48,170 nucleotides of DNA from Chthoniobacter flavus. GTDB taxonomy: Bacteria > Verrucomicrobiota > Verrucomicrobiia > Chthoniobacterales > Terrimicrobiaceae. Under the pieces are notes generated by a model. That model saw nothing but the letters and a program-made list of their open reading frames with translations, was not told the DNA's origin and ran no database searches. The stretch covers positions 1 through 48,170 of the forward strand of contig CAMCXK010000015.1 of the NCBI GenBank assembly GCA_945883435.1, given 5' to 3'. Below, piece after piece: positions 1-48,170 of the stretch. The position numbers and the translations under genes were made by a program. Positions within the stretch are counted from its first letter, which is position 1; every line of letters starts with the position of its first letter.

Positions 1-1306
1 ACTCGTCCACAGCGGTGCCCTTGCCGAAGGTCGCCCATACAGAGGCTTCGACCTGAAAATATATGCCCAGTTCATCGGCGGCCTGAAAAGCCGCCTCGGG
101 TGGACACCACGAGTGGAACCGAACGTGATTGAGTCCGTGTTCCTGGCAGATGCGCAGGATACGTTTCCAAGATTCCACATCGGTTGGCGGATAACCGGTC
201 TTGGGGAAAATGCAGCCGTCGTTGGTTCCGCGCAGGAAAATTGGACGCCCATTGATCGTGAATTGGGTGCCTTTGGTGCCGATCTCCCGCAACCCGAAAA
301 CCACTTCTCGCCGGACCTCCACCACACCTTTCGTTTCCAAGGTCAGCCGGTAAAGAACCGGGGAGAACTCGTCCCAAAGATGGGCGGACTCCCCCAGCGG
401 ATACTCAAATTCCAAGAGTCCTTCTTTGTTCAACCCCTTCAACGGAATACTTATCGGAGGAGGAGGCGCACCGGTTGGGCCGTTGAAAGCTTCGGCCTGG
501 ACTTGCAGAGTGCCACCTGCCAGTGCCGATGGATTTGTGGAAGCATACCGCGCAACGACTTTTACACTGCGCTGCTTCACATCGGGATAGACCTGCACGT
601 CCTCAAAGCTAAAACCCGGCGCCCTGCGCTCCAAGAAGATCCGGCCGATCACGCCATTCCACGCCGTCTGGGTGTGATCGGTCACACCGTGGGAATCCGC
701 TCCCACCGGGACCACCATGCCATTGTGAATCCGGATCGTGATTCTCTGCTCCCCGGGTATCAGCCACTCGGTCAAATCGTATTCGTGCGGGGCGGCAAGG
801 CCATCTTGACTGCCGACCCTCTTCCCGTTCACCCACACCTCGGTTTGCCAGTGGGGCCGTTCCAGATGGAGAATGACACGCTGGCCAGACCAGTCCGGCG
901 GCAGCGTGACCTTGCGCTGATACCATGCCGATCCCACATAATGCCTTCGCGGAGTCAACCAGCCGGGCACCTTGAACTCTCCATCTCCCGACCCGACATA
1001 GGGAGCAAACCGGGCGTCATTGGCGCTCTTGGCGCCCAAATCCACCACCCACCCGGTCTTGGCCGAGGGCTTGGAGCCATAGCCCTGCTCCTGTAAAGAA
1101 CCCGGAAGTTTAATGGTTTCCGCGGCGGGCAAATCCGATGCAAACCAGTTTTCCGTCACCCCCACCCGGCGCGGATCCAGCGCCAGGCGCCAAGGCCCTT
1201 CAAGTCCTAGGACATGGCTGACCGCTGGTTCCCCTGCGATCAAGCCGGCGCAACAACACAGGCTTGCCATAACCGCAAACGTCCATATCTGTTGGGCTTT
1301 TACCAT
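1..1306 (-). CDS. Glycoside hydrolase family 2 protein, secreted (3' part outside window)
   Basis: The frame is open from an ATG at 1306 to the left edge: 435 residues with no stop, so the C-terminal part is missing. Residues 1-25 form a signal peptide (hydrophobic, Cys-rich), which points to the periplasm or outer surface. Residues about 30-225 match the GH2 sugar-binding jelly roll (YVGSAWYQRKVTLP at 123-136, EVWVNGKRVG at 156-165). Residues about 230-345 look like the immunoglobulin-like GH2 domain. The TIM barrel begins with INGRPIFLRGTNDG at 351-364 and HVRFHSWCPPEAAF at 394-407. The catalytic acid/base and nucleophile glutamates lie beyond the edge, so activity cannot be judged. GH2 enzymes are exo-acting beta-glycosidases (galactose, mannose, glucuronate); the substrate is not identifiable here. 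It starts 7 nt after the stop of the esterase gene, so the two are probably co-transcribed. Confidence 0.88.
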   Translation of the reverse strand, partial: MVKAQQIWTFAVMASLCCCAGLIAGEPAVSHVLGLEGPWRLALDPRRVGVTENWFASDLPAAETIKLPGSLQEQGYGSKPSAKTGWVVDLGAKSANDARFAPYVGSGDGEFKVPGWLTPRRHYVGSAWYQRKVTLPPDWSGQRVILHLERPHWQTEVWVNGKRVGSQDGLAAPHEYDLTEWLIPGEQRITIRIHNGMVVPVGADSHGVTDHTQTAWNGVIGRIFLERRAPGFSFEDVQVYPDVKQRSVKVVARYASTNPSALAGGTLQVQAEAFNGPTGAPPPPISIPLKGLNKEGLLEFEYPLGESAHLWDEFSPVLYRLTLETKGVVEVRREVVFGLREIGTKGTQFTINGRPIFLRGTNDGCIFPKTGYPPTDVESWKRILRICQEHGLNHVRFHSWCPPEAAFQAADELGIYFQVEASVWATFGKGTAVDE

Positions 1307-1313
1307 AAGACGT

Positions 1314-3548
1314 TTACTTTTTAGCAGGCAAGTTGTTGCGGATCGCCTCGGCAACGGCTTTTGCCAGCAACTGACACCCCTCTGAATTGAAATGGACGTT
1401 GCCCTTGCTAATGGTCAACTTGTCCACCTGCGGGGTGATGACCGAGTAAAGATCGTTGAAGCCCATGCCATGCTTGGCAGTCAGTTTGCGGGCCACTTCA
1501 TTGATCCGGATAATGTCCGGATTGGCCTTTGGATCCAGGCTTTCACCGGGTTTTTTGCTCGGCACCGGGGTGGTGGCCACCCAAATAATTTTTCCGGTGC
1601 CCACGGTGGCTTGGAGTTCCAGCAGATACTTTTCCAGCAATGCCTCATACTGATCTGGCGGCTCTTTGCAGTCCCCATGCAACCCATGATTGATATGGAG
1701 CAGGGCCAGTTCGTCTTTCTTAATCCCCCACAATGGGCGGGGCTGGCCAAGAGCCCCCCTTGATCCTTGCGGAGTAGTGAGCGGCACCACATTGGCAACG
1801 CCCTCCAACATCGCGCGCACCTCAAACCGGTATCCGTTGTGGATGGAGTCCCCAATGGTCATGACCCAAGGAAGTGTCGGATCCTCAACCGGATAGATAT
1901 CTATTGCCTCGACAGGTTTCTCCGGCAAGGGGTAGCGAAGCGCCATCTGGATGTTGCCATTCGGAATCATGCCCCGGCAGTTGATCTGGTCATCCGAACG
2001 GAATGCCGGAGACGGCACGCCCGTTGGCCCTGTCAAAGTGGGAGGATATTTACTGTGCTTGCGCCAGTCATAGCGGACAGCTTCCGGTGCGGGCACCTTG
2101 GGATGCTCCACGACGATGGAGCCGTTGCGGGTCGTGCCTGTGGCCCAGACCCAGTGGGTATTGGGGCTGTATAGGTTAAAGCCGGTGATGGCGGTGCCCT
2201 CCGCAGGCAACAAGGCAGGGTTGTCCACGCTTAAGACCATCGAGTTGCCGGAGGGGGTTGCCGCCGTGATTACTGGAGCCACCGCAACCGGTTTTCCTGC
2301 GCCGAGTTCGGCGGCTATCGGCGCCACGCGTTTGGCAAGCCTCGCCAAATCCGGAACACGGCTTCGATTGGTCGTGTCATACAGGTCGGCAAAGGGAATC
2401 AGCGCCGCATGCGGCAGTGTCGCCACCATGCGATAGGCATTGGCCAGCTCCGATCCAGCCACATAAGTCTCATCCCCCGCTCCATGTGGCCAGGGACCCA
2501 GACAAAGGACCGGCAACTTCTCGTTCTTCCATTCTTTTCGCCATTCGGCGATCATTCCTTCCGCAATCCGACCCACCGCTCCGGGGTTTCCCATGTTGCC
2601 GATCCCAGGCACAAATAAAATCCCGCGGACCGGGGTCTGGGTCAAAGGTGCTAGAAGGCCATTCCACACCGTGGAGGGGGCTTGGATTTTATCGATACCC
2701 GGCATTGCCGGAGGAGCATTATCTTCTTTAACCGCAGCCAGCTTTTCGTAAAACCAAACATCATATTCCTTCTCGTCCTTGGGAGTTTCCAAGTGGCCAT
2801 TTTTCGCCTTCCACGCCGCCAACTTTTGCTCGAAATGGGTTTTTGCCGCTCCCAGCAACCGCTCCACGCTCAAAATCTTCATCAAATCGTCGTTCCAAGG
2901 AAGGGCGGAAAGCACATTTTCCGGTGCCCAAGCCTCAATCAAGTCGCCGCTAAACGTCAGCCCGCCTGAATTGGGAGTTTCGGATACCGCTGTAATCACT
3001 CCCACCGGAACTCGTTTTTCACATTGAGAATAAGCTTTTGCAAACTGCACCGCAAACGCCGAATCGGTGGCTTCACCCAAGACTTCCCATTTGGCAGGCG
3101 GAATATCACTCATCGGCAACTTCGCCGTGCGGAACGGCAGCTTCAGAATCCTCAATGGTTCACCCTCCACTTTTGGCGAAACATCCTTGGGGGCCGTCAG
3201 CAAACTGGGTGATCCGGTGAGAATCCAGACATCGCCCACAAGAACATTGCGGACGATCAGCTCTGTGCTGGCTATTATTCTAAGATCCATACCCTTGTCG
3301 TTGGCTTCAAACGGATCAAGTTCCACTTTCCATCGCCCCTCCCCATCCGAGACCGTTTTCTTGCTTTGCCCTCCAAGGACCACCGTGATTTCCGCGCCCG
3401 CCTCCGCTGTGCCCCAGACCGGAACCGGAACCTGACGCTGAATAACCATGCCGTCGCTAAACAGGCCCGCCAACTCGACAGCGGCCAGCGCGGAACACGG
3501 GGCGATCGCGGCGGCCAACGCAAAGAATATCAACGTGAGTTTTTTCAT
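1314..3548 (-). CDS. Secreted double esterase: degenerate sialate O-acetylesterase half fused to SGNH hydrolase half
   Basis: 744 residues with a signal peptide (about 1-22). Residues 23-420 follow the layout of sialate 9-O-acetylesterases (beta-sandwich start LFSDGMVIQRQVPVPVWG), but the usual catalytic blocks are altered. GDVW is followed by ILTGSPSLL (109-117) where GQSNM normally carries the serine. The block that is normally WYQGESN reads FVPGIGN (322-328). The block that normally carries the D-x-x-H pair reads DLYDTTNRSRVPDL with no histidine. Residues about 555-740 are a second, apparently intact SGNH hydrolase: GDS at 566-568, NHGLHG at 620-625, and VHFNSEG with H719; the usual Asp three residues before the His is replaced. 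The protein probably removes acyl groups from a glycan outside the cytoplasm. The first half may serve only as a binding scaffold. It lies directly upstream of the GH2 gene. Confidence 0.85.
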   Translation of the reverse strand: MKKLTLIFFALAAAIAPCSALAAVELAGLFSDGMVIQRQVPVPVWGTAEAGAEITVVLGGQSKKTVSDGEGRWKVELDPFEANDKGMDLRIIASTELIVRNVLVGDVWILTGSPSLLTAPKDVSPKVEGEPLRILKLPFRTAKLPMSDIPPAKWEVLGEATDSAFAVQFAKAYSQCEKRVPVGVITAVSETPNSGGLTFSGDLIEAWAPENVLSALPWNDDLMKILSVERLLGAAKTHFEQKLAAWKAKNGHLETPKDEKEYDVWFYEKLAAVKEDNAPPAMPGIDKIQAPSTVWNGLLAPLTQTPVRGILFVPGIGNMGNPGAVGRIAEGMIAEWRKEWKNEKLPVLCLGPWPHGAGDETYVAGSELANAYRMVATLPHAALIPFADLYDTTNRSRVPDLARLAKRVAPIAAELGAGKPVAVAPVITAATPSGNSMVLSVDNPALLPAEGTAITGFNLYSPNTHWVWATGTTRNGSIVVEHPKVPAPEAVRYDWRKHSKYPPTLTGPTGVPSPAFRSDDQINCRGMIPNGNIQMALRYPLPEKPVEAIDIYPVEDPTLPWVMTIGDSIHNGYRFEVRAMLEGVANVVPLTTPQGSRGALGQPRPLWGIKKDELALLHINHGLHGDCKEPPDQYEALLEKYLLELQATVGTGKIIWVATTPVPSKKPGESLDPKANPDIIRINEVARKLTAKHGMGFNDLYSVITPQVDKLTISKGNVHFNSEGCQLLAKAVAEAIRNNLPAKK

Positions 3549-4023
3549 AGGAATTTGGAAAAAAATGTTCTGAAATATTTTTTATGACAGACCGGCGCCG
3601 ATCTCCTGCTGGATCTCGCGGTCCACCAGGGACGCAGTCCACCAGATGACAGGATGGTGTGGATTTGGCAGAAACCCAGCGGTTGGCATCCAACACGTCT
3701 GCTCGTCACTGGAATTCATGCCTCCCGCGAAGGAGTCATACCATCCAATCCCTACTAAACAGCCGCTAATCCGGTTTCGTTTCATAAATCAATGAGCGTT
3801 TCATTTTTTGATTTTTGGGGAGGACATCATCTTTTACAAAGCACAGAAACATTCGAAAAGTCAAGCGCCGCGCTTAAATTTTTGCAGATATTTTTGCAAC
3901 GTTCAAATTGTTTTGCAATTTTCAAGAGGATGCACTCGAGGTTTCACAGGGGGTCTTCTGGAGTTTGATCAGAGCGATTCGCGCAATGCGTCCGAATGGG
4001 CCGCATTGGCCGTCCGCAGTCGG
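3549..4023. other. 475-bp intergenic region, no convincing gene
   Basis: This AT-richer stretch separates the secreted beta-strand protein gene from the esterase gene on the minus strand. It probably holds the promoter for the esterase-GH2 pair. I see an inverted repeat AATGA-N5-TCATT at 3791-3805 inside a run of A/T, a possible operator. A short palindrome AAGCGC-C-GCGCTT lies at 3863-3875. A 67-codon minus-strand frame (3582-3785) has no recognisable family, and I do not call it. Confidence 0.5.
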
Positions 4024-5232
4024 TCAAGAACCGACCTTGAGGACTCCAGTGGACTGATCGAACGTCCAAGTTGTGCCGCTTTCGGTGCGGGTCCAGGTCG
4101 TGCCGGTCTTTTTGAAGCCCTGCACTTGGAAATTGGATCCGTAGGTGATGGAGTCCAAGTTTTGGTCTACCAACTTCCATGAGTTGCCGTTGGCGACCTG
4201 CGCATGCGACAAATCGAGTATGAAGAAGCCATCAAGAAGCAACTCGCTTTGTTCTTTGTCCGGGGATTCCAGGATGGCATTGTTCACGCCATTGGCGCCG
4301 ATGTGGAATTTAATGGATCCATTGGGTGTCAGTTTGACCTGAAACGGGGCTTTGCCGGAGGTCACGCCGCCCGCGATGAGCGTGTTGCCGCGATGCTCGA
4401 AGGTGCTCTCGATATAAAGAATCGCGGCATTCCCAACATGCCTGTCCTTGACCGCAAGCGTCAGGCTGCCATTGCCAGAGGTGGGATATTGCAGGATCCA
4501 CTCCATGTTTTTTTCGGACCCGTTCCCTGGAAAGACCAATTCGCCCTCGTCCAGCACCTCAACCCGCGCGTTTGCCAGTTTATAACTCCCTCCCTGGGGT
4601 GTCGTCGCCTGAAAAGCCAGAACGCCCCGGTTCTTGAGTTGAAAAGTGATGTCCGGCCCTCCAAAATTGGAGTGACCACGGATCGAACCGCCGTTGATCA
4701 GCCAAGTTCCGGCGAAGTTTTTGTTGCCTTTTAGGCTCCGCAGCCACACCCATCCGGTTACCTCGATGGTTGCGGATCCAGCAAGCTCCGCGGCCAGAAT
4801 CAAATTCTGGGACCAAGTCTGATTGCTGACTCCGGTATCCAGAACCCAATTTCCATTTCCGGCGCCACCGCCCAACCGTTTTTGACCTTGGGAATCGCCG
4901 CCGATTCCGCCGGTTCCGAGAAGGATCGTGAACGGCAAGTCTTTTTGCGCGACGATCTCCACATCGGGCGCCTCAAAGGTCATTCCTCCGAAGTTGAGTT
5001 CGAGCGAGGAGTGGGCCGTGTATTTGCCGTCGTGGGTGATGTTGGCCGTGTCCCCCGGACCCGGCACAACCCCTCCCTCCCATGCTGCCGGGTCACTCAG
5101 ATCGAAAGAGTTGCCGGTCGTGCCGATCACTCCTCCTTGAACGGCCATCAGGCCTGACAATAAGACAGCCAGCGAACATCCCGCGAGGTTGCAGGTTTCG
5201 CCGCGTGTGTGGGTTCGTTTTGGCTTCATCAT
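4024..5232 (-). CDS. Secreted beta-strand-rich (autotransporter-associated-repeat-like) protein
   Basis: 402 residues from the ATG at 5232, chosen because AGGAAA sits 5 nt upstream; the longer frame upstream overlaps the dehydratase gene. The N-terminus has basic residues (MMKPKRTHTRGE) and then a hydrophobic signal segment (about 18-33). The rest is rich in Gly, Asn, Thr and Val in short alternating strands, e.g. GGAGNGNWVLDTG and the segments around GTWLINGGS and GNTLIAGGVTSG. This resembles the beta-helix/autotransporter-associated repeat proteins common in Verrucomicrobiota. No catalytic motif and no sorting tail is visible. Its place between fuconate dehydratase and the esterase/GH2 genes suggests a surface or glycan-contact role, but that is inference. 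Confidence 0.72.
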   Translation of the reverse strand: MMKPKRTHTRGETCNLAGCSLAVLLSGLMAVQGGVIGTTGNSFDLSDPAAWEGGVVPGPGDTANITHDGKYTAHSSLELNFGGMTFEAPDVEIVAQKDLPFTILLGTGGIGGDSQGQKRLGGGAGNGNWVLDTGVSNQTWSQNLILAAELAGSATIEVTGWVWLRSLKGNKNFAGTWLINGGSIRGHSNFGGPDITFQLKNRGVLAFQATTPQGGSYKLANARVEVLDEGELVFPGNGSEKNMEWILQYPTSGNGSLTLAVKDRHVGNAAILYIESTFEHRGNTLIAGGVTSGKAPFQVKLTPNGSIKFHIGANGVNNAILESPDKEQSELLLDGFFILDLSHAQVANGNSWKLVDQNLDSITYGSNFQVQGFKKTGTTWTRTESGTTWTFDQSTGVLKVGS

Positions 5233-5299
5233 GATGTTTCCTTTTGTTCGATGGGGTGAAAATTTCTCGATGGGGAGAGGAGCGTCAAAACCAGCCAAG

Positions 5300-6607
5300 C
5301 TAAGAGACCGGGGCCTCGTTAGTTTTTGATGCCTCGGGTTGGCAAGGTTTTTTTCCCGTCTCAACGGGTGCGAATCGTTTCGCAGGCTGTCGCAGTTCGC
5401 AGGATGCACCGGGGAGCCGGGGTGTTGCGTAGCGTGCCCCGATAATCCGGACGGGCTCGGTGAAGCGGTCCTGCAAGTGCGGGATGTGCTCGAGGAAGAT
5501 GGCTTCGTGGGCGAGAGCGATGTGGTTGAAAAGCACGAGGTGCTGGTGGAGTTGGCCCATATCGCCGACATGGGGGATGACGGGAACACCGAATTTTTTG
5601 GCGAGAAGACTGACGACCAGAAACTCGCTTACACCAGCCACGCGCACGGCATCGACTTGGCAGATGGCCAGCGCACCGGCCTGAAGATAGTTTTTGAAAA
5701 GAATCCGGTTCGGGACGTGTTCGCCGGCCGCCACTTTCACGGGAGCAATCGCCCCGGCGATGGTGCGGTGTCCAAGCAGATCGTCGGGATGTGTCGGCTC
5801 TTCAAGCCAGAAGAGGTTCAGGTCGCGCGTGGCTTCGGCAAAGGCGATCGACTGTGCAATGGTCCATTGCTGGTTGGCATCGACCATGAGGCGCACCGCG
5901 TCGCCTGCGGCCTGGCGCACGAGACGGGCCCGCCGCACGTCGCGGGCGATATCCGGCGAGCCGACTTTGAGTTTCATGGCCGTGAATCCCTCGGCGGCGG
6001 ATTTGGCGACATTGGCGGCCACCTGTTCGTCGCTGTAGTTGAACCAGCCGATCGAGGTGTCGTAACCGGGATACCCGGCCTCGAGAATGTTCCCGCGGCG
6101 GCTGCGGGTTGACCGGGCGCATTCGATCAGGTCCCGAGCCTCCTCCAAGGTGAGCGCATCCGTGATATAGGAAAAATCCAGCGTCGCGAGCAACTCCTCC
6201 GCGCCGAGATCCAAGAGCAGTTTCCAGAGCGGCACGCCCCGCTTGCGGGCCCAAAGGTCCCAACAGGCATTCGTCACCGAGGCGAGGGCCAGATGCACGA
6301 GGCCCTTGTGCGGCCCGAGCCAGCGGAATTGCTGCTCATCGGAAAGCTTGCGTTGAAACTCCCCGAAGTTGGCCATGACTTCTTCAATGTCGCGGCCTGC
6401 CAGTTGCCTTGCATAAAATTCGGCCGCCTGGCAGACGAGGTCGTTTCCCTCCCCGAGTGTGAAGGCGAGGCCTGTGCCGGTGAGCCCGGAGTCGTCATGC
6501 AGGAGCGTGGCGGCGTAGGAATAAACGGGGTCCCGGTGAATGGCATCGCTCCCATGGCCAGAGCCAATCGGGAAGCGGGCGTCGCGGGTGGAGATGGATG
6601 TGATCAT
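5300..6607 (-). CDS. L-fuconate dehydratase-like enolase superfamily enzyme
   Basis: 435 residues from the ATG at 6607. The mandelate-racemase/enolase barrel is clear. KLK (212-214) supplies the general base. The metal ligands are D243 (in VDANQQW), E269 (in LEEPTHPDD) and E296 (in GEHVPN). H346 (in IPHVGDMGQLHQHL) is the second acid/base. The GEHVPNRILFKNYLQAGALAICQVDAVR-type region and the wide spacing to H346 are typical of L-fuconate dehydratases, which make 2-keto-3-deoxy-L-fuconate. A related acid-sugar dehydratase (e.g. for rhamnonate or galactonate) is possible. It begins 8 nt after the dehydrogenase stop, in the same operon as the mutarotase and symporter, which fits a non-phosphorylating fucose route in the cytoplasm. 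Confidence 0.87.
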   Translation of the reverse strand: MITSISTRDARFPIGSGHGSDAIHRDPVYSYAATLLHDDSGLTGTGLAFTLGEGNDLVCQAAEFYARQLAGRDIEEVMANFGEFQRKLSDEQQFRWLGPHKGLVHLALASVTNACWDLWARKRGVPLWKLLLDLGAEELLATLDFSYITDALTLEEARDLIECARSTRSRRGNILEAGYPGYDTSIGWFNYSDEQVAANVAKSAAEGFTAMKLKVGSPDIARDVRRARLVRQAAGDAVRLMVDANQQWTIAQSIAFAEATRDLNLFWLEEPTHPDDLLGHRTIAGAIAPVKVAAGEHVPNRILFKNYLQAGALAICQVDAVRVAGVSEFLVVSLLAKKFGVPVIPHVGDMGQLHQHLVLFNHIALAHEAIFLEHIPHLQDRFTEPVRIIGARYATPRLPGASCELRQPAKRFAPVETGKKPCQPEASKTNEAPVS

Positions 6608-6615
6608 AAAAAAAT

Positions 6616-7383
6616 TCAGCGCCGGTAGCCGAGTTCGGCACCGCCGGTGACATGCATGAGATGGCCGGTGACAAAGCGGGCCTTGTCCGAAAGCAGATAA
6701 ACACAGGCATCGGCAATCACATCGCCCTCGGGGCAGAAGGCCAGGGGATGGATTTCGGCCAGATAGCGGGAGATGCCCGCGGGATCGGGTTGCTCGGACG
6801 CCCACTGGCGCAGCATCGGAGTCCAGACTCCCGCAGGACACACCGCGTTCACCCGGATTCCATGGCGAGCGTAGTCGAGGGCCATCGATTTTGTAAGGGC
6901 GTTCATCGCGCCTTTGGTGGCCGAGTAGGCGGCGTGGATTTCCTGACCGATTTCACCGACCAGGCTGCTGGTGTTCAAGATGCACCCGCGTGTCGTTTGA
7001 AGGGCCTCAAACCCATATTTTGCAGTCCAGAAAACACCTTTGACATTGATCTGGAAGAGACGGTCCCACTCCGCCCCGGTGGTTTCATGGAGCGCAGCAG
7101 ACGGCGTGGCGATGCCGGCATTGTTGTGGATCGCGTCCAAGCGGCCGAACATGGCGAGAACACTCTCCAGCGCAGAGCGGACTTGCTCGCCATCGGAAAC
7201 ATCGCAGCCCAGACCGAGGTGCGGGGCGCCTATCAACGCCGCAGCGTGTCGGGCCTCCCCGGCATCCGGACAGCAGAGCGCCACCCGTGCCCCCTCGCGG
7301 GCATAAGCCTTGGCGCACTCAAAGCCGATGCCGGCAGATCCCCCGGTGAGGAAAATGATTTTGCCGCTGAGAAGTTCCTGCAT
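6616..7383 (-). CDS. Short-chain dehydrogenase, probable L-fucose dehydrogenase
   Basis: 255 residues from the ATG at 7383; a longer in-frame extension runs into the mutarotase gene and is unlikely. Rossmann cofactor motif TGGSAGIG at 13-20, NNAG at 87-90, catalytic S140, Y153 and K157 (YSATK). The C-terminal VTGGAELGY and the PAGVWTPM segment resemble the HSD17B14/L-fucose dehydrogenase branch of the family. Expected role: NAD(P)-dependent oxidation of L-fucose to the lactone, upstream of the fuconate dehydratase encoded next. An alternative is the 2-keto-3-deoxy-fuconate dehydrogenase step of the same pathway. The start is weak in Shine-Dalgarno signal, which fits translational coupling to the preceding gene. 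Confidence 0.85.
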   Translation of the reverse strand: MQELLSGKIIFLTGGSAGIGFECAKAYAREGARVALCCPDAGEARHAAALIGAPHLGLGCDVSDGEQVRSALESVLAMFGRLDAIHNNAGIATPSAALHETTGAEWDRLFQINVKGVFWTAKYGFEALQTTRGCILNTSSLVGEIGQEIHAAYSATKGAMNALTKSMALDYARHGIRVNAVCPAGVWTPMLRQWASEQPDPAGISRYLAEIHPLAFCPEGDVIADACVYLLSDKARFVTGHLMHVTGGAELGYRR

Positions 7384-7400
7384 GGGGTGTGACGGTGGCG

Positions 7401-7865
7401 TCAGTCGAGGTGCATGACCTGCTCCATGCCCAGCCATTGGCTTCCATCGGGAGTCCCGGGAAGACGGATTTGGCAGGCATCGGTGAGCGGCCACCATTTG
7501 TTTTTTGTGGTGGGGTCGGTGGCGATCGATGCGAAGTCCGCCTCGGGATTTGTTCCGGTATATTCAAAATGGCTCACCAACAGGCGCTTTCCAGCAATCT
7601 CGGTGACATAGATATTGAAATTGCGAATATTCGCCTTCGCAATGGCGGCGCGGACTTCCGGCCAGACATTGGCGTGCAGCTCGCGGTATTCCCGCTCCTT
7701 CTCCGGTCGAAGTTCGATGATCGAGCCATAGTATTTCACTGGGGCTTGGGCGGCATCTTCAGGTTTCGGGTTGGTGGGACCGTGGATGGGTTGGACTTTG
7801 GGCATGGATTGGCAGGAACTCAGGAGCAAGCCGAGCGCGATCAGTGGAAGGGCTGGTGTTTTCAT
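7401..7865 (-). CDS. Lipoprotein of the L-rhamnose/L-fucose mutarotase (DUF718) family
   Basis: 154 residues from the ATG at 7865. Residues 1-18 form a lipoprotein signal with lipobox LSSC (C18), so the protein should be exported and lipid-anchored. The mature part matches RhaM-type mutarotases: YRELHANVWPEV (active-site Tyr/His region), RNFNIYV, and WWPLTDAC near the C-terminus. Known family members are cytoplasmic and about 105 residues long; they interconvert alpha and beta anomers of 6-deoxy sugars. Here the enzyme would act outside the cytoplasm, next to the importer encoded 10 nt upstream. Confidence 0.85.
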   Translation of the reverse strand: MKTPALPLIALGLLLSSCQSMPKVQPIHGPTNPKPEDAAQAPVKYYGSIIELRPEKEREYRELHANVWPEVRAAIAKANIRNFNIYVTEIAGKRLLVSHFEYTGTNPEADFASIATDPTTKNKWWPLTDACQIRLPGTPDGSQWLGMEQVMHLD

Positions 7866-7875
7866 GAAGTTTGGT

Positions 7876-9555
7876 TCAGCGGAAGACGATGTAAAGGAGC
7901 ACAAAGACCGTCGCCACAAGACCCGAGAGCAAACGGTAGTCGGAAAGACCGGACCCACAGCGCTGGCGGACGGGTTCCGACCATTTTTCCCAGATCAGCG
8001 GCCGCGCCTCGTCCTTCACCGGTTCGGGAAAAATGGTCGTGTGGATGGCCATGATGGCGATGCACAGCACAAACAGGAGAAAGGCCATGAGCATGTAGTC
8101 GCCGCGGTGGATTCCCATCCAATCCAGAACGAAGATGGTCGCCCCCAGAATCATGCCGGCCACCAATGTGGTGAAGGCCGCCTTGCCGGCCGGACGGGAC
8201 CAGAAAACGCCCACCAGAAACACCGCTGTGATCGGCGGAGCCACGAAGGTGATGAGCTTGTTGATGCCTTCGAAAATCGTGGTGTAATGGCCGAACAGCG
8301 GGGACGACGCGATGGCCAGCAAGGTTCCAAAAACCGTCGTCCATTTGCCGATGCGCACCAGCGAGCGGTCGGAGAGACCGGGCTTGTATCGCTTGAAAAT
8401 ATCGTAGGCGACAAGCGTGGCGGTGGAGTTGAGCGCCGCCGAGCAGGTTTGCATCGCGGCGGCCAGCATGGCCGCGGCCACGAGGCCTTTGAGGCCGACG
8501 GGCAGAAGATGCATGATGAGAAAGGAAAAGGTGTCGGCCGCCGTCTGGGGGGCGGCTCCCCCAAAAGCTCCCTGCTGCACGAGCGCCACACACATCACAC
8601 CCGGCAATACAAAAAGGAACACGGGCCAGATTTTCAAAAATGCGCAAAACAGCGGGCCCAGGCGGGCATGCTTCTCGTCCTTCGCCGCCAGCACGCGTTG
8701 CACGATCGTCTGGTCGCAACACCAATACCAGATGCCAATGACCGGATAGCCCAGCAGGATCGAATACCACGCGATCCCCGATGGGTCGCTGGCATCGCGC
8801 ACCATACTTAAAAAATTACCCGTTCCCCAATCGACACCGCTGCCGGGGACGGTGGAAAGCGGATGGGGATGCGAAGCGAGCGTGTGTGCCATTTCCTGCC
8901 ATCCCCCCACTTTGAGGTATCCGACAATCGCAATAGTCAGCGCTCCAAGGAGCAAAAGGATCGTTTGAACACTTTCCGTCCAGACCACCGCCAGCAGCCC
9001 TCCGAACATTGTGTAGGCACCGGTGAGCAACCCCAACACCGTGATGAACAACAACAGGGCGTCGATTCCCAAAATAGTGGCCCCGGGCGCCAAGCCAAGG
9101 ATGCCCCGCAACACCCATGCCGCCGTGTAAAGCGCCACCCCCATGTGGATGACGATGGCGGAAAAGAGGGACACCACGGATAACACATCGCGACACCCCC
9201 GGTTGAATCTCCGCTCCAGAAAATCCGGAAGCGTTGCCACCCGCGACCGGAGGTAGAGGGGCGCGAAGAACAGCGACAGCAAAATGAGGGTGCCACCGGC
9301 AAGCCACTCGAAATTTCCGAAAACAAGACCGAATTTGTAGGCCGCCTCGGCCAGGCTCACAAGGTGGACCGTCGAGATATTCGCCGCAAACATCGCCAAA
9401 CCGATCACGGGCCACCCCAGCGTGTTTCCAGCCAAAAAATAATGCCCCCCCTCGCCGCCGGTTTCGCCTTTGCGATGAATGAGACCCGCCGCCACGCCGA
9501 GTCCAACAACGGCCAGCAGGTAAATGATGATGATCGTCCAATCGATGGGTGTCAT
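7876..9555 (-). CDS. Sodium:solute symporter (SSS family), probable sugar importer
   Basis: 559 residues, with 13-14 hydrophobic segments starting at residue 5. SSS features include GGEGGHYFLAGNTLGWPVIGLAMFAANIS near the N-terminus (sodium-site helix region) and YWCCDQTIVQRVLAAKDEKHARLG in the middle, as in SGLT-like sugar transporters. It sits in the inner membrane and should bring the monosaccharide in with sodium. It is the first gene of the minus-strand operon and diverges from the AraC-type regulator, so it is probably induced by the same sugar. Substrate inferred from neighbours: L-fucose or a related deoxy sugar. Confidence 0.9.
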   Translation of the reverse strand: MTPIDWTIIIIYLLAVVGLGVAAGLIHRKGETGGEGGHYFLAGNTLGWPVIGLAMFAANISTVHLVSLAEAAYKFGLVFGNFEWLAGGTLILLSLFFAPLYLRSRVATLPDFLERRFNRGCRDVLSVVSLFSAIVIHMGVALYTAAWVLRGILGLAPGATILGIDALLLFITVLGLLTGAYTMFGGLLAVVWTESVQTILLLLGALTIAIVGYLKVGGWQEMAHTLASHPHPLSTVPGSGVDWGTGNFLSMVRDASDPSGIAWYSILLGYPVIGIWYWCCDQTIVQRVLAAKDEKHARLGPLFCAFLKIWPVFLFVLPGVMCVALVQQGAFGGAAPQTAADTFSFLIMHLLPVGLKGLVAAAMLAAAMQTCSAALNSTATLVAYDIFKRYKPGLSDRSLVRIGKWTTVFGTLLAIASSPLFGHYTTIFEGINKLITFVAPPITAVFLVGVFWSRPAGKAAFTTLVAGMILGATIFVLDWMGIHRGDYMLMAFLLFVLCIAIMAIHTTIFPEPVKDEARPLIWEKWSEPVRQRCGSGLSDYRLLSGLVATVFVLLYIVFR

Positions 9556-9662
9556 GGGTGGGATTTCATGTTGTTCGGGGAAAGCCTTGTTCGACTGTGC
9601 TTGTTAGCAAATCGCACCGGCCATTTCTTGCGATATCATTCGGCGAATGATATTGAACATGC
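9556..9662. promoter_or_regulatory. Divergent control region between symporter operon and araC-type regulator
   Basis: This 107-bp gap lies between two divergent start codons and must hold both promoters. No strong -35/-10 pair is obvious. Its most striking element is the palindrome annotated separately at 9633-9653. Confidence 0.55.
9633..9653. promoter_or_regulatory. 21-bp perfect palindrome, candidate operator
   Basis: The two 10-bp arms ATATCATTCG and CGAATGATAT surround a single G with no mismatch. It ends 9 nt before the ATG at 9663 of the regulator, where it could block its own ribosome binding or promoter. AraC proteins often bind direct repeats, so a symmetric site is slightly unexpected; another regulator could bind here. 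Confidence 0.55.
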
Positions 9663-10694
9663 ATGTCGGCAGCCTTCGATCCCATCTACCGCGAGGGCGC
9701 GATGCGGAGGCGTGTGGATTCCTGCGGACCACAATTTGCCGCCATGCGCGAGGGGAAAATCCGTTTGCAGGCCCTCACAAAAGGCCACTATCCAGGGATC
9801 AAGATCGGTCGTGAGACGATTCCAGGCATCAACAGCATCGGCCATTGGAGCGGAGTCGGCGCGCAAGACTGGGGTCTCGAAGCCCACCGGAACGAAGGCT
9901 TGGAAATCACCTTCCTCGAAACGGGGGCCATGGCCTTTTCCGTTGAAACGAAGAATTACGAACTTCGCCCCGGCCACTTCACAATCACCCGCCCCTGGCA
10001 ACTGCATCAGCTTGGAGCGCCCAACATCGGCCCCGGAATGCTGCACTGGTTGATCCTCGATCTCGGCGTGCGAAGGCCGAATCAGGAATGGCAGTGGCCA
10101 TCCTGGTTGACGCTCACCGATGCCGACCGGCGGGAACTGACACGCAAGCTCCGCCAGAATGAGAACCCCGTGTGGGAAGCCTCGCCCGAGGTCGCGGCCA
10201 CGTTCAGCGGCCTGATGGAATGCGTTGCCCGTTGGCCGGCCGCCCATCTGGAGTCCCGCATGATCAATTTGTTGAACCGGCTTTTTCTGGCCGTTCTCGT
10301 GGCCCTTTGCGAGCAACAAACCCACCATAATCCCCAGCTCACCTCGCGGCGGCGCACAGTGGAGTTGTTCCTTCGGGATTTGGCCGGCAATGCGGCCAGT
10401 CGCACCCGCGACTGGACACTGGAGGAAATGGCCCGCGCATGCGGGTTGGGCGTCACGGCCTTCAGCAAATACTGCCGCGAAATTGTGAATACCGGCGGCA
10501 TCGCCTATCTCAACCACTGCCGCCTCGATCAAGCTGCCCGCGCCCTGAGAGCCGAACCGCACCGCAACATCACCGAGATCGCCTTTGGCTGCGGATTCCA
10601 CTCCAGCCAATACTTCGCCACCACTTTTAAAAGCCGCTTCCGCCTCTCGCCGGGAAACTACCGCCGCCGCGCATTTTCTTCCGGAACCATTTAA
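9663..10694 (+). CDS. AraC family transcriptional regulator
   Basis: 343 residues. The N-terminal part (about 40-160) looks like a cupin-type ligand-binding domain (GLEITFLETGAMAF, YELRPGHFTITRPWQLHQLG). The C-terminal part (about 238-338) is the double helix-turn-helix: WTLEEMARACGLGVTAFSKYCRE and the second HTH with ITEIAFGCGFHSSQYFATTFKSRFRLSPGNYR, the AraC signature. The start is ambiguous. ATG 9663 has no ribosome-binding site, while the in-frame ATG at 9702 has GAGGG upstream and would lengthen the leader beyond the palindrome. It is divergent from the symporter-mutarotase-dehydrogenase-dehydratase operon and is probably its sugar-responsive activator. Confidence 0.9.
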   Translation: MSAAFDPIYREGAMRRRVDSCGPQFAAMREGKIRLQALTKGHYPGIKIGRETIPGINSIGHWSGVGAQDWGLEAHRNEGLEITFLETGAMAFSVETKNYELRPGHFTITRPWQLHQLGAPNIGPGMLHWLILDLGVRRPNQEWQWPSWLTLTDADRRELTRKLRQNENPVWEASPEVAATFSGLMECVARWPAAHLESRMINLLNRLFLAVLVALCEQQTHHNPQLTSRRRTVELFLRDLAGNAASRTRDWTLEEMARACGLGVTAFSKYCREIVNTGGIAYLNHCRLDQAARALRAEPHRNITEIAFGCGFHSSQYFATTFKSRFRLSPGNYRRRAFSSGTI

Positions 10695-10956
10695 AATCTA
10701 TCAAAGAAGTTATTATGGTTTTACCTCCTAGTTTTCTGCAGAGGCTGCGAGCCCTTTCTTGCGCCATCCAGCGCATCTGGAGGGCGGTGCGGTGCCAAGG
10801 GCGTTCACCGGTTCGATTTTCAGGGAGCCCAAAACAACACCCGTGAGGCAGGTGCTTCTACCCTCTGCATAACATTAGGCTATGGCTTTTGGTCTCTATC
10901 CCCGATCCACTCCTGTTCCTCCTGTCAATCCTGTCCTCCTGACTGAATCGTAAAAC
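10695..10956. other. Intergenic region before the repeat, no gene
   Basis: No reading frame with family features. At 10921-10942 the + strand reads CCTGTCAATCCTGTCCTCCTG, which is complementary to the start of the following repeat (CAGGAGGACAGG...CAGGATTGACAGG). Together they can form a long imperfect hairpin around a short AT-rich loop. Confidence 0.5.
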
Positions 10957-11328
10957 AGATTTTTAGACAGGAGGACAGGATGCGCAGGATTGACAGGAGA
11001 GGTTCCTGAAAAGGATGAGGAAAAAACCACATTTTACCTTTTAGCAATCCATTCGCCTCTGCGGCAGGGGGGCTGACTCCATCGATGCCAACGGGGACGT
11101 TGGCGCTCCCGACTCGCTTTGTAAATTGGGGATTCGAACGCAAGATGCAGTTCCACTTCCAGAACTCAACTAAACGCGGGCCCCATCGCGAGACCGACGC
11201 CTGTCTTCTCAAGTAGCGGAACAGGGAACCTGTTTCGTGGCCCACCTTCAGGTTTCACTCACCGATTGACGGCCGAATCAAAATTTCGCCAACCTTCATT
11301 CAAAGAGGAGATAATGAACTCTGACCCC
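10957..11328. repeat. Dispersed repeat, copy A (about 370 bp)
   Basis: Starts at ATTTTTAGACAGGAGGACAGG and runs to about TAATGAACTCTGACCCC. It matches copy B (12028-12397) over its whole length with scattered substitutions and small indels, and the first 155 bp of copy C. Inner landmarks are GATGCGCAGGATTGACAGGAG, GACTCCATCGATGCCAACG and GGAACCTGTTTCGTGGCCCACC. A small palindrome GCCAACG-GGGA-CGTTGGC lies inside. No transposase is present; it looks like a non-autonomous or REP-like element. Confidence 0.8.
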
Positions 11329-11346
11329 CTCTGCTCAGCGGGCGAG

Positions 11347-11736
11347 TTAACTTGAACAAAGAGCATTGCGTTCCAGCCAAGCGGCGTAGGCTTCTTCGGT
11401 GGATTCCCCGGCCGCCAGGGCGAGGGTTTCCAGAACAACTTCTTCTTCGGAAGCTTGGAACCGGAACCCATTGGTTTCGATGAAAAGCGCGGCCGCGATG
11501 AAACCGGCCCGTTTGTTTCCATCCAGAAAAGGGTGGTTTTTGACGATACCGTGTGCGTAGGAGGCGGCCATCTCAAAGAGACTTGGCTTCCCGTAGGCAA
11601 AGAGATGCTTGGGCCTGTGCAGTGCGGCATCCAGCAACGACTCATCCCGTAGGCCTGAGGGCCCCCCGAATCGTTCGAGAAGACTTTCGTGGTAGGCGAG
11701 ACAATCCTCGCGCGTGATCCAGACAGGTTCGATCAT
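11347..11736 (-). CDS. Doc-type (Fic fold) toxin of a toxin-antitoxin pair
   Basis: 129 residues. The Fic/Doc motif HPFLDGNKRAGF lies at 68-79, with the catalytic His68 and the phosphate-binding GNKR. Doc of phage P1 phosphorylates EF-Tu and halts translation; family members otherwise AMPylate targets. The N-terminal GLRDESLLDAALHRPKHLF segment is typical of chromosomal Doc proteins. The start overlaps the stop of the antitoxin gene by 4 nt (ATGA), the standard coupled arrangement. The pair lies between repeat copies A and B, which suggests acquisition or rearrangement by recombination. Confidence 0.9.
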   Translation of the reverse strand: MIEPVWITREDCLAYHESLLERFGGPSGLRDESLLDAALHRPKHLFAYGKPSLFEMAASYAHGIVKNHPFLDGNKRAGFIAAALFIETNGFRFQASEEEVVLETLALAAGESTEEAYAAWLERNALCSS

Positions 11737-11963
11737 TTGGCAAGCTCCCGCAAAGCGTTGCGATAGCGCTGCATGAGGCTTTCCACCACTTCCATCTTGC
11801 TTTCAAAGCCCGGGCGCTCAGGCGTGATCCGCAGAGAGCACTCGGGGGATTCCGTGAAATAGAGGGTCGTGCCTTCCTCGGCTTTGAGTTGTTGGAGAGC
11901 CTCTTTGGGAAGGACGATGCCAAGCGAGTTGCCGATTTTACGAACTTTGGATTGTGCAATCAT
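11733..11963 (-). CDS. AbrB/MazE-type antitoxin
   Basis: 76 residues. The N-terminal swapped-hairpin motif VRKIGNSLGIVLPKEAL (7-23) is diagnostic of AbrB/SpoVT-like DNA-binding antitoxins. The C-terminal 35 residues (helix-forming, ending RNALRELAK) would wrap and neutralise the toxin encoded immediately downstream. It probably binds its own promoter just right of 11963, where the 12-mer GCATAACATTAG (11965-11976) occurs. The same 12-mer also appears at 10868, left of repeat copy A. Confidence 0.87.
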   Translation of the reverse strand: MIAQSKVRKIGNSLGIVLPKEALQQLKAEEGTTLYFTESPECSLRITPERPGFESKMEVVESLMQRYRNALRELAK

Positions 11964-12027
11964 GGCATAACATTAGTTATCACATAGAGTCTGTCAATCG
12001 GTTGTGAATGAAGCCGTCGTTTGCTAA

Positions 12028-12397
12028 GGATTTTTAGACAGGAGGACAGGATGCGCAGGATTGACAGGAGAGGTTTCTGAAAAGGATGGTGAAAACCACA
12101 TTTGATTTTTAGCAACCCATTCGCCTCTGTGGCAGGGGGCTGACTCCATCGATGCCAACGAGGACGTTGGCGCTCCCGGCTCGCTCTGTAAATTGGGGAT
12201 TCAAACGCAAAATGAAATCCCACTTCTGGAACCCAACCAAAAACGGGCCCTATCGCGAGACCGACGACTGCGTTCTCAAGTAGCGGAACCAGGGAACCTG
12301 TTTCGTGGCCCACCTTCAGGTTTCACTCACCAATTAACGACCGAATCAAAATTTCGCCAACCTTCATTCAAAGACAAGATAATGAACCCTGCCCCCC
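12028..12397. repeat. Dispersed repeat, copy B (about 370 bp)
   Basis: Full-length copy matching copy A in the same orientation, from GGATTTTTAGACAGGAGGACAGG to TAATGAACCCTGCCCC. It lies 64 bp right of the antitoxin start, so copies A and B bracket the toxin-antitoxin pair as direct repeats. Confidence 0.8.
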
Positions 12398-12440
12398 AGT
12401 TCACTCCTGTCCTCCTGTCCTCCTGTCTGAATCGTAAAAA

Positions 12441-12597
12441 GGATTTTTAGACAGGAGGACAGGATGCGCAGGATTGACAGGAGAGGTTTCTGAAAAGGAT
12501 GAGGAAAAAACCACATTTTACCTTTTAGCAATCCATTCGCCTCTGTGGCAGGGAGGTGACTCCATCGATGCCGAACGGAGACGTTGGCGCTCCCGGA
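12441..12597. repeat. Dispersed repeat, copy C (truncated, about 155 bp)
   Basis: It begins with the same GGATTTTTAGACAGGAGGACAGGAT start and follows copies A and B up to GTTGGCGCTCCCGG, then diverges. It is preceded by TCCTGTCCTCCTGTCTGAATCG (12415-12436), the inverted arm also seen before copy A. The rest to 12695 holds no gene. Confidence 0.78.
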
Positions 12598-12695
12598 GCT
12601 TGTCGTGAAGGGGTGCGCGCAACGGGGAAATGGGAGCCCGACGGGCCGCTGATCAATACCTTTTAATTTCTACGTTTAAGTCGATGTCAGTCAAT

Positions 12696-15600
12696 CTATT
12701 CTGCAAGCGTTATTTTCAAGCGGAGGAATCGTTTGGTTCCCGTGAGAGGAACACTGAATTTTCTTCTCTCGAAGCCGGCGGGCACGCCGTCTTGGCTGAC
12801 GCCCACCGTAGTGGTCGACACATCGGTCGCACTCCAGGCTGAAGCCAAGTCGCTGACGGCCTCGGCGGCGACGATGAGTTGGCTATTATTTGTGCGGACG
12901 ATGGCTGTGATCGATAGTTCGGCATTCTCCGTGCCGACGAGGGGTTCCTCCGCTGTGTCCGTAGGGTTTGCCCCGCCACCAATCGCAAACTTTTGCAAGA
13001 GTTCCGGTGTGAGTTCTTGCCCTCCACTCCATTCGGAGAAGGAGAAGTCGCTTGAAACCGGCGTGACAGTCACAAACACGCTCAGCGTGACCAACTCGTA
13101 GTTAACCGTGTCGAGCGGGGTGAAGGTCACGGAGTGGTTGCCGCTGACTGTGGGAACCTCGTTTCCATTTGTGAAGGCGAAGTTGCCCTGCACGCTGGCC
13201 GCTCCACCTCCCAAGATCGACTCGGAGAGTGCTTGAGTGCCATTGAGATGGGTGGCTACCGGAGCGTTTGTGATGGAGGGGGTGCCTTTGGCAATGGTGA
13301 CCGTGAGGTTCGCCGAACCGGTGCCGAAGGCATTGGTGGCCGAGATGGAGACCAACGTTCCAGCGGTTGCTTGAGCGGGGGTGCCGGAGATTTCCCCTGT
13401 GGCGGTGTTGAGCGACAACCCGCTGGGGAGCGTCGAAGCTGCGTAGAGTGTCGGGCTGGCGCTGGCTGTGATTTGGTAAGTTGCAACCGGGACTCCCACG
13501 GTGCCATTCAAGCTCAGGGCGCCCGAGATGAGGGGCGGCACGGAGGTGCGAAGGCTCTGGATGAAGGCCGCGTTGGCAGGATTGTTCGCAAGGCCGAGGG
13601 TGGAAGTCGCATTGGTGGCATCTGTGCCATTGTAGTCGGCGAGTGCCGAGTTGCTGTTGCTGGCCGAGACTTCGGTGCCCGCCGATGCGAGCAGCTTGGC
13701 GCCCGTTGCCAAGTTGTAGAAGCTTCCCGGGGTGCCGACGGCAAAGCTGTGAATCGCACCAGCGAGGCCCGCTGTGCCGGTGCCGGCGGCCTTGAGGGTC
13801 ACCATGTCCGTGTTGGAGAAATCAAACGTGCCGTTTCCCGAAAAGTAGGTGGAGTTGGACGAGAGAAGAATGGTCACCGAGCCGTCGGAGGCGTCGGTAT
13901 CTTCGGTGGCGGTTTGGTCGGTGGTGAGAACGACCAGCGTTCCCGCAGGCAGGCTCTGCCAGAGCGCAGTGTCTGCGAAAGTGAACTTCCCGCCGCTGTC
14001 GCCGCCCATGTTTCCTGAAAAATCCTTGACGATCATGCCCACCATGTTCAGCGAGTCTTGGATAACCAACAGCTCGATGCTATCGGCGCTTGATCCCCCG
14101 TTGACGACCTCATTGATGACCACACTGGGGCTTTCGAATTGGGCATCTACCACCGTGATGGTTGCGGTGCCAGACTCGTAGCCGGCTGCGCTGGCCGTGA
14201 GTGTGACTTCCCGGTTTCCTGCCACAATCGAGTCATCCACCGGGGTGAAGGAAACCTTTGCCGAGCTGGATCCGGCAGGCACGACAACCGTGGCCGGCCA
14301 AGAGATAACCGAGGCGGGGGAGGCCGCAAGAGTCACCGTCACATCCTCGGCCGGAATCGACGAAAGCGAGATCGTGATGGTTTCAAACTGCTCGCCGGCT
14401 GTTTCGGGGAGGATTTGCACCGTGCTGTCCGGGGTGATTGAGAGGCCCTGCACACCGCGAAGCGATGAGATGAAAGCGGCATTTTCCGCGTTATGGGCCA
14501 CGCCAAAAGTGGGCGCCGAGGCGAGCAGGGTGATTCCGGTTCCATTAAAATCCGAAAGGCTGCTGGAGGCATTGGTGGCCACTTGGTTGCTGCCGCTGAG
14601 GCTACCCACGAGTTTGGGCAGCGGGGCGGCCACCACTTGGGCCGCCGAGGTGCTGCCAAAAGCAAAGGTGTGGATGGCTCCCCCGTGGCCAGTGGCATTG
14701 GAACCCGCAGCCTTGATCTGAACGACTTCGGTGGCAGCAATATCCATGCTTCCTTCCGCTGTGAACAAACCGGTATTGCCGAGATTTGCCCTGATCAGGA
14801 AGTCCGCGCCATCAAGGTCCTCCGGGGCCGTATTTCCCAAGGAGAGCACCACCAGCGTGCCGGCTTTGAGCGCCGACCAAGTCGAGGAGGTCGCAAAGGT
14901 GAATTTACCACCGCCGTCGTTAGCTCCACTCGATGAATAATCTTTGAGAATCATCCCTTGCAAATCCAGCGTCGATCCGACGGTTCCATTTCCGATCACA
15001 AGCAACTCGACGACATCCGACGATCCATTGTTGAGCGTCTTGTTAATCACCACCGAAGGGGCTTGATAGTCGACATCCGTGATACTCAGCACGGCTTGCC
15101 CAAAGTCGTATCCCTCCGCATCGGCCGTTATCTGCACGGACTGTGTGCCATCCACTACATTATCGATCTGTGGGTGGATCAAGAATTCAGCCGAAGTGGT
15201 CCCCGCATAGATCGTCACTGTGGAGTTCGCGCTGGCGCCATCACCCGAGCCATCCAACAAAATCTCAGTGGCATCCGCGCTGGCAAGCGAAACGACCAAG
15301 TCGGATTCCAGCGCCACAGGGATGGCCACTGTGCCGATGGCTGCGGTCGCGCCCTCTGCCAGATTGCCTGGTGCCGAGACCGTGAGCGCGGGACTGGTCA
15401 TGTTGTAAATTTCGATGTCATCGATTTGCCAAAGAGCCGTCGCCCCGTTGGTTGTCCCTCCGGCTGTGTAGTGAAATGCCACATACACGGATGATTGGTT
15501 CGCGGCTCCCGAGAGAAGGACCTGACCCGACGCCGACTTGGTCAGTTCGACCGAAGGCTTGGAAAATGGAAGGCTTGTCCAGTTGGCGATCAAGGGGTCT

Positions 15601-16967
15601 CCTGTGCCCGAATAGTCGGTCGAAACCTTCACTTCCAGTTCGCCGATGATGGATCCCCCTGAAGTGTATCGGGTGAGGGCATTGAATGTGACGACGGGAT
15701 TTGTCGCGCTGGAGCAATCCAGCGGCCCGATGATCATCCAGTCATTGGCGGCCACATCGCTGCCGTATCCATTCATTTCCATCGCTTTGTTTGTCGTGCC
15801 CGTGGCGCTGCCGGCCCCGAGTGTGCTGGAGACATATGTCCAGTTTTTGTTGCCTGCCACGCTGTAGGTAAACCACGAGCCTTGCGAAGTCTCGAAATTC
15901 TCGGGGCCATAAGGAGTCGCTATAGGTGCCAGAGAGCGGAACGCGATGGTTGCTTCGCCATTGGCTGTGGTGACCGTGACTGGCCCGCTTGTCGCATTGC
16001 CCGGGACCGTGCAAATGATCTGTGTGCCGTTGCTGGAGGTGACAGTGGCCGCCTCTGTGCCGTTCGCGGTCGAGAAGGTCACCGATGTGGGCGAGGTCAG
16101 GTTGGTGCCGGTGAGTGTGAGGCTGGCTCCGGGGAGGGCCGCCTCGGGTGAGATGCCGCTCAGCGTGGGCACCGGGAGACTTACGCCGGTGGAGAGCGCC
16201 GCGAGGCTTAACCAATCTGTCGCCACGAGGAGCTTCGAGATCGTCCCCGCCGCTGCATTGCTCGAGGAGCCTTGGCGGAGTGAGGCGGCCGCCAAGGCGG
16301 CTTGCTCGGCAGATGTTCCGCTCCAAGTGGAAGTCGCGTAGGGAGAATTGTTGGCCTCGACCGCCGTATCCGCCGGTCCCACATAGATGGCTCCCGTATC
16401 GTTGAGCGTGCCGCTGGTAAAATTGTATTTGAGGATCACCACGTAGTCGGTGTTGAAGTCCAGCTCCGCCGTGCCATAAGTCGGCGTAGCGCCAGTGGCC
16501 CCCATTTGAAGACCAAGCAAAAATTTATTTGTTCCCGTTCCTTTTTTGGCAAAGACGCGCGCTGTGTAAGATGTTGCACTCGCCGAAGTGTTGAAGCTGG
16601 TAAAATAATCGCCAACCGTATTGGCGGAAGTGACACGCAACTTGAGGCCCAGGTAAAGGCTCCCGCCACTCGTGGAAGGAAAGCTGACTCCCGCGTCCTG
16701 ACCGGAACTGCTCAACTGGATCGCGCCATTGGCGATGGTGAGATTCGGTGTCGCAGCGCTTCCGATCTGCGTCCAGTTGCCTTGCCCGACCAGATTGCCT
16801 GCATTGAAAGTCGAGAAATCCTGCTCCAAAAGCAAGGCGGCCTGCGTCGTGACCAAAAGGCCAAAAAAAGCGGCGCATAGACATCTTGCGATGCGGAAAG
16901 AAAAAGAGGATTTTCTGAGTCGGGTGCCTTTTCCGGCTTCCGAGGATTGGGTGGAATTCAGTTTCAT
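12696..16967 (-). CDS. Very large secreted multi-domain adhesin-like protein (Calx-beta / lamin-tail / IPT / choice-of-anchor J)
   Basis: 1,423 residues from the ATG at 16967; a GTG 60 nt upstream would add 20 residues. A long basic n-region is followed by a signal core (about 28-45). Domains in order, positions approximate: jelly-roll-like segment 45-255; IPT/TIG domain 262-345 (PTLSGISPEAALPGASLTLTG); choice-of-anchor J or cleaved-adhesin-like domain 355-520 (NDWMIIGPLDC, WQIDDIEIYN); Calx-beta-like 526-635; lamin-tail-like 636-780 (VVINKTLNNGSSDVVELLV); a second Calx-beta-like 860-950 and second lamin-tail-like 946-1080; putative Ig domain 1150-1229 (LPSGLSLNTATGEISGTP); MBG-like 1230-1302; unknown C-terminus. 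No enzyme motif is seen. It probably sits on or outside the cell surface. A 7-bp-stem hairpin at 17112-17131 separates it from the upstream gene. Confidence 0.85.
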   Translation of the reverse strand: MKLNSTQSSEAGKGTRLRKSSFSFRIARCLCAAFFGLLVTTQAALLLEQDFSTFNAGNLVGQGNWTQIGSAATPNLTIANGAIQLSSSGQDAGVSFPSTSGGSLYLGLKLRVTSANTVGDYFTSFNTSASATSYTARVFAKKGTGTNKFLLGLQMGATGATPTYGTAELDFNTDYVVILKYNFTSGTLNDTGAIYVGPADTAVEANNSPYATSTWSGTSAEQAALAAASLRQGSSSNAAAGTISKLLVATDWLSLAALSTGVSLPVPTLSGISPEAALPGASLTLTGTNLTSPTSVTFSTANGTEAATVTSSNGTQIICTVPGNATSGPVTVTTANGEATIAFRSLAPIATPYGPENFETSQGSWFTYSVAGNKNWTYVSSTLGAGSATGTTNKAMEMNGYGSDVAANDWMIIGPLDCSSATNPVVTFNALTRYTSGGSIIGELEVKVSTDYSGTGDPLIANWTSLPFSKPSVELTKSASGQVLLSGAANQSSVYVAFHYTAGGTTNGATALWQIDDIEIYNMTSPALTVSAPGNLAEGATAAIGTVAIPVALESDLVVSLASADATEILLDGSGDGASANSTVTIYAGTTSAEFLIHPQIDNVVDGTQSVQITADAEGYDFGQAVLSITDVDYQAPSVVINKTLNNGSSDVVELLVIGNGTVGSTLDLQGMILKDYSSSGANDGGGKFTFATSSTWSALKAGTLVVLSLGNTAPEDLDGADFLIRANLGNTGLFTAEGSMDIAATEVVQIKAAGSNATGHGGAIHTFAFGSTSAAQVVAAPLPKLVGSLSGSNQVATNASSSLSDFNGTGITLLASAPTFGVAHNAENAAFISSLRGVQGLSITPDSTVQILPETAGEQFETITISLSSIPAEDVTVTLAASPASVISWPATVVVPAGSSSAKVSFTPVDDSIVAGNREVTLTASAAGYESGTATITVVDAQFESPSVVINEVVNGGSSADSIELLVIQDSLNMVGMIVKDFSGNMGGDSGGKFTFADTALWQSLPAGTLVVLTTDQTATEDTDASDGSVTILLSSNSTYFSGNGTFDFSNTDMVTLKAAGTGTAGLAGAIHSFAVGTPGSFYNLATGAKLLASAGTEVSASNSNSALADYNGTDATNATSTLGLANNPANAAFIQSLRTSVPPLISGALSLNGTVGVPVATYQITASASPTLYAASTLPSGLSLNTATGEISGTPAQATAGTLVSISATNAFGTGSANLTVTIAKGTPSITNAPVATHLNGTQALSESILGGGAASVQGNFAFTNGNEVPTVSGNHSVTFTPLDTVNYELVTLSVFVTVTPVSSDFSFSEWSGGQELTPELLQKFAIGGGANPTDTAEEPLVGTENAELSITAIVRTNNSQLIVAAEAVSDLASAWSATDVSTTTVGVSQDGVPAGFERRKFSVPLTGTKRFLRLKITLAE

Positions 16968-17111
16968 TTGAAGGAGCGCCCTTGCGGGAAGGCCAAGCAG
17001 ATGCTTCTCTGATCGGCGTTCCTGCACACATCCTCCTGCGTCGATAATTATCCAAGCCTCCTGTTGTTACAATTTCGTGACACGTTGACGCGTAGGCTCA
17101 AGAACTGCCAC

Positions 17112-17131
17112 AGGCCGATTTTTTTCGGCCT
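17112..17131 (-). terminator. Possible stem-loop after the secreted unknown gene
   Basis: Perfect 7-bp stem AGGCCGA/TCGGCCT with a loop of six T (A on the minus strand), 11 nt past the stop codon at 17143. There is no clear T-run after the stem, so it is a weak terminator at best. Confidence 0.4.
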
Positions 17132-17142
17132 TAAAAACTGAT

Positions 17143-17958
17143 TCACTGCGCTTTGAGAAATTCTTTGATATCCTGCTCGCTATAATCCACGGAGGCATCT
17201 TCCGTGACACCAAAGACGCGTTGCCCGTAGCGATCGATAAAAAGCACTATCGAATAGGATTTTTGAGGACTCAAATCCATTTCAAATGCACTTAAGACCA
17301 TGGCTTTGTCCTGCGATGGACCGATGAGTTCCAATCTCCCAGGCCCGCTTTTGCCAGGGAAATTTTTCAGGAATGGCGATTTTTCAGTCACACTCCACAC
17401 TTTCTCAGCCGGTCCTCCAGTGGAGAGCGTGACTCCACCACTTTCCAGGTTCGAAAAATCAAAGATCCGGAAACTTGGTCCGCGCCCCTCCTCGGGAGGG
17501 AAATCCTCCACCGTTTCAACACGAAAACGACCCGATTCCTCTCGAACAACGAGCGTGTAGAATGCGCCGCCGCGGAGCGGAATAGAATCCGATTTGGCCA
17601 GCGGTTCGCCGGGATTTTCCAATTTCCCCTCCGCGTTGGGAATTGCGCTGCCGGCGTAGGTCACAACGCTCATCGGATCGGGCTTGAGAAGACGGTAGGA
17701 TCCAAGGCGACCAGGCCGCATGCTGCTCCCAAGGACTTTGCGTGCTCCGCCGCCGTCCTCACTGCTGAGTGTGATGCGAGGGGACTGAGGGCCTCCGATA
17801 TACCAGACACGAAGAAAGCTCACCTTCGAAAGCAAAGACTCTCGACCCGGACCCGCCGGCGTGGGCGTGGGTTCTGCCTCTTGCGCCTGCAACTCAAGCC
17901 GCGCAAGCATGAGAAAAAACACCACTCCTCCTGTTACAAACCACTTATTCGATATCAT
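17143..17958 (-). CDS. Secreted protein of unknown function, coupled to the Verru_Chthon-like gene
   Basis: 271 residues from the ATG at 17958, which lies 14 nt inside the end of the upstream gene, so the two are translationally coupled. Signal peptide at about 1-26 (FVTGGVVFFLMLARLELQAQ), then a Pro/Thr-rich linker (EAEPTPTPAGPG). The mature part is beta-rich and has no family I recognise. The C-terminal ASVDYSEQDIKEFLKAQ is likely helical. Tight coupling suggests it works with the large protein encoded upstream. Confidence 0.75.
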   Translation of the reverse strand: MISNKWFVTGGVVFFLMLARLELQAQEAEPTPTPAGPGRESLLSKVSFLRVWYIGGPQSPRITLSSEDGGGARKVLGSSMRPGRLGSYRLLKPDPMSVVTYAGSAIPNAEGKLENPGEPLAKSDSIPLRGGAFYTLVVREESGRFRVETVEDFPPEEGRGPSFRIFDFSNLESGGVTLSTGGPAEKVWSVTEKSPFLKNFPGKSGPGRLELIGPSQDKAMVLSAFEMDLSPQKSYSIVLFIDRYGQRVFGVTEDASVDYSEQDIKEFLKAQ

Positions 17959-20899
17959 AGACTTTTTGCTCGATGTAGCCGGTCGGAACTGCCCGCAAGG
18001 CGGATGAAACAGCCGGAGTGATTGTGTAAACAGCGCCTTTGTAAGCTCTTCCCAGCGGCTTGATAACTCCCGCATCCGTTTCCTGCAGAATCTCACCCAC
18101 GGAGTAGACTGCAAAGCTGGCGCTCCGCGTGGTGATCATTTCCACCAAACTACGGAAAATTTGCTCCCGGCTGCGATCCGCAGTGAGTCGAACGGCTTGA
18201 GATCCGGCCGTGGCAAGGTTGGTCGTATTGCCAGAGAAAAAGGCGACCTGCGACAACTCCCCGCGCTCCAGCATCGGCCCGTTGGAGGTTAAATAACTTT
18301 TCACCGAAGTCACCAACCGATCCACCTCGTCACTCCGCAAGAGCCTGCCTGCCGTCCCCGCATCACTCACGGGGGAGGCCGGGAAAACAAAACTTCTCAG
18401 CAGCGACTTCAACACCACCCCGTCATCGCGCGCCACCGAGTTGATATTGATCTTGCCGCGACTCGTTGGTTCGAGTTCCACTTGAGTCCGGTTCGAACTC
18501 ACGCCAAAGACATCCGTCAGGCGCCAGGCAGCGTTTTGCCAGGATGTTGAAAATCTGGCGGCTGTTCCAATCGAGTCATCTGGTTGGCCTATCTTCAAAG
18601 TGCGACCGCCTCCGCGGGCTGCTTCGATGGTTGTGGTGGCTATTCTCTGCCCCGGGTCGTAAATGTAACCGAGTTCTCCTATCGAAGACATAGTTTGATC
18701 GGAGATCACTGCATAAGCTGTGCTTGCGGTCTCATTGAATTGTTGGGTGTAGTCGGGCCACCTGCCGATGCCAGTTAGACGCTCTGGGTCAACAAAGTCT
18801 TTCGAATTAATTCTACCTAACGTGGCTTGCCCCAGAATAACGCCAGTGCCTTGTATGGCCCCATAAAAACGAGTATTTTCTCCAGCTCCAGTTGTAAAAT
18901 TCGAGTTAAATCCTTGGAAACCAATTTGCTCTGATACGCTTCGAGGGTCCCCTGTCCGACTGTCTGCTGCGGAAGATTGTGGCGCATTTCCCCTTAAACC
19001 AGTAGAGTAAACAAATCTTGTTAGGTTGTTTAAATTCTGTCCTTTAAAATTAAATGGTAAGGTGTTATTGCTTGGGCTAAATCCGACCGCTGGGAGACCA
19101 GCTACAATTCCGTTCATGTTTCCCAAAACCAAACGTGTTTGAAAATCGGAAATAGGAATAGCCGAACCACTATTTGAATCCCTAGCATCGGCTTGGAATC
19201 CGCGAGTTCCAGAGATGAGTTCGTCTGTGAACCTGCCTCCAAATTGAGTCGTATTTGTTGTCGGATTAGTAGTTCGACGGAAGAGATTTGCCGCATTCAG
19301 AACCAAGCCGGGAGGGTCATCGGCTGGATTCATGTTCGTGGTGATGATGATAGCACTTCCAGCCGGGAAGGTTATTCCGGAAATATCCATCTCAAAATCA
19401 TCAGGTTCTATCCAAGGATAGCTTCCAGCTTTCCAGGACATTAAGTTCGTTAATCTTACAAAGCTGCCAGCGGGAGCAGTGTAGTCTTTGGTAGAAGGAT
19501 TCGAAAACTCAATATAGTGATCGATTTTGAGAGAGCCACGAGAAGGATTCCCGGTGGTCCAAGCTTTTTCGATTCCCACCATGGCATGCTCCGTGTAGAA
19601 GGGAGCGGTTTCCTTTCCGATCGCCTGCGGCCATTGTGTGGTTGGCCAACAGTCCATAGGGCGAGTTCCTGAAACAACAAGTCCGCTGGAGTTTATAAAT
19701 GTGGGCTGGCTGTCGCTGTCGATATAATCGCGGATATTCGCGGCGATTTTTTTGAGATAAATATCTCTTTGTGATGCATTAGGCGTAATAGTAGCAAAAA
19801 ACCGGTTTCCAAAATTGGGCAATGGTGAATTGATATTCGGCAAGCCGCTTAAAACGCGCGAAGTGCCATTGATCCCCAAAGTTGTCACTTGATTGCCGGT
19901 GATGGCATAGATGATATCCTGAAGGTCTCCGGTGATGTCGGCCGCGGAAAGCCCTTCCGTGACGAGTGCATTGATATTGATTCGTTTACAACCCGTTCCC
20001 GCAAGGTCATTCGCGTGGGAAGCCGAAGTTGTGTAAAACCGGGAGGTGTTTGCCGCGTTTTCCCCGAAGGTGCCGTGATGTGAAAGATTTTTCGGCGATA
20101 TGGTCGTGCTGCCAAGCGCATTCGTAACCTGATCACGGAACGCAATCAGCAGTGCGTTAGTCACTGAAGCGTTTGTGGCAAGAGGTTTACCAGCAACAAG
20201 AGGCGATGCGCCAAGGTCGACCGCCAAGGCATTTGTGGCCAAGATCGGCCGCAGATATCCCCCACTGCTGGCGTTGGTATTTCCAGCGATCGTGAAATCC
20301 AATTTACTGGACTCATCCTCAATCCAAAACGCATAGCGATAGACGTAGGGGTTGTAATTGGCTTGTGACCGATCGGGTTGGTGAGGCCGCGAGGGATCTT
20401 GGGCTTGATAGATCCAAGGGGCCCGGCACTCGCGATAGGTGAGTGTGCCGTTGGCAGTCACCGGCGAACCCATCCAGCCTGAAGGACTCGATTTGTTAGT
20501 ATAGTTCAATGCTGTTGAATTATTTGCAGTAAGAGCACCTAAGCTTGCCGATGGCGAGTCCACCGAGAGAAGATAACGGGTCACAGGGGCTGTGCTATCT
20601 GTGTAGTTCCCTTTTCCTGAGAGGACTGTGATGGTCTGATTTCCAACCGTTGCGTAGCCAACTCCATGGTAGGGATACGTAAGAAGATAATCCTTCAAGC
20701 GCTGGATAGCCGTATTCACGCCCGCCTCGGCGGCGAGTTCGGCTTGGAATTGGTTTTTGAGGCTGCGGGAGATTTGTTTTTCGAGGGTCATGCTTTGGAG
20801 GAACGCCAGCACGATGGTGGAGAGAACGACGACCACGAAGAGGGTGGTGACCAGCGACGAGGCGCGAACGCGGCGCGGCGACGGGACGGCAGTAGGCAT
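17945..20899 (-). CDS. Verru_Chthon cassette protein A-like, pilin-like membrane-anchored protein
   Basis: 984 residues from the ATG at 20899 (GGA 5 nt upstream). A short basic leader (SPRRVRASS) is followed by a hydrophobic helix (about 17-40, LVTTLFVVVVLSTIVLAFL) and a coiled amphipathic region, as in PilX/GspK-type minor pilins. The long extracellular part has FWIEDESSKLDFT and LLRSDEVDRLVTSVKSYL, features I associate with Verru_Chthon cassette protein A. That family normally stands in a cassette with proteins B, C and D, which are absent here. Stretches within about 18,780-19,800 are visibly richer in A/T than the ends of the gene, possibly a mosaic. It probably belongs to a type II secretion or pilus-like surface assembly. 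Confidence 0.72.
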   Translation of the reverse strand: MPTAVPSPRRVRASSLVTTLFVVVVLSTIVLAFLQSMTLEKQISRSLKNQFQAELAAEAGVNTAIQRLKDYLLTYPYHGVGYATVGNQTITVLSGKGNYTDSTAPVTRYLLSVDSPSASLGALTANNSTALNYTNKSSPSGWMGSPVTANGTLTYRECRAPWIYQAQDPSRPHQPDRSQANYNPYVYRYAFWIEDESSKLDFTIAGNTNASSGGYLRPILATNALAVDLGASPLVAGKPLATNASVTNALLIAFRDQVTNALGSTTISPKNLSHHGTFGENAANTSRFYTTSASHANDLAGTGCKRININALVTEGLSAADITGDLQDIIYAITGNQVTTLGINGTSRVLSGLPNINSPLPNFGNRFFATITPNASQRDIYLKKIAANIRDYIDSDSQPTFINSSGLVVSGTRPMDCWPTTQWPQAIGKETAPFYTEHAMVGIEKAWTTGNPSRGSLKIDHYIEFSNPSTKDYTAPAGSFVRLTNLMSWKAGSYPWIEPDDFEMDISGITFPAGSAIIITTNMNPADDPPGLVLNAANLFRRTTNPTTNTTQFGGRFTDELISGTRGFQADARDSNSGSAIPISDFQTRLVLGNMNGIVAGLPAVGFSPSNNTLPFNFKGQNLNNLTRFVYSTGLRGNAPQSSAADSRTGDPRSVSEQIGFQGFNSNFTTGAGENTRFYGAIQGTGVILGQATLGRINSKDFVDPERLTGIGRWPDYTQQFNETASTAYAVISDQTMSSIGELGYIYDPGQRIATTTIEAARGGGRTLKIGQPDDSIGTAARFSTSWQNAAWRLTDVFGVSSNRTQVELEPTSRGKININSVARDDGVVLKSLLRSFVFPASPVSDAGTAGRLLRSDEVDRLVTSVKSYLTSNGPMLERGELSQVAFFSGNTTNLATAGSQAVRLTADRSREQIFRSLVEMITTRSASFAVYSVGEILQETDAGVIKPLGRAYKGAVYTITPAVSSALRAVPTGYIEQKVYDIE

Positions 20900-20997
20900 T
20901 TTTTCCAAAGTCGGCCTATTCCGAAGAACGGCGAGAAAATGTCAACGGCCGGAGTGTGACAGATTGGAAACGTGGGCTCGCCGGCCCGAATCGGTAG
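20887..20997. repeat. Direct repeat copy 1: 5' region of the Verru_Chthon-like gene
   Basis: 111 bp covering the first codons, ribosome-binding region and upstream DNA of the gene starting at 20899. It aligns without gaps to 21640-21750; I count 12 mismatches. On the minus strand it contains TTGACATTTTCTC, a -35-like hexamer about 45 nt before the start codon. No clear -10 box follows. Confidence 0.8.
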
Positions 20998-21079
20998 CTG
21001 CGCGGTCGAGGACCAAGGACGGATGGGAGGGGCGATGAGGGGCGATCCGGTAAAGAGGGATGTGTTTTTTGGATGGAGG

Positions 21080-21591
21080 TCACGGCGTCGGTGGTTGATG
21101 ATCAGCTAGCTTATTAAGTATCTGTAAAGCCATCTGATCCATTCGTGAAAATGCGAAACATTTCTTTCCAAGGTCTTTTAGCGATGCTCCGATATGGTAA
21201 ACTGCATGATTGTCAATAATGAGGAATCGGTCATGCTCACTTGGACGGCGCGATCGCTGCTCAAAACAGCAGAAAGCATGGCCACACCCTGCTCTGTAAA
21301 AGCAAACGGCAGGAATCGGCGGCCTCCATGTGTCGCACTTGAGGTTCCAGATTGGAACCTCAAGTTGCTCCATTCATTGGGTAAAAGTTGAAAGCGAAAG
21401 TGCTCCGGAAAGCGGTTGGCGTTTCGAGAAACGGCCTTATTCAATGCTTTGGTTTCAACGCCATACATCCAAGCAAGATCGCTATCAAGGATCACATGCT
21501 GGCCTCGAATGAAATGAATGCGATCAGATACTTGTCGAGGTGCAAGATCATCGCTCAAAACCAGTGATGAAGACATTGGATCAAGCGGCAT
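21080..21591 (-). pseudogene. Broken ORF6N-domain gene
   Basis: The frame starting near 21591 encodes an ORF6N domain: RIHFIRGQHVILDSDLAWMYGVET, FPEHFRFQL and LPFAFTEQGVAMLSAVLSSDRAVQV. It then loses similarity and stops at 21178. From about 21240 another minus-strand frame (ending at 21080) supplies HDRFLIIDNHAVYHIGASLKDLGKKCFAF, a tail I associate with longer members of this family. The middle of the protein is missing and the two halves are out of frame, so an internal deletion with frameshift is the simplest reading. ORF6N proteins are typical of phage and mobile DNA. The exact start is uncertain (ATG at 21591 or 21576). Confidence 0.7.
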
Positions 21592-21639
21592 GGAGGAGGA
21601 GGCTTTCGCGGAGGACGATGGGCGTCGTCGGTGGCAGGT

Positions 21640-21750
21640 CGGCAGAAGGCATTTTTTCCAAAGTCGGCCCATTCCGAAGCGCTGGGAGAAAATGTCAACG
21701 GCCGGAATGTGACAGGTTGGAAACGTGAGCCCGCCGGCCCGAAGTGGTAG
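21640..21750. repeat. Direct repeat copy 2: duplicated 5' region
   Basis: Copy of 20887-20997 in the same orientation. It keeps the -35-like TTGACA, the CTTTGGAAAAAATGCC ribosome-binding/start region and the first codons, but the ATG at 21652 opens a frame of only 23 codons. The ORF6N remnant lies just downstream in another frame. Confidence 0.8.
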
Positions 21751-21876
21751 CGGAAAATTGAAAATTTTTCGTCCGGGAGATTTTCTTGGCGAGGTCTCCT
21801 GCCCTCTTTTTGCGATGGGAAAATTCTGCGGTCGAAAATCGTTTCGATTTCCCCTGTGGGGGCGGCGGGCCGGAAT

Positions 21877-22479
21877 TTAGAGGGCGCGGCGACCGGTGAG
21901 TGCGCGTTGAAGGGTGAGTTGATCGGCGTGTTCGAGGCCGCCGCCGGCGGGGAGTCCATGGGCGATGCGTGTGAGGGGAATGCCGAGGGGGTGGAGGATT
22001 TCGAGCAGGTATTGGGTGGTAGCCTCGCCTTCGACATCGGCGCTCAGGGCAAGGATGAGTTCGGTGGGGTGCTCGTGGCGGAGGCGCTCCAGAAGGGCGG
22101 GGATGCGGAGTTGGTCGGGACCGATGTGGTCGAGGGGGGCGAGGCGGCCGCCCAGCGCGTGGTAAAGGCCTTGAAAGACCCCGCTGCGCTCGAGGGGAAG
22201 GATATCGGTAGAGTGCTCGACGATGCAGAGTTCGCGGCCTTGGCGGGCCGGGAGGTTGCAAAGTTCACACAATCCGGTGGTGGAGAAAAACCCGCACCTC
22301 AGGCAGGGGCGAATCGTGGCGGCGGCATCCACGAGGGCCTCGGCGAGCTGGGTGGGTTTGGCCTCCTTGTGGCCAAGAAGCCAGAGGGCGCAGCGCTCGG
22401 CACTGCGGGGGCCGAAGCCCGGGAGGCGGCGGAGTTCGCGCACGAGGCGGGCAAACGGGGCGGGGTAGTCAAGCGCCAT
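21877..22479 (-). CDS. recR: Recombination mediator RecR
   Basis: 200 residues, the normal RecR length. Helix-hairpin-helix at 17-30 ([14 protein letters not shown]), the four-cysteine zinc finger C59, C62, C71, C74, then the Toprim domain ([18 protein letters not shown]) and the C-terminal Walker-like end. RecR with RecF/RecO loads RecA on gapped DNA in the cytoplasm. It lies 9 nt after the LolD-like gene stop, so it is probably the last gene of a citrate synthase-ATPase-recR transcript. dnaX and the YbaB gene, usual neighbours, are not here. Confidence 0.96.
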
Positions 22480-22488
22480 GGGGGAGGC

Positions 22489-23154
22489 TCAGTCGTTGGC
22501 CAAGAGACCGTCGCGCAGGCGCACGAGGCGGTCTCCGCGGTGGGCCAGGCGTTCGTCGTGGGTGACGACCACGAGCGAGCGGTTTTCGGCGCGGGCCAGG
22601 TCAAGGAGAAGGTGCATGATCACCTCGCCGTTTTTGGAGTCGAGGTTGCCGGTGGGCTCGTCGGCGAAGAGGATGCGGGGGTCGTTGACAAGGGCGCGGG
22701 CGATGGCCACGCGTTGTTGCTCGCCGCCGCTCATCTCGGCGGGAAGGTGGTCGGCGCGGCCCGAGAGTCCCACGCGGGCAAGCAAATCCCGGGCGACCGG
22801 CTCGCGGCGGCCTCCGCCGATCAGCGCGGGCAGGAGCACATTTTCCAAAGCGGTCAGCTCGGGGAGGAGAAAGTAGGATTGGAACACAAACCCCATCTCG
22901 CGGTTGCGGAGCTTGGCAAGGCGCGTTGCCGACAGTCCATAAAGCGAGGTGCCGTCCCACGAGACCGAGCCCGCCTCGGGGGTCTCGAGGCCCGCAAGAG
23001 TGTAAAGAAGGGTGGTTTTGCCCGCGCCGCTGGCTCCGCAGAGGAAGACACACTCGCCGGGTTCGATGGCCATGTCGATGCCTCGAAGCACCTCGATCGA
23101 GGTGCCGCCGATGCGGAACGAGCGTTTCAGGCCGGAGGCCGTGAGGCGGGACAT
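22489..23154 (-). CDS. ABC transporter ATPase, LolD/MacB type
   Basis: 221 residues from the ATG at 23154, 2 nt after the citrate synthase stop. Walker [10 protein letters not shown] at 40-48, Q-loop in [12 protein letters not shown], signature [15 protein letters not shown], Walker B ILFADEP, H-loop [21 protein letters not shown] and GNLDSKNGE are typical of the lipoprotein-release (LolD) or MacB branch, which energises export from the inner membrane. No FtsX-like permease is adjacent, so the partner must be encoded elsewhere and the substrate is open. Confidence 0.92.
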
Positions 23155-23156
23155 CG

Positions 23157-24281
23157 TTACCGCTGCGCGAGGGGAACGAACGTTTTGCCGACTGCGGGGC
23201 CGGTGTATTCGCTCAGCGGGCGGTAAAGCCTGTTGTCGGCGAGTTGTTCCATGACGTGGCCCGTCCAACCGGCGGTGCGGGCGATGGCAAAGATCGGGGT
23301 GAAAAGATCGGTGGGAATGCCCATCGAATAGTAGACGGTGGCCGAGTAAAAATCGACGTTGGCATTGAGCCCCTTGCGTTCGCGCATGATTTCGGCGATG
23401 CGCTCGCTCATGCGAATCCACTTAGGCTCGCCCAGACGGTTGCTGAGAACGATCGCCATCTCGCGCAAGTGGGGGGCGCGGGGGTCGAGAACCTTGTAAA
23501 CCCGGTGGCCGATGCCCATGATTTTTTGTTTCGCGGCAAGGCGGGCCTCGACCCAGGCGTCCACATTTTCCTCCGAGCCGATTTCCTGCAGCATGTGAAT
23601 AACGCCCTCGTTCGCCCCTCCGTGAAGCGGGCCTTTGAGCGTGCCGATGGCCGATGTGATGGCCGAATACATGTCCGAGAGGGTGGCGATGGTGACGCGG
23701 GCGGAGAAGGTCGAGGCATTCATGCCGTGGTCCGCATGGAGAACATAGGCGACATCGAGTGTGCGGGCGGCCTCGTCGGTCGGTGTCTCGCCGTTTGCAA
23801 GGTAGAGAAAATGGGCGGCCTCGCCGAGGTCGGCGCGGACCGGCGGGAGATCGAGTCCCTGGCGCGCGCGGTGGAAGTAGGCGGTGATCACGCCGATCTT
23901 CGCGGTGATCTCGACGGCCCGGCGGTAGTTCGCCTCGGCGCTGTCGTCCTTGGGATTTTCATCGTAGAGGCCGAGCATCGAAACAGCCGTGCGGATGACA
24001 TCCATAGGACCGGCATGGCGGGGGGCGTGGCGGAGGAATTCGACGACGGGCGCGGGGAGCGTGCGGGCCGCGCGGAGCCGGGATTCCAGGGCGGCGAGTT
24101 GCGACGCGTTGGGCAACTCGCCGTGCCAGAGGAGGTGGATGACTTCCTCGAAAGTGGCTTTGCCGGCGATTTCATTGATGTCGTATCCGGCGTAGATGAG
24201 AACGCCTTCGGCTCCCAACACATCGCTGAGTCGGGTGGAGTTGGCGACGATTCCTTCGAGTCCTTTGGCTGTGACGGGCAT
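23157..24281 (-). CDS. gltA: Citrate synthase
   Basis: 374 residues from the ATG at 24281, the length of the short bacterial form. Catalytic residues fall in the standard motifs: H220 (GPLHGGANEG), H259 (MGIGHRVYKVLDPRAPHL) and D310 (NVDFYS). LHADHGMNASTFSARV at 181-196 is also typical. It condenses acetyl-CoA and oxaloacetate in the TCA cycle; a 2-methylcitrate synthase is the main alternative, but no propionate genes are near. The gene follows rnpB on the same strand and is separated from it by a terminator. Confidence 0.94.
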   Translation of the reverse strand: MPVTAKGLEGIVANSTRLSDVLGAEGVLIYAGYDINEIAGKATFEEVIHLLWHGELPNASQLAALESRLRAARTLPAPVVEFLRHAPRHAGPMDVIRTAVSMLGLYDENPKDDSAEANYRRAVEITAKIGVITAYFHRARQGLDLPPVRADLGEAAHFLYLANGETPTDEAARTLDVAYVLHADHGMNASTFSARVTIATLSDMYSAITSAIGTLKGPLHGGANEGVIHMLQEIGSEENVDAWVEARLAAKQKIMGIGHRVYKVLDPRAPHLREMAIVLSNRLGEPKWIRMSERIAEIMRERKGLNANVDFYSATVYYSMGIPTDLFTPIFAIARTAGWTGHVMEQLADNRLYRPLSEYTGPAVGKTFVPLAQR

Positions 24282-24375
24282 AGTGGTCGGGGTGTGGTTG
24301 GTTGAAACGACGATCAACGTGAACGATTCCCCGGCGGCTGAAAAGCCCCGGCGTGTGATTTTTTTAGCGGCGGGA

Positions 24376-24416
24376 GAAAAAAGGCCGGGGGCCCTCCGTG
24401 GAAGGAAGGCCCCCGC
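24376..24416 (-). terminator. Rho-independent terminator of rnpB
   Basis: On the minus strand a GC-rich hairpin (GGGGGCC ... GGCCCCC) is followed by CGGCCTTTTTTCTC. It lies directly after the rnpB 3' end and before the citrate synthase start. Confidence 0.8.
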
Positions 24417-24418
24417 TT

Positions 24419-24833
24419 GGTTGGCTGTAAGCCGGATTCTGTCCAGCGCCGGGCTTGCACCTGGGGCTTGGGCGGTCATTTGTCTCGCGATGCCTTGCGG
24501 CATCGCGGCTCCTTGCGGAACTGCGACTATTACCCGGAGGGTGCCCCGCTTGCGCGGGGCGGGCAGGCGGCCCGATCCTCCTGTTCTGTCTTGCACCGCA
24601 TGGGGTTTTTCGTGCCCCCGCGCTTGCGCGCGGGGCGGTGGGCTCTTACCCCGCCTTTTCATCCTTGCCGCCTGGACGAATCCAGGGTGGGCGGTTTGTT
24701 TTCTGTGACACTGTCCGTGAAACCGGGCTTGGGCCTGGCTTCCCCGCGCGTTCTACGCGGCATGCCGCCTTGTGGTGTCCGGACTTTCCTCCCGCAGCGT
24801 CTTGCGAGCGCCACGGGCGACCGCCCGCCAACA
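24419..24833 (-). ncRNA. rnpB: RNase P RNA (A type)
   Basis: The minus strand carries the conserved blocks in order: AGGAAAGTCCGGACACC near the 5' end, CACAGAAAACAAACCGCC, AAGGATGAAAAGGCGGGGTAAGAGCCCACCG, and ACAGAATCCGGCTTACAGCC at the 3' end. The terminal helix P1 pairs GTTGGC (24832-24827) with GCCAAC (24425-24420), fixing both ends within a few bases. The RNA is the catalytic subunit that trims tRNA 5' leaders. Its 5' end is almost in contact with the stop of the zinc-ribbon bactofilin gene. Confidence 0.96.
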
Positions 24834-24841
24834 GGTGAAGC

Positions 24842-25567
24842 CTAAGCAGGAACCGCCGAGGGCGCAAGATCGGGCCGGAGGCGGCAGGGACCGAGGCGGG
24901 TGCCGCCCTTGTCCACAATGAGGCCCCGGGCGTCGATGGATCCCTCCAAGCGGCCTCCGGAGAGGATGTGCACGGTGCCCGTGCAATGCACCGGGCCGCG
25001 CAATGTGCCTTGGACGGTGACCGCCTCCGCCTCGATGAGATGGGCGGAGTCGATGAGCGATTTTTTGTCGATATGGACCGAGCCCGCCGTGATGCGGCCG
25101 CCGCAGGGTTTTTGCAGTTGAAGCCGCACCTCGCCCTCGCAGCGGAGATGGCCTTGAAACGGGCCTTCGATGCGGGCCGATCCGCAGATGATCCAGGGAT
25201 TGGCCAGCGAGCCCTTCGGACCAATGCGGAGCTGGCCGCGGGTGTCCACCGCACGGGAGGCGTGGGCGGTGATCAAAACATCGATCAGCTCGATCGGGGC
25301 ATAGCAACCGGGGCAGATCGTGCTCTGGGCCTTGCGCGAAACCTCATGCGTGCGTCCGCATTTGAGGCAGTGAACCGGCTTGCCGGGTTCGGCCTTGCGT
25401 CCGGCGAAACTCGGCAATTCCGCCGTGCCCGCCCTCACCCCCTCGGCCGAGGCCTCGTAGTGGGCGCCGCACGAACGGCAATTGGTGGAAACAAGGTGGG
25501 GTGGCTCGAGTTGGACGAATCCGCACACCGGGCACCGGAACGGTGTCTTCGGCGTTGGGGCGGGCAT
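24842..25567 (-). CDS. Bactofilin-like protein with two N-terminal zinc ribbons
   Basis: 241 residues. Four CxxC pairs, C12/C15, C30/C33, C67/C70 and C85/C88, form two rubredoxin-like zinc ribbons. Residues about 95-225 have the repetitive short strands of polymer-forming bactofilins (GPFQGHLRCEGEVRL, GTLRGPVHCTGTVHILSGGRLEGSIDARGL). Bactofilins form nucleotide-independent cytoskeletal filaments. The start is 6 nt after the stop of the plain bactofilin encoded upstream, so the two are one operon and may co-assemble. The ribbons may recruit a partner or sense metal; that part is inference. Confidence 0.85.
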   Translation of the reverse strand: MPAPTPKTPFRCPVCGFVQLEPPHLVSTNCRSCGAHYEASAEGVRAGTAELPSFAGRKAEPGKPVHCLKCGRTHEVSRKAQSTICPGCYAPIELIDVLITAHASRAVDTRGQLRIGPKGSLANPWIICGSARIEGPFQGHLRCEGEVRLQLQKPCGGRITAGSVHIDKKSLIDSAHLIEAEAVTVQGTLRGPVHCTGTVHILSGGRLEGSIDARGLIVDKGGTRLGPCRLRPDLAPSAVPA

Positions 25568-25573
25568 TTCGGC

Positions 25574-25993
25574 TTACTCGGCGCTGTCTTCGCCGGCCGG
25601 GCGCAGGGAGAATCCGCGCGAAGCGGCGTGGTTTTTGGTCGGCGTGACTTCGGAATGGCCGATGAAGGTGGCTCCCTCCTCGATAATGATGCGCATGGCC
25701 TTGAGGTCGCCCAGAAGCTCGGCATTCGACTTCAACTCGCAGCGCTCCTGAACGGTCACGTTGCCATTCACCGAACCGTGGATGGTGACGGATTTGGTGC
25801 GGATTTCGCCTTTGACCACCGCGTTTTTGCCGAGTGTGAGGGTGCCTTCGGAGAGGATTTCCCCGTCCATTTTACCGTCAAAAATAAGATCACTGTCGAA
25901 TTTGAGAGTGCCGGTCAGCTCCACATCGCTGCTGAGGATGTTCTTGGAGGTGGTGGGTTCGGAAACGAGCGACGAGATGTTGTTGAGGTTCAT
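25574..25993 (-). CDS. Bactofilin (polymer-forming cytoskeletal protein)
   Basis: 139 residues from the ATG at 25993. A short disordered N-terminus is followed by about 100 residues of right-handed beta-helix repeats (ELTGTLKFDSDLIFDGKMDGEILSEG, LTLGKNAVVKGEI, VTIHGSVNGNVTV, AELLGDLKAMRIIIEEGATFIG), typical for the family. A flexible Ala/Ser tail ends the protein. It should polymerise at the inner membrane and act in cell shape or localisation. It is the first gene of a two-gene operon and diverges from the hybrid kinase. Confidence 0.92.
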   Translation of the reverse strand: MNLNNISSLVSEPTTSKNILSSDVELTGTLKFDSDLIFDGKMDGEILSEGTLTLGKNAVVKGEIRTKSVTIHGSVNGNVTVQERCELKSNAELLGDLKAMRIIIEEGATFIGHSEVTPTKNHAASRGFSLRPAGEDSAE

Positions 25994-26115
25994 GCCGGAA
26001 GCGAAGGTAAGCGGTTCCACAGGGTGCGGTCAACCCATTGGGTGGGCGGCCATGGCTTTCGGCGTTGACGGCGCGGGGGGCGGGCCTGTTTGATGCGAAG
26101 AGTCCCCGCCGACCG

Positions 26116-27690
26116 ATGCCTTCAAGCTCCAGCAGCCCGACCGATGTCCGACCCGACGCTCCGCCCGACGCGAAGCCGGCCGGAGCGCTTCTTGACGGGC
26201 TGCCGGTGGCGGTGATCGGGCTCACACGCCACGCCGTGGTGCGGACTGCCAACGCGCGGGCCTTGGATCTTTTGCAATACCGGGCCGGGGATTTGGATGG
26301 ACAGGCGTTTCAGACTCTCGTCGTGGGGGATGGTTGTGGAACAGCCCTGGAGGATTGGAATGGACAAAAATTGCGGCTCCGGCGCGGCGATGGATCAACC
26401 GTGGACGTGGCCATCGAAGCGGGAAATGGCGCTGATCCTGAAGAACCACAGATCTGGCTGGTCTTGCGCGATGTGACTGTGGAGGAGCGGGCCGGGGCGC
26501 ATGTGCGCGAGCAGTCGGGCTTTTTTCCGCGCGGCGGGGACCGTCTGCGCAGCCAACGGCAGGAGTGCATCGGCATGCTTGCCGGAGGGATCGCCCACGA
26601 TCTCAACAATGTGCTGCAACCGATCTCGATCGCGCTCGATCTGTTCCGCACGCGCACGCTCGACGAAGACAACCGCGAAATCCTGGAATCGGTCGGCTCG
26701 AACTTGAGGCGGGCCACCGAGCTGGTGCGGCAAATTCTGACCTTCACTGCGGGAACACCGGAGGCGCGGCAGCCCCTGGCGGTGGATTTTCTTTTCGACG
26801 AGGCCCGGGGATTCATCAGCCAGACTTTTCCAAAAACGATCCGGGCGGGTTTCGAGGTTGCGCCCGGCACGCCGCCGGTCTTTGGCGACCGCACGCAAAT
26901 CGAGCAGGTGCTTTTGAATCTGGCGGTCAACGCGCGGGATGCCATGCCAGGCGGGGGACGGCTGAAACTCGCCGCCTCGGTCTTCGAGGTCGATGAGGCT
27001 TTCGCCAAGCGACAGGCTCATGCGGTGCCGGGATGCTATGTGCGGCTTTCGGTGGGGGATTCCGGTGTGGGCATTCCACGGGCCTTGCGGCAACGGATTT
27101 TCGAGCCGTTTTTCACCACGAAAGGACCGGAAAAGGGAACGGGGTTGGGATTGGCCACCTCGATGGGCATCATTCGTTCACACGGGGGCTTTCTGACACT
27201 GGAAACCGAAGAGGGCTGCGGGACGACATTTCATGTTTTTTTGCCGGCCGCAAAAGCCGAGGCGGATTCTGAAACGTCTGTCCCATCCGAAGCGGTGCGG
27301 ATTGCGGAAGGCCATGGCGAAACCATTCTGGTGGTCGATGACGAGCCCACGGTGCTGAAGGTCTTTCAACGCTCGTTGGAAAAATCCGGTTACCGCGTGC
27401 TGACCGCCGAGAACGGGGAGGCGGGACTGGAAATCTATGAAGCCCACCAAAGTGAAGTGCGACTTGTTTTGACCGATTTGGCAATGCCCGGCATCGACGG
27501 TCCCGCCTTGATCAAAGAACTGAAACGGCGCGACCGCTCGGTGCGGATCGTTTGCACAAGCGGCTTGGCCATGGAATCCAGCGATCGCGAGTCGCTGGGG
27601 GTGGATGCCGTGCTGACGAAGCCTTGCAGCGCGCGTGAGATTTTCCAGACGATCCGAGCGACGCTGGAATCCCCGGTTTCGACCCCATGA
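26116..27690 (+). CDS. Hybrid sensor histidine kinase with PAS and receiver domains
   Basis: 524 residues from the ATG at 26116. PAS domain about 23-125 (GLPVAVIGLTRHAVVRTANARALDLL). Dimerisation/phosphoacceptor segment with H161 in GIAHDLNN. HATPase domain: N272 in VNARDAMP, DSGVGIP at 315-321, FEPFFTTK and GTGLGL at 341-346. C-terminal receiver domain about 402-518 with DDE (408-410), phosphoacceptor D454 in LTDLAMPGIDG and K502. No transmembrane segment is visible, so it is a soluble sensor. It overlaps the next gene by 4 nt, which suggests that the membrane protein supplies or receives the signal. The target of the phosphorelay is not in the window. Confidence 0.92.
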   Translation: MPSSSSSPTDVRPDAPPDAKPAGALLDGLPVAVIGLTRHAVVRTANARALDLLQYRAGDLDGQAFQTLVVGDGCGTALEDWNGQKLRLRRGDGSTVDVAIEAGNGADPEEPQIWLVLRDVTVEERAGAHVREQSGFFPRGGDRLRSQRQECIGMLAGGIAHDLNNVLQPISIALDLFRTRTLDEDNREILESVGSNLRRATELVRQILTFTAGTPEARQPLAVDFLFDEARGFISQTFPKTIRAGFEVAPGTPPVFGDRTQIEQVLLNLAVNARDAMPGGGRLKLAASVFEVDEAFAKRQAHAVPGCYVRLSVGDSGVGIPRALRQRIFEPFFTTKGPEKGTGLGLATSMGIIRSHGGFLTLETEEGCGTTFHVFLPAAKAEADSETSVPSEAVRIAEGHGETILVVDDEPTVLKVFQRSLEKSGYRVLTAENGEAGLEIYEAHQSEVRLVLTDLAMPGIDGPALIKELKRRDRSVRIVCTSGLAMESSDRESLGVDAVLTKPCSAREIFQTIRATLESPVSTP

Positions 27691-28619
27691 GCAAAAAAAC
27701 ATCCTCCACGATCAAGTTGCTCGGCCGGGTTTTTCTGGTCGTTTTCGGCGGCCTGCTGCTGATCGAAAGCGTTCTCGGAGGGGTGGTGTGGTATTTTGGC
27801 ACGCAACAATCGAGATTCTTAGACGATCAAGCGACGCTGTTCCGCGTTCGGGAGTTCATTCTGGGAGTCAGGGCGAAATTCGAGGCGCATACGGCCATGA
27901 CAATGTTGGAGGCCGGGCAAAGTAGCTCTGCGGAGCCTCATCAACCAGCCGTGGCGGGCGGGACGGTTTCCGTATCGGAACTTTTTCTTTGGTTTCCCCG
28001 GCTGGGCACGCCGGATGCGGTTTTTGATCCGAAGACGATTGAGGCCTTGGGCATCGCCCTGCAAAAGGCCATCCAGCTTTACGATGAGGAACGCGCCGCT
28101 CTTCAAGCGGCCAAAGGATTCTTTCCGAACGAATCGGGGGAATTCGTCGAGCGGCGGGATTCCGATCCGGCGCCTTTGACAAACCTGGCCGGGGACACCG
28201 GACGTGTCGACGAGTGGAACGCCATTGAGAAGGCCATCGACGGGTTCTTGGCGATGACGGATGTGCGACTATATGCAAACGCGAAACACGCGAGACGCTG
28301 TGCCATGATCTTGCAATCGTCGAGCTACGCCGCATTGGCCCTGCTGGTGCTGGCCACCGCAGTCGGGGGAATTTTTCTCTACATGAAGGTGCGCGAGCCG
28401 GTCAATCTGCTCAAAAATCAAACGCGCAAAGCCCAAGACACCCTGGCCCGGTTGCAAGCGGAACTTCGGGCCGTGCAAATGGAACGTGATCAATTGCAAC
28501 TCGCCCGTCGTCCAGCCCAGGACGCGGCACCCGCGCCCGACCGGCCCCCATCCACTTTTGAGGAACCCGAATTTCAAGCGACCTTGGCCCCCGACGATTA
28601 TATCACCCGCATGCCCTGA
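27687..28619 (+). CDS. Membrane protein with periplasmic sensor-like region, unknown
   Basis: 310 residues; its ATG overlaps the kinase stop (ATGA). One membrane helix at about 12-38, a periplasmic segment of about 170 residues that is largely helical, a second helix at about 210-232, then a cytoplasmic coiled coil (LKNQTRKAQDTLARLQAELRAVQMERDQLQ) and an acidic Pro-rich tail. This is the layout of a histidine kinase or chemoreceptor input half without any output domain. No family recognised. It likely signals to the soluble hybrid kinase encoded just before it. Confidence 0.8.
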   Translation: MSKKTSSTIKLLGRVFLVVFGGLLLIESVLGGVVWYFGTQQSRFLDDQATLFRVREFILGVRAKFEAHTAMTMLEAGQSSSAEPHQPAVAGGTVSVSELFLWFPRLGTPDAVFDPKTIEALGIALQKAIQLYDEERAALQAAKGFFPNESGEFVERRDSDPAPLTNLAGDTGRVDEWNAIEKAIDGFLAMTDVRLYANAKHARRCAMILQSSSYAALALLVLATAVGGIFLYMKVREPVNLLKNQTRKAQDTLARLQAELRAVQMERDQLQLARRPAQDAAPAPDRPPSTFEEPEFQATLAPDDYITRMP

Positions 28620-28637
28620 GCGGGCCCTTGTTGAGCG

Positions 28638-30062
28638 ATGTTTGCCACGCTGACCGCCACTTTGACGCTTGCCCTCGAGTTGGCGGGATTTTTCCTCGCC
28701 TTGCGGGCCGTTCTGATCGCGCGCACGCCTCAATCCGCCGTCGCGTGGTCGGTGGGATTGATCGTCTTTCCATTGCTGGCCATCCCCTTGTTTCTGGTAT
28801 TCGGGGAATCGCAGTTTGGTGGATATCTGCGGGCTGTCGAGGACCCCACGGGTGCCCTTGGCGACCTTCTCAAGAAGGTGCAGGCTGGTGCCAAACGGGT
28901 TGCCACAAGCGGGGCAGGCACTTTTGGGGAAGCGGCCTCGCTTGGCCAGCGGCTCTCGGGATTGCCAGCCACCGGTGGCAACAACCTGAAGTTGTTGTTG
29001 GATGGTGAGGAAACTTTCCAAGCGGTCTTCGAGGCGATCGACAAAGCCGAACGATCGTTGTGGATTCAATTTTTCATCATTCGCGACGACCGGTTGGGGA
29101 AAGCTCTGGCTGATCGCGTGGGCGAAGCTGCGGCACGAGGTGTCGATTGCCGGGTGTTGTTCGATCAAGTGGGGTCCAAGACCCTCACGCATGGCTGGGT
29201 CGAGAGCCTCCGGAGGCGAGGCGTTCGTGTCGAAGCCTTCATCACCAATCGACAATTCGGACGCCGGTTCCAGATCAATTTCCGCAACCACCGGAAACTC
29301 GTTCTGGCAGATGCGCGAACCGCTTTCGTGGGAGGATTGAATGTGGGCGATGAATACATGGGACGCAGCCCGCGATTCGGGCCATGGCGCGACACGCATC
29401 TGCGGATCGAAGGACCGGCGACCCAAATGTTCCAAGTTTCCTTTGCCGAGGACTGGCACTACGTCACGGGGGAGATGTTAACCTCCGACCACGAGCCCGC
29501 CGTCGAAGCAGGCCCGGCCATTGTATTGCCTGTGGCCTCGGGCCCGGCCGAGGCGTGGAGCGTGTGTCCGGCGGTGTATCTTTCCATCATTCAAAACACC
29601 CGCGAGCGGCTCTGGATTGCCAGCCCTTACTTTGTGCCCTCCAGTCCTCTCATGTATGCCCTCTGTCACGCGGCCTTGCGCGGTGTGGATGTGCGGTTAC
29701 TACTGCCGCAGATGGCCGACCACACGCTGCCCTGGCTGTCGTCCTTCACGTTCTACCCGAAACTCCGGGCCGCCGGGGTGCGGGTCTGGCGTTACCAACC
29801 GGGATTCATGCATCAAAAAGTCCTTCTGTCCGACCGCGACACGGCCATCGTGGGATCGGTCAATCTCGACTACCGCTCGTTCATGCTCAATTTTGAGCTG
29901 GCGGCAGCCATTCAAGATCCTGCATTCGCGCGGATGGTCGAGCAAATGTGGGTCGCGGATTTGGCGAAATCCCGGGAGGAGGATTTGGGAGCCTTCGAGA
30001 ACGGTTCACTGGCATTCCGGCTGAAATGTCGGTTGGCGGCCCTCATGAGTCCGGAGCAATGA
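28638..30062 (+). CDS. cls: Cardiolipin synthase (ClsA type)
   Basis: 474 residues with two N-terminal membrane helices (about 5-27 and 38-57), as in ClsA. Two phospholipase D motifs: H218, K220, D225 (NHRKLVLADARTAFVGG) and H392, K394, D399 (MHQKVLLSDRDTAIVGS). It joins two phosphatidylglycerol molecules into cardiolipin in the inner membrane. It starts 18 nt after the sensor-like gene and may share its transcript. Confidence 0.95.
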   Translation: MFATLTATLTLALELAGFFLALRAVLIARTPQSAVAWSVGLIVFPLLAIPLFLVFGESQFGGYLRAVEDPTGALGDLLKKVQAGAKRVATSGAGTFGEAASLGQRLSGLPATGGNNLKLLLDGEETFQAVFEAIDKAERSLWIQFFIIRDDRLGKALADRVGEAAARGVDCRVLFDQVGSKTLTHGWVESLRRRGVRVEAFITNRQFGRRFQINFRNHRKLVLADARTAFVGGLNVGDEYMGRSPRFGPWRDTHLRIEGPATQMFQVSFAEDWHYVTGEMLTSDHEPAVEAGPAIVLPVASGPAEAWSVCPAVYLSIIQNTRERLWIASPYFVPSSPLMYALCHAALRGVDVRLLLPQMADHTLPWLSSFTFYPKLRAAGVRVWRYQPGFMHQKVLLSDRDTAIVGSVNLDYRSFMLNFELAAAIQDPAFARMVEQMWVADLAKSREEDLGAFENGSLAFRLKCRLAALMSPEQ

Positions 30063-30306
30063 GACGGTTTGTTCACACTCTGAATAGAGAAGAGAAGAAA
30101 CCTGGAAATCCTCTCAATCTTATTAACCATGTGGACAACCTTGTGAAATCGTGTTCCTCAGGCTCTGGGCTTGTGTTCCACGCTTTCGATAACATGTGGA
30201 CAACCCGTGAATCCCGGGAAACGGCTGCGAAAAAGAATCTCCGTTTTTGGTCTTGTTGGCGTCCGTTCACGGTTTTCCACAAGTTGTTCACATTCCATTC
30301 CCAGCC
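30063..30306. other. Convergent intergenic region with five DnaA-box-like 9-mers
   Basis: No gene. The 9-mers are TTGTTCACA at 30069-30077, TGTGGACAA at 30130-30138 and 30195-30203 (reverse complement TTGTCCACA), TTTTCCACA at 30273-30281 and TTGTTCACA at 30284-30292. The consensus DnaA box is TTATCCACA. The two inner sites lie in near-identical 20-mers (CATGTGGACAACC plus GTGAA). The stretch is also more AT-rich than its flanks. It could be a DnaA-binding locus or part of an origin; the sequence alone does not decide. Confidence 0.45.
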
Positions 30307-31944
30307 TTAGGAGGCGGCTTTGTAGCGTTGGGCGATTGGCATGCGGCGGCCGAGGCCGAACGCGCGGCTGGTGACTTTGAGACCCGGCGCGGCTTGTTCG
30401 CGCTTGTATTCATTCGAGTCCACTTTGGCGGCAATCCAACGCACCAACTCCGGAGAAAACCCACGGGCAACGATCGTGTCGGGACTTTCGTTGCGTTCGA
30501 CGTAAAAATGCAAAATCTGGTCCAGTAGATCGTAGGGCGGCAGGGAGTCCTGGTCTTTCTGATCGGGCCGCAACTCCGCGCTGGGGGCTTTGGAAATTGT
30601 TCGGGCGGGAATGATCTCCCGCTGTGTATTCCAATGGGCGGCCAACCGGTAAACCATGGTTTTTGGCACATCGGAAATCACCGCCAATCCGCCACACATG
30701 TCACCGTAAAGGGTGCAATAACCGACTGCCAATTCGCTTTTATTGCCGGTGGTCAGGAGCAAGTGGCCGAATTTGTTCGAGAGCGCCATGAGAGAAACGC
30801 CGCGCAGGCGTGCTTGCACATTTTCCTCCGTGGAATCGCTGGGCCGCTCCTCAAAAAAGGGCTTCAACTGGCGAAGCATCACCTCGAAAGGCTCCGAGAT
30901 CGGAAGGATGTCACAACGAATGCCAAGGCGCCTCGCCAGAAGAAGGGCATCTTCCAGACTGTGATCGGATGAAAAGGGCGAGGGCATGGCCACGGCATGA
31001 ACATGGGGCGCTCCCAAGGCCTCGACAGCGATGCAGGCCACCAGCGCGCTGTCGATGCCCCCGCTCAAGCCGAGCACTGCGGAGCGGAACCCGCACTTTT
31101 TGGCATAGTCGCGCACACCGAGAACCAATGCTTTCCGAAGTTCCTCCTCAAGCGTGGATGACAAGGCCTCCACTCCGTTGAGACCGGTTTGCTCCGCAAA
31201 TCCGGCCAGACGTGTGGTCACTGTTCCTTCGGCATCCACCGCGAACGAATGTCCATCGAAGACAAGCTGGTCGTTTCCCCCCACCGCGTTGCAATAGTGG
31301 AACGGGACCTTGTGCCGTCGGGCGGCTTCACGCACCATTTCCTCGCGTTGGAGGGGCTTCCCGGTTTGAAAAGGCGAGGCGCTGAGATTTAAAATGGCGC
31401 ACGCGCCCTGCGACACAAGCACCGCCGCGGGGTCCAGTTCGTAAAGAACGCCCGGGAGATAATCCGGAGTCCAGATGTCCTCACAGATGGTGATGCCCCA
31501 GCGTTGCCCGCGCAGCTCGATGATCTCCGGGCGGCTGCCGGGTTCAAAATAACGGGTTTCGTTGAAAACATCGTAGGTCGGCAAAAGACATTTGTCCCGC
31601 CAACGGATCGGCTGGCCTTTCTCCAAAACAGCCGCCGCATTGTGAAACGGCTTGCCGCGTCCCGAATCGTTGGGACGCACGCAGCCGATGATCCAAGCGG
31701 ATCGGCCGACCGCCTCATGAATGCGTTCCAATTGATGCAAGGCATCGCGGACAAACCCGTCCTTGAAGAGCAAATCCTGCGGGGGGTAGCCCGTGACAGC
31801 GAGCTCCGGCGTGAGAATGATCCCGGCGCCATCCTGTTCGAGCGCTTGGCATGCCTCGATCAGGCGGTCCGCATTCGCAGGCAGGTCGCCCACAGTGGTA
31901 TTGATTTGAGCCAGCCCGATCCGCGTGTTCACCAGAATCCCCAT
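30307..31944 (-). CDS. nadE: Glutamine-dependent NAD+ synthetase
   Basis: 545 residues from the ATG at 31944, which lies 16 nt inside the end of the upstream protease gene. N-terminal nitrilase-type glutaminase with the Glu-Lys-Cys triad E47 (TPELAVTGYPPQD), K118 (RDKCLLPTYDVFNE) and C154 (ICEDIW). C-terminal synthetase with the ATP pyrophosphatase P-loop SGGIDS at 294-299 and TGNKSELAVGY. It makes NAD from deamido-NAD, ATP and glutamine in the cytoplasm. Confidence 0.96.
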   Translation of the reverse strand: MGILVNTRIGLAQINTTVGDLPANADRLIEACQALEQDGAGIILTPELAVTGYPPQDLLFKDGFVRDALHQLERIHEAVGRSAWIIGCVRPNDSGRGKPFHNAAAVLEKGQPIRWRDKCLLPTYDVFNETRYFEPGSRPEIIELRGQRWGITICEDIWTPDYLPGVLYELDPAAVLVSQGACAILNLSASPFQTGKPLQREEMVREAARRHKVPFHYCNAVGGNDQLVFDGHSFAVDAEGTVTTRLAGFAEQTGLNGVEALSSTLEEELRKALVLGVRDYAKKCGFRSAVLGLSGGIDSALVACIAVEALGAPHVHAVAMPSPFSSDHSLEDALLLARRLGIRCDILPISEPFEVMLRQLKPFFEERPSDSTEENVQARLRGVSLMALSNKFGHLLLTTGNKSELAVGYCTLYGDMCGGLAVISDVPKTMVYRLAAHWNTQREIIPARTISKAPSAELRPDQKDQDSLPPYDLLDQILHFYVERNESPDTIVARGFSPELVRWIAAKVDSNEYKREQAAPGLKVTSRAFGLGRRMPIAQRYKAAS

Positions 31945-32636
31945 TGTTTTGTGGTCATGATGTAAATGCCAAGCCCGAGATTCGTGAGGGCATGGGCCAC
32001 GATGCATGCGGCAAGACTCCCGGTGCGAACGGCCACCGTGTTGTAAATCAACCCGCACAAAAACGCGGCCGGCCAGTCCGCCGTCGAGTGCACCAGCGTG
32101 AACAGGACGGCCACGCCGAAAAAGGCCTTCGGGTTCCAAGTGCCGAGCCGCACCGCTGTGAAATCCTCCCGGATCAGATACCGCATGAGAAACCCGCGCC
32201 AGAAAATCTCCTCGACCAGCGGCACCACCACGACCAGGCGCGCGAAACGCGCTCCCACGGTCATCCAATACAAGAGAGACCCCTCTGCGAAAGCCGTCGG
32301 GTCGAACCCTTCGGTGCGGGGCCCGGCCAGGCCGCCGGCCTGGGGGGCGATCCAAATCCCCAAAACCACCACGCCCGCCGCGAGTCCCCATGTCCATCCG
32401 CCACGCACCCCCCAGTCGTAGCGTTTCCAAAAAACCAGCAGCACGATGGCACACGCCACCGTTTGCAGCGGGTAAATCCACAATTCCGGCCGCGCCAGCC
32501 ACAGGCTCCCGGAGTCCGGGTTTTTGACCAGCGACACCCCCACCAACCCCAGCATGAAAACCGCGAAGGGCGCGACATACGGGGTCAAGGGACTCTGCCA
32601 CACGGATGGGCGGTCGTTGCTCATCGGGCCCACCAT
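31929..32636 (-). CDS. CPBP-family (CAAX/Abi) intramembrane protease
   Basis: 235 residues with about seven membrane helices. Conserved CPBP motifs: E142-E143 with R147 (VEEIFWRGFLMRYL), H183 in FTLVHS, and the final AHALTNLGLG at 214-223. The segment order fits the CAAX protease-related proteins often encoded near exosortase/PEP-CTERM systems, but no exosortase or PEP-CTERM tail is seen here. The substrate is unknown. ATG 32636 or the in-frame ATG at 32624 could be the start. The 3' end overlaps nadE by 16 nt. Confidence 0.88.
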   Translation of the reverse strand: MVGPMSNDRPSVWQSPLTPYVAPFAVFMLGLVGVSLVKNPDSGSLWLARPELWIYPLQTVACAIVLLVFWKRYDWGVRGGWTWGLAAGVVVLGIWIAPQAGGLAGPRTEGFDPTAFAEGSLLYWMTVGARFARLVVVVPLVEEIFWRGFLMRYLIREDFTAVRLGTWNPKAFFGVAVLFTLVHSTADWPAAFLCGLIYNTVAVRTGSLAACIVAHALTNLGLGIYIMTTKQWGFW

Positions 32637-32720
32637 ACCGCTCAGCGGGAAAATGTCATGCCTCCACTCGACGATCGTGGAGACATCGAGTTCTACGCCC
32701 AGACTTCGCTGCCCGGGGAA

Positions 32721-33845
32721 TCACCCCCCCTGAGCCCTAACCGCGGGCGGCTCGCCCAAAAGTGTGATGAGCAGGCGGGAGAGAATCACTTTTTCATCGC
32801 CTTGGCTGCTGATGAGCTGGCGGTTGGCCTCGGAGCAAGCGCGGAAGGCGGCTTGGAGCGTTTCCAGCTCGAAGCGGGCGGCCGCCTTGGCGGCCACACC
32901 CAATCCGTAGGCATTCAGCGCGCCGTCTTTCTTGCGCGGAAGATAGTCGGTTTCCGAAGCCGGCAGGCGGGCGAGGTCCCCCGAGAAATACTGCGGCGCG
33001 GCCGGCGGGCGCAGCTTGTGGCGGACCAGCAGAAATTTTGCCAACAGCAAATTCCGCACGGTGGGAACAATCGATGCGAGCAGAATGCCCACGCCTTTCT
33101 CCCCTTGGTAAAAAAGCTGGCCCAGCGTGTCCATGGCCGCTTCCAGGTCGCGGGCGAAAATGGCATTTCCAAGATCGAAAATCCCGCTTTCCCGTGTGGC
33201 GGGAACCAACTCTCGAATGTCCCGGGCGGTGATGCGGCGGCCGCACAGCGCGAGCTTGTCGAGTTCCGCGAACAATTGGGCCGGTTCCAATCCGACGCGT
33301 GCCGCGAGCAGTTCGACCGCCTCGCCATCCAGATCCAGACCGGCTTTGCGGGCCTGCTGGCCGACCCATGCGATGATTTCCTCCTCGCCGGCCCCGAATG
33401 ACAACGTCGGCTTGTCGTGCACCTCGAGCCGGCCGGCTTTGGCCAGCCGCTTGTAGACCGAGCGCCGCTTGTCGGGCGCGACCGCACTGCACAAAAACGT
33501 CACGCCTGCGGGCAAACCGCCCTCCAGCAGGTCACACAATTGCTCGAGCACCGCGCCCACGGACTCCGATCGCCCGGTCACCGAGTCGGCCAGGAAGGAA
33601 ACATTTTTCAACCACACCAGCTTCGTGCCGCCCAGAAACGGCAGCGTGGCCAACGCCTGCATCGCATCGCGGGTGCGCGCCACGGCGGCATCCACTGTTT
33701 CGACGCCCCCGTCGATCACCTCGAGACCGAAGGCGTCGGCTCCGGGAGCCAGGCGGGATGCAGTTTCGGCGGCCACACGCTTCACCGAGGCCTCGTCGGA
33801 GCCGGTGATAAAAACAATGTCGGCGGTGGATTTTTTCGAGCCCAT
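32721..33845 (-). CDS. holA: DNA polymerase III delta subunit
   Basis: 374 residues. N-terminal AAA+-like fold without a working P-loop, VFITGSDEASVKRVA, then TLPFLGGTKLVWLKNV, GVTFLCSAVAPDKRRSVYKRLAKAG and the central ELLAARVGLEPAQLFAELDKLAL motif (typical HolA L-x-N-E-x-K-L region). The clamp loader delta subunit opens the beta clamp. It is the first gene of the minus-strand group with the protease and nadE, and diverges from the aminotransferase gene. Confidence 0.93.
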   Translation of the reverse strand: MGSKKSTADIVFITGSDEASVKRVAAETASRLAPGADAFGLEVIDGGVETVDAAVARTRDAMQALATLPFLGGTKLVWLKNVSFLADSVTGRSESVGAVLEQLCDLLEGGLPAGVTFLCSAVAPDKRRSVYKRLAKAGRLEVHDKPTLSFGAGEEEIIAWVGQQARKAGLDLDGEAVELLAARVGLEPAQLFAELDKLALCGRRITARDIRELVPATRESGIFDLGNAIFARDLEAAMDTLGQLFYQGEKGVGILLASIVPTVRNLLLAKFLLVRHKLRPPAAPQYFSGDLARLPASETDYLPRKKDGALNAYGLGVAAKAAARFELETLQAAFRACSEANRQLISSQGDEKVILSRLLITLLGEPPAVRAQGG

Positions 33846-33932
33846 GAACGTCCGCCCACATTGACCGGCCGCGTGCCAACTTGCAAAATTTCTTCGTCAG
33901 CGACACGGCCTCCCGCGTAACCTCCCGTCACC

Positions 33933-35015
33933 ATGAGCGACCAACCACATGTCAAATTGTTCATTCCCGGCCCGATCGAGGTGTCTGAAAAAACCTATCG
34001 CGCGATGTGCGCTCCGATGATCGGCCACCGCGGCGGGGAGTTCAAAAAACTCTACGCCGGCATCCAGCCACGGCTGCAAACCCTCTTTGGAACCTCCCGC
34101 CCGGTATTTCTCTCCACCTCGTCGGCCTGGGGTGTCATGGAGGGCGCCATTCGCAATCTCACGGCGAAAAAGGTTTTGAACTGCATGTGCGGCGCGTTTT
34201 CCGACAAGTGGTTCGATGTGGCCAAGCGCTGCGGCAAGGACGCGGAGGCCCTTCAAGTCGAGTGGGGATGCTCGATCGAGCCGGACATGATCCGCGCCAA
34301 ACTGGCCACGGGGGCTTTCGATTCCCTTACCCTCATTCACAATGAAACCTCCTGCGGCGTGCGCAATCCGCTGCCGGAAATCGCCGCCGTCCTGCGTGAA
34401 TTTCCCGAGGTGATGTTCATCGTGGACAGCGTATCCTCGTTTTCCACCCAGCCGGTTCCGATGGACGAACTTGGCATCGATGTGCTCCTGACCGGCAGTC
34501 AAAAAGCCCTGGCCCTTCCGCCCGGACTCGCCCTCTTCGCCGTGTCCGAACGCGCCCAGCAGCGCGCCGCCGCCCAACCGGGGCGCGGATATTACTTCGA
34601 CTTTGTGGAATTCGCCAAAAACCAGGAGCAGGACATGACCCCCAGCACGCCCGCGATTCCGTTGATTTATGCTTTGGCCTCGAAACTCGACGACATCTTC
34701 ACCGAAGGCGTCGAGGCCCGCCACGCCCGCCATGCGGCGCTGAATGCCCAGGTTCACGAGTGGGTTCGCGCCCGGGGCTTCGAATTTTTCGCTCCCGAGG
34801 GACGCCGTTCGATCTCGCTCACCTGCGTGAAAAACAACCGTGGCCTCGACATCGCCGCTTGGATCAAGCGCCTCCGCGAAAAACACCGTTTCGCCATCGA
34901 CGGCGGTTACGGCAAACTCAAAGGCCACACGTTCCGCATTTCCAACATGGGCGACGAAACCCCGGACACCATCGCCACCCTGCTGGCCGCCCTCGACGAT
35001 ACGCTGGAGGGGTGA
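33933..35015 (+). CDS. Class V aminotransferase (alanine/serine-glyoxylate type)
   Basis: 360 residues. PLP-binding K191 in TGSQKALALPPGLA, D165 in FIVDSVSSFSTQPVPMDELGID, substrate-phosphate-region IPGPIEVS and GHRGGEF at the N-terminus. The IVDSVSS and TGSQKAL motifs place it with alanine-glyoxylate/serine-pyruvate aminotransferases; a role in serine synthesis as an alternative phosphoserine aminotransferase is possible. Cytoplasmic. Stands alone, divergent from holA. Confidence 0.9.
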   Translation: MSDQPHVKLFIPGPIEVSEKTYRAMCAPMIGHRGGEFKKLYAGIQPRLQTLFGTSRPVFLSTSSAWGVMEGAIRNLTAKKVLNCMCGAFSDKWFDVAKRCGKDAEALQVEWGCSIEPDMIRAKLATGAFDSLTLIHNETSCGVRNPLPEIAAVLREFPEVMFIVDSVSSFSTQPVPMDELGIDVLLTGSQKALALPPGLALFAVSERAQQRAAAQPGRGYYFDFVEFAKNQEQDMTPSTPAIPLIYALASKLDDIFTEGVEARHARHAALNAQVHEWVRARGFEFFAPEGRRSISLTCVKNNRGLDIAAWIKRLREKHRFAIDGGYGKLKGHTFRISNMGDETPDTIATLLAALDDTLEG

Positions 35016-35086
35016 GGGGTCGACTGCGAGTGACCGCGCCTGAAATCCCTTGCTGAATCTTCAGTGAAGTTGGTAGGAATTCTCTC

Positions 35087-35581
35087 GTGAAAAGTTACAA
35101 AAATACCCTCATTGCCATAGGTGGATGCCTTTCGCTCGTCAGTTGTGCCAGCATTGTTAGTAGCCCGAATCGCATGGTGACGATCACCAGTAATCCTACT
35201 GGCGCGGAGTTCGTCGTTAAACGGAATAACGGATTATCCGTCAGTAGCGGCGTGACCCCTGCAACCATTACTTTAAATTCCGCGGCAGGATATTTTCAGC
35301 CAGCAAAATATGTTGTTGAATTCAAGCGTAAGGGCGAGGTCCAATCTATTCCAATCAGCGCCAGCTTGAACGGATGGTATATCGGAAATTTGTTCTTCGG
35401 CGGATTAATCGGGTTGCTTATTGTAGACCCTGCGACAGGTGCAATGTGGAAGCTTGACGACACGGTGATCGCAACGTTTCAGCACACGGCTACACTAAAG
35501 GAAGGCATTAAAGAACTTCGAGTGGCGCACATCGACGATGTGCCAGTGCACTTGCGCGGCAACTTGGTCGCTGTCCGTTAA
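35087..35581 (+). CDS. Small lipoprotein, unknown function
   Basis: 164 residues from a GTG at 35087 with AGGA 8 nt upstream. Lipoprotein signal with lipobox LVSC (about 17-20). RMVTITSNPTGAEFVVKRN resembles the PEGA-type surface repeat. A hydrophobic Gly-rich segment GNLFFGGLIGLLIVDPATGAMWKL follows (about 105-128), as in some glycine-zipper or Bor-like lipoproteins. Codon use is less GC-rich than in the neighbours, which hints at acquisition. A terminator follows directly. Confidence 0.75.
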   Translation: MKSYKNTLIAIGGCLSLVSCASIVSSPNRMVTITSNPTGAEFVVKRNNGLSVSSGVTPATITLNSAAGYFQPAKYVVEFKRKGEVQSIPISASLNGWYIGNLFFGGLIGLLIVDPATGAMWKLDDTVIATFQHTATLKEGIKELRVAHIDDVPVHLRGNLVAVR

Positions 35582-35604
35582 AAAACCAATTTTGCAGCCC
35601 AAAC

Positions 35605-35633
35605 CAAAGCCATCCGAAAGGGTGGCTTTTTTG
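35605..35633 (+). terminator. Rho-independent terminator
   Basis: Hairpin AAAGCCATCC-GAAA-GGGTGGCTTT followed by a T-run, 24 nt after the lipoprotein stop. Confidence 0.82.
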
Positions 35634-35733
35634 TTGGATGAGTCTCTCGATTTCTTCTCGCACGCCCCGCGCACGGGGTTGTTGCGTGAGCGGGATTGAT
35701 TCCGCGCGGGTTCACTGATTGGCTCGCCATCTC

Positions 35734-37641
35734 ATGCCTGCCGCTCCGCCACGTTCGTCGTCCTCTCTTGGCCTTGCCCTGCTGGCGCTGGGGGTGGTTT
35801 TTGGCGACATCGGGACAAGCCCGCTTTACGCCTACCAGACGGCCATCGGCATAGCCGGGGCCGGGGCGGCTTTGGGTGTGGCGTCGCTGATCGTCTGGAC
35901 CATCGTTCTGGTGGTGGGGGTGAAATACACCGCGCTGGTGATGCGGACCGACTACCACGGCGAGGGTGGAATCTTCGCGCTGATGGCGCGGTTTTTCAAC
36001 GGGCGCCCTCCGGCCGATTGCAGCCGCAAGTGGTTTCCGGTGATGCTGGTTTTTGGTGCGGCTCTGTTGTTCGGTGATGGAGCGATCACGCCCGCCATTT
36101 CCGTTTTGAGCGCCATCGAGGGCCTGGCCGCCGTGGATCCGGGCTGGGACCGTCTGGTGTTGCCCTTGACCGCCGGCATTCTGCTGGTGCTGTTTGCGGC
36201 GCAGTCGTTCGGGACCGGGCGATTGGGCGTGGTTTTCGGGCCGGTGATGGTCCTGTGGTTCGCTTCGATCGGTCTGGCGGGGGCGGTGCAAATCGCGCTC
36301 GCACCCGGTGTTCTTGCGGCTTTGAATCCCTGGCTGGCCATCGAAACGCTGGCGCGCGGCGGCTGGGGCTCCTGGGCACTGGTGGGGGCTGCCGTGTTGG
36401 CGGTGACAGGCGCCGAGGCCCTCTACGCCGACCTCGGGCACTTTGGCCGCCCGGCGATTCTCCGGGCTTGGAGGTATCTGGTTTTTCCCGCGCTGGTATT
36501 GAACTATCTCGGCCAAGCGGCTCTGGTGCTGCAGTCGCCCGATGCGGCGGCGAACACCAATCTCTTTTTCCTGCTGGTGCCGAATGGCCACCTGCGGGGA
36601 GCCATGGTGGTATTGGCCACGGCTGCCACGGTGATCGCCTCGCAGGCGCTCATCAGCGGGGTTTTTTCACTCGCCAGCCAGGCCATGGACCTCGGTTACC
36701 TGCCCCGGCTTTTCGTGCGGCATACGAGCGCTGTCACAAGGGGGCAAATTTACATTCCGGTGGTCAATTTCCTCCTTGCCGCGCTGTGTCTGATGTTGGT
36801 GTTCAGCTTCCGCACCAGCGAGTCGCTGGCGAGTGCCTATGGAATTGCGGTCACCGGGGCCATGGCGATCACGTCCGTGGCATTTTTCATGGTGAAGAAA
36901 AATCAGCCCGGGGCCCCGCTTGGGCGCTGGCTGGCGGTCTTGGCGGGTCTTCTGGTGCTCGATCTGTCGCTTTTCGGGGCGTCTCTCACGAAGTTGGAGG
37001 GCGGCGGTTTTGTGCCGATCCTGATCGCGCTGGCCGTCTCGCTTGTGTTGCTGACCTGGAGCAAGGGCCGCAGCCTCGTGCAGGCCGCGATTCAAAAATC
37101 CGCCTGTCCGCCTGCCGAGTTGGCCCGCCGCCTTGCTTCCGGGGATACGCCCCGCGTGCCCGGCACCCACGTTTTTGTGCTCCGCATGGCATCGCCCGAC
37201 TACGGCGTGGCGCGCGTGCTGGAGCAACGCCGCCGCAACCAGGTTCTCCCCCAGGCGGTGGTGATTCTCGAACTCGAGGCCGATTGGCACGATGCCACCG
37301 CGGCGGTCGGGGCGATCGAGGTCACGCCACTTCCAGCCGGCCTCTGGCAGGTGCGGGCGACCCACGGCTACATGGTCGAACCGGATGTCCCGATGATTCT
37401 TGAAAAAGCCCGCGTGGAGCATGGCGTCGAGCTTCCGGCGGGTCCGGTGTTTTATTTTCTCTGCCAGGAAATCATTCAGACCTGCACCGGCCGCCAAATG
37501 CGGCACTGGGAAAAGCTCTTGTTTGGATTCCTGTCCCGCAATGTCCTTCCCGGGCCAGATTACCTCTCCATTCCTCCCGACCAACTGATTGTTTACAACT
37601 GGATCCTGCGCCTCGCACCCTCGGATGGCGCGTGTCCGTGA
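35734..37641 (+). CDS. kup: Potassium uptake protein Kup
   Basis: 635 residues from the ATG at 35734; a TTG at 35719 is the in-frame alternative. Twelve membrane helices, beginning with the Kup signature GVVFGDIGTSPLYAYQT, then YTALVMRTDYHGEGGIFALMAR and LFGDGAITPAISVLSAIEG. The C-terminal 150 residues form the soluble domain usual for Kup (FVLRMASPDYGVARVLEQRR). A proton-coupled potassium importer in the inner membrane. It converges on tonB. Confidence 0.95.
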   Translation: MPAAPPRSSSSLGLALLALGVVFGDIGTSPLYAYQTAIGIAGAGAALGVASLIVWTIVLVVGVKYTALVMRTDYHGEGGIFALMARFFNGRPPADCSRKWFPVMLVFGAALLFGDGAITPAISVLSAIEGLAAVDPGWDRLVLPLTAGILLVLFAAQSFGTGRLGVVFGPVMVLWFASIGLAGAVQIALAPGVLAALNPWLAIETLARGGWGSWALVGAAVLAVTGAEALYADLGHFGRPAILRAWRYLVFPALVLNYLGQAALVLQSPDAAANTNLFFLLVPNGHLRGAMVVLATAATVIASQALISGVFSLASQAMDLGYLPRLFVRHTSAVTRGQIYIPVVNFLLAALCLMLVFSFRTSESLASAYGIAVTGAMAITSVAFFMVKKNQPGAPLGRWLAVLAGLLVLDLSLFGASLTKLEGGGFVPILIALAVSLVLLTWSKGRSLVQAAIQKSACPPAELARRLASGDTPRVPGTHVFVLRMASPDYGVARVLEQRRRNQVLPQAVVILELEADWHDATAAVGAIEVTPLPAGLWQVRATHGYMVEPDVPMILEKARVEHGVELPAGPVFYFLCQEIIQTCTGRQMRHWEKLLFGFLSRNVLPGPDYLSIPPDQLIVYNWILRLAPSDGACP

Positions 37642-37668
37642 GTCGAACCTCCATCCCGGGAATATCGG

Positions 37669-38316
37669 TTACCGATCGAGGCTGAAATTCACCGGCACTT
37701 CGACAACGCCAGGCGCCGGCAGTCCCCCGACGGTGCGTGGTTGGAACCGCCACTTCTTGACCGCGCGGAGGGCCGCTTGATCGAGCACGCCGAATCCCGA
37801 ACCGCGGGCGATCGACACCTTGGTGGCCTGCCCGGCGGGTGAGACCTCGACGCGCACAATCGTCCGGCCCTCCCAGCCTTTCTGACGGGCCAATTCGGGA
37901 TAAGCCGGCGCGGGATTGTTCAAGACCAGAGGTGCGGGAACATGGGCCGTTCGAGAGGTCTGGGGCTTGGATGACCTGGCCACGGGCTCTGGGGGGGAAT
38001 GTCTTTTGGGCGGCGCCTCTGCCACTTCCTGAATGCGTTCGGACTGCGCCTGTGGCTCGGGGAGCGGTTCCGGCACGGGCTCAACCGCAGGCTCGGGAAG
38101 TGGCACCGGTTCGGGGACCACATCTTGCGGGGGGGCGTCCATTTCCCGCGCGTCGGGCGGGGACTGTTGCTCCAGCAGAAAAATCTCGGTGGTTTCCACG
38201 GGCTGGCTCTTCCTCGGTGGAGCAAGGCGCGGCACGCCTTTTTGCAACACCCACAAATGCAACCCCAGCGAAACAGCCACCAGAGCGGGAAACAGGAACG
38301 AGGCGGCGTTTCGCAT
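37669..38316 (-). CDS. tonB: TonB family energy-transducing protein
   Basis: 215 residues. One N-terminal membrane helix (about 8-24), a Pro/Glu-rich spacer across the periplasm (about 50-125), and the TonB C-terminal domain (YPELARQKGWEGRTIVRVEVSPAGQATKVSIARGSGFGVLDQAALRAVKKWRF). It transmits the proton gradient to outer-membrane receptors. Last gene of the exbB-exbD-tonB operon. Opposite the Fur-box-flanked receptor gene, so it probably powers that receptor. Confidence 0.95.
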   Translation of the reverse strand: MRNAASFLFPALVAVSLGLHLWVLQKGVPRLAPPRKSQPVETTEIFLLEQQSPPDAREMDAPPQDVVPEPVPLPEPAVEPVPEPLPEPQAQSERIQEVAEAPPKRHSPPEPVARSSKPQTSRTAHVPAPLVLNNPAPAYPELARQKGWEGRTIVRVEVSPAGQATKVSIARGSGFGVLDQAALRAVKKWRFQPRTVGGLPAPGVVEVPVNFSLDR

Positions 38317-38328
38317 CGTGAAGCGGCT

Positions 38329-38724
38329 TCAGCGGGCGGGATCGTGAACCAGATGCAATTGCCGCGCCCCCGCGGCCCGGGCCCGGCCGATCCATTGCAG
38401 AAACAAACCATAATCGACCGACTGGTCGCCCCGGAAATGAACCGTGTCTGTGGCATTCGATTCCAATTCCCGCCGCAGAACCTGCTCGAAATCTCCGTCA
38501 CCCACCTCTGTTTCGGCGACAAAAACCCGCCCCTCGCGGTCGAGCGATACCAGGACCCTCGCGGAATCCATCACCTCTCCCGAGGCCGCCTGCGGCAGGT
38601 TCAAAGGCACCGAGGGCGGCACAAAACTGGACGTGAGCATGAAAAAAATCAGCAGCAGAAACACGACATCCAACAACGGTGCCATATCGATCGACAGGCC
38701 AGGGCGCTTGGGGCGTTGAAACAT
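38329..38724 (-). CDS. exbD: ExbD-type proton channel subunit
   Basis: 131 residues from the ATG at 38724. A single membrane helix with the essential Asp (MAPLLDVVFLLLIFFML, D19) and a small periplasmic domain. With ExbB it forms the proton-driven motor for TonB. Starts 1 nt past the exbB stop. Confidence 0.93.
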   Translation of the reverse strand: MFQRPKRPGLSIDMAPLLDVVFLLLIFFMLTSSFVPPSVPLNLPQAASGEVMDSARVLVSLDREGRVFVAETEVGDGDFEQVLRRELESNATDTVHFRGDQSVDYGLFLQWIGRARAAGARQLHLVHDPAR

Positions 38725-38725
38725 C

Positions 38726-39418
38726 TCAAGCCACCGAGTTGAAATCCCCGGCCGTCTCGGTCCGTTGCGCCAAAGTAGTGGATCCCACCGGACAGGCTGT
38801 CGAACACGAGGGTTGCAAGACGTCGTCCAGTGCCGTGACGGCCAACTCCATGCGCCGGGCGATTTTGTCGGCCACACTGTCGTAGGCGTGATACGCCGCC
38901 ATGCAAGGAATCGCCACCAGCAAGCCAAAGACCGTTGTCAGCAACGCCTCCCAAATGCCGCCTGCCAGATCCGAAGGTTTGGGCGCCCCCTGCAATCCCT
39001 CGATCCCCGCAAAGGCCACCACCATGCCGGTGACCGTTCCCAGCAATCCGACCAGCGGCGCCAAATGCGAGATCGCCGCCAGCACCCGCAAGCGCCGCTC
39101 CACCGACTCGAGCACCAGCGCCCCCGCCCGCTTCACATTGTCCACCCTCACCTTCGCAGGCCGGCCAAGATTTTCCAAATACACCTCGACCACCCGTGCC
39201 ACCGGATGCCGGCACCGCGCCGCCATCTCCCGCGCCCCGTCGATCCGCCCGGCTTCCACCTCCTTCAACACTCGATCCAACCACCGGTCGGGAGCGAAGC
39301 CATACGACAGATAGACCATCCCCCGCTCCAGAATCACCGCCACTCCTGCCACCGAAAATACCAACAACACCCACATCAGCGGCCCCCCTTTCGTCATGTA
39401 AATCGTCAAACTCTCCAT
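38726..39418 (-). CDS. exbB: ExbB/MotA/TolQ-type proton channel subunit
   Basis: 230 residues with three membrane helices. The conserved LAAISHLAPLVGLLGTVTGMVVAFAGIE and GGIWEALLTTVFGLLVAIPCMAAYHAYDSVADKIARRM segments are the TolQ/ExbB core. First gene of the tonB operon, read away from the Fur-box-like sites. Confidence 0.94.
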   Translation of the reverse strand: MESLTIYMTKGGPLMWVLLVFSVAGVAVILERGMVYLSYGFAPDRWLDRVLKEVEAGRIDGAREMAARCRHPVARVVEVYLENLGRPAKVRVDNVKRAGALVLESVERRLRVLAAISHLAPLVGLLGTVTGMVVAFAGIEGLQGAPKPSDLAGGIWEALLTTVFGLLVAIPCMAAYHAYDSVADKIARRMELAVTALDDVLQPSCSTACPVGSTTLAQRTETAGDFNSVA

Positions 39419-39460
39419 CCCGGCACCCTACAACTTCTTTTTTCCAAGTGTCAGCTCGAA

Positions 39461-39479
39461 AACGAGACTCAATCTCAAA
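39461..39479. promoter_or_regulatory. Fur-box-like inverted repeat 1
   Basis: GAGA-N5-TCTC core at 39464-39476 within AACGAGACTCAATCTCAAA. Arms of 4 bp only; it shares the GAGA/TCTC core with site 2. Confidence 0.5.
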
Positions 39480-39490
39480 ATTTGTTTGCG

Positions 39491-39509
39491 AATGAGACCG
39501 ATTCTCATT
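39491..39509. promoter_or_regulatory. Fur-box-like inverted repeat 2
   Basis: AATGAGA-N5-TCTCATT, seven-base arms perfect, the size and style of a 19-bp Fur box. It lies 16 bp left of the first possible receptor start codon. Confidence 0.65.
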
Positions 39510-39543
39510 AAAGATCGGTGGCGATATGTGTATTCGATCAACA

Positions 39544-41715
39544 ATGAAGGTGGCGGTAGCCGCTTGGGGACTGGCCATTGCGGGAGGCATGGGGGGGCTT
39601 CGGGGGCAGGAGGTGGTGGAGCAAATGCCGGAGGTGCAGGTGCGGGCCGACTACGACCGCGAGGTGCAGGGGTTTTTTTTACCGGATGTGCAGGGCACGA
39701 AAATCCACGCGGGGAAAAAAACCTCCCATATCGATCTGGAGGACCTGCCTGAGATCAGTATGGACAATTTCAGGCAAGCGATCGCAAAAACGCCTGGACT
39801 GGTGCTGGCGGAGGAAAGTTCGCCATTGGTGAGCATCGGCTACCGGGGCTTCAACCCGCACCGCATGATGTTCCTGCAAGTGCTTGAGGACGGGATTCCA
39901 ATTCATGCGGACATGTATGGCTATGCGGAGTCCTACTACACGCCTCCTTTGGATGCGGTGGAGAGCATCGAGTTTGTGCGCGGCGGCGCGGCCCTCATGT
40001 ATGGACCGCAGCCGGCGGGGGCCATGAATTTTCTCATGAAAAAACCGCCGCTCGACACACCGTTCGAGCTGCAATCGACCAACATCATCGGCAGCTTCGA
40101 TCTGTATTCAAATTTCACCTCTTTTGGAGGCACGGTGGGCCGGTTTGGATATTCGGGCTACTACGACCACCAGCAAACCGACGGCTTCCGCGCGGCCAAC
40201 AGCGATTTTTTCCTGAACGCCTGGGGAGGCACGTTCGCGCTGGATGCCACAGGACCGCTGCGCACCTACCTGAATGTGACAGCATATGACGAGACGCATG
40301 GCGAACCGGGCGGAACAACACTGGCGAAGGGCCCGAATGCGGTGAACTACGACACCGACCGGTTTGGCACGTCGCGCTTCCACGACCGGATGCGCATCAG
40401 CCGTTACGCGGTGTCGCTCATCAACGAGTGGGATGTCTCCGAGACCACGCTGGCGACGTTTCGCACCTGGTGGACGTATTACCAGCGTTTCAGCCGGCGG
40501 CAAAACGGCGGGGGATTCGGCACCCTGCCCACCGGCCCCGCAAGCCGCACCAATCAGATCGAGAACCAGCAATTCTACAACTTCGGGTTCGAGCCCCGCC
40601 TCAGCCACAACTGGGAATGGCTCGACAACACACACACGTTCGCCGGGGGCATGCAGTTTTACTACAACTGGTCGCCGATGCTTCAGCAGCAGGGGAACTC
40701 GCCCACCGCCACGAGCGGCTCGACAGTCAACCAAAGCAACCGTGAAAGCGTGTCCTACAGCCTGTTTGCTGAAAACCTCTTTCAATTCGGCCAATTCTCG
40801 ATCACGCCGGGCTTCCGGCTGGAAAACATTTGGCAAAGCGTCAACGAGTTGGTGAACCGCAGCTCCTTCCAGACCGGTGCCCCCCTGCAGGACGAGACGC
40901 TTTACAACTTTGCGCCGCTTTTTGGCCTCGGCCTGGAATACGAATTCACGCCCGAGGTGGCGATTTACGCCAACGTCTCGCAAGCCTACCGCCCCCCGTT
41001 TTTCACCCAAGCCGTGCCCGTCAACCCGAACACCCGTGTGGCCGGCAACCTTCAGGAGGCCACCATCGTGAACTACGAAGTCGGCTTTCAAGGCACGCCC
41101 AAATCCTGGCTCACTTGGGACACCAGCTTTTTCCTGATCGACAATTCCGACCAGATCGGCACCCGCGGTGTCAACGAGGGGCCGATCACAACCGTGATCG
41201 AAAATGCGGGCCGCTCGGTTGTTTACGGTTGGGACCTCTTTGCCGAGGTGGATTTCGTGGGTCTTGCCGAGGAATATGGTCGCCCTGCACGCACGCCGGC
41301 CGCGCCGGGAAGCTGGGTGGACCGCTATGGATCACTCGCCGCATTCACCGCCCTCACCCTGCAAAGCGGTCAATTCATCAACGGGCCCTTCGAAGGAAAA
41401 ACTCCGCAATACCTTTCCGACTACGTGCTGCGGTTCGGCCTCACCTACAATTGGCAGGACCGCCTGAAACTTGCCCTGCTTGGCAACTTCAACGGGGCCA
41501 CTTATGCCGACGACAACAACTCCGGCCGGTTTTTCATCCCCGCCTACAATGTGTGGGATTTCACAGCCGAAGCCAAAGTCTGGCGGGACAACGTGAGCCT
41601 CATCGCGGGCATCAACAATCTCTTCGGCGCGCAATACTACGCCCGCATCCGGTCCGACGGCATCGACCCCGCCGCGCCCACCAACTGGTATGCCGGCGTG
41701 AAAGTGGAATTCTAA
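39544..41715 (+). CDS. TonB-dependent outer-membrane receptor (iron-siderophore type)
   Basis: 723 residues from the ATG at 39544, where a good signal peptide starts (1-22); ATG 39526 would add six residues. Plug domain about 40-165 with VSIGYRGFNPHRMMFLQVLEDGIPIHADMYGYAESYYTPPLDAVESIEFVRGG and GPQPAGAMNFLMKKP, as in FecA-like ferric-citrate/siderophore receptors. The rest is a 22-strand barrel ending in the aromatic KVEF. It imports a large ligand across the outer membrane with TonB energy. Fur-box-like sites in front suggest repression by iron. Followed by an ABC transporter in the same direction. Confidence 0.93.
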   Translation: MKVAVAAWGLAIAGGMGGLRGQEVVEQMPEVQVRADYDREVQGFFLPDVQGTKIHAGKKTSHIDLEDLPEISMDNFRQAIAKTPGLVLAEESSPLVSIGYRGFNPHRMMFLQVLEDGIPIHADMYGYAESYYTPPLDAVESIEFVRGGAALMYGPQPAGAMNFLMKKPPLDTPFELQSTNIIGSFDLYSNFTSFGGTVGRFGYSGYYDHQQTDGFRAANSDFFLNAWGGTFALDATGPLRTYLNVTAYDETHGEPGGTTLAKGPNAVNYDTDRFGTSRFHDRMRISRYAVSLINEWDVSETTLATFRTWWTYYQRFSRRQNGGGFGTLPTGPASRTNQIENQQFYNFGFEPRLSHNWEWLDNTHTFAGGMQFYYNWSPMLQQQGNSPTATSGSTVNQSNRESVSYSLFAENLFQFGQFSITPGFRLENIWQSVNELVNRSSFQTGAPLQDETLYNFAPLFGLGLEYEFTPEVAIYANVSQAYRPPFFTQAVPVNPNTRVAGNLQEATIVNYEVGFQGTPKSWLTWDTSFFLIDNSDQIGTRGVNEGPITTVIENAGRSVVYGWDLFAEVDFVGLAEEYGRPARTPAAPGSWVDRYGSLAAFTALTLQSGQFINGPFEGKTPQYLSDYVLRFGLTYNWQDRLKLALLGNFNGATYADDNNSGRFFIPAYNVWDFTAEAKVWRDNVSLIAGINNLFGAQYYARIRSDGIDPAAPTNWYAGVKVEF

Positions 41716-41738
41716 CCCTTGGCAACCCCGATACCGAG

Positions 41739-42656
41739 ATGCACTCTTCGTTCATGAAATCCCACACGGCCCGCCGCCCGTTGGTCCCGCTTCTGAAAAC
41801 ACTCGCGCGAGCCTGTGTTTTGGCCGCGGCGCTTTTCCCCGCGTTGGCGGCCCATCCATTGCCGGAATCCGTGGTGATCGCTCTGAAGCCGGACAAAAAT
41901 CCCGACAAAATGCTGGCGGAGCGCGAGGGCCTGTCCGCCGCCTTGGGAAAAATTCTGGGACGGCCGGTGAGGGTGATTGTGCCATTGTCGGCGACGGTCA
42001 TCATCGAAGGCTTGGCAAACGGCTCGATCGATCTTGGCTGGTTGAGCGCGACCGACATGGTGCGGGCCCGCGACGCCGGTGCGGCCGATCTCTTGCTGGT
42101 GGGCGAGATCGACGGGCGTCGCGACTACTCGAGCCTCTGGCTGTGTCTGGCGGACAAGCCTTACGAATCCATCAAGGATTTGCGCGGCAAACCGGTGGCA
42201 TTTGCCAGTCTCACCAGCACCTCCGGTCATTTGATTCCCCGGCTGGATCTCAAAAAGCAGGGCTTGATCCAACGCGATCCGGCGGAGTTTTTCGGTGCGG
42301 GAAATGTCTGGTTCGGGACCGGTTACATGAGTGCTGTCGAGCGTGTGCTCTCAGGCGAAGCGGAGGCGGCGGCCGTGAGCGATTACGTGTTCGAAAAAGA
42401 CCAATACATGACACCCGGGCAAAAGGCCCGGGTCCGCATCCTTGCCCGCCAAGGCCCGGTGCCTACGCATGTCATGGCGGTCTCCGCCCGCCTCGATGCG
42501 GCCGCCCGCGAATCTCTGCGGGACGCCCTGTTGAAGTTCACCGCTTCCGGTTCGCCACTGTGCGAGGCCGTGTTCACCTCCCCGCTTGTTCCTGCCGATG
42601 CGACCGCACACCTCCAGCCGATCGTCGAAGCGCTGGCCATCCTCCCGCCTCCATGA
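41739..42656 (+). CDS. PhnD-like periplasmic binding protein
   Basis: 305 residues from the ATG at 41739 (in-frame ATG at 41754 also possible). Signal peptide about 1-38. The mature part follows the phosphate/phosphonate-binding (PhnD) fold: PLSATVIIEGLANGSIDLGWLSATDMVRA, LRGKPVAFASLTSTSGHLIPRLDLKKQG and GYMSAVERVLSGEAEAAAVSDYVFEK. The real ligand is unknown; PhnD-like proteins also serve other anions. Starts 23 nt after the receptor stop and overlaps the ATPase gene by 4 nt. Confidence 0.87.
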   Translation: MHSSFMKSHTARRPLVPLLKTLARACVLAAALFPALAAHPLPESVVIALKPDKNPDKMLAEREGLSAALGKILGRPVRVIVPLSATVIIEGLANGSIDLGWLSATDMVRARDAGAADLLLVGEIDGRRDYSSLWLCLADKPYESIKDLRGKPVAFASLTSTSGHLIPRLDLKKQGLIQRDPAEFFGAGNVWFGTGYMSAVERVLSGEAEAAAVSDYVFEKDQYMTPGQKARVRILARQGPVPTHVMAVSARLDAAARESLRDALLKFTASGSPLCEAVFTSPLVPADATAHLQPIVEALAILPPP

Positions 42657-43351
42657 CCGAGCCCCAACTCCGCATCCAAGGCTTGGGCGTCGAACGCCAA
42701 GGGCGCCCGGTTCTCCAGGATCTCGATTTGAGCCTGCCCCGTGGCAGCTTTGTCTCGGTCGAGGGACGCTCGGGCGTGGGGAAGACCAGTCTTCTGTCTT
42801 GCTTGGCGGGTCTTCTCGAACCATCCCGCGGCCGTATTTCCTACCGCTGCCTGCAAGGCTGCGAACACTCTCCGGGCGAGTTTCGCCAACGCCTCGGCTG
42901 CGTCTTCCAGCATTTTGCCCTGAGTCCCAATGCCAGCGTTCAAACCAATGTGCTTTGCGGTCTCCTCGGCCGCCACTCGTCTTTCCGCACGCTGTTCGGA
43001 TTTCCTGCGGCTGACCAGCGCCTTGCGCTCGATCTTTTGGAAAAACTCGGTCTCGCCGGCCTCGCGTCCCGACCGGTCGCCCGGATCTCCGGCGGGGAGC
43101 GCCAACGCACGGCCGTCGCCCGGGCCCTCATCTCGAATCCCGAATGCCTTCTCGCCGACGAACCGGTCTCGAACCTCAATCCCGACCTGGCCCGCCAGGT
43201 TCTCGGGTTGCTCAAATCCCACTGTGCCGCCGCCCGCTGCACCGTCATTTGCGCCCTGCATGATCCCGAGTTGTGCGAGGAATTCGCCGATGTGCGCCTT
43301 CGGCTGCGCGGAGGCCGCGATTGGGAACTCACCGCCCGCTCGACTCCGTGA
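42653..43351 (+). CDS. PhnC-like ABC transporter ATPase
   Basis: 232 residues from the ATG at 42653. Walker A GRSGVGKTS, signature ISGGERQRTAVARAL, Walker B CLLADEP, and VSNLNPD with ALHDPEL as the switch histidine. The VSNLNPDLARQVLG type D-loop region is PhnC-like (SLDP/NLNP). Drives import with the permease encoded next; 4-nt overlaps on both sides show strict coupling. Confidence 0.9.
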   Translation: MTEPQLRIQGLGVERQGRPVLQDLDLSLPRGSFVSVEGRSGVGKTSLLSCLAGLLEPSRGRISYRCLQGCEHSPGEFRQRLGCVFQHFALSPNASVQTNVLCGLLGRHSSFRTLFGFPAADQRLALDLLEKLGLAGLASRPVARISGGERQRTAVARALISNPECLLADEPVSNLNPDLARQVLGLLKSHCAAARCTVICALHDPELCEEFADVRLRLRGGRDWELTARSTP

Positions 43352-44121
43352 AGCCGCCGCGTCTGGATGCTCCCCGGGTGGCCTGCCTGCTCTTACTACT
43401 CGCCGTCCTTGTCTCCCTTCCGGTGCTCCAGCCTCCGGGGCGCGAACTCGACTATGCCGCCAATCTGGCCCGCTTTCTCACCCGCTTTTGGCCACCCGAT
43501 TTTTCCGTCTTGCCCGCGATCCTTCCTTCGCTGGTCGAAACATTTCAAATGGCTGTTCTTGCAACGGTTCTGGCGTGCCTCGTGGGCATCCCGGTGGCCG
43601 CCGCGGCATCGCACAACATCGCCCCCCGCCCGGTGGTGGCCATGGTGCGCCTTTTTCTGAACAGCATTCGCTCGATTCCCGGCCTCATTTGGGCATTGAT
43701 TGCCGTTGCCGTCCTCGGAGCCAATGCCGGGGCGGGGGTAGCCGCCTTGGCGATCTACTCGCTCGGCTACCTGGGAAAATTCTTCAGCGACGCCTTTGAA
43801 AGCGCCGATCCCGCCGTGAGCCAGGCCCTTCGTGCCGGGGGAGCCTCGCGCATCCAAGCCTTTCAATACGGCATCTGGCCCCATGCCGCACCGCTTGCCT
43901 GGAGCCATACCCTCTGGATGCTCGAATACAATATCCGCTCGGCTTCGATCGTAGGCTACGTGGGAGCCGGTGGCATCGGCGCCTGGTTGCACACCTACCA
44001 GGAATTCTATCAATGGGACAAATTCGCCGCCGTGCTCACGTGCATCCTTGCGGCAGTCATCCTTCTCGACCTCGGCGGCTCCCGCCTCCGCCGCACCCTC
44101 GCGCCGACGGCCATGGCTTAG
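43348..44121 (+). CDS. PhnE-like ABC transporter permease
   Basis: 257 residues from the GTG at 43348, overlapping the ATPase stop (GTGA). Six membrane helices; the first at about 12-27. The cytoplasmic EAA-like loop GGASRIQAFQYGIWPHAAP contacts the ATPase, and FLNSIRSIPGLIWAL and VGYVGAGGIGAWL are PhnE/MetI-type segments. A single permease gene suggests a homodimer. Confidence 0.9.
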   Translation: MKPPRLDAPRVACLLLLLAVLVSLPVLQPPGRELDYAANLARFLTRFWPPDFSVLPAILPSLVETFQMAVLATVLACLVGIPVAAAASHNIAPRPVVAMVRLFLNSIRSIPGLIWALIAVAVLGANAGAGVAALAIYSLGYLGKFFSDAFESADPAVSQALRAGGASRIQAFQYGIWPHAAPLAWSHTLWMLEYNIRSASIVGYVGAGGIGAWLHTYQEFYQWDKFAAVLTCILAAVILLDLGGSRLRRTLAPTAMA

Positions 44122-44314
44122 GGTGCCCGAGGCGGACTGTTCGCGGGTCGCGACGGCTGAGGCTTTCTCCGATTCCCGGCCGCACGATGGCGGATCAGGC
44201 GATCACCCCATCTCGGGAATGCAAATTACCATTGACGACTGCGAAGCGATCCATCATCTTCCAGCGCAAGTCCGGCGGCTCACACCGTCGTTCCTCATAA
44301 TACAAAACAAACCT

Positions 44315-44860
44315 ATGAAAAAACTCACACTCGCACTCCTCACCGTTGCTATCACTGCCACGGGAGCCTTTGCCGGCTCCGGGAAGACGTTTAAAGAAGT
44401 CGTCACTGTCGTGACCGATGATTGCGCCTTCCGCGCCAATGAACTTCAAGTGGACGCGTTTGCCTCCGCTTTGTTCTACAACTCGGGTCGTCCGGGTTGG
44501 GGCGGTGGTCTCGGCATCAACTACTTCCTCACCGAATACATCGGTATCGGTCTCGAGCAAGGTATTGACGGCCGTGAATCCTCCGGCGGTTCCTCCTCCT
44601 ATGCGGAGTGGACCACGATCGGTAACATCTTCCTCCGTTACCCCATCTGCTCGCTCAACCTCGCTCCCTACGGCCTCGTCGGCGGTGGCGCCGGTTACGC
44701 AGCCAACAAATCCGGTCACGGCTTCGGCCATGTCGGTGGTGGTCTCGAGTATCGTGTGACCGACAATATCGGCCTCTTCTCCGATGCCCGCTACGCTTAC
44801 TCCTCGGAGGAGCCGAAAACCGCCGTTATCGGCCGTGCTGGCGTGCGTTTCGCATTCTAA
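44315..44860 (+). CDS. Small outer-membrane beta-barrel protein
   Basis: 181 residues from the ATG at 44315. Signal peptide 1-20 (KKLTLALLTVAITATGAFA). Alternating strands with aromatic girdle residues (GWGGGLGINYFLTEYIGIGLEQG, VGGGLEYRVTDNIGLFSDARYAY) end in AGVRFAF, a C-terminal Phe typical of barrels of the OmpA/OmpW size. Codons are strongly biased to C-ending forms, hinting at high expression. No Shine-Dalgarno is seen; the leader before the ATG is A-rich. The function is unknown. Confidence 0.8.
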   Translation: MKKLTLALLTVAITATGAFAGSGKTFKEVVTVVTDDCAFRANELQVDAFASALFYNSGRPGWGGGLGINYFLTEYIGIGLEQGIDGRESSGGSSSYAEWTTIGNIFLRYPICSLNLAPYGLVGGGAGYAANKSGHGFGHVGGGLEYRVTDNIGLFSDARYAYSSEEPKTAVIGRAGVRFAF

Positions 44861-44882
44861 CAGTTAGTCACAACCACTTAAC

Positions 44883-44917
44883 AGAAGCCGATCCTCACGG
44901 GTCGGCTTCTTTTTTTT
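44883..44917 (+). terminator. Rho-independent terminator after the barrel protein
   Basis: Nine-base stem AGAAGCCGA/TCGGCTTCT (44883-44891 and 44902-44910) with a 10-nt loop and a T-run to 44917. Confidence 0.92.
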
Positions 44918-44946
44918 GCCTGTGAAGAACTGTCTGGCACCAGCGA

Positions 44947-46368
44947 TCAAATCGCAAATCCGGCCGATTCCGCCGGGCGCCCTTGAAAAAGTGATCGCCG
45001 TTTGATTTCCGCAGCCACGGCGTCCGGCACCATCGATTCCCAGCGGGTGTCTCCCTTGGCGATCATGGCCAAAACCTCCGGCGAGCGGATGTGCAGATAC
45101 CCGGGCCGGTAGGCTTCGATGGCGCGCACAAGTCCATTTTCGCGCAGATGGGCGTAAAGGTGGGCCATGCCCGGCGGTGTTTGAAAATTTCCGCAATCCA
45201 CCAACTGGCCCGCCGCATTGAGGAAGGGATAAACATACAGCCGCACATTGCGTTTGAAGAGACGGCCGATGGCTTCCAGAATGCCACCTTCCAGGTTCTC
45301 GTAGTGTGCGGCATTGAAAATTTCCACCAGGCTGGGAATCCCCATGGGAAGTCCGATGGGGGCGCCCGTGTAGCGCGTGAGGAAATTCACCAGACGGTGG
45401 TATTCGCCGTAGTTGGAGATCAAAACCGTGCGGCCCAAAGCGGCCAGCAGATCGATGCGGTCAAGAAAATCGGGTAAATCCAGCGCGCCGGATGCGAGAA
45501 GGTTTTTCAGGGTGATTTCCATGAGCACCTCGGGTTCGTTGCCGGCAACGCCGTCTTCTTTTTCGAAGAGCACGCGCGCCCCGTCGAGCATGTCATTGGT
45601 CACATGCGTGACGGGACGGAAACTCCCCCGCTCGACCAGCAACGGCTTTTTGTAAAATGCATCGGCGGCTTGAACGACTTCGCCGTCCGCGCGGAAAAGC
45701 GTGGCTTGGGCGAGTCCCTGCACCACGAGTTCCAGGGACATCAGTCGATTGTCGATCCCGGGGAATGCCGGGCCCGAAAAACGGATCATGTCGATTTCGA
45801 TGCGGCCGGGTTTGAGGCCATCCAGCAATCCCCCGATCAACGCCCGCGGATCTCTGGTTTGAAAAGCACCGCCGTGGACCAGATTCACCCCGACAATTCC
45901 CAAGGCCTCCTGCTGTAGCAGGTTTTCCTCGTCCAACAGCCGCACATGCAAAATCACATCGCTGAAAGTCGCGAGCGGTTGGTGCTGGAAACGCAAGCCC
46001 ACCCAGCCATGCGACTCGTCGTGTCGCCGGAAACTCCGCGCCGCCACCGTGTCGGCAAAGACGAAAAACCGTTTCTCCGCGCCCTTTGAAACGCCCAAGC
46101 GTTCCAAAAGAAGCTCCTGCTCGTGCGCCAGCATCGTCTCCAGCCGGTCGCGGCTCACATACCGGCGGGAATGCCCGTAAATCGCATCGCTGAACGTCAT
46201 GTCGTAGGCGCTCATCGTTTTTGCCACTGTTCCGGCCGCCCCGCCCACCGAGAAAAAGTGGCGGGCGACCTCCTGGCCCGCTCCGATTTCCGCAAAGGTT
46301 CCGTAAAACGTGGGATCCAGGTTCACCTGAAGAGCCTTGGCTGCTGGTTGACGCTCGGAGTCGCTCAT
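44947..46368 (-). CDS. Conserved protein of unknown function
   Basis: 473 residues. The opening NLDPTFYGTFAEIGAGQEVARHFF, then GTVAKTMSAYDMTFSDAIYG and MIRFSGPAFPGIDNRLMSLELV mark a family I recognise as widely conserved in bacteria but whose function I cannot name. It has no signal peptide and no membrane helix, so it is cytoplasmic. The sequence shows no nucleotide-binding or known catalytic motif that I can point to. Divergent from fumC. Confidence 0.85.
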   Translation of the reverse strand: MSDSERQPAAKALQVNLDPTFYGTFAEIGAGQEVARHFFSVGGAAGTVAKTMSAYDMTFSDAIYGHSRRYVSRDRLETMLAHEQELLLERLGVSKGAEKRFFVFADTVAARSFRRHDESHGWVGLRFQHQPLATFSDVILHVRLLDEENLLQQEALGIVGVNLVHGGAFQTRDPRALIGGLLDGLKPGRIEIDMIRFSGPAFPGIDNRLMSLELVVQGLAQATLFRADGEVVQAADAFYKKPLLVERGSFRPVTHVTNDMLDGARVLFEKEDGVAGNEPEVLMEITLKNLLASGALDLPDFLDRIDLLAALGRTVLISNYGEYHRLVNFLTRYTGAPIGLPMGIPSLVEIFNAAHYENLEGGILEAIGRLFKRNVRLYVYPFLNAAGQLVDCGNFQTPPGMAHLYAHLRENGLVRAIEAYRPGYLHIRSPEVLAMIAKGDTRWESMVPDAVAAEIKRRSLFQGRPAESAGFAI

Positions 46369-46494
46369 CGCGTTCCATCAAACGCCGACCGGCGATTTCT
46401 GACCACAAGATTCCGGAAACATTTCCGACGTGCTGCAAATCGTCTGTGCAAATTCAGGCGCGTCATTGCATAGTCGTCCCCTACCCGATTTCCC

Positions 46495-47907
46495 ATGACC
46501 GCACCCGCACCCCACGACCCTGCCACCCACCGCTTGGAAACCGACTCGATGGGCGCCATCCCTGTTCCACACAATGTGTATTGGGGCGCACAAACCGCCC
46601 GATCACTCATCCACTTCGATATTGGCGAGGACATCCTCCCGCCGGAAATGATCAAGGCGCTCGGGATTCTCAAAAAAGCCTGCGCATTGGCGAATGCCGA
46701 TCTCGGCAAGCTGGCGCCTGAAAAACGCGATCTGATCGTGCGTGCCGCCGACGAGGTCGTGGCTGGACAACTCGATGCCCACTTCCCGCTCCGCATTTGG
46801 CAAACCGGATCGGGCACCCAAAGCAACATGAACGCCAACGAGGTGATCTCGAACCGCGCGATTGAACTTGCCGGTGGAGAGCCGGGTTCGAAAAAACCCG
46901 TGCACCCGAATGACGACGTGAACATGTCCCAATCGTCGAATGACACGTTCCCGACGGCCATGTCGATTGCCGCCGCCACGGTCGTGATCGAGACCCTTAT
47001 ACCCTCCGTGCGCGCACTCCGTGACACTCTGGATGCCAAGGCCTCCGGCTTTGCAGACATCGTGAAAATCGGCCGCACCCATTTGCAGGATGCCACGCCG
47101 CTCACGCTCGGGCAGGAATTCTCCGGCTACGTCGCCCTCCTCGACCAAGCCCTTCGCGATATCGAATTCTCACTCACCGGGCTTTACCAACTGGCCATCG
47201 GAGGCACTGCGGTCGGCACCGGACTCAACGCGCATCCCGAATTCGGCGACCGGGCCGCCGCACACATCGCCGCCCTGACCGGCCGGCCCTTCGTCTCGGC
47301 GCCGAACAAATTCGCCGCCCTTTCCGGCCACAACGAATTTGTCATCGCCAGTGGCGCGGTCAAATCGCTCGCTTGCGCCCTGATGAAAATCGCCAACGAT
47401 ATCCGTTGGCTCGCCAGCGGCCCTCGATGCGGCCTCGGCGAACTCGTCATTCCCGAAAACGAACCCGGCTCCTCGATCATGCCGGGCAAGGTGAATCCCA
47501 CCCAATCGGAGGCCCTGACGATGATCGCCATTCAAGTCATGGGCAACGATACCGCGATCGGCATCGCCGCCTCCCAAGGCAATTTTGAACTCAACGTGTT
47601 CAAGCCGGTCATCGTTCACAATTTCCTCCACTCGGTCCGGCTGTTGGCCGAGGGGTGCCGCTCGTTCAACGACCACTGCGCCATCGGCATCGAGCCCAAC
47701 CTCCCGGTTATCGATGGCTATGTGAAAAATTCCCTCATGCTCGTGACAGCCTTGAACCCCCACATCGGTTACGACAAGGCCGCCCAGATCGCCAAAAAAG
47801 CCCACAAGGAAAACTCCAGCCTGAAGGAAGCCGCGGTGGCTCTCGGCCATCTCACCGCCGAGGAATTCGACCAGTGGGTGGTCGCCAAAAACATGACCCA
47901 TCCCTGA
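46495..47907 (+). CDS. fumC: Fumarase class II
   Basis: 470 residues, standard length. Signature [12 protein letters not shown] with the active-site serine loop, plus [26 protein letters not shown] and [19 protein letters not shown]. It converts fumarate to malate in the TCA cycle without an iron-sulfur cluster. The cytoplasmic homotetramer is the usual form. The 126-bp divergent gap to the upstream gene holds no clear promoter by eye. Confidence 0.97.
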
Positions 47908-48029
47908 CCGCGCAGAAAAAGCCCTCGGGGGCCCTCCTCTTGGCTTCCCGGCGAGTTCTTTCAGGTCTTGGAGCGATGATCTTCGCCCATGATTCAGGCG
48001 CTTCCAGGAATGCGCGCTCTAAAAACCCA

Positions 48030-48059
48030 AAAAGCCCTCCTGGTGACAGGAGGGCTTTT
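48030..48059. terminator. Strong bidirectional terminator between fumC and flagellin gene
   Basis: Perfect 12-bp stem AAAAGCCCTCCT/AGGAGGGCTTTT (48030-48041 and 48048-48059) with a 6-nt loop; A-run and T-run on both sides make it work in either direction. It lies 33 nt past the flagellin stop. Confidence 0.92.
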
Positions 48060-48091
48060 GGTCATTTGATATCTTGCAGTGCGAACCAGCC

Positions 48092-48170
48092 TCAGCTGAT
48101 GAGGCGCAGGATCGACTGGGTCGATTGGTTGGCCTGGGCGAGCATCGCCGTGCCGGCTTGCTGCAGGATG
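48092..48170 (-). CDS. fliC: Flagellin, C-terminal end (5' part outside window)
   Basis: The last 25 codons, read on the minus strand, give ILQQAGTAMLAQANQSTQSI followed by LRLIS and a TGA at 48092-48094. This is the conserved end of the flagellin D0 helix (consensus ILQQAGTAMLAQAN...). It shows the organism is, or was, flagellated. The rest of the gene lies right of the window. Confidence 0.9.
   Translation of the reverse strand, partial: ILQQAGTAMLAQANQSTQSILRLIS

Follow-up and report, generated by a model that had tools for sequence, protein, structure and literature searches.

A Fur-type paired box joins TonB-ExbB-ExbD genes to a FecA-like receptor and a PhnDCE-type ABC transporter in Chthoniobacter flavus: a candidate ferric-chelate importer

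The window analysed here, a stretch of 48,170 nucleotides, is contig 15 of a 2.84 Mb Chthoniobacter flavus genome that is 97.6% complete. Two gene sets diverge within it, one running leftward from 39418 and the other rightward over 39526-44121. The leftward set, on the minus strand, comprises an exbB-like gene (38726-39418, 230 aa; Pfam MotA_ExbB, E 3.1e-26), an exbD-like gene (38329-38724; Pfam ExbD, E 1.3e-24), whose frame runs to 38742 with the likely ATG at 38724, and a tonB-like gene (37669-38316, 215 aa; Pfam TonB_C, E 1.4e-23). The rightward set, on the plus strand, begins with a FecA-like TonB-dependent receptor (39526-41715, 729 aa; Pfam TonB_dep_Rec_b-barrel and Plug) and continues with a PhnD-like periplasmic binding protein (41739-42656, 305 aa; Pfam Phosphonate-bd, E 2.2e-47), a PhnC-like ATPase (42653-43351, 232 aa) and a PhnE-like permease (43348-44121, 257 aa, GTG start). 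The last three genes overlap by four bases at each junction (ATGA at phnD/phnC, GTGA at phnC/phnE). This is the arrangement that the initial annotation had described, and every gene lies where it had been placed. No sigma-70 promoters were found by consensus, and terminator-like matches were fewer than expected by chance. A small beta-barrel protein of the outer membrane (weak OMP_b-brl match) is encoded just 3' of the phnE-like gene, at 44315-44860; nothing matching it was seen at the loci of relatives, and it was therefore left out of the operon.

The 107-bp gap between the gene sets contains two TGAGA-N5-TCTCA palindromes, 30 bp apart from start to start, as expected from an earlier report of two inverted repeats in Fur-box style. 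The box on the exbB side (39461-39479, AACGAGACTCAATCTCAAA) is the weaker, matching 9/10 core positions, and is likewise one of a pair in relatives; the box on the receptor side (39491-39509, AATGAGACCGATTCTCATT) matches 10/10 and has perfect 7+7 arms. Allowing at most one mismatch, the core occurs exactly twice in the whole 48 kb window, both times in this gap, with 0.76 occurrences expected by chance. The classical 19-bp E. coli Fur consensus has no match in the window, even at three mismatches, so the family-specific core TGAGA-N5-TCTCA was used instead.

To judge these predicted boxes we scored the regions upstream of 27 receptor or phnD genes over the ten core positions. A core of 9/10 or better is present in 19 of 19 upstream regions from families f1, f7, f12, f13 and locus L005, so that the refuting case of unconserved inverted repeats did not arise, and the best site in these regions is equalled in 0-3% of other windows from the same loci. 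Two f21 genomes have a box scoring 9, genomes G076 and G317 one scoring 8, and in the same scoring no box was found upstream of phnD for four f11 genes. The f11 genomes (L032, L033, L035, L037), which have no such box before phnD, also give no FeoB match. The box is usually doubled, with its copies 25-33 bp apart (mean 30.5 bp, sd 1.8), and this spacing is the same in receptor-phnDCE loci outside f11 and in receptor loci that lack phnDCE. Where phnDCE stands alone (G093, G096, G103, L005), and also before phnD of G092, a box lies 16-31 bp ahead of the phnD start. Conservation in related genomes is the strongest evidence that the predicted boxes are real.

The same box also precedes genes of recognised iron function. 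In the C. flavus genome itself, paired boxes, again 30 bp apart, stand ahead of a same-strand run with heme oxygenase and HmuTUV, which holds the heme oxygenase, an HmuT-like binding protein, a FecCD permease and an ATPase, with three other genes between the double box and the heme oxygenase. In order, the run (L039, G000:C75, 2153-8364) encodes a PEP-CTERM protein, one with no Pfam match, one that resembles prepilins, then heme oxygenase and HmuT-, HmuU- and HmuV-like proteins; it may be an operon for heme uptake that includes surface proteins and lacks a receptor gene. In two relatives (G196, G207) a single box lies before FeoAB, a FeoA-FeoB fusion for Fe(II) transport, adjoining the receptor locus; in G196 a FUR-family gene is also found there. 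Because the box thus precedes independent iron genes, both FeoAB and heme oxygenase-HmuTUV, Fur-type control is the best reading, and for the receptor-phnDCE locus it is strongly supported by these sequence patterns. The box itself is conserved across genera and families. That Fur itself is the regulator acting on the predicted boxes is what we infer; the genome contains three FUR-family genes, one of which (L044, G000:C30:7328-7603) lies just ahead of ORFs that by eye read as SufC and SufB of iron-sulphur assembly. Near matches to the box elsewhere in this genome (C8:3005, C17:15915, C45:3883) were set aside as chance occurrences, the ORFs there having been read and no clear iron genes recognised.

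The receptor consists of a plug and a barrel, probably starts at an ATG near 39544 and has no N-terminal signalling domain that we could find. When a profile of 11 orthologs was compared with solved structures, the best relative was FecA, the ferric dicitrate receptor (E 5.7e-30, aligned over about 550 residues), followed by a next best at 3e-10; membership of a phosphonate receptor family, which would have pointed elsewhere, was not seen. The receptor falls well below the curated FecA equivalog cut-off (54 bits against 1100) and is therefore best called FecA-like, with no proven citrate specificity; its score for NCBIfam TonB-siderophor is also under the cut-off (129 bits against 223.5). Invariant Arg321 aligns with FecA Arg365, a citrate contact, and the other citrate contacts of FecA are without clear conservation. 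It is the single Plug-domain receptor found in this genome.

The transporter genes vary in how closely they resemble the curated phosphonate families. The PhnE-like permease passes its family cut-off (TIGR01097, 238 against 216.7 bits). The PhnD-like protein exceeds the cut-off of TIGR01098 (123 bits) and scores 104 bits for the PhnD equivalog, below the cut-off of 261, and the PhnC-like ATPase, with TIGR02315 as its best match, reaches 167 bits, below the PhnC cut-off of 266. The nearest solved proteins to the PhnD-like protein are the PtxB phosphite binders, and its closest solved relatives together bind phosphite, phosphonate and arsenic oxyanions. An AlphaFold model built from five sequences (mean pLDDT 55.7) was too poor for inspection of the pocket, and our statements about it rest for this reason on alignment to the solved phosphite proteins, with the contacts of Te_PtxB (PMC5700983) transferred by hand. 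The STS oxyanion motif of Te_PtxB, Ser130-Thr131-Ser132, corresponds to Ser160-Thr161-Ser162, which is invariant in the PhnD-like family, as are the equivalents of Tyr100 and Asp22 (Tyr130 and Asp52). Tyr55 is replaced by Ala, Ser or Gly, His160 by invariant Gly195, and Tyr208, the capping residue needed for phosphite affinity (PMC5700983), by invariant His244. Of the PtxB-type phosphite pocket set of Tyr55, STS, His160 and capping Tyr208, the STS is kept. The alignment predicts a roomier pocket that would still grip an oxyanion, in which the introduced His, with Asp52 and Tyr130, could act as a metal ligand. With the anion-binding STS motif preserved, the substrate may still be a phosphorus oxyanion.

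The linkage of this transporter to the receptor recurs well beyond the present genome. The relatives compared were Verrucomicrobiota MAGs, one of them labelled Terrimicrobiaceae, and the PhnD-like protein is present in 13 of the 213 genomes of the order. The complete order, receptor-phnD-phnC-phnE with divergent exb/tonB, is kept in G092 and G095 of the same genus, G080 of another genus and G049 of another family. In f11 the receptor is linked to phnDCE in G132, G135 and G138, in varying orientation, and to phnE at a contig end in G144. The search for this gene order in other genomes has thus returned it from several genera and families, with the boxes conserved outside f11. A scan of 388 genomes across the phylum with the family profile recovered only five members, all at E below 1e-113, and nothing weaker down to the limit of 1e-40; the lack of intermediate matches marks the PhnD-like family as a distinct clade. 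Three of these members were new and came from other families of the same class. In one, G317, phnDCE follows directly on fragments of a different TonB receptor.

Several individual loci differ from this pattern. The fragmented receptor of G317 (L121, 6422-8591; frames of 171, 117 and 104 aa, upstream of phnDCE) has a Plug domain in its start fragment, looks unlike the FecA-like receptor and is preceded by the palindrome TGATACTCAGTATCA. G093 and G103 possess phnDCE and have no receptor match at E 1e-60. In G092 (L003, 4721-6977) two overlapping frames make up the receptor gene, through a frameshift or an error of assembly, and the frame of phnE seems disturbed as well. G099 (L091, L092), a near relative of the G095 locus, has the receptor, exb/tonB and the paired boxes with no phnDCE after the receptor, and comparison with G095 is a clean case of phnDCE gain or loss between near relatives.

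Our iron-gene search covered FeoB, FTR1, Nramp and FecCD. It found no FeoB, FTR1 or Nramp in the C. flavus genome and one strong FecCD permease, that of the heme run. For genomes whose receptor ortholog is full-length (E of roughly 1e-150 or lower, which omits the weaker-scoring G012 and G013), FeoB is found in 16 of the 17 that lack phnDCE and in 3 of the 11 that carry it (Fisher p = 0.0004, uncorrected for ancestry). Within family f1, at 90% completeness or more, the corresponding counts are 10/12 and 1/5 (p = 0.03, likewise uncorrected for ancestry), and the difference shrinks (p = 0.08) once the receptor threshold is relaxed. Four f1 genomes (G000, which is the present one, G092, G093 and G080) have no FeoB; phnDCE and FeoB are found together in G095, G096, G103, G049 and G076. 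The distribution agrees with a role of phnDCE as substitute for FeoB behind the receptor.

We consider it probable that the locus encodes an importer of ferric chelates under Fur control, in which a PhnDCE-type ABC transporter performs the inner-membrane step, with the substrate assigned by inference. The chief rival retains the receptor as an importer of a ferric chelate and has PhnDCE import, under iron control, either the small anion set free, such as citrate or phosphate, or a phosphorus nutrient in demand at low iron, the iron itself entering by another importer. The invariant STS motif, the oxyanion-binding habits of the nearest solved relatives and the presence of FeoB in several phnDCE genomes all speak for such a role. 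Nevertheless, we judge it rather unlikely, given the four f1 genomes without FeoB, the additional lack of FTR1 and Nramp and the single strong FecCD in the C. flavus genome, the loss of two pocket residues of the phosphite proteins, the His and one Tyr, and the iron box directly before stand-alone phnDCE. Import of a phosphonate-bearing siderophore, the other substrate first suggested for this locus, would account for the presence, in an operon under iron control, of a binding protein and a permease from the phosphonate family. It has gained no positive support, the invariant STS motif notwithstanding, and appears very improbable: the search for genes of phosphonate breakdown covered phnJ of C-P lyase, which was found in 0 of 22 genomes, and the neighbourhood of the operon in relatives showed no recognisable phosphonate genes.

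The receptor might alternatively be mainly the outer-membrane gate of the organism's own heme system, with PhnDCE riding along, since no second Plug-domain receptor was found and the heme oxygenase-HmuTUV run lies under the same double box. However, orthologs occur in G092, G095, G080, G090 and G091, all without a strong FecCD/Hmu permease, and a heme-only role is for that reason unlikely; moreover, the receptor is FecA-like, unlike heme receptors, and is linked to phnDCE rather than to hmu, so that we regard this explanation as quite improbable. Control by another FUR-family regulator, responding to zinc or manganese, with a different metal as substrate, could be imagined from the three FUR-family genes and from a box centre that deviates from the E. 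coli consensus. The box stands before FeoAB and heme oxygenase-HmuTUV runs, however, both of iron function, and this explanation seems to us highly improbable. Of the two options originally proposed, adaptation of a PhnD-type transporter to an iron chelate is the better fit to a FecA-type receptor, a frequently missing FeoB where phnDCE is present and an altered phosphite pocket.

Gene order and its co-conservation, box conservation, regulon membership, the relationship to FecA and the importer pattern, all established computationally, can be brought together in a model for the ferric-chelate importer, in which the receptor cargo, the PhnD ligand and all transport are proposed. At low iron Fur would leave the paired boxes, and the divergent promoters would then yield the TonB-ExbB-ExbD motor and the receptor-PhnD-PhnC-PhnE operon. 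Fe(III) as a small chelate of citrate or phosphate type would enter the periplasm through the FecA-like receptor. There the PhnD-type protein would capture the iron, in the form of Fe(III) bound along with an oxyanion or still within the small chelate, and PhnE and PhnC would move it across the inner membrane, a task that elsewhere falls to FeoB or FecBCDE. A bolder version, which we advance tentatively and would not yet favour, is that the PhnDCE clade is a true iron importer over several Verrucomicrobiota families, its PhnD binding Fe(III) jointly with an oxyanion by way of the STS motif and the invariant His, Asp and Tyr, and replacing FeoB behind the FecA-like receptor.

Each part of this system resembles something known. 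Like FecA-FecBCDE of E. coli it has a FecA-like, TonB-driven receptor and a Fur-type box, but PhnDCE takes the place of adjoining FecB/FecCD and the receptor lacks a detectable N-terminal signalling domain. It shares with the PhnCDE phosphonate and PtxABC phosphite importers the ABC family, the invariant STS motif and a PhnE over its cut-off; it differs from them in PhnD and PhnC scores well under the equivalog cut-offs, in its Fur-type boxes, in the absence of C-P lyase, and in the exchange of pocket His for Gly and capping Tyr for His. In FbpABC systems the periplasmic protein binds Fe(III) along with a synergistic anion, and import of the iron is by an ABC transporter. The logic proposed here is similar (a receptor strips or imports iron, followed by a binding protein and ABC import), although the binding protein is of another family and its iron binding is presumed. 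Iron-phosphate clusters of Acidithiobacillus and Leptospirillum, in which TonB receptors and Fur boxes adjoin phosphate/phosphonate genes and uptake of iron as a phosphate chelate has been proposed, contain phosphatases, C-P lyase genes and an MFS transporter, with no PhnDCE ABC transporter seen behind a receptor there (PMC2631029). A Fur-regulated receptor-PhnDCE operon was not found described in the open-licence literature, which is weak evidence of absence. Known parts stand here in a combination for which that literature gave no description, with a plausible change of substrate.

Binding proteins of the PhnD family usually receive the annotation of phosphonate importer, and environmental surveys score them among the genes for phosphorus scavenging; such labels would mislead if the clade described here carries iron. 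The invariant His and the lost pocket residues make the change of pocket use directly testable, and if correct it would be an example of an oxyanion-binding pocket turned to metal capture. Overall, the proposed system would explain iron uptake in bacteria that have neither FeoB nor siderophore permeases, and would represent a new bacterial route for iron uptake, in Verrucomicrobiota, that joins a FecA-like gate to a transporter of the phosphonate/phosphite family under the control of Fur.
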